This document shows, piece by piece, positions 1 through 63,977 of a stretch of 63,977 bases of DNA (position 1 is the first letter of the stretch; each line of letters starts with the position of its first letter). The DNA is from Heliobacteriaceae bacterium. Lineage in GTDB: Bacteria; Bacillota; Desulfitobacteriia; Heliobacteriales; Heliobacteriaceae. The position numbers and the translations under genes are program-made. Location: contig JAQWAU010000007.1 of the NCBI GenBank assembly GCA_028707535.1, forward strand, positions 1 to 63,977, in the 5' to 3' direction. The notes under the pieces are model-generated. The model searched no databases. It saw nothing but the letters and a program-made list of their open reading frames with translations, and was not told the DNA's origin.

Positions 1-31
1 TTACCCGGTCTGCCAAAGGCTTCATGTTCAT
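1..31 (-). CDS. groES: Co-chaperonin GroES, N-terminal fragment cut by the window edge
   Basis: Only the first ten codons are in the window. They read M-N-M-K-P-L-A-D-R-V, the canonical start of GroES, the 10-kDa heptameric lid of the GroEL chaperonin. A strong Shine-Dalgarno (GGAGGAGGG) lies at 41-50, nine bases before the ATG at 31; a second in-frame ATG at 25 is also possible. The upstream region carries a sigma-A promoter and a CIRCE operator, the usual control of groESL in Firmicutes. groEL presumably follows to the left, outside the window. The identification rests on the short N-terminus plus CIRCE and is strong despite the truncation. Confidence 0.88.
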   Translation of the reverse strand, partial: MNMKPLADRV

Positions 32-67
32 CCTAGGTTAACCCTCCTCCGAATATGTTTCTTGTTG

Positions 68-94
68 TTAGCACTCGTCGGCGGCTAGTGCTAA
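68..94 (-). promoter_or_regulatory. CIRCE operator (HrcA binding site)
   Basis: TTAGCACTC at 68-76 and TAGTGCTAA at 86-94 are separated by nine bases, matching the CIRCE consensus (TTAGCACTC-N9-GAGTGCTAA) with one mismatch. It lies just downstream of the groES -10 box, over the start of the transcript, where HrcA represses heat-shock operons. Confidence 0.93.
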
Positions 95-108
95 CATGCC
101 CAAATAAT

Positions 109-137
109 ATAATATGGAGGAGCCGATCCGGATGCAA
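109..137 (-). promoter_or_regulatory. Sigma-A promoter of groES
   Basis: On the minus strand TTGCAT (132-137) and TATTAT (109-114) are spaced by exactly 17 bases. The transcript would begin just upstream of the CIRCE element. Confidence 0.78.
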
Positions 138-216
138 ACATGCCCATACCCAATTAGGCCGGATTAACTCCTCCTTACAAATTATTTCCTCGTATTTTAA
201 CAATATGCACCTTTGC

Positions 217-1602
217 TTAATGTTTTTTATCATGAACACCGGAAAGGCACCAATTAAGACCCCCTTTTTCCGTGGTCATCGCTTTGCCGTTAAGTAAACC
301 CGCCTTAAAAACCCGGACGAATGCTTTAACCACCACCGGATCGAATTGTGACCCGACATGCTTTTCTAGTTCTTTTATCGCATTTGCCGGGCTCATCCCC
401 TTACGGTAGGGACGGTCGGTAGTCATAGCGTCGAAAGCGTCCGCCACAGCAATAATCCGGGCGGTGATATCGATATTATCACCCTCGAGATTTTCCGGGT
501 AACCACTGCCGTCATAACGTTCATGATGATGTTTAACCCCTGGAATGATACCATAAAGTTGTTTAATGTGATTGAGAATTTCTTCCCCATAAATAGTGTG
601 TTTTTTGATGGCTTCAAACTCTTCGGCCGTCAACCGATCTTTTTTCAACAAAATCTCGTCGCTAACCCCAATTTTGCCGATATCATGGAGAACCGCCGCC
701 AATTTGAGTTTCTCCATCTCTTCAGCGGCAAGTCCTAAGGCTTTACCGATGCCGGCACAGTAGTTCATTACCCTTTTGGTGTGCCCTCCCGTGTACGGGT
801 CGCGTTTTTCAATGGTTTCCGCCAGGGTATAAACCGTAGTCAAAAACCCTTCTTTAAGACTGTCGTAAAGCCGGGCATTTTCGATGGCCGCGGCCGCATG
901 GAAGGCTAAGGTAGTCAACACCTTTAAGTCTTCAGCCGTGTAGTTCTTCGGTTCATCACTGGTTATGATAATTACCCCAATGACTTTGTCCTTAATTCTT
1001 AACGGAGCAAACATGAGTGACCTTACAGCATTACTTAAATGGCGATACCGGGCATCGGTAAACACATCATTGACGATCTCGGCCTTGCAAAAGTAAGCCG
1101 CCGGGTCCGGCGGCTTATTCCCCACCGGACCGGCAGCAGCCAAGACTTCCCAAGCAATCATATCCCCATTAAACAACACTACCGCGATATTTTGAGCCCG
1201 GATCAGCTTTTGGGTCTCCGCAATCACAACTTGCGCCACTTGTTTCGGGTCAAGATTCGCGGCTAATTTTTCACAAAAATCATAAAACAAGGTCAGCTCG
1301 CGATATTTTTCCAGGGTTTCCCGCCCGAGAACCTTCTTCTCAAACTCCACGGAAGCCAGGTAAGACAACAAAGTGGCGACAACCCTAGCCTGTGGACCAC
1401 CAACCCAGCCGATCAGTTTACCGTAACCCTTGACCGGCAATTGGTCTCCAGCCAAATCACCACTCCAGCTGCCGGCATCACCGAACAGGAGTATTCCTTT
1501 TGCGTCCCAAACCCAAACAGGTATTTCAATACCGGTGATCTCCCTAATTAGGGAGATCACCTCTTTTTTGGCCACAAGACGTTTGAGGCTTATCTGGACC
1601 AT
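217..1602 (-). CDS. GAF and HD-GYP domain protein, probable cyclic-di-GMP phosphodiesterase
   Basis: The 461-residue protein is soluble. Its middle part (about 100-245) looks like a GAF sensor domain. The C-terminal half is a complete HD-GYP domain: H-T-K-R, L-H-D-I-G-K-I-G, K-H-H-H-E-R-Y-D-G-S-G-Y-P and A-D-A-F-D-A-M-T are all present. HD-GYP proteins hydrolyse cyclic di-GMP and control motility or surface behaviour. The N-terminal 95 residues are unassigned. A chemoreceptor gene lies upstream on the same strand, which suggests a signalling neighbourhood but not a shared operon (118-bp gap). A 26-bp perfect palindrome lies inside the 5' end of the gene. The function is a family-level assignment; the signal sensed is unknown. 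Confidence 0.9.
   Translation of the reverse strand: MVQISLKRLVAKKEVISLIREITGIEIPVWVWDAKGILLFGDAGSWSGDLAGDQLPVKGYGKLIGWVGGPQARVVATLLSYLASVEFEKKVLGRETLEKYRELTLFYDFCEKLAANLDPKQVAQVVIAETQKLIRAQNIAVVLFNGDMIAWEVLAAAGPVGNKPPDPAAYFCKAEIVNDVFTDARYRHLSNAVRSLMFAPLRIKDKVIGVIIITSDEPKNYTAEDLKVLTTLAFHAAAAIENARLYDSLKEGFLTTVYTLAETIEKRDPYTGGHTKRVMNYCAGIGKALGLAAEEMEKLKLAAVLHDIGKIGVSDEILLKKDRLTAEEFEAIKKHTIYGEEILNHIKQLYGIIPGVKHHHERYDGSGYPENLEGDNIDITARIIAVADAFDAMTTDRPYRKGMSPANAIKELEKHVGSQFDPVVVKAFVRVFKAGLLNGKAMTTEKGGLNWCLSGVHDKKH
1535..1560. repeat. 26-bp perfect palindrome inside the HD-GYP gene
   Basis: GTGATCTCCCTAA is followed directly by its exact reverse complement, with no spacer. It sits about 15 codons into the HD-GYP reading frame and could form a cruciform or bind a dimeric regulator. 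Confidence 0.85.
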
Positions 1603-1719
1603 GTTTAAATTTTCCTTTGCTGTTTAATGGTGAACCAGCAATGATGTCATTACCCATCGAGACTGTTCGACATTAAATGACAAAAACCTGCCAACCCTGG
1701 TCACACAGCAGAAGTGTTT

Positions 1720-3444
1720 CTAGACAATGAATTTGTTTACGATCGTTTGCAGTTCACCCGCCATTTGCGCCAGCGACTGACTGGAAGCGGTGATCTCTTC
1801 CATGGTGGCACTTTGTTCCTCGGTTGCCGCCGACACAGTTTGCGCTTGACCGGCAGTATCCTTACTAACCGTCTCAATGGCATCAACCGCCGCCACAATT
1901 TGGTTGGCCCCCTCGGCGACCTGTTGAATTACCTCGGCGATATGTTGCACTTCCCGGGAAACATCGTCGACCGTTTGGGTAATCGCCGCAAATGAACCCC
2001 CTGCTTTATTGGCCACCTCCGTACCCGCTTTAACTTCTACGGCCCCTGAATTCATTGCCGCAACCGCCTTATCCGTTTCTCCCTGCACTTCACTGATTAG
2101 GGTGGCAATCTGGTGAGCGGCTTCCTGCGACTGTTCCGCCAATTTACGCACCTCTTCGGCCACTACGGCAAACCCCCGGCCGGATTCCCCCGCCCTGGCC
2201 GCTTCGATTGCGGCGTTTAAGGCCAATAAATTTGTTTGGCTGGCAATCCCGGATATCGTGTCCACAATCAGGCCGATTTCCTTGGAGTGTTCCCCTAGTT
2301 TGGCGACAACCTCCACGGTCCGCAATGTCGTCGCTTCAATATTACCCATTTGTTTAATTGCCGCCGTTACGGCCTCGCCGCCTTCCCGGGCCGCACCCGT
2401 GGTTCTTTGGACTGCCCCTTCCGCCCGCTGGGCGTCGGCTACCACCAGATCGATCGCCGCCGAAATCTGGCTCACCACCGTTGCCGTTTGACCGACGGAA
2501 TCAAGTTGTTTTTCCGTCCCCCCGGCAACAGAGGAAATCGCCTCCACCACTTGATTGGTGGCGGCTGCCGCCTGTTCGGCGCCGGCGGACAACTGTTCCG
2601 AAGAAGAACGCAAAAGATCCGTCGATTTTTTGATTTGCTGGATCATATCCCGGAAATTGGCCTGCATCGTTTTTAATGCCTGCCCTAACTCACCTACTTC
2701 GTCCGCCGAACGGACTTCCATCGCGTGACTCAGGTCCCCGGCCGCCATTTGGTTCGCATCACCCACTAAGGCCAATATCGGGTTACGAAATATCCGGGTA
2801 AGAAAAACGCTTAACAGCAGCCCCACGATTAAGGCAACCAAGGTTATAGTCAACGAAAGACCTTGAACCGCATTGGCATCGCCAAAGGCCTCTTCGAAAC
2901 TGCTGACGACAATCGCCCCGTTTTCGTCACTGACATTTTGCAACAAAGCGTCAATCTCTTCGGTAATCGGAATCAGGCTGTAGGCAATCTCTTTTGACCT
3001 TCGTTCCAGTTCCAATGCCCGGGTGATGTTGCCGGCCCGCAATTCCTGGTGGTAAACCCGGACCACCGGCGCCAGGTCGTTCACCAAACCATCGCGGTAT
3101 TTAGCGGTCATCTCAATCAATTGCACCGCGTCTTTTTTCTTTTCTTCCCGGGCCATGGCCATGATTTGGTTTTCCAATTCAATGGTATTTTTCATCGTTT
3201 GGTCCACTTGTTGCATAAACTTTTCGTCACCGTAGGCCACAAACCCCCTGATTGCGGCAATCCCCGAACCAAATTCATCCAATATTTTAAGCCCCAGTTC
3301 TTGCCGGTCATGCGCCTCATTAATCGTTGTAAACTGGTCTTTAATGGTGTTCAAAAAATAAAAGGAGCTACTGCCTAAAACCAGCAGCATGATTAACATT
3401 ACCCCAAAACCGGAACCGATTTTTTTCCCGATGGTTAGCTTCAT
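1720..3444 (-). CDS. Methyl-accepting chemotaxis protein
   Basis: The protein is a transmembrane chemoreceptor of 574 residues if it starts at 3444. The frame stays open to 3552, but the 3444 start begins M-K-L-T-I-G-K-K and aligns with the second chemoreceptor at 25.3-27.0 kb, which has the same length. One membrane helix lies at about 10-31 and another at about 195-217, enclosing a small extracellular four-helix-type sensor. A HAMP linker and a long cytoplasmic signalling hairpin follow, with the conserved tip ([20 protein letters not shown]) that binds CheW and CheA. The ligand is unknown. The gene stands alone, without che genes nearby. Confidence 0.93.
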
Positions 3445-3683
3445 CTCGCCGTGCCACCCCCGCAGGGAAAGCAAGTCCCTCCTTAATAATGAAAATAACG
3501 ACTTTTTAATTGGTCGCCTGTTACCGCGTAATTTGTCCCGCATCACCACCAAACCGGTATATATCCGCTAACTATTTTTATTATTTTGATAATTCACCTA
3601 ATTCGCCATTTCCGGCCCATAGTCCTTTTCCGGGCTAAGCATTTTCCAGGACTATAGTCCCCTTTCGAAATCACCCCGACGAA

Positions 3684-3720
3684 CAAAAAAACATCCGGAA
3701 ACAGTTTCCCGGACGCTTTT
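3684..3720 (-). terminator. Rho-independent terminator after queC
   Basis: On the minus strand a GTCCGG...CCGGAT hairpin with a GAAAC/GTTTC extension is followed by a run of T (3691 to 3684). It closes the dehydrogenase-queC unit. Confidence 0.85.
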
Positions 3721-3739
3721 ATATATGCCGTTTATAGGA

Positions 3740-4447
3740 CTACTGCCGGCGGTAAGGCAGGGGATCAGGCACCCCAACCGCCTGAAAGCCGGCCAAACGT
3801 TGCCGGCAACCGGCACAATGCCCGCATGCCGGGGCTTCCCCCTGGTAACAGGTATGGGTTAAGTGTAAAGGGGCCCTCAACTGTAAAGCCAGCCGGATAA
3901 TCCCGAACTTTGTCATCCGGAGTAACGGTGTCATTACCTTGACCCCCTTACCCTCTGTACCAGCCGCCGTACCTGTGTCGATCACCTGCTGAAAAGCAGC
4001 GATAAACTCGGGCCGGCAATCGGGATAGCCGGGATTGTCCAAGGCATTTACGCCTAGATAAATTCGCCCGGCGCCAACCATTTCGGCCCAAGCCAAAGCG
4101 TAGGCCAAAAAAAGAATGTTCCGCGCCGGCACGTAAGTAGCCGGCACCCCGCCCGGGGTTGTCCCCGCATTTACGGTCCTAGGCACACTCCCCGCCTCAG
4201 CCGTTAAGGCACTCGCCGCGAAAACGGTCCCTAAATCGATCACCCGGTGTCTAGCCCCGTAGTATTCGGCTATATCGACCGCAGATTTAATTTCCCGGTG
4301 GTGCCGCTGGTTATAGGCGAAAGTTAAGGCAAAGATCTTTTCCTCCTGCTTGGCCGCGATCGCCATACAGGTCGTCGAATCCAGCCCGCCCGAAAGGACC
4401 ACAACAACCGGAATATTTAGCGGCTGATTGTCATTAACCGGTGACAT
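3740..4447 (-). CDS. queC: 7-cyano-7-deazaguanine synthase
   Basis: QueC converts 7-carboxy-7-deazaguanine to preQ0 using ammonia and ATP, on the way to queuosine in tRNA. The 235-residue protein has the PP-loop S-G-G-L-D-S at residues 19-24. Its zinc site is visible as four cysteines (about 200, 208, 211 and 214) in the pattern C-x7-C-G-H-C-x2-C. No other que genes are in the window, so the rest of the pathway must be elsewhere or preQ0 is handled differently. The gene overlaps the end of the upstream dehydrogenase by 31 bp, so the two are probably translationally coupled, although no biochemical link is obvious. Confidence 0.96.
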   Translation of the reverse strand: MSPVNDNQPLNIPVVVVLSGGLDSTTCMAIAAKQEEKIFALTFAYNQRHHREIKSAVDIAEYYGARHRVIDLGTVFAASALTAEAGSVPRTVNAGTTPGGVPATYVPARNILFLAYALAWAEMVGAGRIYLGVNALDNPGYPDCRPEFIAAFQQVIDTGTAAGTEGKGVKVMTPLLRMTKFGIIRLALQLRAPLHLTHTCYQGEAPACGHCAGCRQRLAGFQAVGVPDPLPYRRQ

Positions 4448-5517
4448 ACTGCCGACCCCACTTCCTCAGTTGACGAGCTGCCGCCAATGTCGGGTGTCCG
4501 GTACTTGCCCTCGACCAGCACCGTCTCCACCGCCTTAAGAACCTTTGCCCCCCAGTCGGGACGCCCGAAGTGGTCTAACATTTGACTTACCGACCACACT
4601 GCCGCCAAGGGATTCGCAATCCCCTTTCCCGCAATATCCGGCGCCGAGCCGTGAATCGGCTCAAACATCGACGGGTATTTCTTTTCCGGGTTTAAATTTG
4701 CTCCGGCGGCTAAACCCATCCCCCCGGCGATCGCCGCTCCTAAATCGGTCAAAATATCCCCAAACAGGTTCGACCCGACGACCACCTCAAAACGCCGGGG
4801 TTCCCACACGAAAAACATCGCTGCCGCATCGACCAAAAGACTCCGGGCCGGCACTTCCGGGAATTCCCGGGCTACTTGCCGGAAAACCTCGTCCCAAAAA
4901 ACCATCGAATAGTTCAAAGCGTTAGCCTTACTGATACTAGTCACACTCCGGCCGAGCCGCTCAGCCAACCTAAAAGCATAACGGATTACCCGCTCGGTGG
5001 CAAACCGGGAAAACGTGGCTGTTTGCAGGGCAACTTCCCGTTGAGTTCCCGGGTACAGCCTGGCCCCGGCGCCGGAATACTCCCCTTCGGTATTCTCCCG
5101 CACAAAAATCATGTCGACATCCTCCCGCCCCACTGACTTCAACGGGCAGGAAACCCCCGGCAGTAATTTGATCGGACGCAAATTGATATATTGGTCAAAC
5201 TCCTGCCGGATCCGCAATAACAAGCCCCGCAAAGAAACGTGATCAGGCACTGCCGGGCTACCGACAGCACCCAATAATATCGCGTCATAAGCACCCAATT
5301 GTTCAATTCCATCGGCCGGCATCACTTTCCCGGTTTCCAGATAGTAACCACAGCCCCAGGGAAAACAGTCAAAAGCAAAATTTAAATTTGATTCCAACCC
5401 GGCTACGGTTTTTAACACCTTAACCGCTTCCGTGATTACCTCCGGCCCAACCCCATCCCCTGGAATCAAGGCAATCCTGTATCGGTAAGCCGCCAATTTC
5501 ACCAAACCTTCCATCAT
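4417..5517 (-). CDS. Tartrate / D-malate / isopropylmalate-type dehydrogenase
   Basis: This 366-residue NAD-dependent beta-decarboxylating dehydrogenase belongs to the isocitrate/isopropylmalate family. G-D-G-V-G-P-E near the N-terminus, the arginine-rich L-R-P-I-K segment, F-V-R-E-N-T-E-G-E-Y-S and the G-D-I-L-T-D-L metal-binding segment are present. The stretch V-P-D-H-V-S-L-R-G-L-L-L resembles tartrate dehydrogenase/decarboxylase and D-malate dehydrogenase more than LeuB. No leuCD lies beside it, which also argues against a leucine role. The start has no clear Shine-Dalgarno; an internal GTG a few codons in (after GGAAGG) is an alternative. Substrate is uncertain, family certain. Confidence 0.87.
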   Translation of the reverse strand: MMEGLVKLAAYRYRIALIPGDGVGPEVITEAVKVLKTVAGLESNLNFAFDCFPWGCGYYLETGKVMPADGIEQLGAYDAILLGAVGSPAVPDHVSLRGLLLRIRQEFDQYINLRPIKLLPGVSCPLKSVGREDVDMIFVRENTEGEYSGAGARLYPGTQREVALQTATFSRFATERVIRYAFRLAERLGRSVTSISKANALNYSMVFWDEVFRQVAREFPEVPARSLLVDAAAMFFVWEPRRFEVVVGSNLFGDILTDLGAAIAGGMGLAAGANLNPEKKYPSMFEPIHGSAPDIAGKGIANPLAAVWSVSQMLDHFGRPDWGAKVLKAVETVLVEGKYRTPDIGGSSSTEEVGSAVCHRLMTISR

Positions 5518-5680
5518 TGACTATAAGGAGAATCTACCAGTGTATTCTATAACGAAATCCCGCCTGTGCCTATCCCTTCCCCGGAACTAACCCAAAAATA
5601 CCAAAAAACTCCTCGATTACCGCTACTCAATTCTGGGAAATTTATAGCTGGTTAATCTAATAAAAGGAGGAGATTTCCGA

Positions 5681-6289
5681 GTGCATCAATCTATCCAACA
5701 GCAGATTTATGCTCTGCAAAACCAGTTGCGCCAAATTGAATCAATCGCTTCCCAAATGCAGCATTCCGAACGTCGCAACGAACAACAACTAGCTTCCCTG
5801 GCCCAAGCAGAAGGCCATGCGCAAAATCAGCTCCGGCAGCTGCAAACCATGTGTTCCCAGGTAACCCAACACCTGCAGGCTTTGGCAAATCAGGCGCAAC
5901 AAATGACTTCTACAGCCTATCAAATCGGTTCACAGTTCCGGCCGGAAACTTATAGCACACCGGCTACCTATGCTACTCCTTTCAGTGGCAGCCAATGGGG
6001 CCAGCCCATGAACCTGCCCGGCACCCAGAGTAGTTTTGCTCCGGGCGCCGGCACAACAATGGGCTCCATGACCTCCACGGGTTCAATGGGTACCACGGGT
6101 TCAATGGGCACACAAAGCTATTCCCCCACCACTACACCAATTAGCGGCTCAATGCCGGCGCAAACCGGCACGATGACCCCATCCTTTGGTCAAACCTCTA
6201 CCGCCAACCTTCCGGGCAGCAGTGACCTTTTTGCGGCCGGCCAGACCAGCATGACCCAGGGTTATAACGAAAACAAGCCCACCCGCTAG
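5681..6289 (+). CDS. Hypothetical glutamine-rich coiled-coil protein with low-complexity tail
   Basis: A GTG start follows an excellent AAAGGAGGAG site. Residues 1 to about 90 are glutamine-rich and helical with heptad character. Residues 90-202 are low complexity, rich in S, T, G, P and M, with tandem S-M-T-G-T-T-G-S-M-like units. There is no signal peptide or membrane segment. It resembles small spore or coat-associated Gln-rich proteins of sporulating clostridia in composition, but I do not recognise a family and give no function. It stands alone on the plus strand between minus-strand genes and has its own terminator. Confidence 0.75.
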   Translation: MHQSIQQQIYALQNQLRQIESIASQMQHSERRNEQQLASLAQAEGHAQNQLRQLQTMCSQVTQHLQALANQAQQMTSTAYQIGSQFRPETYSTPATYATPFSGSQWGQPMNLPGTQSSFAPGAGTTMGSMTSTGSMGTTGSMGTQSYSPTTTPISGSMPAQTGTMTPSFGQTSTANLPGSSDLFAAGQTSMTQGYNENKPTR

Positions 6290-6319
6290 AAAAATAAACG
6301 GTTTTTCTCCCGGCCAGCC

Positions 6320-6353
6320 AAAAAAAAATGCTCCGAAAACAGGTTCCGAAGCA
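6320..6353 (-). terminator. Terminator for the CAP-domain gene
   Basis: Read on the minus strand, a TGCTTCGGAAC...TTCGGAGCA hairpin is followed by nine T residues (6328 to 6320). It lies just downstream of the CAP/SH3 gene. Confidence 0.8.
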
Positions 6354-6356
6354 ACC

Positions 6357-6393
6357 AGGCTGCTGAAAAACTTAGCAGCCTCTTTCTTTTTTT
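6357..6393 (+). terminator. Terminator for the coiled-coil gene
   Basis: AGGCTGCT (6357-6364) pairs with AGCAGCCT (6374-6381), followed by a T-rich tract on the plus strand. Together with the facing minus-strand hairpin it separates two convergent genes. Confidence 0.85.
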
Positions 6394-6402
6394 GACCCTT
6401 TA

Positions 6403-7233
6403 CTAGCCCGCAAACATCTGGACCATAATTTTACCATAGGGGCTACCATTGACGATCCCAATGCCAATCCGCTTAAAGTTGGGGTTTAAGATATTTGCCC
6501 GGTGGCCTGATGAGTCCATTAACCGTTGGTGGGCGTCAGCCACCGAGGGATTGCCGGCAAGGTTTTCCCCGGCCGTCCGGTACGAAACCCCGAACTGGCG
6601 CATCATATCAAAAGGAGAGCCATAGGTGGGGGAATTATGGCTAAAATAGTTATTGTTCACCATATCCGCGGCCTTAACCCGGGCCACCTTTACCAATAAA
6701 GGATCCGCCTCCAGAGGTGATAAGCCGTTAGCAACCCTCTCCGCATTCACCTTCTCCAGCATTAATTGTTCATCTGCATTGAGAACTCCCGGCTGCGGTT
6801 GCGGCTGCGGTTGCGGCTGCGGTTGCGGCTGCGGCTGTGGCTGCGGCTGCGGCTGCGGCTGTGGCTGCGGCTGCGGCTGTGGCTGCGGTTGCGGCTGTGG
6901 CTGTGGCTGCGGTTGCGGCTGCAAGGCAACCTTGGCATAATGGGCCGAGATAAACCCTGTTTTACCGCTGGCATTCTGCACATAATACCAGTAACCGACC
7001 TGCCCCCAGTAACGTAAGGCCTGTCCCCGGTAAACCTTGCCGACAACCACATACCTGGTTCCCGGCCCGGAACGGAGATTGACCACACTACCGGTTACAA
7101 CTACCACCGGGGCCGTTTGATCGCAAACAACGGCCGGCTCAGTAGCTGCCGCCGGGGCCGCCGGCGTTATGACGATCCCGAAACCGGTCGCCAAAAAAAC
7201 ACCCAACACCAACAAGCTTAGTCTTTTTAACAT
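6403..7233 (-). CDS. Secreted SH3b and CAP (SCP/YkwD-like) domain protein with Pro-Gln linker
   Basis: The 276-residue protein has a signal peptide (about 1-31) and then a bacterial SH3 domain (about 45-105; N-L-R-S-G-P-G and Y-W-Y-Y-V). A linker of about 22 Pro-Gln dipeptides follows, then a C-terminal CAP domain with the conserved N-A-E-R, Y-F-S-H-N-S-P, A-G-E-N-L-A and S-G-H-R-A-N-I-L motifs. This layout matches YkwD/SafA-like extracellular proteins that attach to peptidoglycan. The CAP enzymatic role is unknown for the bacterial family. The linker is encoded by a tandem GGCTGC/GGTTGC-type repeat, so its length is likely to vary between strains. Confidence 0.9.
   Translation of the reverse strand: MLKRLSLLVLGVFLATGFGIVITPAAPAAATEPAVVCDQTAPVVVVTGSVVNLRSGPGTRYVVVGKVYRGQALRYWGQVGYWYYVQNASGKTGFISAHYAKVALQPQPQPQPQPQPQPQPQPQPQPQPQPQPQPQPQPQPQPQPQPQPGVLNADEQLMLEKVNAERVANGLSPLEADPLLVKVARVKAADMVNNNYFSHNSPTYGSPFDMMRQFGVSYRTAGENLAGNPSVADAHQRLMDSSGHRANILNPNFKRIGIGIVNGSPYGKIMVQMFAG
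6791..6922 (-). repeat. Tandem 6-bp repeat encoding a Pro-Gln linker
   Basis: About 22 imperfect copies of a hexamer (GGCTGC, GGTTGC or GGCTGT on the plus strand) encode alternating Pro and Gln between the SH3b and CAP domains. Because the unit is a multiple of three, gain or loss of copies keeps the frame. Confidence 0.93.
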
Positions 7234-7364
7234 ATACTACCTCCCAGACTTAGAATAATGAAGCAAGGTTCGCTTCAATTATATTTTTTAATCACATTTA
7301 AACTCAATCCGCAAATATTGCCAAGTCTGGGTGTTGGCACCTGCCAAGCCGTCCTGCTTAACCT

Positions 7365-8735
7365 CTACTTGTAAATCATCCGGGGCCGGCCTCCTTTTTC
7401 CACCCCTAAAAGATAATCGGATAATTCAACCAAGCCGTAAGCAGCAAATAAGAACATCAAGGGCATAAACGGCACATTGTACCGGGCAAACCCGAAATAA
7501 ACATTATGCACTACCGTGTAATAAAACGGCAAACTTAAAAGTAAGATCGGCGCCCGGAACTGACCACCGGCGCCAAATGCGTCACCAGGCACTTCATCAG
7601 CCCGCCGGCCACCGATTGCCCTGATTTCGTCACTACGAGTCCACCATCGCCACAAGGTCAAGCCAATCCCGCCCAAGGTTGCCCAAAAAACCCAGGCGTG
7701 GAACTTGGTGATCCACGGGACAATCGACCACCAGATCGGTTCCCAGACAAAAGCCCGGCTCCACAACAACATAAACTTACCCCAGGTATACCACTTAAAA
7801 TACCGCCAAGGTTCCTGCGGCACGTTTTCTTCCAGCCGCTCCAAAGCCCGCTCTTTATATTTTTGCTGGGCATCCAGCTCATCGTTCCCTACCGGCCAAT
7901 CCGCCGCCCCCTCTTTGGTCAGCCCTTCCATATTGACATAAGTACCGAGCAATAACGGTTCACCAGCCCCGGAAGAAAAAGGAATGAACCGGTCAAACTG
8001 GATGTAATTGCGCACCCACCACGGAGACATTACCACGCAAAAAACCAACACCAGAGCTGCTGTGTTCCGCCATAGCCGGGGGATAGGAATTTTCCCGCGC
8101 CACCACAGGTAGGCCAGGAAAATCACCGGATATAGGGCGTTAGGCGCCCGGGTCAAGGTCAAAATGGCGGTAAAAGCCCCCAACAGCCCGAAAAGAAACA
8201 GTTCCGCCCGGTAACTAAGTTGCTCCTCGTGGCTCAGCTTCAATAGCAAAAAAATATATCCCAGCAGAAAAACCGTATATAACGTTTCCGTTAAAATTAG
8301 ACCGTTAACCATGATGTTAGGCGGGTATACAGCCATCAAAAAAGCCACTAAAAAGGCAATCCGCTCCTCGGTCAGCCGGATGGCCAGCAAGTACGCCAGA
8401 AGTACAATCAAGACTCCCAGCACAGCCTGGACATAACGGACAGCCTGGACACCAGTTTCATTGCTGCCGCACCCGGCAAAAATCAAGGCGACGAAAGCCG
8501 GAAAAACCGGACCAATAAAGGCAGTTGGGGCTTCGCCTTGGTAAGTCATGGTCCCGGTAGCCAACCAATTTGCCGCACAGTTTATGTAACCGACATCATC
8601 ACTTTCCAGGGTCAGGGCCGGGCCTTGCGCATAAATCACTCCAAAGCGCAATACCAAAGCCAAAAGTAAAATTATTCCTAACATGAACCGCTGTTTTCGT
8701 CCCAAAACTAATTCCCACTCCCCGTTTTGTGCCAA
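7365..8735 (-). CDS. GT-C type membrane glycosyltransferase (family 39/ArnT-like)
   Basis: This 456-residue integral membrane protein has about nine or ten hydrophobic helices. The first extracellular loop carries E-S-D-D-V-G-Y, the acidic motif typical of GT-C enzymes that use polyprenyl-phosphate sugars (PMT, ArnT and relatives). The central region contains the aromatic W-W-V-R-N-Y segment also usual in the family. It probably transfers a sugar to an extracytoplasmic acceptor, but sugar and acceptor cannot be read from sequence. It is not clearly in an operon; the Lon-like gene upstream ends 68 bp before its start. Confidence 0.82.
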   Translation of the reverse strand: MAQNGEWELVLGRKQRFMLGIILLLALVLRFGVIYAQGPALTLESDDVGYINCAANWLATGTMTYQGEAPTAFIGPVFPAFVALIFAGCGSNETGVQAVRYVQAVLGVLIVLLAYLLAIRLTEERIAFLVAFLMAVYPPNIMVNGLILTETLYTVFLLGYIFLLLKLSHEEQLSYRAELFLFGLLGAFTAILTLTRAPNALYPVIFLAYLWWRGKIPIPRLWRNTAALVLVFCVVMSPWWVRNYIQFDRFIPFSSGAGEPLLLGTYVNMEGLTKEGAADWPVGNDELDAQQKYKERALERLEENVPQEPWRYFKWYTWGKFMLLWSRAFVWEPIWWSIVPWITKFHAWVFWATLGGIGLTLWRWWTRSDEIRAIGGRRADEVPGDAFGAGGQFRAPILLLSLPFYYTVVHNVYFGFARYNVPFMPLMFLFAAYGLVELSDYLLGVEKGGRPRMIYK

Positions 8736-8802
8736 TTACCCGCCTAATCCCGGCCGGTTAGGGGATGCCGGAACCCGGCACCCCCCCAGCGCGAAAACCA
8801 GG

Positions 8803-11289
8803 CTATCTTTTTTCCGCCTTTTCTCGCCGTTTACGTTGTAAATGCGGTATATCCCTGGCTGCCATTTTCCACTTTTCATTCATCTCCTGCAGCTTCTGCG
8901 TAACCATAAAATTGAAGGTGCCCGCTGGAAAACTACCATCCTCACCTGGTTTACCGGCCACAATACCGGTAAGAATCTCGATCCCTTCATCAACATGGTT
9001 GACCGGATAAAGATGAAAAAGACCAGCTTGGGCTGCTTCAATTACCTCCTGATTCAACATCAGGTTGGGGATATTCCGGGCAGGAAAAATTACCCCTTGG
9101 TCACCGGTCAAACCCTGGGCGTGGCACACCCGGAAAAAGCCCTCAATTTTTTCGTTGATCCCGCCAATCGGCTGTACTTCGCCATTTTGGTTCACCGAAC
9201 CGGTGACAGCGATTCCCTGATTGAGCGGGATCCCGGCGATAGCCGATACCAAGGCATAAAGTTCAGTTGCGGAAGCACTGTCCCCATCGATCCCGTCATA
9301 AACCTGTTCAAAGGTGAGCGTTGCGGCAAAGGCTAACGGCTTATCCTGGGCAAACCGCGCCGAAAAAAATGCGGCCAAGATCAAAACCCCTTTAGTATGG
9401 GTTTGACCGCTCATTTGGATTTCTCGCTCGATATTGACAATTCCTTCCCGGCCCAAATAAACGCGGGCCGTTACCCGGGTGGGCTTACCAAAAGCATAAT
9501 CACCCAAGTCGATTACCGCCAACCCGTTTACCTGGCCGACAACCGCTCCGGCCACATCTAGGAGCACCAGCCCCTCGGCCATAGCTTCCTGCAACCGGTG
9601 CTCCAGCAGGTTAGAACGGTATTGCTTTTCCTTAATCGCCAAGTCCACATGTGAGATATCCACTAAAGGGGCATTTTCCCGGGCAGCCCAAAAACCAGCC
9701 TCGACAACAATATCCTTAATCAGCCCCAAGCAAGTCGATAATTTCTTCTGGTGCCCGGCCAACCGACTGGAAAAATCGATCACTCGGCCAACTCCACCGG
9801 CAGTAAGTGGTAGTAAATCTTCCTTTCGGCAGACAGAACCGATAAAGGCCGCATATTGGCGAATGTTTTCCGGTGAACGCTCCACCACGTAGTCGAAATC
9901 AACCCGTACCTTAAATAATTTCCGAAAATCTTCGTCGAGGCTGTATAACAAATGATAAATCCGGGGGTTGCCGATGAGAATTACCTTCACTGCCACCGGA
10001 ATCGGCTCAGGCTGCACGGCAGCAAAAGCAGTCAGGCCTAATTGTTCCCCCAAGTTTTCGATCCGCACCTCCCCGGTTTTCAACATCCGTTTTAACCCTT
10101 CCCACGCCCCGGGGGAAGTCAACAAGGGTAGGGCATGTAAAATTAAATAACCGCCATTGGCCTGGTGGACAGCGCCAGGCTTAAGCATCGTAAAGTCCGT
10201 AACTAAACTGCCGAAGGAACTGCGATATTCTACCTTGCCAAAAAGATTGTAAAAAGTCGGATTCGCCTCCATCACCACCGGCGCACCCACACTGGTTGCG
10301 TTATCAACGAACACATTAACCTCATACCGGGTCAAAACAGTCGATTTTTGCAACCGGGTCACCGCCACCACCGTCGCCGGCAGGTTTTCCTCCCCATCCG
10401 AAGCCCCAGCCCCCCGAAAATCGTTGAGGTTCTCCGTCACATCAACCTGGATCCCTTCCAGATAGGCGGCCACTTTGCTGTATTGTTTGTACTTTTCCCT
10501 TAAAACATCGACCAAATGGCTGGTAGCAGCCACCGCAGTTTCCTGTTCCATTTCCTTTAAATGCTGTTTGGCTTCTTTCTGTAATTGGCGTGACCGGCGA
10601 AAAACCTCGGCCATTAATCCCTCCAATTGTTGTTCTTTTTCACTGATCGCCGCCCGGTACTCCTCATCCAAGACCTCGAATTCTTCCTTCGAATATGGCT
10701 CACCAGCCGAATTCAATGGTAACGTAAAAACTCCGTTCGGGCCTTTCTGCAACCGGAAACCATACCGCGAGGCTGAATTTTCCATTTCTTTGAACATTTC
10801 CGTAAGTTTATTCTCCACCTGCCGCAAAAAGGCTGCCCGCTTCTTCTCAAAGACCTCCCCTTCAAATGCTTTGGGTAATTCGATCTGAAAATCTTCAATC
10901 AGTTCCTTCACATCCCGCCGGAACTCACTACCTAAACCAGCAGGCAAAACCAGCACCAGAGGCCGATCCGGTTGATTAAAATTATAAACAAAGCAAATGT
11001 CGGCCGGGGTCTGCCCACTTCCTGCCACCTGATTCACTTTGTTCAAGGCAAAGCTCGTTTTTCCCGTGTTAACCGGACCACTGATAAAAATGTGAAACCC
11101 CGAATATTTGGCGGCTAACCCGAATTCCATGGCTTTAACCGCCCGGGTTTGCCCGACAATCCCCTCTGCCGCCGGCGACATTTGCCGGGTAGAATCAAAA
11201 TCCTGGGGATAGCAAAAGGCAGCCATTTGGGCAGGATCTAAACGTCGCCTCATTAATTGGCCTGCCGAAATTTTCTTCACCTTATTCAC
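8803..11289 (-). CDS. Lon-like ATP-dependent protease with AAA domain (LonB/LonC-related)
   Basis: The 828-residue protein lacks the N-terminal substrate domain of classical LonA. It has an AAA module with Walker A at about 71-80 (G-P-V-N-T-G-K-T), a long coiled-coil insertion (about 190-280) and a C-terminal Lon peptidase domain. The catalytic Ser/Lys pair is visible as D-S-A-S-A-T-E (Ser about 673) and G-G-I-N-E-K (Lys about 714). This is the architecture of the AAA_32/Lon_C group of ATP-binding Lon homologues common in Firmicutes. It is cytosolic and probably acts in protein quality control. No regulatory motif was noticed upstream. Confidence 0.92.
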   Translation of the reverse strand: MNKVKKISAGQLMRRRLDPAQMAAFCYPQDFDSTRQMSPAAEGIVGQTRAVKAMEFGLAAKYSGFHIFISGPVNTGKTSFALNKVNQVAGSGQTPADICFVYNFNQPDRPLVLVLPAGLGSEFRRDVKELIEDFQIELPKAFEGEVFEKKRAAFLRQVENKLTEMFKEMENSASRYGFRLQKGPNGVFTLPLNSAGEPYSKEEFEVLDEEYRAAISEKEQQLEGLMAEVFRRSRQLQKEAKQHLKEMEQETAVAATSHLVDVLREKYKQYSKVAAYLEGIQVDVTENLNDFRGAGASDGEENLPATVVAVTRLQKSTVLTRYEVNVFVDNATSVGAPVVMEANPTFYNLFGKVEYRSSFGSLVTDFTMLKPGAVHQANGGYLILHALPLLTSPGAWEGLKRMLKTGEVRIENLGEQLGLTAFAAVQPEPIPVAVKVILIGNPRIYHLLYSLDEDFRKLFKVRVDFDYVVERSPENIRQYAAFIGSVCRKEDLLPLTAGGVGRVIDFSSRLAGHQKKLSTCLGLIKDIVVEAGFWAARENAPLVDISHVDLAIKEKQYRSNLLEHRLQEAMAEGLVLLDVAGAVVGQVNGLAVIDLGDYAFGKPTRVTARVYLGREGIVNIEREIQMSGQTHTKGVLILAAFFSARFAQDKPLAFAATLTFEQVYDGIDGDSASATELYALVSAIAGIPLNQGIAVTGSVNQNGEVQPIGGINEKIEGFFRVCHAQGLTGDQGVIFPARNIPNLMLNQEVIEAAQAGLFHLYPVNHVDEGIEILTGIVAGKPGEDGSFPAGTFNFMVTQKLQEMNEKWKMAARDIPHLQRKRREKAEKR

Positions 11290-11370
11290 CGGTGGTTACT
11301 CCTCCTTTACCCTTCTGCCTCACATTATTTCGGAAAGGGCTTGAAGAGTTCCTGCGAAATTTCGCCCCGG

Positions 11371-11406
11371 AAAAAAATAGCGCCTTCCCCCAATGGAAAA
11401 CGCTAT
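11371..11406 (-). terminator. Terminator after the rod-binding gene
   Basis: On the minus strand ATAGCG and CGCTAT arms enclose a TTTTCC/GGGGAA inner stem and are followed by seven T residues. Confidence 0.85.
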
Positions 11407-11415
11407 AATAAGTGA

Positions 11416-11712
11416 TCATTTCAAGTTGCGACTAAGTTCCTGATACAACGTTTTTGCCAAACCTAAGTCCTCCTGTTTTGCCAGCTGCTGGGAATAAGCT
11501 TGGTCCAGCATTGTTTCCCAAACAGATCGGCCCGGCATTTCCGGAACCAGCCCGGACCGGGGTACCGTCTGACGCAAACCTTTCAACAACTCATAAATAA
11601 ACATCGCTTCGAAATCCTGACACCGTTCCTTAAGCTGCCGCCGCTCTTTTTCCAGGCCGGGAAGATTTCCGCCCGGTTTGCCAATCGGTTCGGGAGGAAA
11701 CACACCATCCAC
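11416..11712 (-). CDS. FlgJ N-terminal-like rod-binding protein
   Basis: The 98-residue protein matches the rod-binding domain of FlgJ: C-x-D-F-E-A-M-F-I-Y-E-L-L-K near residue 33 and W-x-x-M-L-D-Q-A-Y-S-Q near residue 70. In FlgJ this domain helps assemble the flagellar rod; in Firmicutes it often occurs alone, without the muramidase half, as here. No other flagellar gene is in the window, so it is a detached flagellar gene. The start ATG has an AAAGGGG sequence close upstream. The assignment is good at domain level; involvement in flagella is inferred. Confidence 0.8.
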   Translation of the reverse strand: MDGVFPPEPIGKPGGNLPGLEKERRQLKERCQDFEAMFIYELLKGLRQTVPRSGLVPEMPGRSVWETMLDQAYSQQLAKQEDLGLAKTLYQELSRNLK

Positions 11713-11738
11713 CCCTTTATGTTTAAATTACCACCAAC

Positions 11739-12004
11739 CTAACCGCCGAGATATGCCTTTCTGACGGCAGGACTTTGCGCCAGTTCTTGGGCTGTCCCCG
11801 CTAAGACAATTCTGCCGGTCTCCAAAACGTAAGCTTTATGGGCGACGGAAAAAGCCATATGGCATTTTGTTCTACTAACAATATTGTCGTACCTGCCTGG
11901 TTAATATCTTTAATGATCGAAAAAATTTCTTGAACCAAAATCGGGGCCAAACCCATGGAAGGCTCATCCAGCAAGAATAATTTGGGCCGTGACATTAACG
12001 CCCG
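11739..12004 (-). pseudogene. Remnant of livF (branched-chain amino acid ABC transporter ATPase), frameshifted
   Basis: Translation gives the C-terminal third of Liv[17 protein letters not shown], then T-I-L-L-V-E-Q-N-A, a single-base frameshift near 11860, and then [13 protein letters not shown] in another frame, to a stop at 11739-11741 after Y-L-G-G. The Walker B region is present; the Walker A half is missing. Its 5' edge is fused to a piece of a livK-type gene, so a large internal deletion removed the permease genes and most of the two end genes. An intact liv operon is at 43-47.7 kb. Confidence 0.88.
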
Positions 12005-12195
12005 AGGATAGCAACCACCTTGTCTTGGGTAATTAGTTTAGTGGCAATGTTCAATGATTCGGTCTTATCGGATTTGTTGTCATAGTCAATTAGGTTTCAA
12101 CTGTTTACCGAGAACGCCGCCCTAGCCGGCAACCATGGCTACAGCCAGGAACAAGCCGATTGCTTTCAACCATCTGCTTTTGCGAAATCTGCCTC
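11995..12195 (-). pseudogene. Remnant of livK-type substrate-binding protein gene
   Basis: Downstream of a GAGGAGG site the frames show a signal-peptide-like piece (W-L-K-A-I-G-L-F-L-A-V-A-M-V-A-G). After a shift comes D-N-K-S-D-K-T-E-S-L-N-I-A followed by [12 protein letters not shown], typical of the N-terminal lobe of branched-chain amino acid binding proteins. The frame ends where livF-like sequence begins. GGGCG at the junction fits both genes, so the deletion may have used short homology. No intact reading frame remains. Confidence 0.82.
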
Positions 12196-12267
12196 CTCTT
12201 TTTTGGTCGCTAAAACGGAATTTATTGTTCTATTTGACATTATACTGCTTGCCCCATTACCGTCAAT

Positions 12268-12297
12268 AAAAAAACCGCCGTAAAAAGGCGGTTTTTT
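12268..12297. terminator. Bidirectional terminator
   Basis: AAAACCGCC and GGCGGTTTT arms enclose GTAAAAA, with T runs on both strands. It terminates the minus-strand gene at 12325-12981. Confidence 0.88.
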
Positions 12298-12324
12298 ACC
12301 CGGCAGAAAGTCGCCTGGGATTGG

Positions 12325-12981
12325 TTACTCGCTGGAAAACTGCGCCGCTTCTTGTTCCACAATCGGCAAGGACAACCGATGATCATCAACCCGGGCCGGA
12401 AGTTCCACTACCCGCATTCCAACCGGTGATTCCTGAATTTGGTGCTCTTGCCGGTATTCCGTAAGCAAATCACCAATCCCTTTGAACAAAGCTTTTTCGC
12501 CATATACATACCGCATCATACTGGGTATTTCCGCTTTGATCGTCGTAATCGTGATCTCCTTACCCCGGCCTTCAAGTAATTGTAACTGATTGAATACTGT
12601 CCGGCGAATCTCTTCGGTGGTACTTCCCCAGCGAATCCGGCGGGGGTTGCCCGTTTCCGGATTAATCTCTTTTTTCCGGCTCCGGCCACGGCCTCGTTGA
12701 CTAGCCAATCCAGCGGCGTCTTGGGGTAACGCGATTAACTTTTCCCCTGGCGGCAGTTTTCCCTCACCATCAGGGACAGTCTGCTGCCATTGTCCTGTTT
12801 GCATTGTGGATAATTGCTCCCGGATACTTTGGAGATCATCCCTTACCGGTACCAATACCCGCTGCAGCATTTCCTCGGCCAAGGAAAAAGCCGCCTCCAA
12901 AGCCTGGCGGTATCGCCGGTATTCTTCATCAAGTTTCTGCAAAGCCTTCTCCTTAGTCGCTAATTCCGTCCTTAAACCCAT
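12325..12981 (-). CDS. Hypothetical protein with N-terminal coiled coil and basic linker
   Basis: No family was recognised. Starting at 12981, where AAGGAAGGCAGG precedes the ATG (the frame is open to 13008), the protein has about 218 residues. Residues 1-70 form a likely coiled coil. A disordered basic segment follows (R-G-R-G-R-S-R-K-K). A charged domain then begins at about 115 with R-R-I-R-W-G and T-T-I-K-A-E-I-P. The C-terminal half contains L-F-K-G-I-G-D-L-L-T-E-Y. A DNA- or RNA-binding role is conceivable from the basic linker but is not shown. It is a single-gene unit with a terminator downstream. Confidence 0.7.
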   Translation of the reverse strand: MGLRTELATKEKALQKLDEEYRRYRQALEAAFSLAEEMLQRVLVPVRDDLQSIREQLSTMQTGQWQQTVPDGEGKLPPGEKLIALPQDAAGLASQRGRGRSRKKEINPETGNPRRIRWGSTTEEIRRTVFNQLQLLEGRGKEITITTIKAEIPSMMRYVYGEKALFKGIGDLLTEYRQEHQIQESPVGMRVVELPARVDDHRLSLPIVEQEAAQFSSE

Positions 12982-13112
12982 ATAACTTACCTGCCTTCCT
13001 TTTACCATTCATAATGCACTTAGCATTTTCGTTTTAATAGTATATGCCTTTTTGAAGTGTCCAATACTTATTCCAACTACAAAATCCGTGATTTTTTACT
13101 GAAAAACCAAAT

Positions 13113-13146
13113 AAAAAAAGCCGGAGAGCGGGATCGCTCCGGCCTA
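13113..13146 (-). terminator. Terminator after the two-P-loop ATPase gene
   Basis: GCCGGAG and CTCCGGC arms on the minus strand are followed by seven T residues. Confidence 0.88.
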
Positions 13147-13173
13147 GTTTAACCACCCTGGAGGGATAGCTAA

Positions 13174-14283
13174 TCACTGGTCATGTGCATATTCCAGAAT
13201 TCTTTGTAGTATTTGTTCCTTCCGGGCATTCACCCGGCTAAAGTCCATTGCCGGACGGTAATGTTTTTCCAGTTCGTCATGTATCCCTTTAGCCCGCCGG
13301 ATAAAACCCGCCGCCCGGTTGAAAATATGCCAAAACCGGTGAGTCGCCGCCGCCACTTCGGCGGCATGCTGATTTAAAATCCCGTAATTAATGAATTCGT
13401 TCAGATTAATTGTCACCACTTGAAGATTAAGGGTGGTTAAATCTACCGGTAACAGTTCGGAGCCAGCCATCACAACGGTTTCCATGGCAGGGATCAGGAC
13501 CAAATCTACCTTCTGCGGGTCTAAAGTACAATGAAACACCTCGGTACCCAAACCGGTTGTGCCTGCTTTACGGGCAACCGTCTCAAGTACCGTGGATTTT
13601 CCGGTCCCCGGTAAACCGGTAACCAGAAATAACCGTTTGTAGCCGGTCAATAACGTAGGTACATGGTTAACCAAACCTTGAGGGGTAACGGCATTGGCAA
13701 ATAAATGCCGAATCCGGGCCGGTCCCCACTCTGGTTTAGCCCCCTCAAAAATGGCTGCTAACAATTCGGCGGCAACCCGGTTGACCCCACCCCAGTCCAT
13801 ACACTCCGCCAGGTAAGCTTCCCATTCGTCATGGGCTACCTTGGCTTCTTTCAAATTGTTGTAAGCAATCCAAAAAAAACGCCCCACCCGGTGGTTTGCC
13901 TGTAAAATATCATTCTTAACCACTTGCAATTGGTCATCCCGCCAATAATCACCTAAATAAACAATTTCACCTACGGCCCCCGGAAATTTAGGCTCAACCA
14001 CATGTGGATGGGTCCCATCCAGCAAAGCGACACCAATCGCCGGAATCACCAAACCGTCAATAGAACTATTGTCGGAGGAACAACAATGGTGTTCGAGATC
14101 AAACCCTTTTTCCTGGAGGACAACCCCGATTGCTTTCATCAAGGAAGACTTGCCTACCCCCGGCCCCCCTTTAATGACGTAAATCCGGGTACAATCAGGT
14201 CTAATGATCTGGTCATAAAACGAGAAAAAACCTTGAGCCGTATTAGCCCCCGCAAACATTTTGCGTAGCCGCCCTCTTTTCAC
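13174..14283 (-). CDS. Two-P-loop ATPase of the PRK06851 type
   Basis: The 369-residue soluble protein carries two Walker A motifs: G-G-P-G-V-G-K-S-S near residue 40 and G-L-P-G-T-G-K-S-T near residue 225. It therefore looks like a tandem duplication of a P-loop NTPase. A C-C-S-S-D-N-S-S-I-D-G segment follows the first motif. This is the layout of a conserved but uncharacterised Firmicutes family, often found in spore formers. No substrate is known to me. It is a single-gene unit with its own terminator, downstream of a clear Shine-Dalgarno (GGAGGAGGG). Confidence 0.82.
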   Translation of the reverse strand: MKRGRLRKMFAGANTAQGFFSFYDQIIRPDCTRIYVIKGGPGVGKSSLMKAIGVVLQEKGFDLEHHCCSSDNSSIDGLVIPAIGVALLDGTHPHVVEPKFPGAVGEIVYLGDYWRDDQLQVVKNDILQANHRVGRFFWIAYNNLKEAKVAHDEWEAYLAECMDWGGVNRVAAELLAAIFEGAKPEWGPARIRHLFANAVTPQGLVNHVPTLLTGYKRLFLVTGLPGTGKSTVLETVARKAGTTGLGTEVFHCTLDPQKVDLVLIPAMETVVMAGSELLPVDLTTLNLQVVTINLNEFINYGILNQHAAEVAAATHRFWHIFNRAAGFIRRAKGIHDELEKHYRPAMDFSRVNARKEQILQRILEYAHDQ

Positions 14284-14382
14284 CGGTGTTCCCTCCTCCT
14301 GGTTTTCGCCCCCCAGCGCTAAAGCAGGAACTACCCCGGTTGATCATATGCCCCTTCCCGGTCAGCCGTTACTGCTGCCCGC

Positions 14383-14421
14383 AAAAAGTTAAAGAAACAC
14401 CCAAGCGGGTGCTTCTTTAAC
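14383..14421 (-). terminator. Terminator after the HAD phosphatase gene
   Basis: On the minus strand GTTAAAGAAGCACCC pairs with GGGTGTTTCTTTAAC, followed by five T residues. It ends the RND pump-HAD unit. Confidence 0.9.
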
Positions 14422-14438
14422 CCAGTAACTTTCACCGT

Positions 14439-15140
14439 TCAGTTTGGCCGGCCCCGATCTTGATCCCAGGGAACCCGAATTAAGTCTGCTAATTCTCCCC
14501 ATTTTTCGACCACCACATCTGCCCCGTAAGCCCAGAGTTTTTCCGGTTCGGCGACACCCCAAGCCACCGCGATACAAGGGATCCCGGCATTATGGGCCGC
14601 TTCAATATCAAAACGGCCATCCCCGATATAGACACTTGCCTCCGGACCAATCTGCAAGGTATTCATCGCCTGCATCAGGGAATCGGGTTGGGGTTTGGGT
14701 TGGGGCACATCATCAGCCCCAACCAATACATCCAACAGAGGCCGGATCCCGGTATACAGCAACGATCTTTGGGCCGCCTGACGCCGTTTACCGGTTACCA
14801 CCCCGGTTCTTTTGCCGACCTGACGCAAGGCCGCCAGGATCTCCCGGCTACCGGCAAACAACCTGGTGTGGGCATCATGATGCCGATCGTAAATTTGCCC
14901 GTACAAAGCCATAAACTCCCGCCACCGGTTCCCGCCATAATGCTGACTAATCGCTTGCAGGGACTGGCCCATAAAATTCATCACTTCCCCATCGTTCCAG
15001 GGAATCCGGAAATGGGTGAAAACCTGCCGGTAAGTTTCGCGGATTAGCGGCAGCGAATCAATCAAGGTCCCATCCAAATCTAATAAAACAAGTTCCCATT
15101 TTTCCGGCTGTAAGGCCGCCTGGTTACGAATCCGGATCAT
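14439..15140 (-). CDS. HAD-superfamily phosphatase (phosphoglycolate phosphatase/PpaX-like)
   Basis: The protein has about 233 residues if it starts at the ATG at 15140, which overlaps the stop of the RND gene (ATGA). The frame is open to 15182. HAD motif I is L-L-D-L-D-G-T-L-I-D-S; motif II is V-V-T-G-K-R; the K-P-x-P-D-S and G-D-G-R-F-D-I-E-A-A motifs complete the site. The helical cap places it with Gph/PpaX/pyrophosphatase-type enzymes. The substrate cannot be told from sequence. The four-base overlap suggests translational coupling to the efflux pump, an unusual pairing. Confidence 0.85.
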   Translation of the reverse strand: MIRIRNQAALQPEKWELVLLDLDGTLIDSLPLIRETYRQVFTHFRIPWNDGEVMNFMGQSLQAISQHYGGNRWREFMALYGQIYDRHHDAHTRLFAGSREILAALRQVGKRTGVVTGKRRQAAQRSLLYTGIRPLLDVLVGADDVPQPKPQPDSLMQAMNTLQIGPEASVYIGDGRFDIEAAHNAGIPCIAVAWGVAEPEKLWAYGADVVVEKWGELADLIRVPWDQDRGRPN

Positions 15141-18100
15141 AAAGCCACTCCATCCTGCGTTTTTGTGCGGTAACGCCGCCAATATTGACCCAAGGCCTTT
15201 TGCGCATCATCCATCAACGTATATATTACCGGAATCACGACCAGGGTAAATAGCGTCGACGTTAACAGTCCGCCGATTAAGACCCAAGCCATGCAACTGC
15301 GGGATTCACTGCCCTCGGTAATGGCCAGGGCAGTCGGCATAAAACCGCAAATCATCGTCAAGGTAGTCATCATAATCGGCCGGAGCCGGGTTTGCCCCGC
15401 CTCCATCAAGGCCTCCCGCAAGCTGCGGCCCCGTTCCATCACGGTATGGGTATAGTCGATTAATAATGTGCCGTTTTTCGCCACTAACCCATCCATCATA
15501 ATAATCCCAATCATAGAAAACATATTCAAGCTATTCCCGGTGATGGCTAAAGCGAACAAGGCGCCGAAAATACCCAACGGTAAGGCCATCATCCGGATAA
15601 ACGGGGTCAGGAACGATTCGTACAACATCACCAAAACCATATATACCAACACAATGGACAACAGCAGTGCTGCGACCAGCTCAGTAAAGGATTCCTGCAT
15701 TCCCTCCGTCTGCCCCACAAATTTATAACTATAACCGGCCGGTAACCCCGCCGCCTTTATCGCTTTTTCCGCATCCTGGACAAAATCATTCAACACCCGG
15801 CCCTCGAGGTTTGCCTGCACGGTTATGCAGCGTTGGCGGTCAGCCCGCCGGATCTCGGTAGGACCGGTGCCGGTAGTTATTTCCGCCACCTGACCGAGCT
15901 TGATTCCGGTGCCGTTCGCCGCGGTCAAGGTCAGGTTCCGCAGGCTGTCTAAATCCGCTTTATTTAAGCCGTCCAGCCGGACCACAATGTCTACATCTTT
16001 ATTCGCTTCCCGGTAAACCGAAGCAGTTTCCCCGCTCAACGATGTGCGCACCGTCCGGGCGATATCATTGACGGAAACCCCCAGGGCGGCTGCCCGCAAG
16101 CGGTCGACCCGCACCTGGATCTCCGGTTGCCCCAACCGCCAATTGGAATCGACATCCCGGGAACCCGGGATCCGGGCAATGATTCCCTTAATCTGATCGG
16201 CGACCATACCCAAGTTTTGGGGATCAGGCCCCGTAACCTCCACCTGGACCGGCTTGCCGCCGCCACTGCCCATTGTATCACTAACCGTAACTGTAATCGT
16301 CCCTTTACTGAAATCCCGGGACCAGCCCCGGATTTCTTCCGCCACCTCCCACACCATCCGGTCCCGGTCATCTTTGTTGATTAAGTTGATCCCAATCCGC
16401 CCCAAATGGGAGCCGGAAGTGGAACTGCCATACCCCCCGGTTGAACCCAAGGTCGTCTGATAATGTTTAATCTCCGGGATTGACGCCAAATAAGCCTCAA
16501 TCTCTTTTAAGGCCTGATCGGTCTTTTGGATCGGCACCCCAATCGGCAATTCCAAACTAAGGGTCATTTCCCCCTGGTCTGTCCGGGGGGCATACTCCAT
16601 GCCGACCAATTTAAGCGGAATTAAGGACAAAGCCAGAAAAAACGCTGCCATACCGGCCACCAGTACGGTTTTTCGGTGGCCTAACGCCCATACCAGGGTA
16701 TGGTGATAAAAATCGCGGAACCAGGCACCAAACCGGTCAAAAGGCGCCCAAAAGCGCCTGTACCGGATCTGCCAGGTTGACCACCGGGAGCCGGCCGGGG
16801 GAAGCGGGTTTTCGGTGGCGTTATCCTGTTTCAACAAACGGGAAGCCAGCATTGGGGTCAACGTAAACGAAACAAACAAAGACATCAAAGCAGCAAAAAC
16901 GACCGTCAGGCCAAACTGGCGGAAAAATTGGCCGATCATGCCGCTCATAAAGGCAATCGGCAAAAAGACAACACAGTCGGAAGCGGTAATTGCCACCGCC
17001 GCCATCCCTATTTCCGCCCGCCCGTCGATTGCCGCTTGGATCGGAGTCTTGCCCATCTTTAAATGCCGGTAAATATTCTCGAGGACAACAATCGAATCAT
17101 CCACCAGAATCCCGATACATAAAGCCATCCCCATCAAAGAAAGCATGTTGAAGGTAAAGCCGGCAAAATACATGCCTGCCAACGTCGAAATCAGGGACAC
17201 CGGAATTGCAATCAAAACCGAAAGCATCGACCGCCAATTACGCAAGAAAATAAGCAAAGCCAAGGCCGTAGAAATAATGCCTTCGATGATATTCGCCCTG
17301 GTGCCGTTTACCGCCATCCCAATGTATTCGGAAAAATCCCGGGCGACAATTAATTCGGTACCCGGCGGCAATTCCTTTTGTAACTTTTCACATTCTTCCT
17401 TTACTTTTGTCCCTGTGTCCACAATATTGGCATCCGACTGTTTGAACACCAGCAAAGCAATCGCTTCCACCCCGTCCAGGCGGGCGTATTGCCGGAGTTC
17501 CGCTAACCCGTCGGTTACCGTAGCCAACTGGCGTAAAGCAACCGTTCCTCCACCGCTGAGCGGTATTTCCAGGTTATTGATCTCGTCAACCGACCGGAAC
17601 TGACCTAAAACCCGCACCATGTATTCGGCTTCCGGCCGGTCCAAACGGCCGGAAGGCTGGTTGACGTTTTCCGCCCCCAAGCGGTTAATCACCTGGTTCA
17701 GCGACAGGCCGTACATTTCCAGCTTGGTCCGGTCAATATTGACGTCAATCTCCCGTTTCTGACCACCGGTAACGGTAACCTCGGAAACCCCGCTAATTTT
17801 TTGCAGCCGGTCCTTGATCAGGTCAGTGGCCAGGTCATGGGTCTCATGTAAAGGCCGGTCACTACGCAAAGCCAAGGCCATGATCGGCATGTCTCCCATG
17901 TCCCGCTTGATTACGACCGGATCGTCGGCGTCTGCCGGCAGCCGCCAGCGGAAGGCGTCAATCCGTTTTTGCACCTCAATTGAGGCTTGATCCGCATCAG
18001 CCGTCAGCTCAAACTCGATCATCACGTTGGCGGCCCCTTCCATAGCCACCGCCGTAATCTTGTTCACTTTGGCCAACGAAGATAAAGCCTCTTCCATCGG

Positions 18101-18295
18101 CTTCACGATCTGGGTCTCAATCTCTTCCGCCCCGGCGCCGGGGTATGTGGTTACAACCGTGACAAAAGGGGTATTAATGGCGGGAAACATCTCCACCCCG
18201 ATGCTCCGGTAACTGTAAAGTCCAATCACTACAAAAAAGAGGACGACCATGGTCATCATTGCCGGCCGTTTTACGGCCAGTTCCGTGATCCGCAA
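15137..18295 (-). CDS. RND-family efflux transporter permease (AcrB/MdtB-like)
   Basis: This 1052-residue inner-membrane proton/drug antiporter has two halves with about 12 helices in total and two large extracytoplasmic porter domains. The essential acidic pair is visible as G-I-L-V-D-D-S-I-V-V-L-E-N in TM4. The start is TTG at 18295 behind a GGGGGG site. No periplasmic adaptor or outer-membrane gene is adjacent, consistent with a Gram-positive host where RND pumps act alone or with a distant adaptor. Substrate unknown. A palindromic operator overlaps the promoter, so it is probably repressed by a TetR- or MarR-like regulator encoded elsewhere. Confidence 0.93.
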   Translation of the reverse strand: MRITELAVKRPAMMTMVVLFFVVIGLYSYRSIGVEMFPAINTPFVTVVTTYPGAGAEEIETQIVKPMEEALSSLAKVNKITAVAMEGAANVMIEFELTADADQASIEVQKRIDAFRWRLPADADDPVVIKRDMGDMPIMALALRSDRPLHETHDLATDLIKDRLQKISGVSEVTVTGGQKREIDVNIDRTKLEMYGLSLNQVINRLGAENVNQPSGRLDRPEAEYMVRVLGQFRSVDEINNLEIPLSGGGTVALRQLATVTDGLAELRQYARLDGVEAIALLVFKQSDANIVDTGTKVKEECEKLQKELPPGTELIVARDFSEYIGMAVNGTRANIIEGIISTALALLIFLRNWRSMLSVLIAIPVSLISTLAGMYFAGFTFNMLSLMGMALCIGILVDDSIVVLENIYRHLKMGKTPIQAAIDGRAEIGMAAVAITASDCVVFLPIAFMSGMIGQFFRQFGLTVVFAALMSLFVSFTLTPMLASRLLKQDNATENPLPPAGSRWSTWQIRYRRFWAPFDRFGAWFRDFYHHTLVWALGHRKTVLVAGMAAFFLALSLIPLKLVGMEYAPRTDQGEMTLSLELPIGVPIQKTDQALKEIEAYLASIPEIKHYQTTLGSTGGYGSSTSGSHLGRIGINLINKDDRDRMVWEVAEEIRGWSRDFSKGTITVTVSDTMGSGGGKPVQVEVTGPDPQNLGMVADQIKGIIARIPGSRDVDSNWRLGQPEIQVRVDRLRAAALGVSVNDIARTVRTSLSGETASVYREANKDVDIVVRLDGLNKADLDSLRNLTLTAANGTGIKLGQVAEITTGTGPTEIRRADRQRCITVQANLEGRVLNDFVQDAEKAIKAAGLPAGYSYKFVGQTEGMQESFTELVAALLLSIVLVYMVLVMLYESFLTPFIRMMALPLGIFGALFALAITGNSLNMFSMIGIIMMDGLVAKNGTLLIDYTHTVMERGRSLREALMEAGQTRLRPIMMTTLTMICGFMPTALAITEGSESRSCMAWVLIGGLLTSTLFTLVVIPVIYTLMDDAQKALGQYWRRYRTKTQDGVAL

Positions 18296-18332
18296 ATTTA
18301 TTCCCCCCGGCGATTACCGCAATCTGTCGCCG

Positions 18333-18378
18333 ACCGACCAGTCGGTTTCGTGTCCAATTATACCATAGGAATCGCCGG
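18333..18378 (-). promoter_or_regulatory. Promoter and palindromic operator of the RND pump
   Basis: A TATAAT -10 box lies at 18357-18362 on the minus strand with a weak TAGACG about 16 bases upstream. Just downstream, at the likely transcript start, ACCGAC (18333-18338) and GTCGGT (18341-18346) form an inverted repeat of the kind TetR-family repressors bind. No regulator gene is next to it. Confidence 0.6.
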
Positions 18379-18443
18379 CGTCTATCCCCATTTAGAAACC
18401 CGGTTTGCGGTTTTTTTACCCTGGAGGGTTACATACTAAATTT

Positions 18444-19571
18444 ATGAAAAAAGCCTTTGTTTCACCATTGCAAATCTGGACCCTGTTCGTCGGGACCGGT
18501 ATCGGCGCAAATCTAATTTTTTCCCCGGGGGTAACATTTACCCAGCAGGATGCCTGGCTTGGCCCCTTGTTCGCCGGAACGGCGGGCCTGGTATATGTGC
18601 CCTTGTTAACCGGCCTGCGGTATGCTTATCCCGGCCAATCACTCGTTATCGCCGGCCGTACCGCCTGTGGTAAAATAACCGGCACCTTGTTGGCGTTTTT
18701 TTGGGTTTGGTTTCCCTTGCATCTTTATGTCTTGGCCCTGATGAACATATCCTACCTGTTAAGTCACCTGGTCTACCCCAACACCCCCCCTGTTGTCTTC
18801 AACCTTTTAGCTGCGATTGTTACCGGTTATGCCGCTTGGCTGGGACCGGAAGTGATCGCCCGCTTCACCGTTCTAATCTTACCATGGCTTTTGGCCGGGC
18901 TTGCCGGCCTAACCGTCCTTACCTTACCCACCATCGATTACCTGTACTTCTTACCGGTAGGCCAAACCTCTTTCGGTGACTTTGCCCGCCAAGGTCTCGG
19001 TTTGTTTGCTTTCCCTTTTTCGGAGAGCGTATTACTGGTTGCCTTTCTCGCTCATGTCCCGCTGAAAACAAACCTGAACCGGACCTTATTAAGTTCCTTC
19101 ATTACGGTTAGTTTAGTTCTCTCCTTGGTTACCACGCTCATGATCGGTACCCTTGGTCCCGGAATTATTGCCGATAAAATCTCCCCGCTTTTCAGTGTCG
19201 TCCGCTATGCCGGATTGGGGCATTATCTTGACCGGTTGGATGCCGCCTTTATGCCGGTTTGGCTGGGATTTGTGATCATAAAAATGGCTCTGTGCCTGTA
19301 CATTTTCAGCCGCCATTTAAGTGAATGGGCAGGCTTTACCGGTCACCGGCTGATCGTGCCCCCGGCCGCCTTGCTGGGGCTGGGCTTTTCCCTGGTTTTT
19401 TTAAAAAACCTGGTCGAAGGATTCGTAATTATCGACAAGGTGTATTTCCTTTATTTGGTTCCTTGGGCTTTAGGCTACCCAATCCTGCTTTTGCTGCTGG
19501 CGAAATACCGCCGGCGCCAAAAGGCCGGGGGAAAGCAGGCGGCTTTAAAGCCGGCTCAAAAACGTGTCTAA
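18444..19571 (+). CDS. gerKB: Spore germinant receptor B subunit (GerKB/GerAB family permease), first copy
   Basis: The protein has about 375 residues and about ten transmembrane helices, typical of the GerAB/GerKB family of amino-acid-permease-like germinant receptor subunits in the spore inner membrane. The start at 18444 (M-K-K-A-F-V-S-P-L-Q-I-W) aligns with the paralogue at 22.8 kb. The frame is open to a TTG at 18405. A GGAGGG lies 15 bases before the ATG, rather far. The gene points toward gerKC and overlaps a small convergent ORF by 27 bp. Which of the two B subunits pairs with the single A and C subunits is not known. Confidence 0.88.
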   Translation: MKKAFVSPLQIWTLFVGTGIGANLIFSPGVTFTQQDAWLGPLFAGTAGLVYVPLLTGLRYAYPGQSLVIAGRTACGKITGTLLAFFWVWFPLHLYVLALMNISYLLSHLVYPNTPPVVFNLLAAIVTGYAAWLGPEVIARFTVLILPWLLAGLAGLTVLTLPTIDYLYFLPVGQTSFGDFARQGLGLFAFPFSESVLLVAFLAHVPLKTNLNRTLLSSFITVSLVLSLVTTLMIGTLGPGIIADKISPLFSVVRYAGLGHYLDRLDAAFMPVWLGFVIIKMALCLYIFSRHLSEWAGFTGHRLIVPPAALLGLGFSLVFLKNLVEGFVIIDKVYFLYLVPWALGYPILLLLLAKYRRRQKAGGKQAALKPAQKRV

Positions 19572-19784
19572 AGCATCGCCAAACGGCAATATGACGTTAA
19601 TAATCCATTCATTCGGATTGAACAAAGGCGCCTGATCATTGATTCCGCAAGCCAAATAATAGGCCCCCAGCAACAGCAAAACTAAATAGGTCACGATTAC
19701 CTTGCCCGCTTGGCGTGATAAGGACCGCCACTGTAAAACCAGCATCACCCCGGCAATGGCCAGGGCAGTCGCTATGCCGCTCAT
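19545..19784 (-). CDS. Small two-helix membrane protein of the gerK locus
   Basis: The 79-residue ORF has two hydrophobic helices (about 5-20 and 28-48) and no recognised domain. Its ATG overlaps the stop of gerKC by four bases (ATGA), which supports translation as the last gene of the gerKA-gerKC transcript. Germinant receptor loci in some species carry a small D subunit with two helices, and this protein has the right size and topology. I therefore suspect, but cannot show, a GerD-subunit-like role. Confidence 0.65.
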   Translation of the reverse strand: MSGIATALAIAGVMLVLQWRSLSRQAGKVIVTYLVLLLLGAYYLACGINDQAPLFNPNEWIINVILPFGDALDTFLSRL

Positions 19785-21010
19785 CGTTTACCTGCCGGGG
19801 CATTTTTCGTCTTTTCCGCGGCAAACCCGCTGCTTACGGTACCAGTGGTAGTAATATGCACCTTAACATCCACCTCCAGGGCTACCTGGGCCAGTTTTTG
19901 GGGCCAATCGGCCTGGTACTGTTGCCACGTTCCTGGATAGAAAGCCTTAAGTTGGCGGCACAACCCTAAAACATCCGCCCCGATTTTTTGGGATTTTTCC
20001 CAAGCGGCCAGCACATGTTGGCGGGCTGTCACGGCCGCCATTTCCTCCATTTGTTCCAGGCTTTCCGGATTCAATTCCCGGGAACAATCATCTTCAAGCA
20101 GGCTGGCTTTGGCCTGAATGGTGATCCGGAAGACCGGCGCCGGGGTTAAAGTAACCACCTTGGGCCGACTCTTGATTTCGAACAGTTCCAAAGTAATGCT
20201 CCGTTCGGGTTCTTCCGGGCAAGAAAAAACTAACGGGATCCGGGACCGTTGTTTGGGCTGAACCAAAAGGTAGCCCCTGGTTTCCGCCACACTCAAGACC
20301 CCGTGCAACCGCTCATCTTGGATCACGGCACTGCCCAGCACCTCCGGCACCACACCGGTCTCCAGCTTTTGGGCCGCCTCCCCAGTCGTCTTGATTACCG
20401 GTTCGGGAGTGCCGGCACCGAGGAGCGGAAATACCGTCACCGTGCGGGGGGTATAAATATTCGTTAAAAACTCCCCCATTCTCAGGGGCACCGTTCCCCC
20501 CCAGTCTTCAAAGTTGTCAATCATCCGGCGGGTTTCCGTCGCTATACTGGTTTCCGCTTCCGGACTGATCGTCAGGTAATCCCGGGCCATCCCTTTAGCA
20601 ATTACCATATAAGCACTTTTTCGCACCTCCCGGTTGCGAACCAGAAAATCGATTACCTCCAGCATACCGCCGGCAGCCAACTCTTCCCCGATTACGTATA
20701 ACCGGGCCTGGTGCCAGGAAATAAAAGCAGCACTCCGGGACCGCATATTCCGGGCGGCATCCATCACCGTTTTGCCATGGGCGGTTACCACCCAAAACGG
20801 CGTTTTTTTCTCGCCTTCCGGCCCAAACCGGGAAGGGGCGATAAAGATCTGGTTGGTAAGGGTGAATTCACCGGCCGCGTCCCGGTCGATGCCGACGGCA
20901 ACGACAAAACCCAGGTCTTCCAACTCCCGTTTGCCCGTACAACCGGCCAAAAGCAAGGCTACACAGACCACAACCACACCCAGCTTGAAACTGCGTTTAA
21001 TCTTTCCCAT
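19781..21010 (-). CDS. gerKC: Spore germinant receptor C subunit, lipoprotein (GerKC/GerAC family)
   Basis: The 409-residue protein begins with a lipoprotein signal peptide ending in a lipobox (L-L-A-G-C, Cys about 24), then G-K-R-E-L-E-D-L-G-F-V-V-A-V-G-I-D, the signature opening of GerAC-type subunits. The length fits the family. It is anchored on the outer face of the spore inner membrane as part of the receptor. It lies 6 bp downstream of gerKA and overlaps the small membrane ORF, forming one minus-strand unit. Confidence 0.94.
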   Translation of the reverse strand: MGKIKRSFKLGVVVVCVALLLAGCTGKRELEDLGFVVAVGIDRDAAGEFTLTNQIFIAPSRFGPEGEKKTPFWVVTAHGKTVMDAARNMRSRSAAFISWHQARLYVIGEELAAGGMLEVIDFLVRNREVRKSAYMVIAKGMARDYLTISPEAETSIATETRRMIDNFEDWGGTVPLRMGEFLTNIYTPRTVTVFPLLGAGTPEPVIKTTGEAAQKLETGVVPEVLGSAVIQDERLHGVLSVAETRGYLLVQPKQRSRIPLVFSCPEEPERSITLELFEIKSRPKVVTLTPAPVFRITIQAKASLLEDDCSRELNPESLEQMEEMAAVTARQHVLAAWEKSQKIGADVLGLCRQLKAFYPGTWQQYQADWPQKLAQVALEVDVKVHITTTGTVSSGFAAEKTKNAPAGKR

Positions 21011-21016
21011 TATGCT

Positions 21017-22636
21017 TTACCTCCGGGCCAGGGCCGGCTTTTTCCGGGCCGCCAATAATCGACTCATCGGAGTCATGGCCGTCACCACCAGGTCGTGATC
21101 ACGAGGGTCCGGTTGTTTACTTCCCTGGTCACCCGGCAGAAACCATTTGTACCGCCGGCGCTGGATCTGTTTCCCCAACCGCCTTTTATTACCGGTTCCG
21201 AGGTAGTCTTCCCGCCCGCCGATTGCCCAGACCGGGAAGCGCAGCACCTGGGACTTCCAGGCGGTTAATTCTAACGGTGAAAGCGGGCTAAAGTACGGCA
21301 CCCCGAAAGACCGCAACCCCAACAAATGCAGCAATAAGACCAGAACCCCGCTAAACACCCCCAGAATGCCGGCCGTGCCCCCCAGCAATAATAGGGGAAA
21401 CCGCAGCATCCGCAGCACCTGGGCCTGGTTAAAGGCAGGCAATCCAAAAGAGGCCATCCCGGTGAGCGCGACCACAATAACCATCCCCTGGGAAACAATT
21501 CCGGCCCGAACCGCCCCTTCCCCGATCACCAGGGCTCCGACGATACTAACCGCCTGGCCCACCTGCCGGGGCAACCGGATCCCGGCCTCCCGTAAAAGCT
21601 CAAACGTGGCCTCCATTAAAAACGCTTCCACCATGGCCGGAAAAGGAATCCCGGCCCTGGCGGTAGCAATGGAAAAAAGCAGTTGAGTGGGAATCATCTC
21701 CGAATTAAAAGTAGTCAAGGCCACATATAGGGATGGCAACAACAAAGCGATTGGTATGGCCAGATAGCGCAAAAGACGCACAAAGGTACCATAGTAGTAG
21801 CGTTCATATTCATCTTCCGGGGAATGAAAAAACTGCACAAAGGTCACCGGCGCCAGCAATACCATCGGCGTCCCGTCAACAATAACGGCAAAGGCGCCAC
21901 TGGCGATCGCGGTGGTAACCCGGTCGGGACGCTCGGTATGGAGGATTTGCGGAAAAATGGATAAGGGATGGTCTTCGATGAACTCTTCGATCGTCCCGGC
22001 CGCTTTAATATCGTCAACATCGATTTGCACCAGCCGGTGCTTAACTTCGGCTAGTACCGCCGGGTCAATGATTCCTTCGCCATAGATTAAGGCCACCCGG
22101 GTCGCGGAGAGCCGGCCTAACTGAAACAATTCCACCTTCAAATTGGTCGACCGCATCCGTTGCCGGACCAAAGCCAGGTTTTTTTCGATATCTTCTACAA
22201 ACCCGTTATGGGGTCCCCGGACTACCTGTTCAGCCACCGGTTCATCCGGGCTCCGCACAAATGGAGCCGGCAAAGGGAAACAATAAGCTTCCCGGCTCCC
22301 TTCAACGAATAAGACAACCCAGCCGCTAAGCAGTTTAGCCTTTACTTGGGACCACCGGTTGATTTTCTTGATCTTCCCCACCGGCAGACAGCCCGGTAAT
22401 AAACGGGATATATCTTCCTGAATCTCTTGCAGTAAGGCAATTATTTCGGCCAAGCGCTCCTGGTCCGTTAATCCGGGAAAACAGGCTAAAACCACCGGCA
22501 CCCCGGTTTGTTCAATATTCAAGGTTAAGCGCCTTAATTGGAAGTCATCACTGCGGATAAAAATTCCTTGGAGCCGGTTGACATTCACCGCCAACCTGGC
22601 ATCGATCAGTTGAACTTGCGGCGTCGCTTGCGGCAA
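21017..22636 (-). CDS. gerKA: Spore germinant receptor A subunit (GerKA/GerAA family)
   Basis: The 539-residue protein has a hydrophilic N-terminal domain (about 1-280) followed by five or so membrane helices and a short basic cytoplasmic tail. The motifs around E-D-H-P-L-S-I-F-P-Q and V-D-G-T-P-M-V-L-L-A-P-V are those of GerAA/GerKA/SpoVAF proteins. It is the ligand-sensing/channel subunit of the germinant receptor. A 97-bp intergenic region separates it from the divergent second gerKB; I found no convincing sigma-G box there. Confidence 0.94.
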   Translation of the reverse strand: MPQATPQVQLIDARLAVNVNRLQGIFIRSDDFQLRRLTLNIEQTGVPVVLACFPGLTDQERLAEIIALLQEIQEDISRLLPGCLPVGKIKKINRWSQVKAKLLSGWVVLFVEGSREAYCFPLPAPFVRSPDEPVAEQVVRGPHNGFVEDIEKNLALVRQRMRSTNLKVELFQLGRLSATRVALIYGEGIIDPAVLAEVKHRLVQIDVDDIKAAGTIEEFIEDHPLSIFPQILHTERPDRVTTAIASGAFAVIVDGTPMVLLAPVTFVQFFHSPEDEYERYYYGTFVRLLRYLAIPIALLLPSLYVALTTFNSEMIPTQLLFSIATARAGIPFPAMVEAFLMEATFELLREAGIRLPRQVGQAVSIVGALVIGEGAVRAGIVSQGMVIVVALTGMASFGLPAFNQAQVLRMLRFPLLLLGGTAGILGVFSGVLVLLLHLLGLRSFGVPYFSPLSPLELTAWKSQVLRFPVWAIGGREDYLGTGNKRRLGKQIQRRRYKWFLPGDQGSKQPDPRDHDLVVTAMTPMSRLLAARKKPALARR

Positions 22637-22766
22637 ATTTCCGTCACCCTATCTTCAACGTTCCCTTGTAATCCCGGTTGTAATATTATTATTTCATGCC
22701 GGCTTGGTTCTTACCCCATAATCACCTTGCAGGATGATTCCTCCGGTGATGCCACATACTAACCAC

Positions 22767-23849
22767 ATGAAACGGGAACTGATTTCACCGCTGGAAGTAT
22801 GGGCCGTGTTTACCAGCTTTTACATCGGAACACGGTTGTTTATTTCACCTTCGATCGAAATAACCGGCACGGATGCCTGGCTTAGTGACCTGGTCACCAT
22901 CCTGCCGGCACTCCTGTTCGTTCCCTTGTTGGTTTTGGTCCACCGCTATTACCCGCACCAATCCCTGATCATTAGTGCCCGCACGGCTTTCGGCCGGTTT
23001 TTCGGTACTTTATTTTCTTTTTTTTGGGTTTGGCTTCCTTTGTATCTCGGAGCCATGGTCTTACGTTTTGTGGCTGACTTTTTAATTGCCATGATTTATC
23101 CGATGGTTTCCCCGGGGACCCTGAACATATTAGCTATTTCCGTCGCTACTTATGCCGCTTGGCTGGGCCCGGAAGTAATTGCCCGGTTCGCCCTGCTGTT
23201 GCTTCCCTGGTTAATTTTGGGTTTGGCTGGGATGATTTTCCTTGCCCTCCCCCTGCTGGATGTTTGTCATTTGCTCCCATTATTTCAGGCATCTGCTGGT
23301 GATTTCTTACGACAAATGCTTAACCTGGGGACCTATCCCTTTGCGGAAGCCATCCTGTTGATCACCCTGCTCACCTATACTCCCCAACAAGCTGACCCAA
23401 AAAAACCGGTGATTTGGGCGGTAGTTACTTGCCTCATCATTTTTGCGTTGCGCGATTTTGTCACCATCGGTATTTTTGGCAGCGGTCTGAGCGCAAAGGT
23501 TCTTTTCCCCTTTTTCGCCGTTGTCCGTGCGGAACAGCTCGGCGTATACCTGGATCGTTTGGACGTTTCTTTTGTGCTCGTCTGGCTCTGCTTCAGTCTG
23601 ATCAAATTAACCATCTGTCTGTTCCTTGCCGCCCGGCACCTGGCCGAATGGGCCGGTTTCCCGGACTACCGCACTATCCTACCCCCGGTGACATTGTTTG
23701 TTTTGGGCTTCTCCCTGCTTATCTGGCGCAACTTTCTCGGATTATCTGATTTTTTAGATAAGATCTATCCGATATTTCTCTTACCGTGGGCAATCGGTTA
23801 TCCGGTTTTACTGATCATTAGGGCCAAACAAAAACAGCCCTCCGGCTAA
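22767..23849 (+). CDS. gerKB: Spore germinant receptor B subunit (GerKB/GerAB family permease), second copy
   Basis: This is a paralogue of the gene at 18.4 kb: M-K-R-E-L-I-S-P-L-E-V-W at the start, the shared A-T-Y-A-A-W-L-G-P-E-V-I-A-R-F segment and the same ten-helix pattern over about 360 residues. The frame opens at 22734, but the ATG at 22767 matches the paralogue and both are preceded by the same ACATACTAA string. It is divergent from gerKA. The two B genes therefore flank the A-C pair, one diverging from it and one converging on it. Confidence 0.88.
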   Translation: MKRELISPLEVWAVFTSFYIGTRLFISPSIEITGTDAWLSDLVTILPALLFVPLLVLVHRYYPHQSLIISARTAFGRFFGTLFSFFWVWLPLYLGAMVLRFVADFLIAMIYPMVSPGTLNILAISVATYAAWLGPEVIARFALLLLPWLILGLAGMIFLALPLLDVCHLLPLFQASAGDFLRQMLNLGTYPFAEAILLITLLTYTPQQADPKKPVIWAVVTCLIIFALRDFVTIGIFGSGLSAKVLFPFFAVVRAEQLGVYLDRLDVSFVLVWLCFSLIKLTICLFLAARHLAEWAGFPDYRTILPPVTLFVLGFSLLIWRNFLGLSDFLDKIYPIFLLPWAIGYPVLLIIRAKQKQPSG

Positions 23850-23957
23850 ATTCCCCCGGTCTGGAACAGTGACCGGGGGTTTTGGGCTTTCTCCCCCACC
23901 TTTCCTGCGGTATAATTACGGGGAAACTGTGTTGCCTTACGGCCAAGGAGGACTATA

Positions 23958-25334
23958 ATGAAACGCCTGTTACCCGGTATCCCTTTGTTTGCCGCTTTAA
24001 TCATCGTGATTCTGGCCATTGTCAATTTAGCGACCCCAAAACGGTTCCCGATTTATTCTTCCGACGGCAAAATCGTCCAATCCGCCAATGCCCAGTATTC
24101 GGAAGTTAAAATCCTCCCCCCGATAACAGGCGATACCCCCTTGCCTAATGGCTACCAAATGGTGGATCTGCAGGAGATCTGCCGGCAAGCCTTGACCACC
24201 CAGAAACCGGCAACCGTTGACCCGGGGGATTCCGGCCAAACCGATGAAATCTGCTGGTCCAGTGTTATCCTAAGCAATAAAAAAGACCGGATTGCCTTTT
24301 ACAGCAATCACAGTCTATATATGGTCAATCTGCGCAACCGCCAGGCAATCCAACTCTACACTTTACCAACGGCTGACCAGGCGTTTTTTGAGGCAATCAC
24401 CTGGGGGCCGGAAGACCTTTATCTTACTTTCGGCCAAGTGGAAGAGCAAAAAACCGAAGCAGAAACCAGCCGGCAATACGCTTATGGCTTGATCCAACTT
24501 GGCACCGGGGAAGCTAAAATCATCTACCGTTCTCCCCGCATAGTCGGCAAGCCGGTCTGGTCCCCTGACGGCAAATACCTGGCCCTGGAAAACCCGGTGG
24601 TACTCTACGAGGTCAAACCGGGTAATTTGACCCGGGTCGCACCTGGAACCAATACCTGCCAGCCCCGGTGGTCCCCGGATAGCCGGCACGTGATCTTCAT
24701 TCAATACACCTCAGCAGACCGGGGAGAAACCTACCGGTACACCTTGAATACCAGAGAAGTCCTCCAGATCACCAATTTAGGCAAAGCCGCCGCCCCGGTC
24801 GATTGGCTGAAATCACCGGCGGCAATCATTTTTGAAACGGAAGCAAACTATACCGGTGTGGAGTCAGGACGGCACCATATCGGCGAAACCAAACCCCACC
24901 CGGAAAGCAGTATTAGTTGGCTAAGCCCATTTGACCGCGGGGAATCCAACCGCTATCTCACCATTTCTCCCAATGAAAGGTATGTCGTGTTGCGCAAGTC
25001 CGAACTACCCCGCAATACGCCAACCAGCCAAACCCCTGTAGCTAATCCCTTGGTTCCCGTCGAAATAATGGCGGTTAACCGGGAACTTGGTCTATTTTCG
25101 TGGCATTGTGTCAAGATGCACACCTTTCCCACAACTCCCCAGCTAAGCTATACTTGGGCCAAAAACGGCGACTTCCTTTACCTGACCGCTGCAGACCAGA
25201 AATGGGAATTATATGTATTTGACTTTGGCCAGTTAAGCAAACAAAAGGTATGGGAAACCACCACCCCGGTCCGCCTGGTCGGTGTGGACGGCTACAATCA
25301 AGTCTATTACTGTCCAGGCTATACTTTAAACTGA
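23958..25334 (+). CDS. Membrane-anchored beta-propeller (PD40/TolB-like repeat) protein
   Basis: The 458-residue protein follows a textbook AAGGAGG site. A signal anchor lies at about 5-25. The rest is extracytoplasmic, with PD40 repeats recognisable as V-W-S-P-D-G-K-Y and R-W-S-P-D-S-R-H. It is probably a beta-propeller for protein or polymer binding; no enzyme motif was seen. The 3' end overlaps the convergent chemoreceptor gene by 16 bp, so the two cannot share a conventional terminator between them. Confidence 0.8.
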
Positions 25335-27043
25335 TTAACCGCATTTAACAGTTCATCCGCCATGCCCGCCAGACTCTGACTGGAAGCGGCAATCTGTTCA
25401 ATTGAAGCACTCTGTTCCTCGGTCGCCGCCGATACGGTTTGGGTTTGTTCGGCGGTATCCTTGCTAATCACATCAATATCCTGCACCGAACCGACAATCT
25501 GTTGACTGCCTTTGGCCATTTGCTGAATCGCCGCGGATATTTGGTGCATCTGGCTGGCTGCTTGCTCCACTTGTTGGACAATCACCTGAAATGATTCCCC
25601 GGCCGTGTTGACAACTTCGGTGCCTACCTTGACCTCCCGGGTACCGTCGTTCATCGCCAAGACGGCTTTTTCTGTTTCCGCTTGAATCTCCCCAATCAAA
25701 GCGGCAATTTGCTGGGCCGCCTCTTGGGATTGCTCCGCCAGTTTACGCACTTCGTCGGCGACCACCGCAAAGCCGCGCCCTTGTTCTCCGGCCCGGGCGG
25801 CCTCAATCGCGGCATTCAACGCCAGCAAATTGGTTTGGCCGGCGATGCCGGAAATCGTGTCGACAATCTGCCCAATTTCCTTTGACCGTTCCCCAAGTTG
25901 GGTCACCACCCCGGCGGAGTGGGTCACTGTTGTTTCAATGTGGCTCATCTGGTCAATCGCCGCTCCTACGGCCTTCCGGCCCCCATGGGCAGTATTGCTG
26001 GTATCTTCAGAGGTTTTAACGACTTGCTCGGTACTAGCCGCAATCTGTTGAATCGTCGCCGACATTTGTTCCACCACTGCCGAGGTATCGTTCACCACAT
26101 TCAGCTGTTTGTCCGCCCCAAGCGCTACGGAGGAAATCGCCTCAGCCACCTGGGTAGCCGCCTGGGCCGATTGTTCCGCCGCGGTCGATACCTGTTGCGA
26201 CGACTCTTTGAGCCGGCCGGAAGCCATTTGGATGTTTTGGATCATTTCGGTGAAATTTGCCTGCATCTGGTTCAAAGCCCGGGCCAGATCCCCTAATTCG
26301 TCATTGGACTTAACCACAATTGGCTCCTGCAGGTCACCTTGGGCAAACTTATTGGCCCCAGCCACCATTTCCAGAATCGGATTGCGGATTAACCTGGTGA
26401 AAAACAGGCTTAAGGTGATACTGACAATCACTCCGATCACGGTCATCACTACAGAAACAGTAATCACCTTGTTGGCGTCAGTCTGAGTTGCGTCAAGTGA
26501 GCTGTCTACGATGACAGTGTTATCCTTAATCAGGCCATCCACGATACCGGTAAGCTGTTCCGTCAGGGGAATCAGGCTAAACGCAATGGCTGTAACCTCA
26601 TCTTTTAACTCCTGGGCCCGGACCGCATTACCCATGGCCAGTTCCCGGTGTTGGGCCCGCACCACCGGGGACAAATCCTTGATCAGCCCATCCCGGTATT
26701 TACTGGTCACGCTAATTAAGTTCTGAACATTCTGTTTTTTATCCGTCTCAATTTCCGTCAACAACTTTTTTTCCAGTTCAAGCGTATTGTTCATGGCGGT
26801 TTCTACTTGTTTGAAGAATTTTTCATCACCATAGGCGATAAAACCCCTGATGGCGGCCACTGCCGTCAAGAACTCGGTCCTTATGTTCTCTTCCAGGGTT
26901 TGCCCGTCATTAGCGTCATTAATGGCTATCGTGTGATCTTTCATGGTGCTCAAAGAGAAAAACGAATTACCACCGAGAATAACAACCAGTAAAAGCATGA
27001 GGAAAAATCCCAAACTGATTTTTCTTCCCACCGTCATTTTCAT
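25319..27043 (-). CDS. Methyl-accepting chemotaxis protein, second paralogue
   Basis: The 574-residue chemoreceptor has the same length and layout as the one at 1.7-3.4 kb: TM1 at about 9-31, a four-helix-type extracytoplasmic sensor with the shared A-A-I-R-G-F segment, TM2 at about 193-215, HAMP, and a signalling hairpin with the conserved tip. The start M-K-M-T-V-G-R-K has a GGAAGTGA site. The two sensors are recognisably homologous, so they are products of a duplication with possibly related ligands. No CheW or CheA gene is nearby. Confidence 0.94.
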
Positions 27044-27235
27044 ACGATCACTTCCTTATCCTCTTTTTAGCCGGGAGCCTTTTCCCGACCGAAGCACCAC
27101 CAAAAAGCCGGATCACCTCCAAAAAAATCGCCAATAAAACAACTAGTAAAAATACCGGCTGATCTTGATTCGACATGGAAAAACTAACATCCTGCCAAAG
27201 TTTTCCGCAATCGCGGTATTTTTTCCCGCCATAAC

Positions 27236-28711
27236 CTAGGGTGATTCGTCCGGCCGGATTGCCGGTACCGGCAAACTGCGGACATCAACGAAAGAAAAAC
27301 CTTGTTCCCGTAAACCTTCAACCAAAGAAATCAGGTGCCGAACATCCAGGTAAGGATGGAAGAATCCGCCAACGGTGCAATCCCGGACCACGGCAATCTC
27401 CGCCGCCGCCTGCAACATACCGGCAACCGGCTGTTCCTGGGTAACGGCCACATATCCGAGATTCTCCGGCACTACCCAATACCCGTACTGGTCTTTTTTC
27501 AGCATGTAAGGTATTTTTTGCGTTTGACGGGACCGGTCGGACATCTGCGGGCAGCCGGCCAACAACCCGATATTTTGCCGCAGTTGCCGGTAGGTTTTGC
27601 CCGCCATCGCGTAATGGGGTACCGTTACACCTTGCAGCGGCAAACCTAAGGCCTGCAAATCGATGATTGCCTGATTGAGCCGTTCCCAGGCCCAATCAGG
27701 ATTCTCCCCGAATTCCAGGGGGCATTCCCGCTGTTCATCCCAGAATTCAAAGCCCTGACCGGATTCCGCTTCACCGGCCTGGTGGCTGTAACCGTGAACC
27801 ATAATGGAACCGCCACTGGCAACCATATACTTCAAGGCTTCTACCAATTCCGGTCTTTCCCGCAGGTGTACCCGGATTCCTTTGGCCGGATTAGCATAAA
27901 CAGGAAATACCGTGACCATGAACGGCGCATTCCGGCTTTTCAGCTCATCGGCAATCCGCCGCAGTTTTTCGGGGGAACGTAATGGATGGACATCTTCAAT
28001 CCGGATTGTCGCCAATTTTTGGTTGCTTGGCGGGTAATTCAGCACATTATACAATTGGTCGGCAATCAACAGATAAGCCTTACTGTGAAAGTCCGCCAAG
28101 GCCAGATACCAGAAATTATCCTGGTGAATACCACCTGGCCACCGGCCGGCAGGGGTTACCACCCAAGCCCAAACTTCTGCATCCGGTGACCACTGTTTCA
28201 CCAGGTTCGGCCGCAACCGGTCCGGACAAACCAGTCGCTTTCCCTGATATTCAAGCACCACCTGCTGAGGACCCGGCAAAGTAGTAACCAACGAAAGGCC
28301 ACCGGCTGCCCGCCACTGGTCAATATTGCGACCCAACCACATCACCCGGCCCGGCCATTCCTCCAGGTCGTTTAACAACACACGGGGCACCTTTTCCTGG
28401 AAGGTGCCGACATAAAAAAAAGCCTCGAAGTTGTCGAGCTGGCCCTGCTGATAATCTTTACTGGCACACAACGTCACTTCAACGTCAAAGTGTCCTAACA
28501 GGTTTTGCATCATGATGCCATTGTCTTTGGCTTGCTGGGCCGAAACCCCTTGAAATACCGGGGCCGATGCGTATACTACCAATACCTTTTTCACCCCGGT
28601 GGCCGCAATTGGTCCGTCTTTGCTCTCTGCACCCATTTCAATCCCGCAAAAACCAATCGCAACCAGCATCATAATCACCAAGCCGAAAAGCCAAGATTTC
28701 CTTTTAAGCAA
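27236..28711 (-). CDS. Secreted DUF2334 / polysaccharide-deacetylase-like protein
   Basis: The protein has about 491 residues, starting at a TTG behind GAGGTGA. A signal peptide is followed by an N-terminal domain (about 40-240) resembling a class I glutamine-amidotransferase-like or flavodoxin-like fold region (V-L-V-V-Y-A-S). A DUF2334 domain follows with R-I-E-D-V-H-P, M-V-H-G-Y-S-H-Q and G-G-F-F-H-P-Y, the metal-site motifs of deacetylase-fold proteins. It probably acts on an extracellular polysaccharide. Function is inferred from the fold only. Confidence 0.8.
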   Translation of the reverse strand: MLKRKSWLFGLVIMMLVAIGFCGIEMGAESKDGPIAATGVKKVLVVYASAPVFQGVSAQQAKDNGIMMQNLLGHFDVEVTLCASKDYQQGQLDNFEAFFYVGTFQEKVPRVLLNDLEEWPGRVMWLGRNIDQWRAAGGLSLVTTLPGPQQVVLEYQGKRLVCPDRLRPNLVKQWSPDAEVWAWVVTPAGRWPGGIHQDNFWYLALADFHSKAYLLIADQLYNVLNYPPSNQKLATIRIEDVHPLRSPEKLRRIADELKSRNAPFMVTVFPVYANPAKGIRVHLRERPELVEALKYMVASGGSIMVHGYSHQAGEAESGQGFEFWDEQRECPLEFGENPDWAWERLNQAIIDLQALGLPLQGVTVPHYAMAGKTYRQLRQNIGLLAGCPQMSDRSRQTQKIPYMLKKDQYGYWVVPENLGYVAVTQEQPVAGMLQAAAEIAVVRDCTVGGFFHPYLDVRHLISLVEGLREQGFSFVDVRSLPVPAIRPDESP

Positions 28712-28748
28712 ATTGAATGGTCACCTCATCATCTTGACAGGAAGGGCA

Positions 28749-28779
28749 ACAAAAGGACAGGAAAATCCTGTCCTTTTGT
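28749..28779. terminator. Bidirectional terminator
   Basis: ACAAAAGGACAGG and CCTGTCCTTTTGT arms with an AAAAT loop. It lies downstream of the minus-strand gene at 28789. Confidence 0.88.
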
Positions 28780-28788
28780 TCAAAACTA

Positions 28789-29271
28789 TTAAGTAGGCTG
28801 GATAAGCAGTTCCACCATGCCCCTCACAACCGGTACAGCGTTATTGATTACTTGTTCATCCCGAACGGCAGCAGGACCGCTGCTAAATATATTCAGCCGG
28901 ACTTTCTGCAAGATTTGAACCAAGGCCTCCAACGCAACTCGCGGTTCACTTTCCGCGCGCTGAAGCAGGCGGTATTGTTGATGTTCGGTTGTTTTTAGTT
29001 GGCCGGTCCGCCCATCATGATAACGAAGTGGACTCATGTTAGCAAGAAACTGGACCTCCGGCATAACCAGAATCATCCGCACCTGCGCTTCCGACAACCG
29101 GTTAACTGTCCACAGGATCTTCTCCCCTTCTTTTAGTTCAGGGGTTGGCCCGTAAAGCGCCTGAAACGCCGTCCAATAGGCAAGAAACTGGTCCCGGGGA
29201 TCTGTTTCTCCACCTGCCCGTCTGAACCACCGTTCCGCCACGGGTTTAAAGATGAGCTCCGTTGGAATCAT
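28789..29271 (-). CDS. Hypothetical protein with a HEPN-like helical pattern
   Basis: The 160-residue protein is all-helical by appearance. R-D-Q-F-L-A-Y-W-T-A-F-Q-A-L-Y-G near residue 30 resembles the first helix of HEPN/ApeA-type domains (F-x-x-x-W-x-A-x-E-A-L-Y). An R-x4-6-H catalytic motif could not be placed with confidence. There is no partner nucleotidyltransferase gene nearby. It may be a single HEPN ribonuclease-like protein or an unrelated helical protein; I assign no function. Confidence 0.6.
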   Translation of the reverse strand: MIPTELIFKPVAERWFRRAGGETDPRDQFLAYWTAFQALYGPTPELKEGEKILWTVNRLSEAQVRMILVMPEVQFLANMSPLRYHDGRTGQLKTTEHQQYRLLQRAESEPRVALEALVQILQKVRLNIFSSGPAAVRDEQVINNAVPVVRGMVELLIQPT

Positions 29272-29482
29272 CCCCTTTGCTCAATGTTGGCCTATAAGAG
29301 TTCCATGCCGTACGGAAAAATTCCTGCCGGGCTGAAAAATTTCTCCTGCTCGTAGTACCCATAGTATATGTTCACCCTGACCGTTTAATAATAAATTTCC
29401 TCGCATTAATTACCGCTTTCCCGTTCATACTAGCGCAAAAACCTATTTGTTTATGGATTAAAAATCGGAAAGGGGGTGCCTA

Positions 29483-30004
29483 ATGCAAGCCCCACCGAAA
29501 AGGAGAATCAGTGTTTTACTGCTGCTAATTACTTTGTTGGTCTTTCCGTGGCCAATCGGTGAACCGGAACTACCGATGAATTTTGAGCAGTTCCTGGCCA
29601 AATACAGCCCGGATCCGGCGGACGCCCAAGCCTTAGGAATTGGTTGGCCCCGCAGTTATGACGTGTGGATGCTGGCCAGGTGCATCACCGGCGAAGCCCG
29701 GGGAGAACCTTATACCGGCCAGGTCGCCGTCGGTGGCGTTGTCCTCAACCGTTTGCGTCACCCATCTTTTCCCAACACCATTTCCGGCGTCATTTTTCAG
29801 CCTTGGGCCTTTACCTCGGTCCACGACGGTCAAATCTGGATGAATATCAATCCGACCTGCTTGAAGGCTGCCCAAGATGCCCTCGCCGGTTGGGACCCAA
29901 GTGGTGGTGCGCTATATTTCTTCAATCCTGCCACCGCCACCAGTGGTTGGATCTGGAGCCGCCCTCAAATCACGCGCATCGGCAAACACATCTTCGCCAA
30001 ATGA
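29483..30004 (+). CDS. sleB: Cell-wall hydrolase SleB-like (spore cortex-lytic enzyme family)
   Basis: The 173-residue protein follows a GGGGGTG site. A signal peptide or anchor lies at about 8-25. The rest is a SleB-type lytic transglycosylase domain: A-R-C-I-T-G-E-A-R-G-E-P (catalytic Glu about 71), G-Q-V-A-V-G-G-V-V-L-N-R, and the C-terminal A-L-Y-F-F-N-P segment. It lacks the N-terminal peptidoglycan-binding domain of Bacillus SleB, so it may be a CwlJ- or YkvT-like short form. A role in cortex hydrolysis fits the germination genes in the window. Confidence 0.86.
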   Translation: MQAPPKRRISVLLLLITLLVFPWPIGEPELPMNFEQFLAKYSPDPADAQALGIGWPRSYDVWMLARCITGEARGEPYTGQVAVGGVVLNRLRHPSFPNTISGVIFQPWAFTSVHDGQIWMNINPTCLKAAQDALAGWDPSGGALYFFNPATATSGWIWSRPQITRIGKHIFAK

Positions 30005-30008
30005 ACAA

Positions 30009-30039
30009 GGCACCCGGCAAAACGGGTGCCTTTGCTTTT
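30009..30039 (+). terminator. Terminator of the SleB-like gene
   Basis: GGCACCCG and CGGGTGCC arms enclose GCAAAA and are followed by TTTGCTTTT on the plus strand. Confidence 0.82.
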
Positions 30040-30046
30040 GCTGTCT

Positions 30047-31798
30047 TTAAAACGCAAACCGTCGGAACAGGGCTTGGTACTGACCAGTAATCTGCCGGGG
30101 TAACCGGTCGCCAAACTTGGTAAAAAACGCAGCTTGATCTTCAACTTCTTCCCGCCAAGATTCCGCATCCACCTGCAGCAGGGTGGCTATAGTTTCCTGG
30201 GAGATATCCAGTCCGGTAGTATCGATGTCATCCAGGCAAGGCAGGTACCCGATGGGTGATTCTACCGCACCGACCTCTCCCCGGCACCGAGCCAGGATCC
30301 AAGCCAAAACCCGCAGGTTTTCCCCATAACCAGGCCAAATGAAATTACCCTGCTGATCAGTTCGAAACCAGTTGACATTAAAGATTTTCGGTGGGTTGGG
30401 AATTCGTTTCCCCATTTCCAACCAAAACGCAAAATAATCAGCCATATTATAGCCACAAAACGGCAACATCGCCATCGGGTCCCGCCGGACAACCCCAACG
30501 GCTCCGGCCGCTGCCGCTGTTGTTTCCGAACCCATCGTTGCCCCTACAAACACCCCGTGGTCCCAGTCAAACGACTGGTAAACCAAGGGAGCCACTTTGG
30601 CCCGCCGACCACCGAATACGATCGCTGAAATCGGTACCCCTTGCGGATTCTCCCACTCCGGTGAAATGGATGGACACTGACAAGCCGGCGCCGTAAAGCG
30701 GGAATTGGGGTGAGCGCCTCTTTCCCCGCTGGCCGGCGTCCAAGGCCTACCCTGCCAGTCAATTCCGTGGGAAGGCGGTTCTACCCCCATCCCTTCCCAC
30801 CACACGGTATTTTCCGGAGTGTGAAGTACATTAGTAAAAATTGTATTTCTTTGGACCGTCTGCATCGCATTAGGGTTGGTCTTCATGCTGGTGCCGGGAG
30901 CAACCCCAAAAAATCCAGCCTCCGGGTTCATGGCCCACAACCGCCCGTCTTCCCCAATCCGCATCCAGGCAATATCATCCCCCACGGTAAAAACCTCATA
31001 GCCGGCCAATGCCGCCGGTGGCACCAGCATCGCCAAATTGGTCTTCCCGCAAGCGCTCGGGAAGGCAGCAGCAATATAGGCGGTCTCCCCTTTGGGATTC
31101 CGCAGCCCTAAGATCAACATATGCTCGGCCATCCAACCCTGTTGACGCCCCATGTAACTGGCAATACGCAGCGCAAAACATTTTTTGCCTAAAAGAACAT
31201 TCCCACCATAGCCGGAACCAACACTCCAAATCGTGTTGTCCTCGGGAAAGTGACAGATAAAACGCCTTTCGATGTTCAAATCAGCCTTGGAATGCAAACC
31301 CTTGACAAAATCGCCGGAATCACCTAGTTCATCCCAAGCGCTCTTGCCCATCCGGGTCATAATCCGCATGTTTAACACCACATAAATACTGTCGGTTAAT
31401 TCGATCCCGACCTTGGTAAACGGTGAACCCGGCGGCCCCATTAAATAGGGAACGACATACATGGTCCGGCCCTGCATCGCCCCGGCAAAGATCTTGCCCA
31501 ATCTGGCATAAGCCTCGGCCGGCGCCATCCAGTTGTTGGTCGGACCGGCTTCAGATTTTTGGGTTGTACAAATAAAGGTTAATTGCTCAACCCGGGCAAC
31601 ATCATTGACCGCTGTCCGGTGCAGGTAACAACCGGGCAGTTGCTGCTGATCCAACTCGTGCAGTTCACCTGTACTTACGCCTTCCCTTATCAACCGGTTC
31701 TTTTCCGCCTCGGAACCATCCAACCAGACAATATGATCAGGCTTGGTTAGCTTAGCCATTTCCGCAACCCAATTTTGAACCGCTTGATTACCATTCAT
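30047..31798 (-). CDS. pckG: Phosphoenolpyruvate carboxykinase, GTP-dependent
   Basis: The 583-residue cytosolic enzyme interconverts oxaloacetate plus GTP with PEP, CO2 and GDP. The kinase P-loop is clear (F-P-S-A-C-G-K-T-N), as are the G-D-D-I-A-W-M metal-binding segment and the R-Y-x-like aromatic nucleotide pocket region. In anaerobes it often runs in the PEP-carboxylating direction. The nearby ferredoxin-dependent oxidoreductase genes are transcribed separately. A sigma-A promoter lies about 65 bp upstream. Confidence 0.97.
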   Translation of the reverse strand: MNGNQAVQNWVAEMAKLTKPDHIVWLDGSEAEKNRLIREGVSTGELHELDQQQLPGCYLHRTAVNDVARVEQLTFICTTQKSEAGPTNNWMAPAEAYARLGKIFAGAMQGRTMYVVPYLMGPPGSPFTKVGIELTDSIYVVLNMRIMTRMGKSAWDELGDSGDFVKGLHSKADLNIERRFICHFPEDNTIWSVGSGYGGNVLLGKKCFALRIASYMGRQQGWMAEHMLILGLRNPKGETAYIAAAFPSACGKTNLAMLVPPAALAGYEVFTVGDDIAWMRIGEDGRLWAMNPEAGFFGVAPGTSMKTNPNAMQTVQRNTIFTNVLHTPENTVWWEGMGVEPPSHGIDWQGRPWTPASGERGAHPNSRFTAPACQCPSISPEWENPQGVPISAIVFGGRRAKVAPLVYQSFDWDHGVFVGATMGSETTAAAAGAVGVVRRDPMAMLPFCGYNMADYFAFWLEMGKRIPNPPKIFNVNWFRTDQQGNFIWPGYGENLRVLAWILARCRGEVGAVESPIGYLPCLDDIDTTGLDISQETIATLLQVDAESWREEVEDQAAFFTKFGDRLPRQITGQYQALFRRFAF

Positions 31799-31860
31799 TG
31801 ATCATCACCACTCTCCACAAAAATTCTTATCGTTCATTTTGCATAAATAACCATACGGCA

Positions 31861-31888
31861 ATTCTACCATGTTTAACCGGACTGTGAA
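31861..31888 (-). promoter_or_regulatory. Sigma-A promoter of pckG
   Basis: On the minus strand TTCACA (31883-31888) and TAGAAT (31861-31866) are spaced by 16 bases. The rest of the gene-free stretch 31799-32114 is AT-rich, contains a TATAAT near 32049 in the plus sense, and shows nothing else I can assign. Confidence 0.65.
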
Positions 31889-32114
31889 CAAACCAAATGA
31901 GGCACTTTATTTTTTTTCATATATTTTCCTCCAAATACTCTGGGTTGGACAAGCAAAAGGCAGAAAATTGTTAAAATTTTAATTATCAGAGTAATCGAAA
32001 AATAAGTTTTAGGGTCTACCGGATCTTCCTCATCTAATTAGGTTATGATATAATTTAATTTGTATTTACCTCTGGCCGGTTAATTAATATACAGTCCTCT
32101 GTATGCACTAGGGA

Positions 32115-32900
32115 TCATTTTCTTCGGTAGGCAATCATTTCTCCCGTCTTAACCCTGACCCCCGGGGTCAACCCTTTTTCCCAAACAATCTGCCGGGGTT
32201 CAAACAGTAAAATGACGGTAGAACCGAACTGAAAATAGCCCAGGTCATCCCCTTTCGCCACCAGGGAACCAATGTCGCTGTAAACCAATTGGACACTACC
32301 CACCATTAAGGCTCCCACCTTGACAACGGCGACTGTACCGATACTTGAAGCAATATAGGTGACCACCCGTTCATTGCGGGTAAATAAACCGCGGATACCG
32401 GTAACAGCCGGATCGTTAACCGGAAACAGACAACCGGGCCAATGAGCGCAACCGGTAATCCGCCCGCTCACCGGGGCGTGAATCCAATGATAGTCCCGGG
32501 GGCTTAAATACAGAGTTACATACTCGCCACCCAGAAAAGCTCGAGCTTTAGCCCGGTCACCGAGCAATGCTTCCACAGAATAGTTAATTCCTTTAGCCTG
32601 GACAAGCCTCCCTTCCTGAATCACCCCGACCTGGGAAACCCGGGCATCAACGGGGCTGACTACAACCCCCGGTTCCGGGCAGACCGGCCGGGCATCCGGC
32701 CGTAACCGGCGCGTAAAAAATGCCGCTAAAGAAGTATACTCTCGCCAAGGTTTCTCGGCTTCCTCAACAGCAATCCCGTAATACCGGATAAACCAAGGGA
32801 TTACCGGGCGGCTCCAATTGGCCCGGGAAAACCGCCCGGCTTGGCGGGAAAGCCACTTTTGCGGGAGAATATGGAGCAATGACAAGATAATCCGGCGCAA
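32115..32900 (-). CDS. psd: Phosphatidylserine decarboxylase proenzyme
   Basis: The 261-residue protein makes phosphatidylethanolamine from phosphatidylserine at the membrane. The self-cleavage site is F-G-S-T (Ser about 227, which becomes the pyruvoyl group), a variant of the common L/V/G-G-S-T. The D-A-R-V and Y-H-W-I-H-x-P-V-S-G catalytic motifs (Asp and His) are present. No pssA (phosphatidylserine synthase) gene is adjacent. It is a single-gene unit. Confidence 0.95.
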   Translation of the reverse strand: MRRIILSLLHILPQKWLSRQAGRFSRANWSRPVIPWFIRYYGIAVEEAEKPWREYTSLAAFFTRRLRPDARPVCPEPGVVVSPVDARVSQVGVIQEGRLVQAKGINYSVEALLGDRAKARAFLGGEYVTLYLSPRDYHWIHAPVSGRITGCAHWPGCLFPVNDPAVTGIRGLFTRNERVVTYIASSIGTVAVVKVGALMVGSVQLVYSDIGSLVAKGDDLGYFQFGSTVILLFEPRQIVWEKGLTPGVRVKTGEMIAYRRK

Positions 32901-33030
32901 CTGGATCCCCCCTCGGTATGCTGCTGATTGCTTATGAATTTAGAATACCGATTGTCGGCGCCACTGTCAAATTACGGTGCTTGCCCTCCCGGAATAATTC
33001 CTTTAGACTGAAAAGGTCAAAGAATAACCG

Positions 33031-33225
33031 TTACCCCCCCCCATAAATAAAATAAAGGCCAAAACCAATCAGCAATAATCCTAAAAATGCCCAACAAAAA
33101 ATATGTAGCATTCCCTTTCCCAAAGCTCCCAAGTATTCCCGGCGGCTTACCGGATCGGCGCACCGCCCGGAATTCAGGTGTAAATTCGGCCTGGTTCGCA
33201 ACATACCATATACCATCCAGACCAA
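33031..33225 (-). CDS. Small membrane protein, probably two helices
   Basis: The 64-residue ORF begins at a TTG. The reading frame continues open upstream to about 33270 and encodes further hydrophobic residues (G-G-I-G-L-L-G-G-I-V), so the true start may be earlier. A clear C-terminal helix (about 42-60) follows a basic loop. No family was recognised. The gene lies directly upstream of, and divergent from, the kor operon. Coding potential rests mainly on the hydrophobic pattern. Confidence 0.45.
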   Translation of the reverse strand: MVWMVYGMLRTRPNLHLNSGRCADPVSRREYLGALGKGMLHIFCWAFLGLLLIGFGLYFIYGGG

Positions 33226-33320
33226 TACTATTCCCCCAAGCAGCCCAATACCGCCGGTTACCCCTTGTTCCCAACCCTACACTACATTTAATTCTGGATA
33301 AAATAGGCAGGTAATGTTAA

Positions 33321-33533
33321 ATGACCGCAACGATTAATCTAACACCTAATTGGTGTAAAGGCTGTGGAATCTGTTTTACCCTTTGTTCGCAAAAGGTTCT
33401 CGGACCCGGTCCGGATCTCCGGTGCCAGGTCGTTCACCCGGAAAAATGTACCGGTTGTCGCCAATGTGAACTGCACTGTCCTGATTATGCCATCGACATC
33501 GAAAGGGGGAGCAGTCGTGAACACGGCAAATAA
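33321..33533 (+). CDS. korD: 2-oxoacid:ferredoxin oxidoreductase ferredoxin-like (delta) subunit
   Basis: The 70-residue protein binds two [4Fe-4S] clusters. The first motif is C-K-G-C-G-I-C-F-T-L-C (about residues 12-22); the second is C-T-G-C-R-Q-C-E-L-H-C-P-D-Y-A. It is the electron-transfer subunit of a KorABCD-type complex and is the first gene of the operon. Its 3' end overlaps the GTG start of korA by 17 bp. Confidence 0.92.
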   Translation: MTATINLTPNWCKGCGICFTLCSQKVLGPGPDLRCQVVHPEKCTGCRQCELHCPDYAIDIERGSSREHGK

Positions 33534-34668
33534 ACCGGTATTTGAGCTATTACAAGGCAACCGGGCGGTAGCACTGGGGGCATTATACGCCGGCGTGAAT
33601 TTTTATGCAGGCTACCCGATCACCCCTTCCTCCGAGATTGCCGAACAAATGGCGCTCCGCTTGCCCATCAGCGGGGGGAAATTTGTGCAGATGGAAGACG
33701 AAATTGCTTCCATGGCCGCAATTTTAGGGGCGTCTTTGGCCGGTAGCAAATCCCTTACGGCTACTTCCGGCCCCGGCTTTTCGCTAATGCAAGAAAATCT
33801 CGGCTACGGCATTTTGGCCGAAATTCCCACGGTAATTGTTAACTCCCAACGTTTCGGCCCTTCGACCGGCATTCCTACGGCACCGGCCCAAGGTGATATT
33901 ATGCAGGCCCGTTGGGGAACCCACGGACCCCACCCGGTGGTAGCTTTTTGCCCTTATTCTGTCAAGGAGTGTTTCAACCTTACCGTAGAAGCAGTCAATT
34001 GGTCGGAACGCCTCCGGCAACCGGTTATCCTGCTCATTGACATGATCATTTCCCACATGCGGGAAAATGTGCGGTTACCCGCCAAAGGGGAAATTCGCGT
34101 TTGGGAACGGACCAGGCCGACAGTACCGGGCACCCCTCCTTACGCGATTGTTGACGATTCTTTGGTTCCCCCGATGGCCAATATGGCTCCTGGTTTCCGG
34201 CAGCACTTCACCGGATTAATCCACGATGAAAATGGCTTTCCTACGACCAACGCCAAAATGGCAACCGCTTGCCTGGGGCGACTTAACCAAAAAATCAACC
34301 GGTGCCGCGATGAACTGGTGATGGTTGAAGAATATGCCTGTGAAGACTGTGAGGTAGCTGTCGTCGCTTATGGATCGGTAGCCCGGTCCGCGTTGCGGGC
34401 CGTAAGGGTTGCCCGTGAACAAGGATTGGCCGCAGGCCTCTTGCGGCCAATCACAATTTGGCCTTTTCCGGACCGGGAAATAAATGCCCTGGCCGGAAAA
34501 GTGAAAGCGATTGTCATTCCCGAGATGAATCTCGGCCAATTGGCTTACGAAGTCGAACGGGCTGTTGCCGGGCAATGCCAGATCTTACCTATCCTACAGC
34601 ACTCTGGTGAACTGATCGGCCCACGCGTCATTTTGGAGGGACTTAAGGAGGTGGCTGCTGGTGCGTGA
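33517..34668 (+). CDS. korA: 2-oxoacid:ferredoxin oxidoreductase alpha subunit
   Basis: The protein has about 383 residues, starting at a GTG behind GGGGGAGC; the frame is open further upstream but the extra codons overlap korD. N-R-A-V-A-L-G-A-L-Y-A-G, Y-P-I-T-P-S-S-E-I and the E-D-E-I-A-S-M-A-A-I-L-G-A-S-L-A-G segment are typical of KorA/VorA-type alpha subunits. With korB and korD it oxidises a 2-oxoacid (2-oxoglutarate or a branched-chain oxoacid) to acyl-CoA, reducing ferredoxin. Substrate is not certain from sequence. Confidence 0.94.
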   Translation: MNTANKPVFELLQGNRAVALGALYAGVNFYAGYPITPSSEIAEQMALRLPISGGKFVQMEDEIASMAAILGASLAGSKSLTATSGPGFSLMQENLGYGILAEIPTVIVNSQRFGPSTGIPTAPAQGDIMQARWGTHGPHPVVAFCPYSVKECFNLTVEAVNWSERLRQPVILLIDMIISHMRENVRLPAKGEIRVWERTRPTVPGTPPYAIVDDSLVPPMANMAPGFRQHFTGLIHDENGFPTTNAKMATACLGRLNQKINRCRDELVMVEEYACEDCEVAVVAYGSVARSALRAVRVAREQGLAAGLLRPITIWPFPDREINALAGKVKAIVIPEMNLGQLAYEVERAVAGQCQILPILQHSGELIGPRVILEGLKEVAAGA

Positions 34669-36172
34669 TGCGCTCAAACCCTATTTTCGGCCCCAATATT
34701 TGCCACACATTTGGTGCCCTGGCTGTTCTAACGGCATCACCACCCGCTGCCTCGTGGAAGCGATCGAAAAACTCGGCCTAGATCCGGACCAGGTAGTCAT
34801 CGTGTCCGGAATTGGCTGCTCGTCAAGGGCAACCGGGTACCTAAATTTTCACACGGTGCACACAACCCATGGCCGGGCCATCGCCTTCGCTACCGGGATC
34901 AAGTTAGCCCGGCCGGAAATGAAAGTAATCGTCATTACCGGTGACGGTGACGGGGCCGCTATCGGGGGCAACCACCTGATCCATGCAGCCCGGCGCAACA
35001 TCGACCTGACGGTGGTACTTTACAACAACTCCATTTATGGGATGACCGGCGGCCAGAGTTCACCGCTTAGCCCACCAGGGGCCAAATTGACAACCAGTCC
35101 CTGGGGGCATATAGAACCCCAGTTTGACACCGCCCAACTTGCCGTTGGGGCAGGGGCCACTTTTGTCGCCCGGCAAACCGTTTACCATGTCCGTCAACTA
35201 ACCGAACTACTCGCTAAGGGGATCACCCATAACGGGTTTTCCTTCATCGAAGCGGTATCGATCTGCCCGGTACATTTTGGCCGGCAAAACAAACTTGGCA
35301 CACCGGGGGAAATGCTGCTTAAACTGAAGAGTATGGCTGTTCCCGTAGAGAAAGCGGCAACCTTGTCCGCGGAAGAAAAGCCTTCACGCATCATTACCGG
35401 TCTCCTGCACCAGACAATAGCCGGTGAATTCTGCCACAATGTCGCTTTAACCAACGAAAAGGCGAAACTTGCCGTAAAGAGGAAAAATGCCTTGCCCACC
35501 AGTAAGGCTCACCTCGGGGACCCGGAATTGCAAAAAGTCTATGACGAGTTTTTAAAGACCGCGGACGATTGGCAGCTACCGGCAACAGCAATTCCCGGCA
35601 AAAAGCGTAGTTGTTGGGAAATCCGGCTGGCCGGCCGTGGTGGCCAAGGAATCATTACCGCCGCCATTTTGTTGGCCAAGGCCGCAATAATGAAAGGCAA
35701 CAACGCCGTGCAAACTCATTCCTACGGGCCGGAAATGCGGGGTGGGTATTCCCGGGCTGATGTAATTATCATGGAAGGCACTACAGATTACCCGGAAGTC
35801 CTCGATGCCGACCTGTTAGTCTTAATGAGCCCGGAATCCTTGGAACGTTACGGCCAGAAGATCAAGCGTTCGGCAACCGTAATCGTCGATGAAACCAGCT
35901 TGTCCCCGACAAAAGTTAAAGAATTCTACGCCGGCTTGGAACGGCAACCACAACGCGTAATGTTCCGGCCAATCACCGGGCGGGCCCGGGAAATTTTCGG
36001 CCGTAACCAAGGGGCTAACCTGATTGCCGCCGGAATGCTTACCGCTTTGACTGATGCCGCCACTTTTGAAGGCCTTTTGGTAGCTGCCTCAATTCAATTT
36101 CCGACAACCCCATCCAGAACTATCTCACAGGCCCTGGAAACCGGCTACCTTCTAGCAACTGCGGCTGATTAA
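34661..36172 (+). CDS. korB: 2-oxoacid:ferredoxin oxidoreductase, fused beta and gamma subunits
   Basis: The 503-residue protein begins at a GTG that overlaps the end of korA. Residues 1 to about 285 are the thiamine-diphosphate-binding beta subunit: W-C-P-G-C-S-N-G cysteines, G-I-G-C-S-S-R, and the TPP motif G-D-G-D-G-A-A-I-G-G-N-H with N-N. A linker (about 285-320) leads into a gamma subunit domain starting with E-I-R-L-A-G-R-G-G-Q-G and T-H-S-Y-G-P-E-M-R-G-G. Beta and gamma are usually separate genes, so this is a fusion. The reading frame runs through without a break. Confidence 0.93.
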   Translation: MRDALKPYFRPQYLPHIWCPGCSNGITTRCLVEAIEKLGLDPDQVVIVSGIGCSSRATGYLNFHTVHTTHGRAIAFATGIKLARPEMKVIVITGDGDGAAIGGNHLIHAARRNIDLTVVLYNNSIYGMTGGQSSPLSPPGAKLTTSPWGHIEPQFDTAQLAVGAGATFVARQTVYHVRQLTELLAKGITHNGFSFIEAVSICPVHFGRQNKLGTPGEMLLKLKSMAVPVEKAATLSAEEKPSRIITGLLHQTIAGEFCHNVALTNEKAKLAVKRKNALPTSKAHLGDPELQKVYDEFLKTADDWQLPATAIPGKKRSCWEIRLAGRGGQGIITAAILLAKAAIMKGNNAVQTHSYGPEMRGGYSRADVIIMEGTTDYPEVLDADLLVLMSPESLERYGQKIKRSATVIVDETSLSPTKVKEFYAGLERQPQRVMFRPITGRAREIFGRNQGANLIAAGMLTALTDAATFEGLLVAASIQFPTTPSRTISQALETGYLLATAAD

Positions 36173-36183
36173 ACCTCAAGAAA

Positions 36184-36217
36184 AACAGAACCGTACCTAC
36201 CGGGTACGGTTCTGTTT
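36184..36217. terminator. Terminator between the kor operon and the cupin gene
   Basis: AACAGAACCGTACC and GGTACGGTTCTGTT arms with a T-run on the plus strand serve the kor operon. The minus strand reads the same hairpin after the cupin gene. Confidence 0.9.
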
Positions 36218-36221
36218 TTTG

Positions 36222-36566
36222 TTATTTGGTCGCCGGCGAAAAGGTGCAAAACATTACCAACGGTTCCGGACCAGCCGCCTTAACCCCATGGACTACTCCT
36301 TGTGGTGCCAGCATGGCGTTCCCGGCCTCAACCGGCTGGTAGGTATCACCGACCAAAAACTCGCCTTTGCCGGAAACAACATACATTGTCTCCAGGGCCC
36401 CTTCGTGTACATGTGGGGCAATCCGGCACCCGGGGGCAACCCGGATCTCCGCATTGTTCAGCCGGCCGTTGTGCTCACTGGTAAACAAATGCCGGACCAG
36501 CACCCCCTCATTAGTTGGATGGGGCACAAACTCTTCATGCGTCAAAATCATATTTTCGCTCAACAT
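36222..36566 (-). CDS. Small cupin-domain protein
   Basis: Starting at 36566 (AGGGGGAAGAGGG before the ATG) the protein has 114 residues; the frame is open to 36728 but the extra part is not conserved-looking and reads through the DUF3243 terminator. The cupin motifs are clear: P-G-C-R-I-A-P-H-V-H-E-G-A-L-E-T-M-Y and G-N-A-M-L-A-P-Q-G-V-V-H-G. The metal ligands His, His, Glu and His are all in place. Function is unknown beyond the fold. Confidence 0.88.
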   Translation of the reverse strand: MLSENMILTHEEFVPHPTNEGVLVRHLFTSEHNGRLNNAEIRVAPGCRIAPHVHEGALETMYVVSGKGEFLVGDTYQPVEAGNAMLAPQGVVHGVKAAGPEPLVMFCTFSPATK

Positions 36567-36643
36567 CCCTCTTCCCCCTTTTTTCCCGTTTTTCCAGTTT
36601 GGTTTTTCGACGGCCGGGGGGTAATTTCCTTTTCCGCAAAAAA

Positions 36644-36676
36644 GGAAAAACCCCCGGCCCAAGCGGGGGTTTTTCC
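36644..36676. terminator. Terminator after the DUF3243 gene
   Basis: GAAAAACCCCCG and CGGGGGTTTTTC arms form a strong hairpin. On the minus strand it is followed by a second T-rich tract. Confidence 0.88.
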
Positions 36677-36690
36677 GGGTCAACCGGATT

Positions 36691-36936
36691 TTAGTGCAAA
36701 CCTTGTTTTCCGTACCGGAGTAAAACATTGGCTAATACCTTTTTTTCATCCTCCGTACTGACTTCCCACAGTTCTTTCATTAGTCGCTCTTCGGGTTTGT
36801 CCGCCGAAAACAAATGTACGGCGATATCAGCCAAATTAACGATACCTTCCGCCATGACCCCATCAGGAATCCCGTGTTCTTTTCCCTCGGTAATCCGGGA
36901 AGCAAGCCGCTGCTTAAAACCCTGAACATCAACCAC
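36691..36936 (-). CDS. DUF3243 family protein (YmfJ-like)
   Basis: The 81-residue protein is soluble and mostly helical. The C-terminal pattern E-E-R-L-M-K-E-L-W-E-V-S-T-E-D-E-K-K-V-L-A-N resembles DUF3243 members such as Bacillus YmfJ. Function is unknown. The ATG follows a GGGGG-type site. It is a single-gene unit with a strong terminator. Confidence 0.75.
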   Translation of the reverse strand: MVDVQGFKQRLASRITEGKEHGIPDGVMAEGIVNLADIAVHLFSADKPEERLMKELWEVSTEDEKKVLANVLLRYGKQGLH

Positions 36937-37053
36937 CGCTTATCCACCCCCTTTTCGTTCAGGCTACAATGATAGCTTTTTCCAAAACGTCCAGCCATAT
37001 ACCCGGTAAAGGGGGATTATTTCCTGTTCCTAGGCAGGTACCCTGCCAAAGTC

Positions 37054-38079
37054 TTAAGCCGGCCCCTGTAAATGCCGGCCTGCCCTGGTAATCATTTCCC
37101 GGATCGGTAAGTCATAAGGGCAACGTTCCTCACAACGGCCACACTGCACACAGGCCTCTGCCTTCACTGCTACGTTTTTGTACCGGTCCACCGCCCATTC
37201 TTCTAAGTTATAACGGCTCCAATAGCCATCCAAAAGAAAAATTAAGGGGATATTGATTCCCTCGGGACAAGGTAAACAATACTCACAACGGCGGCAAAAC
37301 TGTTGCCCCAAGGTCTGCGCAAACGCTAACAATTCTTGCTCCTCCGCCGGGTCCAAAGGCTTGGCCTCCTCACCGAGCCGGCAGTTCGCGGCTACCTGGT
37401 CCACGGAATCCATTCCGGGAATGATTACCGAAACCGGAAATGCCAGGAGATAACGCAAGGCTTTTTCCGCCCATTGCGGACCAAAAGCCCCCCCGGCCAA
37501 AGGCTTCATCACAATCGTCCCCATATTTTGCTCCCGGCAAGCCGGCAACAGCCGCTCAATAGCCCGGTTTTCCACAACATTGAGTGGGAACTGGCAAGTG
37601 GCGAAATAGCCGGTAACCACCGCCTTTTCCAGCAAATCGGTTACATGACCGGTAATCCCCAAAGCCCGGACCCAACCACGTTTCTGGGCTTCCCGGGCTC
37701 CTTCCAAAGCACCCCCCGGGGCCAGAATCCGGGCCAACTCTTCCGGCAACCGGACATTATGAAACTGGTACAAGTCAATCGTCGCCACCCCAAAATCCGC
37801 GCGGCTTTTGGCAATCTCGGCCAACATCCCTTCCGCCGTACGGGCCATTGACTTACTCGCCAAAATAAACTGCTCCCGGGGGTATTCCTTCAAGGCAGCC
37901 CCGATTTTCTTTTCGCTGTCGGTGTAACCCCGGGCCGAATCAAAGAAATTAACCCCGGCCCTGAAGGCCGCTTGGATAACCCTGATCGCTTCCGTTTCAT
38001 CACAGCGTTGCACCGGAATCCCGCCAAAACCGATTACCGAAACGGGCCAACCCAATTTACCTAGTCGTCGGGTGATCAT
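37054..38079 (-). CDS. Aldo/keto reductase with C-terminal 4Fe-4S ferredoxin domain
   Basis: The 341-residue protein has an aldo/keto reductase barrel (about 1-255). The catalytic Asp and Tyr are in F-D-S-A-R-G-Y, Lys in A-S-K-S, and His in Y-Q-F-H-N. A cysteine-rich end follows: C-R-R-C-E-Y-C-L-P-C-P near 260 and C-V-Q-C-G-R-C-E-E-R-C-P-Y near 310, suggesting one or two iron-sulfur clusters. This fused form is widespread in anaerobes and thought to use ferredoxin-type electrons. Substrate is unknown. Confidence 0.92.
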   Translation of the reverse strand: MITRRLGKLGWPVSVIGFGGIPVQRCDETEAIRVIQAAFRAGVNFFDSARGYTDSEKKIGAALKEYPREQFILASKSMARTAEGMLAEIAKSRADFGVATIDLYQFHNVRLPEELARILAPGGALEGAREAQKRGWVRALGITGHVTDLLEKAVVTGYFATCQFPLNVVENRAIERLLPACREQNMGTIVMKPLAGGAFGPQWAEKALRYLLAFPVSVIIPGMDSVDQVAANCRLGEEAKPLDPAEEQELLAFAQTLGQQFCRRCEYCLPCPEGINIPLIFLLDGYWSRYNLEEWAVDRYKNVAVKAEACVQCGRCEERCPYDLPIREMITRAGRHLQGPA

Positions 38080-38159
38080 CCTTGCTGTCTCCTTTAGTTT
38101 TTACCTTTATTATGCCTTTTTCCGGTGGTGCTGCCAAGGAATAACCCGGTTTGTTTTGT

Positions 38160-39173
38160 TTATAACCGGTTTAACAAAGTACGCATCCCGGCAGACCACC
38201 GGGCAACCGTTACCTCCTGTGGCCACTGCCTGATTACGGCCGCCGCCGGTTTGTTTACCGGATAGTAACGGGAGGCCGGCTGGTGAATTTGAAACACCGA
38301 TGCCCCCATGAACCATGGTTGATGCCAGAAAACCCGAAAAAAGGCGGTAAAACAGTCCTGCTGCTCCTGGATGCAGGTTGTATTCGATGGGGTAACACTC
38401 CAGGGTTGCATCCCGGTACCGGCCAGATCTACATAACCCAATTCACCAAAGAAAATCGGCTTTCGCCAATGTTCATGCAATACCTTAACCTGCTGAAAAA
38501 TCGGTTGCCACCGTTGATAACGCTCTGACCGGTACCAAGCGGCAACAAGGGCTTTTTCTCCGGGGTCCGGGGTATTTGTCAGTTCAAAATAAGCCGAAAC
38601 GGAAATGAAATCCAGGGCCCCGAACAACGGATTGGCCAGCTTCCGGCGAAAACGCCGGAGCGAAACGGGATTAAACCGGGAAGTATACCACCATTGGGTC
38701 CGGTAGGTGACTTTTCCCCGGTAAATCTTGCGGATCTCCTGGATTAACCCGAGCCAATTCTGGGGGTATGGTTCCAGGTTGCTGATCCCATCCGCAATGA
38801 CCAAATTACCGATTCCGTGCACTTGAGCATAGTGGGCGGCTTGGAGGCAAATCTGACCCCACTTTTCAAACCATATATCAACCTTTTTGGGCTGCCAAGC
38901 CGTTTCCGCCAACCCACCGCTTTGAATCCAGGGAAAAGGCTCAAGAAAAACGTCCAGGCCGGCCTCCCGGACTGCCGGCAAAGCGGCGGTAACCTGGTCA
39001 AAAGCCTGTGGGTGCAACTGCATCTCCGCCTCCCCGGGATCAGGCACATCAACCCGTAAAGGAACGTTCAGGGTATTGAGGTTAAGTTGTTCCGCATTAG
39101 CCAGGGGTAGCCGCAGATCAGCCATTAAATCCGGCAAAAGATTGCCGGATTTAATTTTACGCATTTTTATCAT
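38160..39173 (-). CDS. Glycoside-hydrolase-like TIM-barrel protein (GH113-type)
   Basis: The 337-residue protein has no signal peptide and looks like a GH113-type TIM barrel, a family that includes beta-mannanases. The likely nucleophile is in F-F-G-E-L-G-Y near residue 245 and the D-F-I-S-V-S-A-Y-F strand is also typical. The conserved acid/base Glu could not be placed confidently. Lack of an export signal argues for an intracellular or non-classical role. Substrate is unproven. Confidence 0.72.
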   Translation of the reverse strand: MIKMRKIKSGNLLPDLMADLRLPLANAEQLNLNTLNVPLRVDVPDPGEAEMQLHPQAFDQVTAALPAVREAGLDVFLEPFPWIQSGGLAETAWQPKKVDIWFEKWGQICLQAAHYAQVHGIGNLVIADGISNLEPYPQNWLGLIQEIRKIYRGKVTYRTQWWYTSRFNPVSLRRFRRKLANPLFGALDFISVSAYFELTNTPDPGEKALVAAWYRSERYQRWQPIFQQVKVLHEHWRKPIFFGELGYVDLAGTGMQPWSVTPSNTTCIQEQQDCFTAFFRVFWHQPWFMGASVFQIHQPASRYYPVNKPAAAVIRQWPQEVTVARWSAGMRTLLNRL

Positions 39174-39259
39174 CTTCTCACCGCCTTTGGTCTAATTCTT
39201 TTCTTCAACTTTATGCTATGATCAGTAAAAGACTTAAGACCTGCAAAGGGGTTTTCCCA

Positions 39260-39976
39260 GTGCAAAAAAAACCAACCGTATTGATTATTGAAGATGAAGA
39301 AAAAATCCGGCGGATGCTGCGCCTATTTCTGGAACAAGCAGAAATTAATGTGCTGGAGGCAACCGATGGGGAACCGGGTTTAGCCTTAATCGCCCAACAA
39401 CGCATAGACCTGGTGATTCTCGACCTGATGATGCCGGGAATGGATGGTTGGACCACTTGCCGCAAACTACGGGAAAAATGGGACCTGCCAATCCTGATCC
39501 TTACCGCCCGGGGTGAAGAAGCCGACCGGGTTTTAGGTTTTGAATTGGGTACCGATGACTATGTGGTAAAACCCTTCAGCCCCCGGGAAATCGTTTTACG
39601 GGTTAAAGCCCTCTTGCGCCGCCACCCCGGAGGCGCCATCGGCCAGTCACCGGCTACCGGTGGTGAGGAAGCCCTGCACTTTCCCCGCCTCAGCCTCTAC
39701 CCTGCGGGCCGGAAGGTTGTTGCCGCCGGTAAAGTGCTGCCACTTTCCCCTTTGGAATATAATTTGCTCCTGTTCCTTGCCCGGTACCCGGGGCGGGTTT
39801 TTACCCGGGACACCCTTTTGGACCGGGTTTGGGGTTATGATTACATCGGTGACAGCCGGACGGTAGATACCCATATCCGCCGCCTGCGAGAAAAATTAGC
39901 CCGGGCCTCAACCCAAGCCGCCGGTTATATTGCCACCGTACGGGGTACCGGTTACAAATTCGAGGTGGCCCCGTGA
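39260..39976 (+). CDS. OmpR/PhoB-family response regulator
   Basis: A GTG at 39260 follows AAAGGGG and starts right at the receiver domain; an ATG at 39218 is possible. The receiver has the acidic pair E-D-E-E and phosphoacceptor Asp (about 55) in I-L-D-L-M-M-P-G-M-D-G, then T-A-R-G and K-P-F-S-P-R-E. The C-terminal winged helix has R-V-W-G-Y-D-Y-I-G-D-S-R-T-V-D-T-H-I. The gene overlaps the downstream kinase gene by four bases, so the two are translated together. Confidence 0.95.
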   Translation: MQKKPTVLIIEDEEKIRRMLRLFLEQAEINVLEATDGEPGLALIAQQRIDLVILDLMMPGMDGWTTCRKLREKWDLPILILTARGEEADRVLGFELGTDDYVVKPFSPREIVLRVKALLRRHPGGAIGQSPATGGEEALHFPRLSLYPAGRKVVAAGKVLPLSPLEYNLLLFLARYPGRVFTRDTLLDRVWGYDYIGDSRTVDTHIRRLREKLARASTQAAGYIATVRGTGYKFEVAP

Positions 39977-41646
39977 AATTCTGGCAAGGCATGGTGTTTA
40001 AATTTTGGCTGACGATGGCCGCTCTTTCCCTCAGCCTGCTTGCCGTTATCGGCTGGCTGTTTGCCACTCTGTTCACCGATTTTTATCTGCAAAGGGAAAT
40101 CGATGATCTGGTTAACGCCGCTACCATCATCGGGCAAGAGCAAGACCTCATCACCGCCCGTCGCCTGGCCCGGGTAATTACCCGCGACACCGGCGCCGTG
40201 ATCTGTCTGGGTGATGGAGCGGATAATATCACCGAGGTGTTAAGCCACCGTCCCCCCGCATTAACTGAAGAACCACCACCCACCGGGCTAGGCCGGCAGT
40301 GGCATTATAGCCTGCGGCCCCTCGACCCTAACCGCCCCCGGCAGGGACCGGTAACGACAGGACGGCCGGAACCCCCCAATTCCTGGCGGAATGGGCCCCA
40401 TATGACCATCGTCCCCCCTACCCACAGCGGCCTACCACCGGCAGACCTGGAACGTTTGAGCCAAGGGTTAATTGTCAGCCATCAAGGGCAATTACCCGGT
40501 TTTGACGCCCCCACCCTTTCGGTAGCCATTCCCTTCCAGGATAACGACCGTACTACCCGCGTCGTCTATATCCACACCTTGTTACAGCCGATTACGGAAA
40601 CCCTGGCTGGTATCCTGGGCTGGATTTACGGTGCCACCGGGTTTACCTTGCTCTTGTCCGGTCTCGTCGCCTTTCTGTTGTCCCGCCGGGTGGCCCGTCC
40701 CCTGACAAGGCTCCATAAGGCCGCAGAAAACCTGCGCCAAGGCAACTTTAGCGAACGGGTACCGGTGCAAAGCAATGATGAACTTGGTCGCCTCGGCCAA
40801 ACCCTGAACACTTTGGCTGCCGAACTAGCCGCAAGCCTCGGCCAACTGGCGGAAAAAAATCGTCAATTAACCCAGGGGATGCAAAGTATGCGGGACTTGG
40901 TCGCCAATGTATCCCACGAACTGCGTACCCCCTTGTTTTTGGTCCAAGGTTACACTGAAGCCTTACGCGATGGTCTCGCCAAAACTCCTGCCGAACAACA
41001 AGAAATGGCCAAAATTATTATTGACGAAGTGGAACGCATGCAAAGGCTTGTTCAAGACCTGCTGCAACTTGCCCAGTTAGAGAGTGGTGCTTTACAGTTT
41101 GTTAAAGAGACGCTCACCCCTACCGACTTGTTGTCCCGGGTCGGCGCTAAACTTACTCCCTTGGCCGAACAAAAGGGGATCAGCCTCGATTGGTCTGTTC
41201 CGGAAAACCCGCCGGAAATAATCGGTGATGCCGGACGCCTGGAGCAATGCCTGATCAACCTGATCGATAACGCCCTCCGCCACACCCCTGCCGGTGGCCA
41301 CATTTATCTGGCTTTGGAAATAACCGGCCAAAAGGTGCGGTTCAGTGTTGCCGATACCGGTCCAGGAGTGCCACCAGAGGATATTACCCGGGTTTGGGAA
41401 CGTTTTTACCGGGGGGATAAATCGCGTAACCGCCAAAATCCCGGATCCGGCCTGGGGCTTGCCATCGTCAAGGCGATCATAGAAGCTCACGGTGGCCAAG
41501 TCACCCTGAATTCCCGTCCAGGCCAAGGAGCCACCTTCTCATTCACGATCCCTTTCGTCGAAACAAAATCTAAAGGTAACGCCACCAAAGATACAAGTGA
41601 CAAATCGCCACACTCAACAACATCAAAGGAAATGCCACCTTCATGA
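39973..41646 (+). CDS. Membrane sensor histidine kinase
   Basis: The 557-residue partner of the adjacent response regulator has TM1 at about 13-33, an extracytoplasmic sensor (about 34-205) with a proline-rich middle, TM2 at about 210-232 and then HAMP. The dimerisation domain has the H-box V-S-H-E-L-R-T-P (His about 315), followed by the catalytic domain with N-box L-I-N-L-I-D-N-A-L-R-H and the G boxes D-T-G-P-G-V and G-S-G-L-G-L-A-I. The signal is unknown. Its 3' end overlaps the convergent transporter gene by 77 bp. Confidence 0.94.
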   Translation: MKFWQGMVFKFWLTMAALSLSLLAVIGWLFATLFTDFYLQREIDDLVNAATIIGQEQDLITARRLARVITRDTGAVICLGDGADNITEVLSHRPPALTEEPPPTGLGRQWHYSLRPLDPNRPRQGPVTTGRPEPPNSWRNGPHMTIVPPTHSGLPPADLERLSQGLIVSHQGQLPGFDAPTLSVAIPFQDNDRTTRVVYIHTLLQPITETLAGILGWIYGATGFTLLLSGLVAFLLSRRVARPLTRLHKAAENLRQGNFSERVPVQSNDELGRLGQTLNTLAAELAASLGQLAEKNRQLTQGMQSMRDLVANVSHELRTPLFLVQGYTEALRDGLAKTPAEQQEMAKIIIDEVERMQRLVQDLLQLAQLESGALQFVKETLTPTDLLSRVGAKLTPLAEQKGISLDWSVPENPPEIIGDAGRLEQCLINLIDNALRHTPAGGHIYLALEITGQKVRFSVADTGPGVPPEDITRVWERFYRGDKSRNRQNPGSGLGLAIVKAIIEAHGGQVTLNSRPGQGATFSFTIPFVETKSKGNATKDTSDKSPHSTTSKEMPPS

Positions 41647-42844
41647 ATTCTTTGAAGGTGATCACCAGGCCGTTTTTCTCGGCTAACCCGGCAACAATGA
41701 CGTTCGCCGATGCTCCAATTATTGTTCCGTTACCACCCAAGCAGGCGCCGAGAGAAAGACTCCACCACAAAGGCATCAGGTCGAGGTTCCCGATTTGACC
41801 CAAAGCCTTAATCAACGGAATCATCGTCGCGACAAGCGGAATATTATCCACAAAACCGGAAGCAACTGCGGAGAGCCATAAAATCAGGAATGTCATTGGA
41901 ACCAAATTCCCCCCAGTCAGGTGCATGCTTTCCTCAGCCACCCAGCGGATCACCCCGACCCGCTCCAACCCCCCCACCACAATAAACAAACCGGTGAAAA
42001 AAAATAGCACCGGCCACTCCACTGCCGCCAATGCCTTGGCCGGTTCCTCGCTGGTTAAGGCTAACAAGATAAATGCTCCCGTCAGAGCAACCGTCGCCGA
42101 CTCCAATTGCAGCCGGCCATGCAGCACAAAGCCAAGAATCGTCAGCGCCAACACCAGCAATGATTTCCGTAGTAAAACCGGGTCCTTGATTGCCGCCAAT
42201 TCATCCAACGCCATTATTTCGGCTTTTACCGCCGGATCCGCCCGAAGGCCTTGCCGATAAAGCCAACGAAAAGCAATAAGCGTGGCGATTTCCACCACAA
42301 TGATCACCGGGGCCAGATTCCAAACAAAGTCATTAAAGGTCAACCCCACCGCCGAGCCAATCATAATATTGGGCGGGTCGCCAATCAGGGTCGCCGTCCC
42401 GCCGATATTGGAGGAGAAGACTTCAGCCATTAGAAACGGCAACGGGGAAACACCCAGGGTCCGCGTAAGCGAAAAGGTCACCGGCACAATCAATAAAACC
42501 GTGGTCACATTGTCCAAAAATGCCGATAAAACTGCCGTGATCACGGCTAACAGCACGAGCAGGGTTAAGGGTTCACCACGAGCCAGTTTCGCCGCTTTAA
42601 CCGCCAGGTATTCAAAAACCCCGGTCGGCCGGATAATTCCCACAATGGTCATCATCCCGATCAACAGGCCCAGGGTATTGAAATCGACCACCTTGACAGC
42701 CGCCTCCTGCCCGATGATCCCCACGAGAATCATCACGATGGCCCCCAGCATCGCAATAACTGTCCGGTGCATTTTTTCCGCAATGATCACCACATAAGTG
42801 ATCAGGAAAATGATAATCGCTACGGCCGCTTGGATTTCCGGCAA
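41570..42844 (-). CDS. ArsB/NhaD-type anion or Na+/H+ transporter
   Basis: The 424-residue protein has about 11 transmembrane helices and belongs to the ArsB/NhaD (SLC13-like, ion transporter superfamily) group. Characteristic pieces are V-L-S-A-F-L-D-N-V-T-T-V-L-L-I-V-P, S-N-I-G-G-T-A-T-L-I-G-D-P-P-N-I-M-I-G and A-C-L-G-G-N-G-T-I-I-G-A-S-A-N-V. No arsR or arsenate reductase lies beside it, so an arsenite role is not supported; sodium/proton exchange or anion transport is as likely. It converges with, and overlaps by 77 bp, the histidine kinase. Confidence 0.87.
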   Translation of the reverse strand: MPEIQAAVAIIIFLITYVVIIAEKMHRTVIAMLGAIVMILVGIIGQEAAVKVVDFNTLGLLIGMMTIVGIIRPTGVFEYLAVKAAKLARGEPLTLLVLLAVITAVLSAFLDNVTTVLLIVPVTFSLTRTLGVSPLPFLMAEVFSSNIGGTATLIGDPPNIMIGSAVGLTFNDFVWNLAPVIIVVEIATLIAFRWLYRQGLRADPAVKAEIMALDELAAIKDPVLLRKSLLVLALTILGFVLHGRLQLESATVALTGAFILLALTSEEPAKALAAVEWPVLFFFTGLFIVVGGLERVGVIRWVAEESMHLTGGNLVPMTFLILWLSAVASGFVDNIPLVATMIPLIKALGQIGNLDLMPLWWSLSLGACLGGNGTIIGASANVIVAGLAEKNGLVITFKEFMKVAFPLMLLSVAICHLYLWWRYL

Positions 42845-42933
42845 TACTGCTTTTTCCCCCGATCATAATCCGTTTAATAAATGTTCATAAGCTTAACTTT
42901 TCCCTATTTTTCTGTACTATGTGTTGGAAACCA

Positions 42934-42968
42934 AAAAGAAAAGCGTTCCTTAGCGAAACGCTTTTTTT
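42934..42968. terminator. Terminator of the liv operon
   Basis: AAAGCGTTCC...AAACGCTTT forms a hairpin with T runs on both strands, downstream of livF on the minus strand. Confidence 0.82.
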
Positions 42969-42996
42969 CACCTCTGAGGGCAACCAAGTGATTAGA

Positions 42997-43701
42997 TTAG
43001 ATCCCCAGATAGGCTTCCTTGATATGTTCATCATTCAACAGTTCGGAGCCGGTGCCGGAAATCGTCATCCGGCCATTGTCCAAAACGTATGCCCGGTCGC
43101 ACATGCCTAAAGTCCGGACTACATTTTGCTCAACCAGCAATACCGTAACTCCCTGTTTGTTAATCTCCTTGACAATATCAAAGATCTGACTAACCAGAAC
43201 CGGCGCCAACCCTAATGAAGGCTCATCCATAATTAAAAGCTTGGGCAAAGCCATAAGACCCCGGCCGATCGCCAACATTTGCTGCTGGCCACCACTAAGC
43301 TTGCCGGCATCCTGGTTTCGTTTTTCCGCCAAAATGGGGAAAAGTTCATATACCTTTTTAATGGTTTCTTGGCGTTTTGCCTTGGCCTCCGGCATTAATG
43401 AACCGATCTCCAGGTTTTCCCGCACACTCATTTCGGGAAACAGACGCCGGCCCTCAGGCACATGGGTTATTCCCATCTGGGCGATTTTATGCCCCGGCAG
43501 GTTAATAATATCCTGACCAAGAAACTCGATTGTTCCGGTCCTGCTGGCCACCAGCCCGGAAATAGCGTTCAAGGTAGTAGTCTTACCAGCCCCGTTGGCA
43601 CCGAGGAGAACCACCAATTCTCCTTGCTTCACTTCAAACGCCACATCCCATAAGACCTGCAGGTCCTTATAAGCGGCGTTCAGATTTTTTACTTTAAGCA
43701 T
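42997..43701 (-). CDS. livF: Branched-chain amino acid ABC transporter, ATPase LivF
   Basis: Starting at 43701, where the ATG overlaps the stop of livG by eight bases, the protein has 234 residues. Walker A is G-A-N-G-A-G-K-T-T; the signature is L-S-G-G-Q-Q-Q-M; Walker B is L-L-I-M-D-E-P-S-L-G-L-A-P; the H-loop region has L-L-V-E-Q-N. Longer ORFs upstream in this frame run through livG. LivF and LivG are the two ATPases of the LivHM permease for branched-chain amino acids or related solutes. Confidence 0.94.
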   Translation of the reverse strand: MLKVKNLNAAYKDLQVLWDVAFEVKQGELVVLLGANGAGKTTTLNAISGLVASRTGTIEFLGQDIINLPGHKIAQMGITHVPEGRRLFPEMSVRENLEIGSLMPEAKAKRQETIKKVYELFPILAEKRNQDAGKLSGGQQQMLAIGRGLMALPKLLIMDEPSLGLAPVLVSQIFDIVKEINKQGVTVLLVEQNVVRTLGMCDRAYVLDNGRMTISGTGSELLNDEHIKEAYLGI

Positions 43702-44422
43702 GATCTTCACCCAAATACGCTTTAATAACCTCCGGGTGCCGGGCCACTTCCTGCGGGCTGCCCAGAGCAATCTGGCTGCCGAAGTTGATGGCCAGAATCC
43801 GGTCGGAAATCCCCATCATCACTTTCATCACGTGCTCAATAATAATTATCGTCACCCCGGCGTCCCGAATCCGTTTGATTAGACCAATCGCCTGTTCCGA
43901 TTCTCTGGGGTTAAGTCCGGCACAGGTTTCGTCTAAGAGCAGCAGCTTTGGTTCTGTCGCCAAGGCCCGGGCAATCTCCAAGCGCTTCCGCACGGCAATT
44001 GGCAAGCTCTTCGCTTCACTATCTTTGAACTGGGTAAGGCCACAGAAGTCGATAATCTCTTCCGCCTTGGTCCGCGCTTTACCCATGCTGCTGGTGTGTA
44101 AAAAAGCCCCCGCCATGACATTGCCAAGTACTGTCATTCGCCGTAAAGGCTTGACCACCTGAAAAGTCCGGCCAATTCCTTGATTACAGATCTTGTGTGC
44201 CGGCAAATTTTCGAGCTGTTGCCCGTTGAAATGAATCTCCCCGGACGTGACCGGGAAAAACCGGCTGATTAAGTTAAACAATGTAGTTTTACCAGAGCCA
44301 TTAGGCCCGATGATACCAAAGATTTCCCCTTGGCTCACCGTAAAACTCAAATTGTTAACAGCGGTCAACCCGCCAAATCTTTTTACCACGTTTTTAGCTT
44401 CGAAGAACTTCACCATTACCAC
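43694..44422 (-). CDS. livG: Branched-chain amino acid ABC transporter, ATPase LivG
   Basis: The 242-residue ATPase has Walker A G-P-N-G-S-G-K-T-T and Walker B L-L-L-L-D-E-T-C-A-G-L-N-P. The C-loop region S-L-P-I-A-V-R-K-R-L-E-I-A replaces the usual L-S-x-G-Q signature, as in some LivG proteins. The Glu after Walker B is intact. It overlaps livM by 29 bp. Paired with LivF. Confidence 0.93.
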   Translation of the reverse strand: MVMVKFFEAKNVVKRFGGLTAVNNLSFTVSQGEIFGIIGPNGSGKTTLFNLISRFFPVTSGEIHFNGQQLENLPAHKICNQGIGRTFQVVKPLRRMTVLGNVMAGAFLHTSSMGKARTKAEEIIDFCGLTQFKDSEAKSLPIAVRKRLEIARALATEPKLLLLDETCAGLNPRESEQAIGLIKRIRDAGVTIIIIEHVMKVMMGISDRILAINFGSQIALGSPQEVARHPEVIKAYLGEDHA

Positions 44423-45386
44423 CTCCCGGCAAACCAGTCCCGCTCCTAAAGAATTTCTGTTTCAAGGTCTCCAATCCGCCAATAATCCCGTTAGGCATAA
44501 ACATGATGATTAGGCAAACCAGGATCCCAAACACCAAAACGTTGGCCGACCCCAGAGTCGCCCGGAAGTATTCACCTAAAGCAATATAAATCCCTGCCCC
44601 GATCGTCGGACCCCAGGTAGTAGCCACCCCACCCATCATCACCACCAGAATTACCATGACGGAAACGTTAGACAGATTGAACACAATGTTTGGATCGATA
44701 AAAGCCACGTAATTCATGTAAAAAGCCCCGGCCAAGCCGGTAAAAAAGGCACTGGGCAATAAAGCAACATTCTTGTAAAAAGTCGTTGGAATCCCCAAGG
44801 AAGTGGCGGCATCCTGATCTTCCCGGATGGAAACCAGGTAATAGCCGATCTTGGAATGGACGATCAAATAAGTCACCAGCAAAGTAACCACCAATACCGT
44901 CAATCCCACGTAATAAAAAAACATCTTAGAGGTGATTTCCGGCATAATCAAGACACCTTTTGCCCCATTAGTAAACTCAGTCAAGTTCGTGAACATCAAG
45001 CGGAAGATTTCCCCCAGGGCCAGCATAGCTAAGGCAAAATAAGGCCCCCGGAGCCGGAAACAAATCAAACCGATCGGCAACGCCGCCAAAGCAGCTACTA
45101 CCGGACCTAAAGCCATCCCCCACCAGGGTGAAAGCCCGTAGTGCAAGTTAAGCAAGCCCGCCGCATAAGCACCGACCCCGAAAAAAGCCGCGTGGCCAAA
45201 AGAAACCTGCCCCGTATATCCTCCCAGAAGGTTCCACGCCGTCCCAATCGTTGCCCAAACCATCACCAAAATCAAAATGTGCAGGTGATAAGGGGCCTTG
45301 ATTACCCACGGAACAGCGATTGCCGCCAGTAAAACCAACAAGGCAAAGAGCCAATTTAATTTCTTTATTTTATTCATGCCTGCCAC
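44394..45386 (-). CDS. livM: Branched-chain amino acid ABC transporter permease LivM
   Basis: The 330-residue permease has about eight to ten helices. T-A-W-N-L-L-G-G-Y-T-G-Q-V-S-F-G-H-A-A-F-F-G-V-G-A-Y is the hallmark LivM signature. It overlaps the 3' end of livH by 13 bp and the 5' end of livG by 29 bp. It forms the membrane channel with LivH. Confidence 0.95.
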   Translation of the reverse strand: MAGMNKIKKLNWLFALLVLLAAIAVPWVIKAPYHLHILILVMVWATIGTAWNLLGGYTGQVSFGHAAFFGVGAYAAGLLNLHYGLSPWWGMALGPVVAALAALPIGLICFRLRGPYFALAMLALGEIFRLMFTNLTEFTNGAKGVLIMPEITSKMFFYYVGLTVLVVTLLVTYLIVHSKIGYYLVSIREDQDAATSLGIPTTFYKNVALLPSAFFTGLAGAFYMNYVAFIDPNIVFNLSNVSVMVILVVMMGGVATTWGPTIGAGIYIALGEYFRATLGSANVLVFGILVCLIIMFMPNGIIGGLETLKQKFFRSGTGLPGGGNGEVLRS

Positions 45387-46258
45387 CTCTTAACTAAGCT
45401 CCTGACACCGCCGGGCAAGAACAACAGGACCAAAAGAAAGATAACTAGCCCAACGACATCCTTATAGCCCATTGATATATAGGTGGCACCCAGGGACTCA
45501 GCTATACCCAGGATTAAACCACCGACAATCGCCCCGCCGGTGCTGCCCAACCCGCCCAAAATCGTGATAATAAAGGACTTCGCCGTAAACAAATGCCCGA
45601 TATCCGGCCATAGGTAAAACAGGGGCAATAGCAAGGAACCACCGGCAGCCGCCAAAGCAGCCCCGAGCCCGAAGGTAATCATCGTAATTTTCGAAGCATT
45701 AATCCCCATATAGACAGCGGCATCCCGATCCTGGGCCGTAGCCCGAATCGACTTTCCCAAATCAGTCCGCGTCAGGAAAAGGTGAAGCAAAAAGGTGAAG
45801 AGCATCGCAATAAAAAAACCGGTCAACATCGGAACACTAATCGCCATCCCGCTAAAATATAAGGTGTCAGAAGAATAACTGGTGACTACGGAACGATAGT
45901 CCGATTTGAAAATTAACCGAATACCTTCAGTCAGCACCAACATAATTCCCACCGTCAGCAAAACCTGATTTTCCGGTAGAATCGATTCCACTTCAACCAA
46001 ACGGTTAATCATAAATTTCTGGATCAGACAGCCAAGGAAAAATAAAACAAGCATCGCCACAAACATGCCGAGGTAAGGGTCCACCCCGAATTCCTGAGCA
46101 CAAACATAAGTAACGTACATGCCAACCATGACCAATGCTCCGTGGGCAAGGTTGACGATATTCATAACGCCCATGATCAAGGTCATCCCGATGGCAATTA
46201 ACGCGTACATCCCGCCAAGTAAAATACCACAGATAATTGTCTGACTTAGCAGCTCCAT
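45374..46258 (-). CDS. livH: Branched-chain amino acid ABC transporter permease LivH
   Basis: Starting at 46258 behind AGGGGGT, the protein has 294 residues and about eight helices. G-G-M-Y-A-L-I-A-I-G-M-T-L-I-M-G-V-M-N-I-V-N-L-A-H-G is the LivH hallmark. The longer open frame to 46360 is not supported by a Shine-Dalgarno. A strong hairpin separates it from livK. Confidence 0.95.
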   Translation of the reverse strand: MELLSQTIICGILLGGMYALIAIGMTLIMGVMNIVNLAHGALVMVGMYVTYVCAQEFGVDPYLGMFVAMLVLFFLGCLIQKFMINRLVEVESILPENQVLLTVGIMLVLTEGIRLIFKSDYRSVVTSYSSDTLYFSGMAISVPMLTGFFIAMLFTFLLHLFLTRTDLGKSIRATAQDRDAAVYMGINASKITMITFGLGAALAAAGGSLLLPLFYLWPDIGHLFTAKSFIITILGGLGSTGGAIVGGLILGIAESLGATYISMGYKDVVGLVIFLLVLLFLPGGVRSLVKRWQA

Positions 46259-46390
46259 TTTGTTACCCCCTATACACCGGCTAAATATCCGGTTAACCTC
46301 CCAGTGACCGGTACCGCTGATGATCCTAACTAAAGCCCGGATAGTTAACCGAATACTCACCCTTTGGGCCTAAGATCGCGGGATCAACCA

Positions 46391-46432
46391 GGTTGTAACG
46401 GAAAGGAGCTAACCCCTCTCCGTTTACAACCC
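46391..46432. promoter_or_regulatory. Strong hairpin between livK and livH
   Basis: GGTTGTAACGGAAAGG pairs with CCTCTCCGTTTACAACC, with no T run after it. Such a hairpin downstream of a binding-protein gene usually stabilises the upstream mRNA or partially terminates, so that binding protein is made in excess over permease. Confidence 0.8.
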
Positions 46433-46453
46433 CCATTTGCAACCGCAATTAGC

Positions 46454-47686
46454 CTAGCGTTCCTTCCAATTAGGTACCGGATAAACATGAGCAGCGGACT
46501 TTACTTTTTCCGGCCAGACCACTTCCAATTTCCCTTTCTGCCACTGCACCACATAGGTGCTTGGTTTGGTTTGATTGGTGTAACCTTCCCAATCTTCAAA
46601 CTTAATTGGACCCATCACCGTCATTAAATCTGTTTCTTTAAGGGCTTTTTGGATCCCCGCCGGGGACAAATCACCGGCCCGGTTCAAAGCGTCAATCAGA
46701 ACGTACGCGGTGGCATAGGCCTGGGCCCCGTGGTAATCAGGCTCTTTGGTATACTTATCCGTGTATTTTTTGAAGAAATCACCGGCACCTGGCCAGGTTA
46801 CCCCCGGTACCCACAGAGTTGTTGAAGCAACAAACTCCGAGGCATCACCCGCATTTTCTTTAAATTCGGGCATGGTATAACCAGCGCCACCACCGACGAA
46901 AAACTTCGAATTGAAGTCGATTTCCTTCATTTGCTTGACGATCATCGCCGCATCCATTACATATGACACCGCAAACACCAAATCAGGGCTGGTATTTTTC
47001 AAGTTGGCCAGCATCGGCTTGAAATCAATCGCGCCGGATTCGTAGTGCTGATCAAAAACAACTTGAATACCCCGTTTTTGGCATTCCTGCCGGAATCCTT
47101 TCGCCGATGAAGTACCGAAGTCGGTGTTTTCATAAATAATTGCCACGGTTTTAGATTTAATCACATTGTCCATCATATCCCAGAGAGCGCCGGTATACTT
47201 ACTCGCCGGTGCTGCCGTACCCCGGAAAACCCACTGCCAACCTTTTTTGGTAATATCGTCTGCGGATCCGGTGACCGCAACAAAAGGTATGTTCATCGTC
47301 TGTGCCGAACCCGCAATAACGTTGGTGCAGGCGCTGCTATAGCCCCCACTTAATAACGCAACCTTGTCCTGGTTGACCAGTTTCTCCGTAGCGGATTTGG
47401 CTACATCCTGCCGGCCTTGGTCATCTTCAAAAACCAGCTTAATCTCTTTACCATTAATCGTCGTCTTACCAGCCGCCTTCAATTCTTCGTAAGCCATTTC
47501 AAAGGCGTTCTTTTCCATTGTACCGAACATTGCTTCGCTACCGGTGAGCGGCAAAATGACCCCCAGCTTGATCGCGTCTTTTCCCGCATCGGTCCCGGTG
47601 TCCCCACAACCGGTCACTGTAACCAACAGGCAAACCGATAGCAAACAGGCCATTGCCAACTGCCACTTGGATCTTCTCATTCCCAA
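46454..47686 (-). CDS. livK: Branched-chain amino acid ABC transporter, substrate-binding lipoprotein
   Basis: The 410-residue protein has a lipoprotein signal ending V-T-G-C-G-D (Cys about 27) and then I-K-L-G-V-I-L-P-L-T-G, typical of periplasmic-binding fold type I proteins of the Liv family. The V-N-Q-D-K-V-A-L-L-S-G segment corresponds to the piece that survives in the wrecked copy at 12.0 kb. It starts the livKHMGF operon. Ligand may be a branched-chain amino acid, an amide or an aromatic acid. Confidence 0.94.
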   Translation of the reverse strand: MGMRRSKWQLAMACLLSVCLLVTVTGCGDTGTDAGKDAIKLGVILPLTGSEAMFGTMEKNAFEMAYEELKAAGKTTINGKEIKLVFEDDQGRQDVAKSATEKLVNQDKVALLSGGYSSACTNVIAGSAQTMNIPFVAVTGSADDITKKGWQWVFRGTAAPASKYTGALWDMMDNVIKSKTVAIIYENTDFGTSSAKGFRQECQKRGIQVVFDQHYESGAIDFKPMLANLKNTSPDLVFAVSYVMDAAMIVKQMKEIDFNSKFFVGGGAGYTMPEFKENAGDASEFVASTTLWVPGVTWPGAGDFFKKYTDKYTKEPDYHGAQAYATAYVLIDALNRAGDLSPAGIQKALKETDLMTVMGPIKFEDWEGYTNQTKPSTYVVQWQKGKLEVVWPEKVKSAAHVYPVPNWKER

Positions 47687-47839
47687 TATTCCTCCTTGTT
47701 CTTAATTAGATCTTATAAGACATTACCTAACTTGTTAGCACTTGAAAGCATTGCTTTACTGCCAGCAAACCTGGCAACCACCTCCCGATAAATTGTTTTT
47801 AGAAAATTTTATTTTTTCACAATATTCAATAGCACCTAT

Positions 47840-47868
47840 ATTTTATTTGATCATCCTGTTCAAAACAA
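47840..47868 (-). promoter_or_regulatory. Likely sigma-A promoter of the liv operon
   Basis: On the minus strand TTGTTT (47863-47868) and TAAAAT (47840-47845) are 17 bases apart. The leader of about 150 bases before livK contains a TTGCCAG...CTGGCA hairpin near 47760; no known riboswitch was recognised. Confidence 0.55.
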
Positions 47869-47909
47869 CCTTTATCAAGAATTATGTCATAATATTTAAG
47901 ATCAATGGC

Positions 47910-47938
47910 AAAAAAATAACCGGGGCGTGATCCCCGGG
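47910..47938 (-). terminator. Terminator of the sirtuin gene
   Basis: On the minus strand CCGGGG and CCCCGG arms (loop ATCACG) are followed by TTATTTTTTT. The rest of the gene-free 47687-47990 holds the livK leader and promoter. Confidence 0.85.
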
Positions 47939-47990
47939 CTGTTGTGCCGGCTAAACTCGCCGGTCCAATTATCCGTTGATAAAACGCAAA

Positions 47991-48764
47991 TCATTCCTGC
48001 TGCCGACAGATACTGAGCATCCGGCTTAAAACTTCTCCCGCCTTTTCCCGAAAGACAAAGTCCGCCTGACTATCATACCGTGTCGGTTCCGTATTCAGAA
48101 TTACCAAGGTGCTATCGTTACGCCGGTTGTAAACCAAAGTATTGGCCGGCGAAACCGTCAAGGATGTCCCCACACACAAAACTACATCCGCTTTCATCGT
48201 CCATACTTGGGCTTGACGCCAAGTATAAGGATCCAGTGGATCCTCAAAAAGCACCACATCAGGCTTTACGACCCGCCCGCATTCACAAAGGGGCTGTTGT
48301 TTGGCTGCCAGAGCCTCCCGGACCATGATCATGTCGTATTGTTTTTGGCACTTTGGGCAAGTAGCTGTACGCAGATTGCCGTGCAGTTCCGCCACGTTGG
48401 TGGAGCCGGCCATTTGATGCAACCCATCAATATTTTGGGTAACGATAAATACCAGTTTGCCCAACTCATGTTCCAACGCCGCCAGGGCAATATGTGCCGG
48501 GTTAGGTTTGATCCCGGTCCAACCCAAAAATAGTTGCGCAAAATAATGATAAAACGTATCCACGTCATAAAAGAAACAAGACCGGGTGGTCGCTTCCCGC
48601 GCCTCTCGTTTTTGCCACAACCCATTTGGACTGCGAAAATCAGGAATCCCCGACTCCGTTGAAATACCGGCTCCGGTCAGGACGGCAATTTTTTCCGCCT
48701 TACGAAGAATTTTCGCACATTCCACCAATTTCCGTTCCATTACCAAAACAATCACCTCGCCCAT
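47991..48764 (-). CDS. cobB: NAD-dependent protein deacylase (sirtuin, Sir2/CobB family)
   Basis: The protein has up to 257 residues; an internal ATG nine codons in (M-E-R-K-L-V-E) is an equally likely start. G-A-G-I-S-T-E-S-G-I-P-D-F-R-S, T-Q-N-I-D-G-L-H and the V-C-V-G-T-S-L nucleotide-binding segments are present, with the zinc cysteines C-P-K-C and C-E-C. It removes acyl groups from lysines at the cost of NAD and typically controls acetyl-CoA synthetase. Single-gene unit. Confidence 0.95.
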   Translation of the reverse strand: MGEVIVLVMERKLVECAKILRKAEKIAVLTGAGISTESGIPDFRSPNGLWQKREAREATTRSCFFYDVDTFYHYFAQLFLGWTGIKPNPAHIALAALEHELGKLVFIVTQNIDGLHQMAGSTNVAELHGNLRTATCPKCQKQYDMIMVREALAAKQQPLCECGRVVKPDVVLFEDPLDPYTWRQAQVWTMKADVVLCVGTSLTVSPANTLVYNRRNDSTLVILNTEPTRYDSQADFVFREKAGEVLSRMLSICRQQE

Positions 48765-48844
48765 CAGACCGTGGACGTCCTCATTATACCAAACAAATCA
48801 CCATTTGAGCGATAGTTATCCATGTATACTTGCCGGACAGGTTC

Positions 48845-49087
48845 CTAAGACCGGTTTGCTCCCTCAAGGGAAACCAAGACAACATCAATATCCTCGGCCA
48901 ACCGGCGGCCAACAGCCAGTTCCCGCTGATTCTTCCGGATGACTACCGGTCCGGCAGGAATTGCTTCCTGTAGAACAACGGTTTCCCCTTCAAAAAGGCC
49001 TAACCCCAGGGCCCGGGAGCGGAAGAGCGGCTGCCGGATATTTACAATCCGAATGATTTGACCTTTCGGTGCATTCGCTAAAGTCAT
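48845..49087 (-). CDS. feoA: Ferrous iron transport protein A
   Basis: The protein has 80 residues starting at 49087, where the ATG shares one base with the stop of the upstream Cys-rich gene. The SH3-like FeoA fold is suggested by A-P-K-G-Q, R-A-L-G-L-G-L-F-E-G and the C-terminal R-R-L-A-E-D-I-D-V. It is a small cytosolic partner of FeoB. It is the last gene of the feoB-Cys-rich-feoA unit; feoA more often precedes feoB. Confidence 0.85.
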   Translation of the reverse strand: MTLANAPKGQIIRIVNIRQPLFRSRALGLGLFEGETVVLQEAIPAGPVVIRKNQRELAVGRRLAEDIDVVLVSLEGANRS

Positions 49088-49314
49088 CACTGTCCCCCCT
49101 TTGCGCAACAAAACCCACAACCCGTGCAACCAGCCGGACGATCAAGCTGGGTATTACAACGGGGACACCGGAGAAATTTTCCCGGTAATTCCCCTGCCCG
49201 GGGCCAGGAACCGAACGCCAGGCCACAACAAGGGCAGGTGTTAACCGGAGGACAACCGCCAGCCTGAAGGTCGTTTTTTAACTTAACCCGACCAAACCAA
49301 CCCATAGCTTTCAC
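49087..49314 (-). CDS. Small cysteine-rich (zinc-ribbon or FeoC-like) protein of the feo operon
   Basis: The 75-residue protein has three Cys pairs or clusters: C-P-C-C-G (about 27), C-P-R-C-N (about 50) and C-T-G-C-G-F-C-C (about 63). It could bind zinc or an iron-sulfur cluster, as FeoC-like proteins do. It sits between feoB and feoA, 25 bp after feoB, and overlaps feoA by one base, so it belongs to the operon. No family was recognised beyond the cysteine pattern. Confidence 0.72.
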   Translation of the reverse strand: MKAMGWFGRVKLKNDLQAGGCPPVNTCPCCGLAFGSWPRAGELPGKFLRCPRCNTQLDRPAGCTGCGFCCAKGGQ

Positions 49315-49339
49315 CCCAACTAACTAAAACAACTTCTGT

Positions 49340-51289
49340 TTAACCTTTAACCATAGGCTGCACCGGTTGGCCTTTTTCCCGTAACCTGGCAAAAAAAACG
49401 GCGATGCCGGCCAACAAAGCCAAAAACAAGATAAAAAGACCAGCCGTCCAGAGGATAGATTCAAAAGTTGCCAACAACTGGGCGACAACGCCACCGGTAG
49501 AAAACGCAATTACCCAGATGAGCAGCCACATAACTAACCCTTCCTTTTTGGGGCGTTCTTTGAAGATCATCATCGCCGCAGCAAAACAGGGTACAAATAA
49601 GGTAAGGGTAATCAAAGCCACGACGGCCTGTTCCGAAGCCAAAGGCATGTCGACTAAAGCCGCAGCCCCTAAATCCCGCCGCACCATGCCCATAATAAAA
49701 ATTCGGGCCGTTTCCGGTGGTAAATGCAGCCAACCGACCGTAAGTGGCGAGGCCAGAACTTCCAACCGGGTCAACAGACCGGTAACCTGCAAGCTGCCGA
49801 GAACCAGGGCCCCTCCAACAAATAAAGGAAAGGCCTCATTAAGAAAATCCATTGATTTAACTACCGTTTTGCGCAACACATTCCTTAGATGCGGCCACTG
49901 TAAAGGGGGCAGTTCCAACACGAGATCCGCTGGCTGACCGGGAAGAATCCGGTCCATTATCGTCCCCACACCGATAAAGATTGTAAGCATAACCACCACG
50001 AACAAGCCGATCAGCGCCGGGTCCAGCACAGCCAGCAACCCGGTGAGCACCCCTAATTGGGCAGAACACGGAATTACCAGGCCAAGTAAGAAAATTGCGA
50101 TCCGCCTTTCTCTTTCCGATGGCAACAGCCGGGTTGTAATCGTGGCCAGCGTTACACAACCAAAACCGAGAATAAACGGGATCACCGCCAGGCCGCTCAA
50201 CCCGATTTGCTTTAACATCCGGTCGGTTAGCACCGCCATCCGGGGCAGATAACCCACATCTTCAAGCATAGCGAGGAAAAAATAAAACGCCAGGACTAAA
50301 GGCAGCAGCAACCCGATTAGTAAAGTAAACGGCATCGTCAGGATACCATACTCCCCGAAAAAGAGCCTTCCGGCAACAGACTCCGGGGCAATCACCGGCC
50401 CCAGTAAGTTGCGGATAAACGGCTCATAATAGCCCTGCATAAGACCATCTTTGCTCAAATCGACAATATCTCCGGCCACGAAAATCCCAAGTAACCAGTA
50501 CATCAGGCCCAAAACCCCGACCAAGACCGGTAGACCGATAGCAGGGTGCAATAACCAACAACCAAGTTTAGCCCCGATTGTGGCCCCGACCGGCGTTTCC
50601 GTCACCACCGCCCGGTAAACCCGGTTTACCTGTTGCCGGCGAATGTAGTAAGCCTTTTCGCGTTGAATTTCATCGTCTTCCATGGCCGCTAGCGCCGCCC
50701 CAAGAGTACCGTTAAATTGTTTCTGCCGGCGCCAAAGGGCCAACTGCTCCGTAATGGCCGGGTCGGGATGACCAGGCTTCCCCTGGACCAAGGCAGCCGC
50801 CGTTTCTTTAAGCCCTTTGCCTTCAACAGCCACCGCCGGCACCACAGGAACCCCCAATTCCCGGCTGAGTACGGCGGTGTCAATCCGCAACCCCCGGCGG
50901 GCCGCTTCATCCCCCATGTTCAGGGCGACAACAACCGGAACCCCGGTGTCAATTATCTGCCGGGTAAGAAACAAGTCCCGGTCTAAAGTCACCGCATTGA
51001 CGATATTTAAAACCAAGTCCGCCCCGAGGATCAAGTCACAGATCAACTTCTCCGCTTGATTAAATGAAGAAAAACCATAGATCCCCGGCGTATCGTAGAC
51101 CACCCATTCCTGATACCGCCCGGTATAAATATCCAGGGTTGTACCCGGATAATTGGCCACGTCAACATATAAACCGGTCAAGTAATTAAAAAAAACCGAT
51201 TTGCCGACATTTGGGTTACCGGCCAAAACCAACTTCTTGACCCCGGAATCAGGGTTTATGTTGATGGGAGATTTTTGACAAGCCGCCAT
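49340..51289 (-). CDS. feoB: Ferrous iron transporter FeoB
   Basis: With the start at 51289 (AGGAGGGGG site) the protein has 649 residues. The N-terminal GTPase domain shows G-N-P-N-V-G-K-S (24-31), the effector region Y-P-G-T-T, D-T-P-G-I-Y-G and N-M-G-D (variant of N-x-x-D). Gate motifs of the membrane part and about ten helices follow. It imports Fe(II) powered or gated by GTP hydrolysis. The longer open frame to 51433 lies across its promoter and Fur box, so it is excluded. Confidence 0.95.
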   Translation of the reverse strand: MAACQKSPININPDSGVKKLVLAGNPNVGKSVFFNYLTGLYVDVANYPGTTLDIYTGRYQEWVVYDTPGIYGFSSFNQAEKLICDLILGADLVLNIVNAVTLDRDLFLTRQIIDTGVPVVVALNMGDEAARRGLRIDTAVLSRELGVPVVPAVAVEGKGLKETAAALVQGKPGHPDPAITEQLALWRRQKQFNGTLGAALAAMEDDEIQREKAYYIRRQQVNRVYRAVVTETPVGATIGAKLGCWLLHPAIGLPVLVGVLGLMYWLLGIFVAGDIVDLSKDGLMQGYYEPFIRNLLGPVIAPESVAGRLFFGEYGILTMPFTLLIGLLLPLVLAFYFFLAMLEDVGYLPRMAVLTDRMLKQIGLSGLAVIPFILGFGCVTLATITTRLLPSERERRIAIFLLGLVIPCSAQLGVLTGLLAVLDPALIGLFVVVMLTIFIGVGTIMDRILPGQPADLVLELPPLQWPHLRNVLRKTVVKSMDFLNEAFPLFVGGALVLGSLQVTGLLTRLEVLASPLTVGWLHLPPETARIFIMGMVRRDLGAAALVDMPLASEQAVVALITLTLFVPCFAAAMMIFKERPKKEGLVMWLLIWVIAFSTGGVVAQLLATFESILWTAGLFILFLALLAGIAVFFARLREKGQPVQPMVKG

Positions 51290-51320
51290 TTCATCCCCCT
51301 CCTTACAAACAGCGCTAATT

Positions 51321-51376
51321 GATAATGATTTTCTTTCGCTGTCCTTATTGTAAATGATTCCGGTTCTCAGTGTCAA
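51321..51376 (-). promoter_or_regulatory. Promoter and Fur box of the feo operon
   Basis: On the minus strand TTGACA (51371-51376) and TACAAT (51347-51352) are spaced by 18 bases. Just downstream, GATAATGATTTTC at 51321-51339 matches the 19-bp Fur box at 14 of 19 positions by eye. The site covers the likely transcript start, so iron-loaded Fur would repress. Confidence 0.82.
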
Positions 51377-51384
51377 TAAAAAAC

Positions 51385-52290
51385 CTACGGGATAAAGACC
51401 CGTAAAGCGGCCGGATAAACACCTACCGTCCAAGGGAATGGCGGCCCCATTTCGCCATCCAAATCAGTTTCCAACTCCGGGGGCCCATTAACGACAAACC
51501 CTGGGGCTTGACGGTAAGTCACCAAAGGGGAATGGACATGTTCCCCCCGCAATACGCGCAAAAACAAACTGACAAACTCATGGGCCTTGCATAAACGGAA
51601 AACCACCAGGTCCAACAAGCCATCATTAATCTGGGCCTGGGGCGCGATTAAAGGAAAGCCACCGGCCCCTTTGCTGTTCAAGACCAGAAAAAGCAGGGTT
51701 TGTCCATCATAAACCAGCTCACCGTTCAACAAAGTAATCCGGAGAGAAAAGGGGCGAAACTGAGGCAGCAGTTCCACAGACTTCAAATAATAGGCGAGTT
51801 TGCCTAACCGGTTTTTGATCCGAGGATTTACTTTGTAAGAAATGTCTGTCGTTAACCCCCCGGCGGCGACATTGAAAAAACAGTGCCGGTCAAGTCTCCC
51901 CACATCGACCGACCGCGTTTTTCCCCGCACGATCACCCGGCAACTCTCCCCGATGTCCCCCGGAATCCGCACATTATTGGCAAAATCGTTCGCGGTTCCT
52001 GCCGGAATCAGGCCCAAAGCCGGGGGAACCTGACCGTTAGCAACCACCCGCATCAACCCGTTTACCACCTGGTGAAACGTGCCGTCGCCACCGGCCGCCA
52101 CTACCGCCGTACAACCCTCAGTACACGCCCGTTCCGCTTCGCCGGCCGTTTCCTCCGGACTCCCCCCGGTACGGTAAACAACCACCTGCCAACCACCTGT
52201 CTGCAGCACATTAATTACTTGGTCAAGGTTTTTTTGCACCTTACCCCGGCCTGCCGCCGGATTATAAATTAACTTTAACCGCTTATTCAA
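51385..52290 (-). CDS. Diacylglycerol kinase-family lipid kinase (YegS/DgkB-like)
   Basis: With a TTG start at 52290 behind GGGGGAGGGGG, the protein has about 301 residues; an ATG at 52323 is also in frame. I-Y-N-P-A-A-G-R-G opens the catalytic domain and A-A-G-G-D-G-T-F-H-Q-V-V-N is the family signature; G-L-I-P-A-G-T-A-N-D-F-A-N follows. Such enzymes phosphorylate diacylglycerol or related lipids at the membrane. The gene stands alone between feoB and the surface protein. Confidence 0.92.
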   Translation of the reverse strand: MNKRLKLIYNPAAGRGKVQKNLDQVINVLQTGGWQVVVYRTGGSPEETAGEAERACTEGCTAVVAAGGDGTFHQVVNGLMRVVANGQVPPALGLIPAGTANDFANNVRIPGDIGESCRVIVRGKTRSVDVGRLDRHCFFNVAAGGLTTDISYKVNPRIKNRLGKLAYYLKSVELLPQFRPFSLRITLLNGELVYDGQTLLFLVLNSKGAGGFPLIAPQAQINDGLLDLVVFRLCKAHEFVSLFLRVLRGEHVHSPLVTYRQAPGFVVNGPPELETDLDGEMGPPFPWTVGVYPAALRVFIP

Positions 52291-52401
52291 AGGTCCCCCT
52301 CCCCCCCAACCTAATCCTTGCATCAGCCAAAACTTTCTCTAACTACAGAATTATACCGGTTATCTTCCATCCTGCAAAGAGAATCCTCCTGAAAGAAAGA
52401 A

Positions 52402-52432
52402 CCCCACCGGATAACCGGCAGGGTTCCGCCCA
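52402..52432 (-). terminator. Terminator of the Ig-like surface protein gene
   Basis: AACCC and GGGTT with inner CCGG/CCGG arms form a hairpin, followed on the minus strand by a CTTTCTTTC tract. Confidence 0.7.
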
Positions 52433-52459
52433 ATTTTTGTGTAAAATTATCCCAGAGAA

Positions 52460-53599
52460 CTAATTTATCGTCTCTACTGTGGCCGGCTCGGCCACGGCAA
52501 ACCGGATTTTTACCGGGTGTTGCAGTAGTTTGCCGGACGCATTCTTGAGGTTTTTTACGCGCAATGTATACGTGCCGGGTAAATATCCATCTTCCGGAGG
52601 GATCACTTGCAAAGAATTACCGTCATCCCCTGGCTGTAACGTAACAGCGACACGTTTTCCGCAAGCATTCCGGACGGTAATTTCCCGCTCAGTCGATATC
52701 CCGCTCACATGTACCGGCCCGTTAAACCGGATCGTCCAGATTTTTTGGGGATCGACCCCCGTTTGTCCCGGAAATTCCTTGGTACCGGGGTCATCAACCG
52801 GTTCGACCGGATCCTCGGAAACCCCTTCTTCCTCAGGTGGTAAAATCTCACCCGCAGTATCGGTCACTTCAACCGGGCAAATCTCGTTTACGTTACCATC
52901 CGGGGACGTTACCGTTACCGTTGCGGTCCCAACTCCTACCGCAGTCACTTTACAGGCTACCCCAACCTGGTTAACAACGACGACCGCCGGATCACTGGTG
53001 GCCCAGACAAGCTCCCTTTTAAGCGGGCTGGCACTAGCCGGCGTGATCATGGCCACCAAAGTTCCCGTCCGGCCGACCTTCAGCTCTAGATCGTCCTGGT
53101 TCAACCGCAAACCGGTCACTTGTTGGATAGACCCATCGTTTTGCTCCTCATCTGGTTCCTCAATTATTTCCTCATTAACAGTTACCACACATTCCGCCTG
53201 AAATTCCCCATCTACCGTCGACACAATTACGGTTGCGGTCCCCACATCAACTGGGGTTACCAGACACTGGTTCCCGTTACAATCGACCATCACCACATTC
53301 TCATCGCTAACCTGCCACACCACCGCTTGATTGGTCGCATTTTCCGGGGCAACGGTTGCAGTTACTGTCACCGGTTCCTCCCCAACGGTCAAGGTGAGGG
53401 CTCCGGGTGCCAAAGTTACCCCGCTAACCGGCACATTGACCGTCTCATTCTCCGGCGGTTGTTCTACCGGCGGTGTTTCGACCGCGCAAACCGGACTACC
53501 CCCAATAAATAGGGCAACCATTACCACCGCAGCAATAAATATCGCCAACTTTTCGCTCCACCCGGAAGCCTGCTTCCTCCGCACTAACAAATCAACCAT
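52460..53599 (-). CDS. Secreted protein with bacterial Ig-like (Big2) domains
   Basis: With the start at 53599 (AAGGAGCGGG site) the protein has 379 residues. A basic stretch and a hydrophobic signal segment (about 18-42) are followed by an acidic linker. Two Big2 domains follow (about 55-140 and 155-250) with V-T-L-A-P-G-A-L-T-L-T-V-G-E, L-R-L-N-Q-D-D-L-E-L-K-V-G and repeated V-G-T-A-T-V. An acidic proline-rich linker and a further beta-rich domain with an adhesion-like V-K-I-R-F-A-V end complete it. It is probably a cell-surface protein. Confidence 0.84.
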   Translation of the reverse strand: MVDLLVRRKQASGWSEKLAIFIAAVVMVALFIGGSPVCAVETPPVEQPPENETVNVPVSGVTLAPGALTLTVGEEPVTVTATVAPENATNQAVVWQVSDENVVMVDCNGNQCLVTPVDVGTATVIVSTVDGEFQAECVVTVNEEIIEEPDEEQNDGSIQQVTGLRLNQDDLELKVGRTGTLVAMITPASASPLKRELVWATSDPAVVVVNQVGVACKVTAVGVGTATVTVTSPDGNVNEICPVEVTDTAGEILPPEEEGVSEDPVEPVDDPGTKEFPGQTGVDPQKIWTIRFNGPVHVSGISTEREITVRNACGKRVAVTLQPGDDGNSLQVIPPEDGYLPGTYTLRVKNLKNASGKLLQHPVKIRFAVAEPATVETIN

Positions 53600-53630
53600 G
53601 CTTTCCCGCTCCTTTTCCCTTTTCAACTGA

Positions 53631-53664
53631 TCATTTGTTAAAGTCATTTGTTAAATAGTATAAT
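53631..53664 (+). promoter_or_regulatory. Promoter of the Crp/Fnr gene with a 12-bp direct repeat
   Basis: TCATTTGTTAAA occurs twice, at 53631-53642 and 53644-53655. A TATAAT lies at 53659-53664, and the TTGTTA of the first repeat is 18 bases upstream of it. The repeats overlap the -35 region, so they may be a regulator site or an artefact of local duplication. The plus-strand Crp/Fnr gene and the minus-strand surface gene diverge from here. Confidence 0.6.
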
Positions 53665-53724
53665 TTACCGGGAAACCTTTCGCTGTAACGGCCACCACAT
53701 TTTTGCCAAAAGAGGTGTCTCTTG

Positions 53725-54390
53725 ATGCGATTATCCCAAATCCCGATGTTTAACGGTCTGAGCCAAAAAGAACTCGACCACTTGGCTGGGTGCACACTGC
53801 AAAGGACTTATCCTAAAGGGACCACCCTTTTTGTGGAAGGCCAGCCGGCAGATGGCCTATACTTTATCACCACCGGACTGGTGAAAGTGGTCAAACTACA
53901 TAACGATGGCCGGGAAAAAACCTTGGCGCTCCTGGGCGAAGGCAAAATTCTCGGTGAAATGTCCCTTTTTTCCAGTGGCTTACGGACAGCAACCGCCGAA
54001 GCTCTGGATAAAACCACTGTCCTGGTCCTCCTGCGGGAACCCTTCCGGGCTCTCCTGCTAGAAATGCCCATCCTGACCATCCGGCTGATCGAAATATTGT
54101 CCGCCAGATTGAATCAGGCGAACCAGCAGATCCAGGCCCTGCAATTTATGAACGCTCGCAGCCGGATCATCGCCAGTTTGATTCAACTGGCCAAAGACTA
54201 CGGGCAGACAGAAAACAAAGGCATCACCATTCCCCTGCAATTGACCCATGCGGAAATCGCTAAACTCGCCGGTGTCTCCCGGGAAACAGTAACCAAGGTG
54301 TTTGCCGACCTGCAAAAAAACAACCTGTTGAAACCCTCCCGCAAACAGCTGTGGATTTCCGGGTTGGACACCCTGTACCGAGAAATATAA
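53725..54390 (+). CDS. Crp/Fnr-family transcriptional regulator
   Basis: With the ATG at 53725 (a TTG precedes it) the protein has 221 residues. The N-terminal cyclic-nucleotide-binding-type domain has G-Q-P-A-D-G-L-Y-F-I and G-E-M-S-L-F-S-S-G-L-R-T-A-T-A; the C-terminal helix-turn-helix has T-H-A-E-I-A-K-L-A-G-V-S-R-E-T-V-T-K-V. FNR-type cysteines for an iron-sulfur cluster are not present in the expected N-terminal pattern, so effector is unknown. The gene is near yhbH but convergent with it. Confidence 0.92.
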   Translation: MRLSQIPMFNGLSQKELDHLAGCTLQRTYPKGTTLFVEGQPADGLYFITTGLVKVVKLHNDGREKTLALLGEGKILGEMSLFSSGLRTATAEALDKTTVLVLLREPFRALLLEMPILTIRLIEILSARLNQANQQIQALQFMNARSRIIASLIQLAKDYGQTENKGITIPLQLTHAEIAKLAGVSRETVTKVFADLQKNNLLKPSRKQLWISGLDTLYREI

Positions 54391-54451
54391 TCTAGGGGCT
54401 TTTTGCCCTATAACAAAGGCATACACAATCCCCCAGTTAAGGAGGTTGCAT

Positions 54452-54493
54452 ATGCCAAACAGTGAATTACGGACGCTGCGGCAAAACAGTTAA
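54452..54493 (+). CDS. Micro-ORF of 13 codons with a strong Shine-Dalgarno
   Basis: AAGGAGG at 54440-54446 precedes an ATG by six bases. The frame reads M-P-N-S-E-L-R-T-L-R-Q-N-S and stops, overlapping the last bases of yhbH on the other strand. It may be a translated leader or the relic of a longer gene deleted here. Nothing shows a function. Confidence 0.3.
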   Translation: MPNSELRTLRQNS

Positions 54494-55635
54494 TTTGCCA
54501 CCGGCGTTGGTTTGAAAAACGTTTTTAAGGCTTGATAGACTTCACTCTTATCCCGGATCGTTACCGCCGAAAGTTTAGGATTTTCGATCTTATGAAAGGC
54601 ATTCATTAAGGTGCTGGCGAAATGTGACCGGACAATCTCACCATACCCGAACTGGTTTACTTTTGTCAGCAGTTCGTTCACCAACTGAACACACAACTCG
54701 TTATCGGACGAGAGATTATCCCCATCGGAAAAATGGAACGGATAAATATTGTAGTCCCGGGGAGGAAAACGGTGATTAATAATCTCTAAGGCCAATTGGT
54801 AAGCTGATGAACAGCGCGTTCCTCCCGATTCCCCTTTGGTGAAAAATTCTTCTTCGGTAACTTCTTTCGCTTCGGTATGGTGGGCGATAAACACGATCTT
54901 GACCGCCCGGTACTTGGTGCGTAAAAACCGGGTAGCCCAAAAGAAAAATGTCCGGGCAATATACTTTTCAAAGGTTCCCATCGAGCCGGAGGTGTCCATG
55001 ATGGCCAAGACCACGGCGTTGCTCTGCTGTTCGTGATGCACCTCCCAGGTCTTATACCGCAAATCATCCGGCAATACCGGATAAAAGCCGGGCTTTCCAT
55101 GCATCGCATTCCGTTTTAATGCTTCTAAAAGGGTTCGCTTCCGGTCGATATTGCCTTGTAGTCCCTTATTGCGAATGTCGGTGAACCGGTAAGCATCGTG
55201 CTCCAGTTCCGGCGCCCGTTTATCCTCCATGTTCGGCAATCCTAAATCGTCAAACAACAGCTCTTGGATTTCATCAATGTGGACATCTGTTTCATAGTAA
55301 TCCTTACCCGGGGCGGAGCCGGCCCCACCAGCTCCCTTTCCGGCTCCTTGCCGCAGGTCCCGCCCCAGGACATCACCGACTTTACTTTCCCCGTCCCCTT
55401 GGCCCGCATGTTTTTGTTTGTTGTAATCATACCGGATCCGGAACTCTTCCAATGAACGGATCGGCACTTTAACAATCTTTTTCCCGCCATGAATGATTAT
55501 TGCTTCTTCACTAATGATCTCGGCTAGATTTTTTTTGATCGCTTCCCTCACTTTTTCCTGGTGCCGGATTTGGTCCAGCTGTCCCTTACGGTGTAGCGAC
55601 CAATCATCCCGGGATAAAATAAATTCCGCAGTCAA
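54490..55635 (-). CDS. yhbH: Sporulation protein YhbH (DUF444 family)
   Basis: The 381-residue protein matches YhbH/YeaH (DUF444): an N-terminal F-I-L-S-R-D-D-W-S-L-H-R-K-G, an R-Y-D-Y-N-K-Q segment, and a von Willebrand A-like part with M-D-T-S-G-S-M-G-T. In Firmicutes yhbH is expressed in the mother cell early in sporulation with prkA and spoVR. Here prkA is split immediately upstream (12-bp gap) and no spoVR follows. Its promoter is probably shared with prkA, so its expression could depend on what happens to the element. Confidence 0.93.
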   Translation of the reverse strand: MTAEFILSRDDWSLHRKGQLDQIRHQEKVREAIKKNLAEIISEEAIIIHGGKKIVKVPIRSLEEFRIRYDYNKQKHAGQGDGESKVGDVLGRDLRQGAGKGAGGAGSAPGKDYYETDVHIDEIQELLFDDLGLPNMEDKRAPELEHDAYRFTDIRNKGLQGNIDRKRTLLEALKRNAMHGKPGFYPVLPDDLRYKTWEVHHEQQSNAVVLAIMDTSGSMGTFEKYIARTFFFWATRFLRTKYRAVKIVFIAHHTEAKEVTEEEFFTKGESGGTRCSSAYQLALEIINHRFPPRDYNIYPFHFSDGDNLSSDNELCVQLVNELLTKVNQFGYGEIVRSHFASTLMNAFHKIENPKLSAVTIRDKSEVYQALKTFFKPTPVAN

Positions 55636-55647
55636 GGCTCCTCCCCC

Positions 55648-56778
55648 CTAACGGTTCAAGAGTGAGCCGATGTACCGAAGCAATTCATTGCCACAAATCG
55701 GGCAATACCCGTGGTCTTCAATCAACCGGGCGGTGACCTCATTAACCCGTTTTAATTGTTCCGCATCAGGCGTACGGTTTGACGTGGTGATTTTTACTAC
55801 GTCCTTCAAGTCAGAAAACAGTTTCTTCTCAATTGCTTCCTTCAACCGTTCATGCGAAGTATAATCGAATGCTTTCCCCTTACGGGCGTAAGACGAAAGC
55901 CGGATTAAGATTTCTTCCCGGAAAGCCTTTTTGGCGTTTTCGGAAATACCGATCTGTTCTTCAATAGACCGCATCAGCTTTTCGTCCGGATCAATCTCCT
56001 CATCGGTAATTGGGTCCGTGAGCTTCATGCCATTACAAAATGCCTCGACATTGTCCAGGTAATTATTGAGGATCGTTCGGGCCGACTCTTCATAGGCGTA
56101 GACAAAGGCCCGTTGAACCTCCTTTTTAGCCAAATCATCGAACTCTTTCCGGCTAACCGCAATATAATTCAACAATCTTTCTTTTTCTTCCTTAGTAATC
56201 GAAGGATGCTGGTCCAATCCGTCTTTTAATGCCCTTAAGACGTCAAGGGCATTAATACATACGGTTTCTTTACGGATCAAAGCTGAAGACAAACGGTTAA
56301 TTACATAACGCGGGTCCACCCCGCTCATCCCCTCATCAACCGCCTCACCTTGCAGTTCGATGAGGTCTTTTTGTTTAAATCCTTCGACATCCTCACCATC
56401 ATACAGCCGCATTTTCTTGATCAGATCCATGCCCTGCTTTTTGGATTCTTTTAACCGCGACAACACGGAAAAAATGGCGGCGGTGCGTAAAGCATGCGGG
56501 GCGATATGAATATGCTGTAGATCAGACTGATCAATCAGTTTTTGGTAGATCTTTATCTCTTCGCTAACTTTGAGATTGTAAGGTACCTTAATGACAATAA
56601 TCCGGGACTGTAAAGCCTCGTTTTTCTTGTTGGCGATAAAGGACTTGTATTCATTTTCGTTGGTATGGGCACAGATCATTTCATCCGCACTAATCAAGGC
56701 AAACCGGCCCGCTTTAAAATTACCCTCCTGGGACAACGATAGCAGGTTCCACAGAAACTTCTCGTCACATTTTAACAT
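55648..56778 (-). CDS. prkA: PrkA serine protein kinase, C-terminal part only (gene split at 56778)
   Basis: The 376 codons correspond to the last 60% of PrkA (full-length family members have about 630 residues). It begins M-L-K-C-D-E-K-F, continues through F-K-A-G-R-F-A-L-I-S-A-D-E and E-A-L-Q-S-R, and keeps the G-I-S-E-N-A-K-K-A-F-R-E-E-I-L-I-R-L-S segment and the conserved end L-L-R-Y-I-G-S-L-L-N-R. The N-terminal AAA/kinase part with Walker A is absent. In intact genes this point reads V-E-M-L-K-C-D-E; here the codon before M-L is still GAG (Glu). The piece has no stop, frameshift or obvious decay. Either it is a recent pseudogene or it is rejoined to an upstream half by excision of the intervening element. 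Confidence 0.94.
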   Translation of the reverse strand: MLKCDEKFLWNLLSLSQEGNFKAGRFALISADEMICAHTNENEYKSFIANKKNEALQSRIIVIKVPYNLKVSEEIKIYQKLIDQSDLQHIHIAPHALRTAAIFSVLSRLKESKKQGMDLIKKMRLYDGEDVEGFKQKDLIELQGEAVDEGMSGVDPRYVINRLSSALIRKETVCINALDVLRALKDGLDQHPSITKEEKERLLNYIAVSRKEFDDLAKKEVQRAFVYAYEESARTILNNYLDNVEAFCNGMKLTDPITDEEIDPDEKLMRSIEEQIGISENAKKAFREEILIRLSSYARKGKAFDYTSHERLKEAIEKKLFSDLKDVVKITTSNRTPDAEQLKRVNEVTARLIEDHGYCPICGNELLRYIGSLLNR

Positions 56779-58336
56779 CTCCTAATTTGCTTAACCCCAC
56801 ACAATGGTCATTGCTTACGGGGAAACGGTAATGGATAGAGGCCTTAGAATCGCGTTTTCCATCCTTTTCAACCGTAAACATTTCTACCCGCCGGACCAGA
56901 ATCTTAAATAATTGCGCTTTTTTATCTTCGGATATGCCGGAATCAATTTCGCGTCCCAGTATTTCCAGGGCAGACTGAGCATCAATTGCTTCCCGCTCAG
57001 TACGACTGGCCGATTCCATCCGGGAAAATAAGAATTCTCTTCGCGCCGAAAGAGCGCCAATTTCGGACAACAAAGACCGTAATTCCGTTTCGGCTTCGTC
57101 ATCGGTGATTATTCCCCGGGCAGCTAAGGCAATTATCCGGCCCCGGGCATTTTGGGCATTGGTTATGCTTTGCTCAACCCCGGCCAGCTCCAGGCGAACC
57201 GGTTCCAGGTCTTTTTGCTCTCGTGAGAATCTTTTCTGGACCAAATCCCCTATTTTGCCGGGATTCTGGATGAATTCCTGAATATCAGCCCAGACCGCAT
57301 TTTCAATCACCTGTGCCCGTACCATTTTGGCGTTACACTGTTTTCCCTGGCCGATGTCGACGGCGCCGGTGCATCGGTAGTAGACCCGCCCCTCTTTGGC
57401 CGATCCGGCGTTCCCAACCATTGCCCGGCCACAGTGGCCACAAAAGATTAGGCCGCGCAATAAGTAATGACGGCCACGGCGGCCTCTGGCCACGTCGGCG
57501 TTTTCGACCAACTTGTTTTGAGTATCGGTAAATGCTTTTTCTTCAATGATGACCGGAACACCGATGCTTATTGTTTCTTTTTTTCGCTTCGACCGTCTTA
57601 AATAATTATATGTCCCTTTGTACGCCTCTGTACGGAGGATTATAGATATATGGCCGGCATGCCATTTACCGGTACTTTCGTTCTTTAAGCCTTTGGATTT
57701 TGACGGGGTAGGGATATTCCGGGCGTTAAGGTATTTGGCAATTTCGGTCGTGCTGTTGTTTTCGGCATAGAGGTTGAAGATAAGCCGCACCGTTTCCGCT
57801 TCCGGCTCAAAGATTTCCAAGCATCCATCTTGGCCGATGCGGTAGCCAAATGGCGGCGGTCCGGATACCCATTTCCCCTGTCTAGCCTTACTTTCTTTCC
57901 CTAGTTGCGTCCTCTCCAGGATTGTGTCCCTTTCCAAGGCTGCAATGCTTGCCAAGAGGGTCATGAAAAACTTACCTGTGGGCGTTCCTGTGTCAAATGC
58001 TTCGGTCATGCTTTTCAAGGAAACGCCGTTTGCTTCCAAAAACTCGTAAGTATCCAAAACATGCTTGACGCTCCGGGCCAGACGGTCCAAGCGGTATACG
58101 TATACCGCTTGGACTTTTTTTGCCCGGACATCTGCAAAAAGTCGGGAGCCGGCCGGGCGATCCGCCAGGGGAACGGTACCGCTGACCCCTTCATCGAGAT
58201 ACATCTCAAAATCGCTAACGCCGGATTCAGGACCATGCAAATCAAAATATTTTCGGGCAAAGTCTGACTGAATCTCAATATTGCCGGATTCCATTTGCTC
58301 GTCGGTGGAAACCCTGCCATAAAATGCTACCCGCAT
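56765..58336 (-). CDS. Large serine site-specific recombinase
   Basis: Starting at 58336 (AGGAGG 12 bases upstream; frame open to 58372) the protein has 523 residues. The resolvase domain carries the nucleophile in F-Y-G-R-V-S-T-D (Ser 10), Y-R-L-D-R-L-A-R and A-S-I-A-A-L-E-R-D. A recombinase domain follows (P-P-F-G-Y-R), then a zinc ribbon (C-G-H-C-G-R-A-M ... C ... C) and a coiled-coil region. This is the SpoIVCA/phiC31-integrase type that cuts at two specific sites. It is encoded directly beside the prkA break, pointing into prkA, with 14 bp of overlap. This is where such recombinases sit in phage and skin elements. Confidence 0.95.
   Translation of the reverse strand: MRVAFYGRVSTDEQMESGNIEIQSDFARKYFDLHGPESGVSDFEMYLDEGVSGTVPLADRPAGSRLFADVRAKKVQAVYVYRLDRLARSVKHVLDTYEFLEANGVSLKSMTEAFDTGTPTGKFFMTLLASIAALERDTILERTQLGKESKARQGKWVSGPPPFGYRIGQDGCLEIFEPEAETVRLIFNLYAENNSTTEIAKYLNARNIPTPSKSKGLKNESTGKWHAGHISIILRTEAYKGTYNYLRRSKRKKETISIGVPVIIEEKAFTDTQNKLVENADVARGRRGRHYLLRGLIFCGHCGRAMVGNAGSAKEGRVYYRCTGAVDIGQGKQCNAKMVRAQVIENAVWADIQEFIQNPGKIGDLVQKRFSREQKDLEPVRLELAGVEQSITNAQNARGRIIALAARGIITDDEAETELRSLLSEIGALSARREFLFSRMESASRTEREAIDAQSALEILGREIDSGISEDKKAQLFKILVRRVEMFTVEKDGKRDSKASIHYRFPVSNDHCVGLSKLGDVKM
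56766..56785 (-). other. Probable attachment-site junction between prkA and the element
   Basis: On the minus strand the bases GAGATGTTAAAATG read both as the end of the serine recombinase (...D-V-K-M, stop) and as prkA codons E-M-L-K. The sequence to the right (higher coordinates) no longer matches PrkA. The crossover core should lie within or beside these bases. The recombinase stop TGA uses bases that belong to prkA. Confidence 0.65.
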
Positions 58337-58394
58337 AATAAGCCTGTACCTCCTTTTTATCTGCATAATCATTATACCAAAGGGGGTAGCCGGA

Positions 58395-58541
58395 ATGGAA
58401 ATTAAACGAGTATACTCCCAGGATCAGGAAGATTGGGAAATGATTATTGATTATCTCGTCCAATTTTTGGGTGAATTAATATTAGGGCCTTCCGAAGCCC
58501 AAATTTGGCCCAAGGACGAGTTTACCCCCCTCCCGAAGTAA
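58395..58541 (+). CDS. Small 48-residue protein divergent from the serine recombinase
   Basis: AGGGGG precedes the ATG. The protein is acidic and begins M-E-I-K-R-V-Y-S-Q-D, with a central amphipathic helix (M-I-I-D-Y-L-V-Q-F-L-G-E-L) and ends P-L-P-K. It starts 58 bp from the recombinase start in the opposite direction. No family was recognised. Small proteins next to serine integrases are sometimes directionality factors that switch them to excision; that role is only a possibility here. Confidence 0.6.
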   Translation: MEIKRVYSQDQEDWEMIIDYLVQFLGELILGPSEAQIWPKDEFTPLPK

Positions 58542-58612
58542 AAAGGCTATTTGGTCGGGTATTTCTCCGCTTCTTGGGGCTAAATTCGGGCTAAGAAAAT
58601 GGGTTGTGAGGA

Positions 58613-59731
58613 CTAGCAGTATCTGTAAGTGACCTCCACCCGATTATGTCCGAGATCCCTCGTCAACAGAAGTCTCGCCGCAGTGTCCAACGAGCGTTCA
58701 AATTTTTCGATTTCTTTTTGCCCGGCATGGCCATTCTCGATTCGAGAGTGGGAATTGCACATATCAAAAAATTTCGCATTGCTAACGACATCAGCTTCGG
58801 GCATTTTTTGCTTATCGCGCAGGGTTAATGACTGACTAATTTTATCACGATATTCAGCCAACCTCTTGACCGCGAATTCTTTCCTAAATCCATGCAGTCC
58901 CCGGTTTTCAATCCCCAGCCGGCCGGCTGCTTTCCGTACCCAATCATTCAAACGCCGCTGGTCAAGGCCGAAAATCGGATGGTCCGGGCCGTTTTTGCCA
59001 TATGAATTGACAATTCGCTTGAGTTCTCCGTGATATTCGCGGTCATACCGGACTGTCCGGGTTTTCCCGCCTTTTTCGAGCAGGGTAACGGTACCCCGGG
59101 CAAGATCAATTCGCGCCGGCCGGATGGCGTTGCCCATCCGGTCGGTAACTGTTTGCGACCGCGCCCCGGTTGCTCTTAAAAAGATTATGGCATCCCGGAC
59201 CTTTTGGCCATGTTTGGCCGCCAGGGCAGCCGTTAACCGGTCGGCATCGGCTGGCGAATAAGCCGGCCCATGCTGCGACCGCACGGAATCCCGCCGGCGA
59301 AGGGGAATATCCCATTTCTCTTGGCGCTCCTTTCGATCTGACGAGATTTGCCAGTCCACTTTCCCATAATGCTTATTAACCAAATTTTCCATCTTTTTAA
59401 GGGACTGAATTTCGGCCCGGACCGTATACGGGCTTAGCTGACCGTTTGCAACCTTTTCGGCCCGGGACAAAATAAATTGGTCCACCTCAGCTGGCGTGAT
59501 GCTCGTTAGCAAAAAAGAGCCGCCCCCCCTCCTTTCCGCGACTTGTTTTCCAAACCTTAATGCAATATTTTTATATTTTTCTTCGGTTTTTGCATTAAAT
59601 ATTTTAGCCGCAATACCCTGGCGGCCTTCATTTCTTATGATGGACCATTTTTGCTGGCCGAATGACCGGCCTAAAGCAAACAATTTCAGAATTTGTCGGC
59701 GATAATTTTTATTTTTCTTTTTCTTTGCCAT
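58613..59731 (-). CDS. Tyrosine recombinase / integrase
   Basis: The 372-residue protein has a very basic N-terminus, a SAM-like core-binding domain (about 80-145), and a catalytic domain with A-T-G-A-R-S-Q-T (Arg about 190), a K-G-G-K-T-R beta-hairpin, G-L-H-G-F-R-K-E-F (His, Arg) and L-G-H-N-R (His 362) with the nucleophile probably Tyr 371, one residue before the end. AGGAGGG precedes the ATG. It is 240 bp from the serine recombinase on the same strand. It may resolve element multimers, or belong to a second, nested element. Confidence 0.88.
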   Translation of the reverse strand: MAKKKKNKNYRRQILKLFALGRSFGQQKWSIIRNEGRQGIAAKIFNAKTEEKYKNIALRFGKQVAERRGGGSFLLTSITPAEVDQFILSRAEKVANGQLSPYTVRAEIQSLKKMENLVNKHYGKVDWQISSDRKERQEKWDIPLRRRDSVRSQHGPAYSPADADRLTAALAAKHGQKVRDAIIFLRATGARSQTVTDRMGNAIRPARIDLARGTVTLLEKGGKTRTVRYDREYHGELKRIVNSYGKNGPDHPIFGLDQRRLNDWVRKAAGRLGIENRGLHGFRKEFAVKRLAEYRDKISQSLTLRDKQKMPEADVVSNAKFFDMCNSHSRIENGHAGQKEIEKFERSLDTAARLLLTRDLGHNRVEVTYRYC

Positions 59732-59811
59732 ATTAATTGATCCCTCCTGCTGCCAAAACCGAAAAAAGGCAATAGCAAAGCTAGCTTTTACCTCTTTTTC
59801 CAGGCTCTTGT

Positions 59812-59851
59812 GGCTAATCGTTTCTTCGCGCGTGCGAAGAAACGATTAGCC
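59812..59851. repeat. 18-bp perfect inverted repeat
   Basis: GGCTAATCGTTTCTTCGC and its exact reverse complement are separated by four bases (GCGT). It lies about 80 bp upstream of the tyrosine recombinase start. No T run follows on either strand, so it is not a simple terminator. Possible roles are a recombinase binding site, a replication or transfer origin, or an operator. Confidence 0.92.
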
Positions 59852-60159
59852 TACGGCCGGCCCGGGCCGCTGCGTCCGTCGTCTGGCTTGCCCTCCCGGC
59901 CAGCCAGACTTCACCCCTTGCCGCGCCGCGACAAACTAAATTGTCTCCCCTCGACCCCCCTTGCGGTGGCCAAAATCGGCCTCACGCGCCCGCTGCGCGC
60001 CCTCCCCTTCCGGTGCACCCCCCCACCGGCACGGGTCATTGGCGTTGACCAGACAGCCGACTAACCCCTGTTGGGATCGGGCCGCCAACCAAGATGTCGG
60101 GGTATGTTATCGCTGCCGCGAGAGGAAGCGGCAACGAAAAACAGGAGGAAAAGAAAGAG
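59852..60159. other. GC-rich gene-free stretch
   Basis: This stretch has a base composition well above its surroundings and is rich in CCGG, GGCC and CCCC strings. ORFs here have unnatural composition. I see no credible gene, promoter or tRNA. Together with the inverted repeats on both sides it could be an origin region. Confidence 0.55.
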
Positions 60160-60186
60160 CCACGCCGGCCGGCTGGGCCGGCGTGG
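60160..60186. repeat. 11-bp GC-rich inverted repeat
   Basis: CCACGCCGGCC and GGCCGGCGTGG with a five-base loop. On the minus strand it is followed by CTCTTTCTTTTCC, so it might end a minus-strand transcript. Confidence 0.75.
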
Positions 60187-60250
60187 GAAGGATAAACGAT
60201 GATGGATACCAACCGAGTAAAATCCCAAGCGTTTGAGAATTTAAAACCAG

Positions 60251-60310
60251 AAAGCGGACACACCAAAAAGCGCCTGTTTCCAAGTCGCTAATCAGTTGTC
60301 CGCTTTTTCT
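60251..60310. terminator. Terminator-like hairpin downstream of the coiled-coil gene
   Basis: AAAGCGGACA (60251-60260) pairs with TGTCCGCTTT, enclosing the string ACACCAAAAAGCGCCT that recurs at about 60917. A T run follows on the plus strand. It lies downstream of the minus-strand gene at 60372-60686. A 30-codon plus-strand ORF at 60199-60291 overlaps it but is weakly supported. Confidence 0.6.
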
Positions 60311-60371
60311 AGCTTGAGCCTTTCGGGCCCCAAGCCTTACCATCCTTCAATTTCTTCGCTAACCGCGAAGG

Positions 60372-60686
60372 CTATTTCGCTATTTTCAACTCTTTTATTT
60401 CCGCTTCATGCAGCAACGTCCGAACTGCTAATGTCCCTAAGATCTTTTCGGATTTATCCTGTGACATTTCGATATTGGCAAGTTTTTCTTTGATGCCGGA
60501 AATATCACTTTTTATAGCCGTCATTTCGCCTTTCAGATAGCTCAAATTTTCGATAATGGCCGCTACTTCAGCCGATGTTTCCTCACCACGGTGTTCAACG
60601 GCTTTTAATAATTCGTACATCCCATCTTGTCTATTTTTCATTTGCTGAAGTTCGTTTAATATCAGCTGAATTCCCGCGTCATTCAT
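60372..60686 (-). CDS. Hypothetical coiled-coil protein of the mobile element
   Basis: GGAGG lies eight bases before the ATG. The 104 residues are almost entirely helical with heptads from about 5 to 85 (I-L-N-E-L-Q-Q-M, S-Y-L-K-G-E-M-T-A-I-K-S-D). Proteins of this kind are common in Firmicute prophages and conjugative elements; none has a function I know. It probably forms a transcript with the small ORF upstream, whose stop overlaps this ATG. Confidence 0.82.
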   Translation of the reverse strand: MNDAGIQLILNELQQMKNRQDGMYELLKAVEHRGEETSAEVAAIIENLSYLKGEMTAIKSDISGIKEKLANIEMSQDKSEKILGTLAVRTLLHEAEIKELKIAK

Positions 60687-60823
60687 TGTTCATGACCTCC
60701 TGGGGTCGCTCCTCGGGTCGTTAATCTGCTGTTCTTGTAAACTACACCCAAATCACCCAAATCAAAAACACAGAAAGCTATCAAATTTCCTAGATCCGCA
60801 AAAATAATCTCCCACTTAGGCAT
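60683..60823 (-). CDS. Small hypothetical protein, 46 residues
   Basis: An ATG at 60823 follows GGAAGGAG by four bases. The frame reads M-P-K-W-E-I-I-F-A-D and ends G-G-H-E-Q, with the stop overlapping the start of the coiled-coil gene (ATGA). The hydrophobic centre might be one membrane-associated helix. The open frame extends to 60880 but that part lies in a hairpin. Coding status is uncertain. Confidence 0.45.
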   Translation of the reverse strand: MPKWEIIFADLGNLIAFCVFDLGDLGVVYKNSRLTTRGATPGGHEQ

Positions 60824-60852
60824 TTCTCTCCTTCCCGTCGAAGAAGCCGCTC

Positions 60853-60883
60853 CGGTTGTCGGAGAAGCTGGCTCCGACAACCG
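60853..60883. repeat. 12-bp perfect inverted repeat
   Basis: CGGTTGTCGGAG and CTCCGACAACCG enclose a seven-base loop. On the plus strand TCATTTTTCC follows. It lies upstream of the two small minus-strand genes and downstream of the structured RNA region. Confidence 0.82.
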
Positions 60884-60922
60884 TCATTTTTCCCCGGACG
60901 GTAAGGGGTTTTTAAGTACACC

Positions 60923-60953
60923 AAAAAGCGCCTAATCAATCAGTCGCTTTTTT
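60923..60953. terminator. Terminator-like hairpin, candidate 3' end of the structured RNA
   Basis: AAAAAGCG (60923-60930) and CGCTTTTT (60945-60952) are paired arms with A/T-rich flanks that work on either strand. A related GGCAGGATT/AATCCTGCC hairpin lies at about 60967-60985 with CCCCTTTTT after it on the plus strand. Confidence 0.6.
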
Positions 60954-61009
60954 CGTCCGTTTTTCTGGCAGGATTTAATCCTGCCCCTTTTTCTTAATAT
61001 CCTTTAATT

Positions 61010-61501
61010 TCCAAAACAAACATCAAGAGCAGATATCTGCTCACCGGAGCTCCTTTCACCTGTCAGCAACGCGGTTCCCTTCTGAGACCTCCGGGAGTCC
61101 AGTCCGCTTTTGCACTGATTCAGGGGAGACGCTTATTCTGCGGTCTCCATGCCACAGCCCTTATAATAACTTTTACGACCGGGCCAGCCGCCAGTCCCAC
61201 TTATAGATCCCTTCCGAGATCCGTTCATGGGTGGTTACCAGGAATGTTGTCGTTTCCAGGTTCGCCAAAGAGGAAACTCCTTGGGGTTTCTGCTCACACC
61301 ATTTTGGGGAAAAATGGCATGCAGAGACTTGATGTCTTGTCCACCCGCCTGTTAGGTGTTGTTCGATGAAATCCTGCTGAACGGAATGCCGAACTTTTTT
61401 GGACCCCAGAAAAACTTAGTTTCTCCATGCACAGGCCATCCCTCGAAGCTACCTTTAAGCTTAGCTTATTGGTATCAGCGGTGCTTCTGATAAGAATTTA
61501 T
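61010..61501 (-). ncRNA. Candidate large structured RNA, second segment
   Basis: The minus strand shows many stem-loops and no credible ORF. Clear stems are TATCAG/CTGATA (61473-61492), GTTCG/CGAAC (61361-61394), CCATTTT/AAAATGG (61299-61317), GGAGAC/GTCTCC (61125-61148) and the 16-bp palindrome GAGCAGATATCTGCTC (61027-61042) near the 3' end, which is followed by T-rich sequence. An extended -10 box lies just upstream. No known family could be assigned by eye; length and ornateness resemble the large phage-associated RNAs (ROOL, GOLLD). It could also be the 3' half of one 1.1-kb RNA starting at 62048. Confidence 0.6.
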
Positions 61502-61507
61502 GACCTC

Positions 61508-61516
61508 ATTTTAGCA
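61508..61516 (-). promoter_or_regulatory. Extended -10 promoter element for the second RNA segment
   Basis: On the minus strand TGCTAAAAT fits the extended -10 pattern (TGnTANAAT). No good -35 box is seen upstream. Confidence 0.45.
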
Positions 61517-61559
61517 CGAGAGGGTCTTAAAGTATAGCCTTTTATCTTTTCTTTTAAAG

Positions 61560-62048
61560 CAAAAACAACGCCACCCGACACCCTGAAAATGGGCGCACTA
61601 AGTCAGCGTTTCGCTCGTCCGTTTATCCGCCTTTGTTGTCACCATGCGGCCACGGTGACGGCGGTTACGGCATACCGGCATTGCTTCATGTTTGCCAATA
61701 TGCGAAGGCTAAAGCCTCCAATAACAGGCGATTCCCTGCACGCCCTTGCAGACCGTGGAACTGCGTCGAAGTATGAAGCCTTCGCGCAGCACTTCGTGCC
61801 ACGGTACCCCGCTTTCCGTTACCGGCTATCGGGTATTCTCCCAGCTCTGCATTCCCGGTTTCCCTTCGATGCTGCTGGGTTGGCCTGCCCTTATACTCCC
61901 TGCGCTTTGGCATTCGGTATTACGACAGGCTGCTTCACCCTTGCATTCATGCGATGCTGCGGTGAAGCTTCTTGCCCATGCGCTCTATGACGCTGCGGCA
62001 AGTTTGTTTGCCTAGACGAAGCTTGGCAAACAAATATTGGATAGATAT
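61560..62048 (-). ncRNA. Candidate large structured RNA, first segment
   Basis: About 490 bases of dense secondary structure. On the minus strand: TTTGTTTGCC/GGCAAACAAA (62003-62034), CTTGCC/GGCAAG (61971-62002), GCTTCACC/GGTGAAGC (61932-61968), CCCAGC/GCTGGG with an inner GCAT/ATGC and a GG-GAAA-CC tetraloop (61840-61879), CCG-GTAA-CGG (61816-61825), ACCGTGG/CCACGGT with a long inner stem (61752-61805), and CCGCC/GGCGG enclosing GTCACC/GGTGAC (61627-61664). The GNRA tetraloops occur in the minus sense, fixing the likely strand. A sigma-A promoter lies just upstream. The plus-strand ORF across it has implausible composition. Confidence 0.68.
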
Positions 62049-62054
62049 GTGATT

Positions 62055-62083
62055 ATTGTACTATGGGTTCAATAGAAAGGCAA
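62055..62083 (-). promoter_or_regulatory. Sigma-A promoter for the structured RNA
   Basis: On the minus strand TTGCCT (62078-62083) and TACAAT (62055-62060) are 17 bases apart, with the transcript expected to begin near 62048, directly before the first stem-loop. Confidence 0.65.
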
Positions 62084-62085
62084 GA

Positions 62086-62107
62086 GGGCAACCATAAAGG
62101 TTGCCCT
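62086..62107. repeat. Hairpin upstream of the RNA promoter
   Basis: GGGCAACC and GGTTGCCC enclose ATAAA. It could terminate a minus-strand transcript coming from the right; the T tail is weak. Confidence 0.55.
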
Positions 62108-62213
62108 TAAAAAGACGCTACTTTCATAGCCAGGTGCTTAACCGATGTTAAGCTAAATATTCTAGTTTAAAAAATAGATTTACGAATTGATTTTACCACA
62201 TCCCCCTCTTCAA

Positions 62214-62250
62214 GAAAAGCCCCTCTCCTTCGTGAAAGGGCCTTTTCGTT
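62214..62250. terminator. Bidirectional terminator-like hairpin upstream of hicA
   Basis: AAAAGCCCCT...AGGGCCTTTT arms with inner CTCC/GTGA pairing and T-rich ends on both strands. It resembles the hairpin at 63813-63850. Confidence 0.65.
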
Positions 62251-62259
62251 TACACGTGT

Positions 62260-62265
62260 TATAAT
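62260..62265 (+). promoter_or_regulatory. Likely -10 box of hicAB
   Basis: TATAAT stands 44 bases before the hicA start, inside a short symmetrical region (ACACGTGT and ATACGT nearby) that could be the HicB operator. No good -35 box was seen. Confidence 0.5.
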
Positions 62266-62308
62266 ACGTTCTATACTAAGTTTAGGGAAGTTCAGGGGGG
62301 AAGGGACT

Positions 62309-62506
62309 TTGAAATCATATTCCTCGCGAGAAATCATTAAAATACTTATTAACGATGGATGGTATCACGTTAACACTGTTGGTGACCACCACCATTTCAA
62401 ACACCCAACGAGATCTGGCAAGGTAACAGTAACACACCCCAAAAAGGATGTGCCGCTCAAAACAGTATTAAGCATATTTGGACAGGCAGGAATTAAAATA
62501 AACTAA
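62309..62506 (+). CDS. hicA: HicA-family mRNA interferase toxin
   Basis: A TTG start follows AGGGGGGAAGGG. The 65-residue protein has the compact double-stranded-RNA-binding fold of HicA: S-S-R-E-I-I-K-I-L, D-G-W-Y, the active-site histidine region G-D-H-H-H-F-K-H-P, and V-T-V-T-H-P. HicA cleaves mRNAs when not bound by HicB. The antitoxin gene follows 40 bp downstream on the same strand. It probably maintains the mobile element. Confidence 0.95.
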   Translation: MKSYSSREIIKILINDGWYHVNTVGDHHHFKHPTRSGKVTVTHPKKDVPLKTVLSIFGQAGIKIN

Positions 62507-62546
62507 CCCTTGATCTATCACCCCCCTTTGAAAGGAGGTTCATTCC

Positions 62547-62954
62547 ATGAGAAGAGACCGATATATATTCCCCGCCATTTTTGATTATGCTGACGATGGT
62601 ATTTCCATTTCATTCCCCGACCTTCCGGGCTGTCTGCCCTGCGCTCACAGTGACGAAGAGGCGATCTCCAACGCTAAAGAGGCCATGGCCTTACACTTAT
62701 ATAGCATGGAGCAAGATGGGGATAAAATTCCGGAGCCTACTCCGGTAATGAAGCTGCATCCTCTAAGAAACCAGGTCGTTGTTCTGGTGGATGTTTGGAT
62801 GCCGGTCTATCGAAGTGCTATTGAAAACCGGGCTGTGAAAAAGACGCTGACCATTCCCAAGTGGTTAAACGATCTGGCAGAGCAGGAGAAAGTCAACTTC
62901 TCGCAGATTCTACAGGAAGCGCTTAAACAGAATCTTGGTATTAATAATCGTTAA
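62547..62954 (+). CDS. hicB: HicB-family antitoxin
   Basis: The 135-residue protein follows GAAAGGAGG. The N-terminal partly degraded RNase H fold has I-F-P-A-I-F-D-Y-A-D-D-G-I-S-I-S-F-P-D-L-P-G-C and the S-D-E-E-A-I-S-N-A-K-E segment; the C-terminal part (about 90-135) is a ribbon-helix-helix-like DNA-binding domain (K-K-T-L-T-I-P-K-W-L-N-D-L-A). It neutralises HicA and represses the operon. Confidence 0.95.
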   Translation: MRRDRYIFPAIFDYADDGISISFPDLPGCLPCAHSDEEAISNAKEAMALHLYSMEQDGDKIPEPTPVMKLHPLRNQVVVLVDVWMPVYRSAIENRAVKKTLTIPKWLNDLAEQEKVNFSQILQEALKQNLGINNR

Positions 62955-62989
62955 CCCTGGGTTTTGCGTGAATCTCCATTTGTCAAATA

Positions 62990-63021
62990 AAGAGCTCTGG
63001 CCGTAAGGCCGGGGCTTTTTT
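62990..63021 (+). terminator. Terminator of hicAB
   Basis: AGCTCTGGCC and GGCCGGGGCT arms enclose GTAA and end in six T on the plus strand. Confidence 0.85.
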
Positions 63022-63050
63022 GATGCATGAGAAAATCTTTTTAGTTATGC

Positions 63051-63079
63051 TTTACATACGACGTCTGATGTGGTACTTT
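63051..63079 (+). promoter_or_regulatory. Candidate promoter of the small HTH gene
   Basis: TTTACA (63051-63056) and TACTTT (63074-63079) are 17 bases apart. The -10 is weak but is preceded by TGTGG. Confidence 0.4.
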
Positions 63080-63099
63080 ACAGAGAAGGAGGTGTTGCA

Positions 63100-63291
63100 A
63101 TGTCCGATGTTAGAGAAGTTTTTATTACGAAAGAAGTTGCTGAAAAATTAAACCTCAATCCCAGTTATATTATTAGACTTGCCAAAAAGATTAATCTAAC
63201 CGCATCAGAAATGCGAGAAGCAGGCACCAGAAATTATCTTTTCAGCGAAACCGCAATTGAGAAGCTGCGTAAGGCAAAAACTCAAAAATAA
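63100..63291 (+). CDS. Small helix-turn-helix (excisionase/MerR-like) DNA-binding protein
   Basis: With the ATG at 63100 (AAGGAGGTG site) the protein has 63 residues; the frame is open to 63070. F-I-T-K-E-V-A-E-K-L-N-L-N-P-S-Y-I-I-R-L-A-K-K is a winged helix-turn-helix start of the HTH_17/excisionase type, and N-Y-L-F-S-E-T-A-I-E-K-L follows. It could be an excisionase for one of the recombinases or a regulator. It is 133 bp before the ImmA-like gene. Confidence 0.78.
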   Translation: MSDVREVFITKEVAEKLNLNPSYIIRLAKKINLTASEMREAGTRNYLFSETAIEKLRKAKTQK

Positions 63292-63362
63292 AAGGAAGTC
63301 CGTCTCTAGTTTGGCGACCTGAACGGACTTCCCACCACACAGCCTTCCGAAGAAGGTGTATA
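63285..63362 (-). ncRNA. Candidate small RNA on the minus strand
   Basis: A well-formed promoter on the minus strand (TTGCAC at 63392-63397, 17-base spacer, TATAAT at 63369-63374) is followed about 40 bases later by a terminator: GGAAGTCCGT (63294-63303) paired with ACGGACTTCC (63323-63332), then TTTTATTTTT. The RNA would be about 75-80 nt and antisense to the 3' end of the HTH gene. No ORF is in it. It could be an antisense regulator or part of a type I toxin-antitoxin pair. Confidence 0.58.
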
Positions 63363-63423
63363 CCTGTAATTATACGGGTGATACCTCCCTCGTGCAAGGC
63401 TGCATGATAAGGAGGGTTTTCTT

Positions 63424-63807
63424 ATGGCAAATGAGAATGGCATAATTCTCCGTGACGCTATAGATTTGTTAGCGAAAGAAAACGACCCGATATGGATTAA
63501 GTTGGTTCAACTGGCCGAAAATCGCGGTATTAGAGTGCTTTTGGCTAATAAGATTGCGAAAAATACTACTGGACTTTATATTCGTACTAAAGACGGAAGG
63601 AAGATAATTGCTTTGAAGGACAGTCTTGTTAGCAACGAACGGCGGGAAACCATGGCTCATGAATTGGCTCATGCGGTCTTACACTCAGGAAAAAAAGACT
63701 ATAATATCTGCCTGTATTTCGAAGGAGGGAAATACTGGGAATGCCTTGAAAATGAGGCTAATAACTTTGCGAGGAGATTGCTGCGTTTTTTGGATAGAAG
63801 ATATTAA
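63424..63807 (+). CDS. ImmA/IrrE-family metallo-endopeptidase
   Basis: The 127-residue protein has the zinc-protease motif H-E-L-A-H-A-V near residue 80 and an E-N-E-A-N-N-F-A-R-R-L helix where the third ligand (Glu) lies. AAGGAGGG precedes the ATG by eight bases. In ICEBs1 and phages, ImmA proteases cleave the immunity repressor and induce excision or lysis. A repressor gene of the ImmR type is not visible in the window. The HTH gene upstream could be a partner, but is small. Confidence 0.86.
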   Translation: MANENGIILRDAIDLLAKENDPIWIKLVQLAENRGIRVLLANKIAKNTTGLYIRTKDGRKIIALKDSLVSNERRETMAHELAHAVLHSGKKDYNICLYFEGGKYWECLENEANNFARRLLRFLDRRY

Positions 63808-63812
63808 GTTGA

Positions 63813-63850
63813 AAAAAAGCCCCTCTCTCTTGCGAGAAAGGGGCTTTGCA
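63813..63850. terminator. Terminator between convergent genes
   Basis: AAAGCCCCT and AGGGGCTTT arms with A and T flanks close the ImmA gene on the plus strand and the partial gene on the minus strand. Confidence 0.82.
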
Positions 63851-63856
63851 TTTGTC

Positions 63857-63977
63857 TTAGTAATCTTCCCACTCAATTATGTCAATCGCCGGACCATATG
63901 CTCCTTCGGGTCTGGGTAGGTCTTGGGTAAACAGGAATTGATATGCTTTTTCGGTTACTTTGTTGCCTTTTTTGTCC
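63857..63977 (-). CDS. Hypothetical protein, C-terminal 39 codons (cut by the window edge)
   Basis: The minus-strand frame is open from the window edge to a TAA at 63857-63859 and reads D-K-K-G-N-K-V-T-E-K-A-Y, then L-P-R-P-E-G-A-Y-G-P-A-I-D-I-I-E-W-E-D-Y. It does not match the missing N-terminal part of PrkA, so the element continues. No family was recognised. Confidence 0.6.
   Translation of the reverse strand, partial: DKKGNKVTEKAYQFLFTQDLPRPEGAYGPAIDIIEWEDY

Follow-up and report, generated by a model that had tools for sequence, protein, structure and literature searches.

A prkA gene split by a serine-recombinase element: five insertion sites in spore formers and likely excision during sporulation

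PrkA is encoded by a conserved sporulation and stress gene of the prkA-yhbH-spoVR cluster, and a prkA null mutant grows normally and sporulates poorly (PMC13001217). The stretch of DNA analysed here (hereafter the window: 63,977 nucleotides, the whole of contig C92, JAQWAU010000007.1, of the Heliobacteriaceae draft genome GCA_028707535.1, designated G000) contains only the 3' part of prkA, which breaks off at a serine recombinase gene. Is this a gene lost to an insertion, or, as the original prediction proposed from sequence alone, one interrupted by a skin-like element that is excised during development?

Two complementary prkA halves in one genome

The prkA piece in the window (positions 55,648 to 56,781, minus strand) comprises codons 255-631 of the joined gene plus the stop codon and abuts a large serine recombinase gene, with which it overlaps by 17 bp. 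It is in frame and matches positions 242-356 of the PrkA_AAA profile (Pfam PF08298) and the entire PrkA C-terminal domain (PF06798, 1-255), the break falling inside the AAA domain. The host gene after prkA, yhbH (54,490 to 55,635, minus strand; TIGR02877 spore_yhbH, 560 bits against a cut-off of 468), starts 12 bp past the prkA stop. The in-frame piece broken at a recombinase gene and the spacing of yhbH, both noted in the original prediction, thus held.

Codons 1-254 lie on a second contig of the same genome, C58, where the piece also runs into foreign DNA, and the two halves are complementary in profile coverage (2-245 on C58 versus 240-356 in the window). The proposed crossover dinucleotide, AG, is present at both junctions: at 56,782 to 56,783 (minus strand) in the window, and on C58 at L004:5485-5486, where it ends codon 254. 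Joined at this AG, the halves yield an open 631-aa PrkA frame that reads M-E-F-Q up to the join and E-M-L after it, restoring F-Q-E-M-L, and the joined protein aligns without gaps to the intact PrkA of G001, G002 and G004 at 84.0-85.9% identity. At the level of sequence, precise recombination at this short common core would restore the prkA frame; that such recombination takes place is inferred. The original prediction had placed beyond the element an N-terminal half ending V-E-M-L. This was borne out in part: such a half is present and breaks off where the window piece takes over, but its residue before the break is Q254 and not V, and its link to the window is unassembled. None of the three outcomes named as refuting occurred: the N-terminal half is not lacking, the frame is not broken on joining, and no whole prkA was found elsewhere in G000, a draft of 100 contigs that is 87.6% complete. 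The last 400 bases of C58 and those of C92 have no 15-mer in common; the middle of the element is therefore missing, and adjacency of the halves remains unshown in G000.

The host has the genes of a spore former, spore formation itself being inferred: Spo0A and SpoIVA score over their cut-offs, and sigma-E/K-type factors fall below the cut-off of the sigK model, which B. subtilis also misses. The host sigK is split too; the element that interrupts it measures 2,967 bp and encodes a serine recombinase, and the gene is in frame once joined.

The recombinase and its association with the prkA site

The recombinase ("recA-type", 523 aa; 56,765 to 58,336, minus strand, stop codon at 56,767-56,765) carries Resolvase, Recombinase and Zn_ribbon_recom domains and has relatives at the same prkA codon. 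The longest ORF begins at 58,372, and the ATG at 58,336 was chosen based on a Shine-Dalgarno-like GGAGG and on the relatives. Among named NCBIfam models, XisF of the cyanobacterial fdxN element comes closest (NF041201, 138.7 bits, below the cut-off of 375). The label "SpoIVCA-type" given by the original prediction holds in the broad sense of a large serine recombinase. Close kinship to SprA was not borne out, identity being 34% at best to named phages (Paenibacillus phages Harrison/Paisley) and 29%, over partial length only, to the recB-type recombinase found at another prkA site.

The window holds 7,196 bases of the inserted element (56,782 to 63,977) and its other end, on C58, runs for 4,169 bases before that contig stops, for an element size in G000 of at least 4,169 + 7,196 bases. 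A divergent 48-aa ORF (58,395 to 58,541, plus strand) is, by inference, a candidate recombination directionality factor; small ORFs that look similar by eye occupy the corresponding position in L006, L024 and L038, and one more lies on C58 (L004:6016-6117), at the opposite end of the element. Further element genes encode a tyrosine-recombinase-like protein (58,613 to 59,731, minus strand; NF040815, 33 bits, below the cut-off of 220, and no Pfam match), a HicA toxin/HicB antitoxin pair (62,309 to 62,954, plus strand; PF07927 and PF15919 over cut-off) and an ImmA/IrrE-type peptidase (63,424 to 63,807, plus strand; PF06114 over cut-off). A motif scan of the divergent promoter region (58,337 to 58,394) revealed an extended -10, TGGTATAAT, facing the recombinase. 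Such a sigma-A-like extended -10, TGNTATA(A/C)T, is found in 7 of 15 recombinase upstream regions, where mononucleotide shuffles would give 0.12, and no sigma-E or sigma-K promoter stood clearly above shuffles in these 15 regions on either strand (lowest single shuffle fraction 0.04 among 30 tests). With a sigma-A-like -10 in place of a sigma-E/K signal, control would need a directionality factor, an arrangement that constitutive recombinases allow in SPbeta and the C. difficile skin element (PMC5595907).

Using flanks of about 1.5 kb in a sample of 398 genomes, we found that recombinase matches of at least 57% identity lie at prkA in four of four places (the window and three others), compared to none of 11 matches of at most 43%; the association exceeds chance. 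Of the 12 genome loci that carry a relative of this recombinase, nine have prkA starting again at the same codon, and the other three (L011, L016, L017) have no prkA in the stretch examined; the site-A prkA loci belong to Moorella, Ammonifex, Desulfocucumis and Peptococcaceae. Complementary site-A pieces within one genome were recovered for six of ten named genomes followed (M. mulderi, Ammonifex, BRH_c4b, BRH_c4a, Desulfocucumis and HOT.CON.130), as well as for G176, while G468, G470 and G471 have one prkA side only and G473 has no prkA. Uninterrupted copies in relatives, to which the original prediction had also pointed, reveal that natural empty sites match the predicted joins: site A reads MEFQEMLK in four of four intact copies from the same family, and in six of six uninterrupted copies retrieved from the genus of M. 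mulderi, sites A and B encode the residues of the joins, the exceptions being I/M and I/K upstream of site A and an M/V difference that follows site B.

Multiple elements and selection on the split gene

We observed five insertion sites in prkA (A-E), with the gene in three pieces in two Moorella-genus genomes and in four in Desulfocucumis palustris. All pieces lie on one contig and on the same strand in G176 (three pieces on a 429-kb contig, elements of 10.4 and 48.5 kb), G083 (16.9 kb), G118 (about 4.3 kb) and HOT.CON.130 (G469; 17.8 kb), and the split is therefore not an assembly artefact. An element in M. mulderi measures 6.6 kb. The middle piece is 35 codons long in Moorella and D. palustris; the assembly of G450 is missing the middle piece of its prkA. 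Genomes in which prkA is broken at or near contig ends (G163, G051, G080, G230) were excluded from the split count. Large serine recombinases were identified by Pfam at site E and at site C of G450, by similarity to SprA and to NCBIfam serine-recombinase models at site B (recB-type), and by tblastn similarity only at site D; on two viral contigs broken at site C (L044, L063), the stretch examined contained no recombinase on the side of codon 138. One of the prkA elements carries arsenite/oxyanion cargo.

The two Moorella-genus genomes, G176 and G286, reveal strong purifying selection on the split gene, with dN/dS of 0.034 (dS 0.378) across the three-piece prkA and 0.011 for the middle piece. 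Their recombinases (dN/dS 0.04-0.09) have dS values of 0.445 (recA-type) and 0.237 (recB-type), against 0.347 for yhbH and 0.507 for spoVR in the host, and the elements are thus roughly as old as the split between these species. Host-like recombinase divergence together with conserved pieces indicates that split prkA is being kept. The dN/dS ratio was unusable for G000 versus its intact kin and for G118 versus G159; dS being saturated, we compared only dN for G000, whose pieces differ from four intact kin by 0.089-0.141, without stops, versus 0.037-0.128 among three intact copies.

Excision during sporulation, its rivals and its relatives

The split, the common core, the open joined frame, the association of recombinase and site, the multi-element copies, the natural empty sites, the purifying selection, the sporulation genes of the host and its second split gene, sigK, are shown. 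The explanation that we favour is an integrative element inside prkA, one end of which lies in the window, placed between codons 254 and 255 by a large serine recombinase specific for prkA. When the cell sporulates, and probably in its mother cell, this enzyme would recombine the two AG-core junctions, steered toward excision by a small directionality factor (the 48-aa ORF being the candidate); the element would leave as a circle, an uninterrupted prkA reading frame would be restored, and the spore would retain the unexcised copy. Elements with their own serine recombinases would have invaded the four further sites in other lineages, singly or together, and with up to three elements present at once, up to three excisions would be required per PrkA. 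We consider it likely that these elements belong to the skin/SPbeta class and are excised in sporulation, with prkA as a new target gene and several elements per gene as a variant of the class. The comparative data support the developmentally excised element of the original prediction, but its timing is still inference, as are excision, mother-cell restriction and the directionality factor, for which we have no read or expression data. A bolder reading, which we favour only narrowly, takes the multi-split prkA (up to five sites, up to three independent elements at once, each excised in the mother cell by its own recombinase) to be a coincidence gate that controls late sporulation at the DNA level, and a recurrent safe harbour, in which elements would be kept by the host's need to sporulate.

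The strongest rival, which we nevertheless regard as unlikely, is ordinary lysogeny: prkA, conserved and dispensable for growth, would be a prophage or ICE attachment site, left only on induction or transfer, with prkA off in lysogens and no link to sporulation. In its favour, of 21 viral-collection loci that match prkA, 15 are broken at sites A-D, and many of them lie in contigs tens of kb long; 7 of 15 recombinase promoters resemble vegetative ones; and of the five viral loci that carry the site-A recombinase, four (L039-L042, 52-56% identity) have no prkA in the stretch examined, leaving free phages or other targets possible. Comparison of four prkA-inserted viral contigs with named phages gave no match for two and only short or weak matches for the other two. 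Against lysogeny, small elements persist (G118 and M. mulderi), as expected for that of G118 if selection is for excision, the host-like recombinase dS and the constraint on recombinases and prkA pieces are hard to explain without restoration, and the host already has a split sigK.

That the insertion inactivated prkA and its pieces are decaying is very unlikely. The 3' piece of HOT.CON.130 does have a deletion and a frame shift, and D. palustris has an additional diverged prkA fragment with recombinase remnants adjoining the first piece, but the G000 pieces are stop-free, with dN of 0.089-0.141 to intact kin against 0.037-0.128 among intact copies, and the Moorella pieces are strongly constrained. 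We hold just as little for separately translated pieces that cooperate without DNA excision: an ATG is the second codon past the break, where the ORF finder begins, but the GGAG directly abuts this ATG, without the spacing that a ribosome site usually has, the AAA domain is cut by the break, and a 35-codon middle piece could hardly act as a subunit. An assembly or binning chimera, suggested by a fragmented draft with the halves on two contigs without overlapping ends, is all but excluded by many other genomes in which recombinase and prkA meet at this very codon, and by junctions within single contigs, and is contradicted by G176.

For the favoured reading, excision in sporulation, no intervening element in prkA was found in the literature searched, in keeping with the original prediction; a Thermus aquaticus paper with "prkA" and "prophage" proved unrelated. 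The skin element of sigK in B. subtilis and C. difficile likewise has a large serine recombinase within a split sporulation gene and a short common core that restores the frame, in hosts with sporulation genes, whereas prkA is another target with several sites per gene, for which neither excision nor sporulation control of the recombinase is shown. As in SPbeta (spsM, SprA/SprB), the recombinase adjoins one gene piece, and the site-B recB-type enzyme shares 43.5-44.5% identity with the SprA/YokA proteins of SPbeta-group phages across 99% of its length, but the target is site B of prkA and not spsM, the elements span about 4 to 48 kb, and the site-A recombinase of the window is of another subfamily. 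The elements vrin, vfbin, gin and yin interrupt spoVR, spoVFB, gerE and yabG (PMC4191935, PMC6957869, PMC10747680), which are likewise late or mother-cell sporulation genes; none lies in prkA, and more than one element per sporulation gene is not described in the passages bearing on them. The vrin target, spoVR, comes after prkA-yhbH in G083, G118 and the Moorella genomes. Several elements per gene are known from heterocyst cyanobacteria (nifD, fdxN/XisF, hupL), in which nifD has four and 10 of 87 genes have multiple elements (PMC4874684), and XisF is the best, below-cut-off model for the window recombinase; there, however, nitrogen-fixation genes are interrupted and the heterocyst is terminal, compared to the spore mother cell inferred for prkA.

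In the literature searched, sporulation rearrangements concern a handful of genes with one element each, whereas prkA has five sites, several recombinase families and different spore-former lineages. Multi-piece prkA is to spore formers what nifD, with its several interruptions, is to heterocyst cyanobacteria. The prkA elements offer a set of serine integrases from nature whose sites, in a conserved gene, are defined, and Moorella mulderi DSM 14980 and Desulfocucumis palustris NAW-5 are suited to the study of ordered multiple excision, of how directionality is controlled and of what PrkA does.

Two halves of prkA and their predicted join

The window, which is the entire contig C92 (63,977 bases), carries a 3' piece of prkA on its minus strand (55648-56781). 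It codes for the C-terminal 377 residues of PrkA, in which only the end of the AAA domain is present (PF08298, 242-356) and the C-terminal domain (PF06798) is whole. Directly upstream, with a 17-base overlap, lies a large serine recombinase gene (recA-type; 523 amino acids from the chosen ATG) with Resolvase, Recombinase and zinc-ribbon domains, and yhbH starts 12 bases downstream of the prkA piece, so that the domains and gene order uphold the original prediction of a prkA split at a recombinase gene and followed by yhbH. Outside the element, we read 52460-53647 as a long protein with Ig-like repeats.

The N-terminal half, codons 1-254, was found on another contig (C58) of the same draft assembly (G000; 2.09 Mb, 100 contigs, 87.6% complete), where 4.2 kb of element-like DNA separates it from the contig end. 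This stretch contains a small ORF, genes for a DnaB_2-domain protein and for a short HTH_17-like protein (the latter match below cut-off), and two long ORFs; one of the two, at locus L004:8338-9654, has a Big_2 domain and lies inside the element. The dinucleotide AG is common to both junctions, and joining the halves there yields a frame (M-E-F-Q-E-M-L-K-C) that is open over 631 codons. The joined PrkA aligns end to end and without gaps to intact PrkA from three genomes of the family (84.0, 85.6 and 85.9% identity), and MEFQEMLK is unbroken at this point, site A, in all four intact same-family copies. As dS between G000 and its kin is mostly saturated, their comparison rests on dN, which for each half against four intact kin (0.089-0.141) is close to the values among three intact copies (0.037-0.128). 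No whole prkA was found elsewhere in this 87.6% complete draft. The expected N-terminal half, open joined frame and fit of uninterrupted relatives were all recovered, but the link between C58 and the window is missing from the assembly, so that in G000 the adjacency of the halves across one element is inferred.

Recurrent, site-specific insertion in prkA

Insertion in prkA is recurrent and site-specific. When the GTDB species collection was scanned by pattern for relatives of the recombinase, 12 loci came up; in nine of them the recombinase is followed by a piece of prkA that begins at codon 252-255, immediately in eight and after 1.9 kb in L015. Among the other three, the L011 contig ends 0.7 kb on, and a prkA 5' piece ending at site A was found elsewhere in its genome; L016 holds a partial recombinase, and L017 is only 28% identical. 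When ten named loci (L006, L007, L009-L016) were traced into their own genomes, complementary prkA pieces broken at site A were present in six (M. mulderi, Ammonifex SURF_55, Peptococcaceae BRH_c4b, BRH_c4a, D. palustris and HOT.CON.130), one side only in three and neither in one. The recombinase-prkA junction of L008 (DeMMO6_25, titled Desulfovibrio sp.) is the same as that of Ammonifex; this contig probably comes from a Firmicute and was misbinned.

In a phylum sample of 398 genomes, recombinase matches of at least 57% identity lie at prkA in all four places (G000 itself, G176, G286 and G450), versus none of 11 places for matches of at most 43% (fetched flanks of ~1.5 kb). Among viral-collection loci with the window-type recombinase, prkA was seen in one of five (L038); the other four (L039-L042, 52-56% identity) showed no prkA in the 1 to 2.5 kb behind the recombinase gene. 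The recombinases of these four have a longer C-terminus, and they could be free phage forms or elements with other targets.

Breaks in prkA fall at five sites (G000 numbering): C at codon 138, A at 254, B at 288, E at ~467 and D at ~504. PrkA was matched in 116 of the 398 genomes, and the AAA domain is in two pieces at sites A-C in G000 and six others (G083, G118, G159, G176, G286 and G450), a count blind to sites D and E. In the viral collection, prkA was matched at 21 loci; the gene is broken at one or more of these sites in 15 (A, one; B, eight; C, five; D, three; two loci having both B and C) and at none of them in six. Insertions at site B come with a separate recombinase family (recB-type; 43.5-44.5% identity to SPbeta SprA). 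Its members occupy prkA site B in five of six places in the 398-genome sample (identity at least 65%); the sixth (46%) is not there. At L045:8032-10653, yhbH is apparently interrupted around codon 350 and immediately followed by a serine recombinase, on a contig where prkA starts at codon 138.

Several genomes carry more than one break. In G176, assigned to the same genus as M. mulderi, a single 429-kb contig carries the whole arrangement on one strand: a 10.4-kb element separates codons 1-254 from a 35-codon middle piece, and a 48.5-kb element separates the middle piece from codons 288-631. The same order extends over two contigs in M. mulderi (which we take to be G286). The prkA of D. palustris is in four pieces (codons 1-254, 254-288, 288-467 and 468-631) on three contigs whose links are unassembled; the middle contig holds recA-type, short prkA piece and recB-type, and the last two pieces are 10.9 kb apart, with a 522-residue serine recombinase reaching the last. 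In G450, prkA is broken at C and A, and the middle piece was not found in the assembly. Beside the first D. palustris piece (C130, L131:4228-6286) we observed another prkA fragment, diverged (67%) and covering codons 34-129, together with recA-type remnants that are broken, possibly relics of an earlier event.

Element size and cargo

Elements range from ~4.3 kb (G118), with a recombinase, a HEPN and nucleotidyltransferase pair and other small ORFs, to 48.5 kb (G176). The 10.4-kb element of G176 encodes an S24/HTH repressor, a ParE-type toxin and an IS3-like transposase, and none of its ten scanned proteins gave a phage structural match. Among the products of a 16.9-kb element at site B of G083 (L018/L019, C10:46.6-63.5 kb), an ACR3 arsenite efflux pump exceeds its cut-off and a TtrA-like molybdoenzyme falls below it. 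The element also encodes TtrB/DsrO- and NrfD/DsrP-like partners, most of them scoring under their cut-offs, and, by our reading, an ArsR-like regulator; we interpret it as a respiratory/arsenic island lodged within a sporulation gene. In the third D. palustris element (C45, L130:2354-13271), two ThiC genes lie side by side, each exceeding the Pfam cut-off, and other proteins are sensor/GGDEF-like by our reading.

Control, host sporulation and selection

Sporulation genes known to be split include sigK, spsM, spoVFB, spoVR, gerE and yabG (PMC4191935, PMC6957869, PMC10747680), and multiply interrupted genes occur in heterocyst cyanobacteria, such as nifD with four elements (PMC4874684); we found no described element in prkA in the open-access literature searched (titles and abstract starts, with most subscription papers and supplements outside the search). 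The window's prkA element resembles the skin/SPbeta class in its two junctions with a common core and its large serine recombinase, and it has a candidate for the small directionality factor. The candidate is a 48-residue ORF (58395-58541) divergent from the recombinase, whose role as directionality factor we infer; judged by eye, similar ORFs stand in the corresponding position in L006, L024 and L038, and the other end of the element, on C58, has a related one. Upstream of 15 recombinases, no sigma-E/sigma-K promoter match stood clearly above shuffles, and a sigma-A-like extended -10 preceded seven versus 0.12 expected. Because the recombinases of SPbeta and C. difficile skin are constitutive (PMC5595907) and in SPbeta it is the factor sprB that determines timing (PMC6957869), this result speaks neither for nor against developmental control. 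The predicted skin-like, developmentally excised element is supported as far as sequence reaches, developmental excision itself being inferred.

G000 encodes Spo0A, SpoIVA and sigma-E/K-type genes, the latter scoring below the cut-off of the sigK model, which the B. subtilis control misses too. In G000, sigK is itself split on one contig (C17; L097:1309-5058), near codon 68 of the model, by 2,967 bases encoding an MFS transporter, a 67-residue ORF and a 532-residue serine recombinase. When the pieces are joined at TCAA, ...HIVKKFDGTGEN... is restored, and the break differs in place from that of G001 and G022 near profile position 110-125. In the single-contig genome G001, the sigK pieces (profile 5-125 and 111-226, at C1:2751023 and C1:3128724) lie ~377 kb apart on opposite strands, which we read as a large inversion or a displaced piece. 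A prkA null mutant of B. anthracis grows normally and sporulates poorly (PMC13001217).

All six uninterrupted copies found in the genus of M. mulderi encode what the joins at sites A and B predict, with only conservative substitutions: M or V follows site B, and I/M and I/K differences occur upstream of site A. As a counter-case, the 3' piece of HOT.CON.130 (G469) is frame-shifted and carries a deletion. Comparison of the three prkA pieces of G176 with those of G286 gave dS 0.378, dN 0.013 and dN/dS 0.034 (0.011 for the 35-codon middle piece alone), and dS was 0.445 for the recA-type (dN/dS 0.040) and 0.237 for the recB-type recombinase (dN/dS 0.093), compared with 0.347 for the neighbouring yhbH and 0.507 for spoVR. 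Since recombinase dS is like that of host genes, the elements have been present roughly since these species parted, and the low dN/dS indicates that selection keeps both the prkA pieces and the recombinases.
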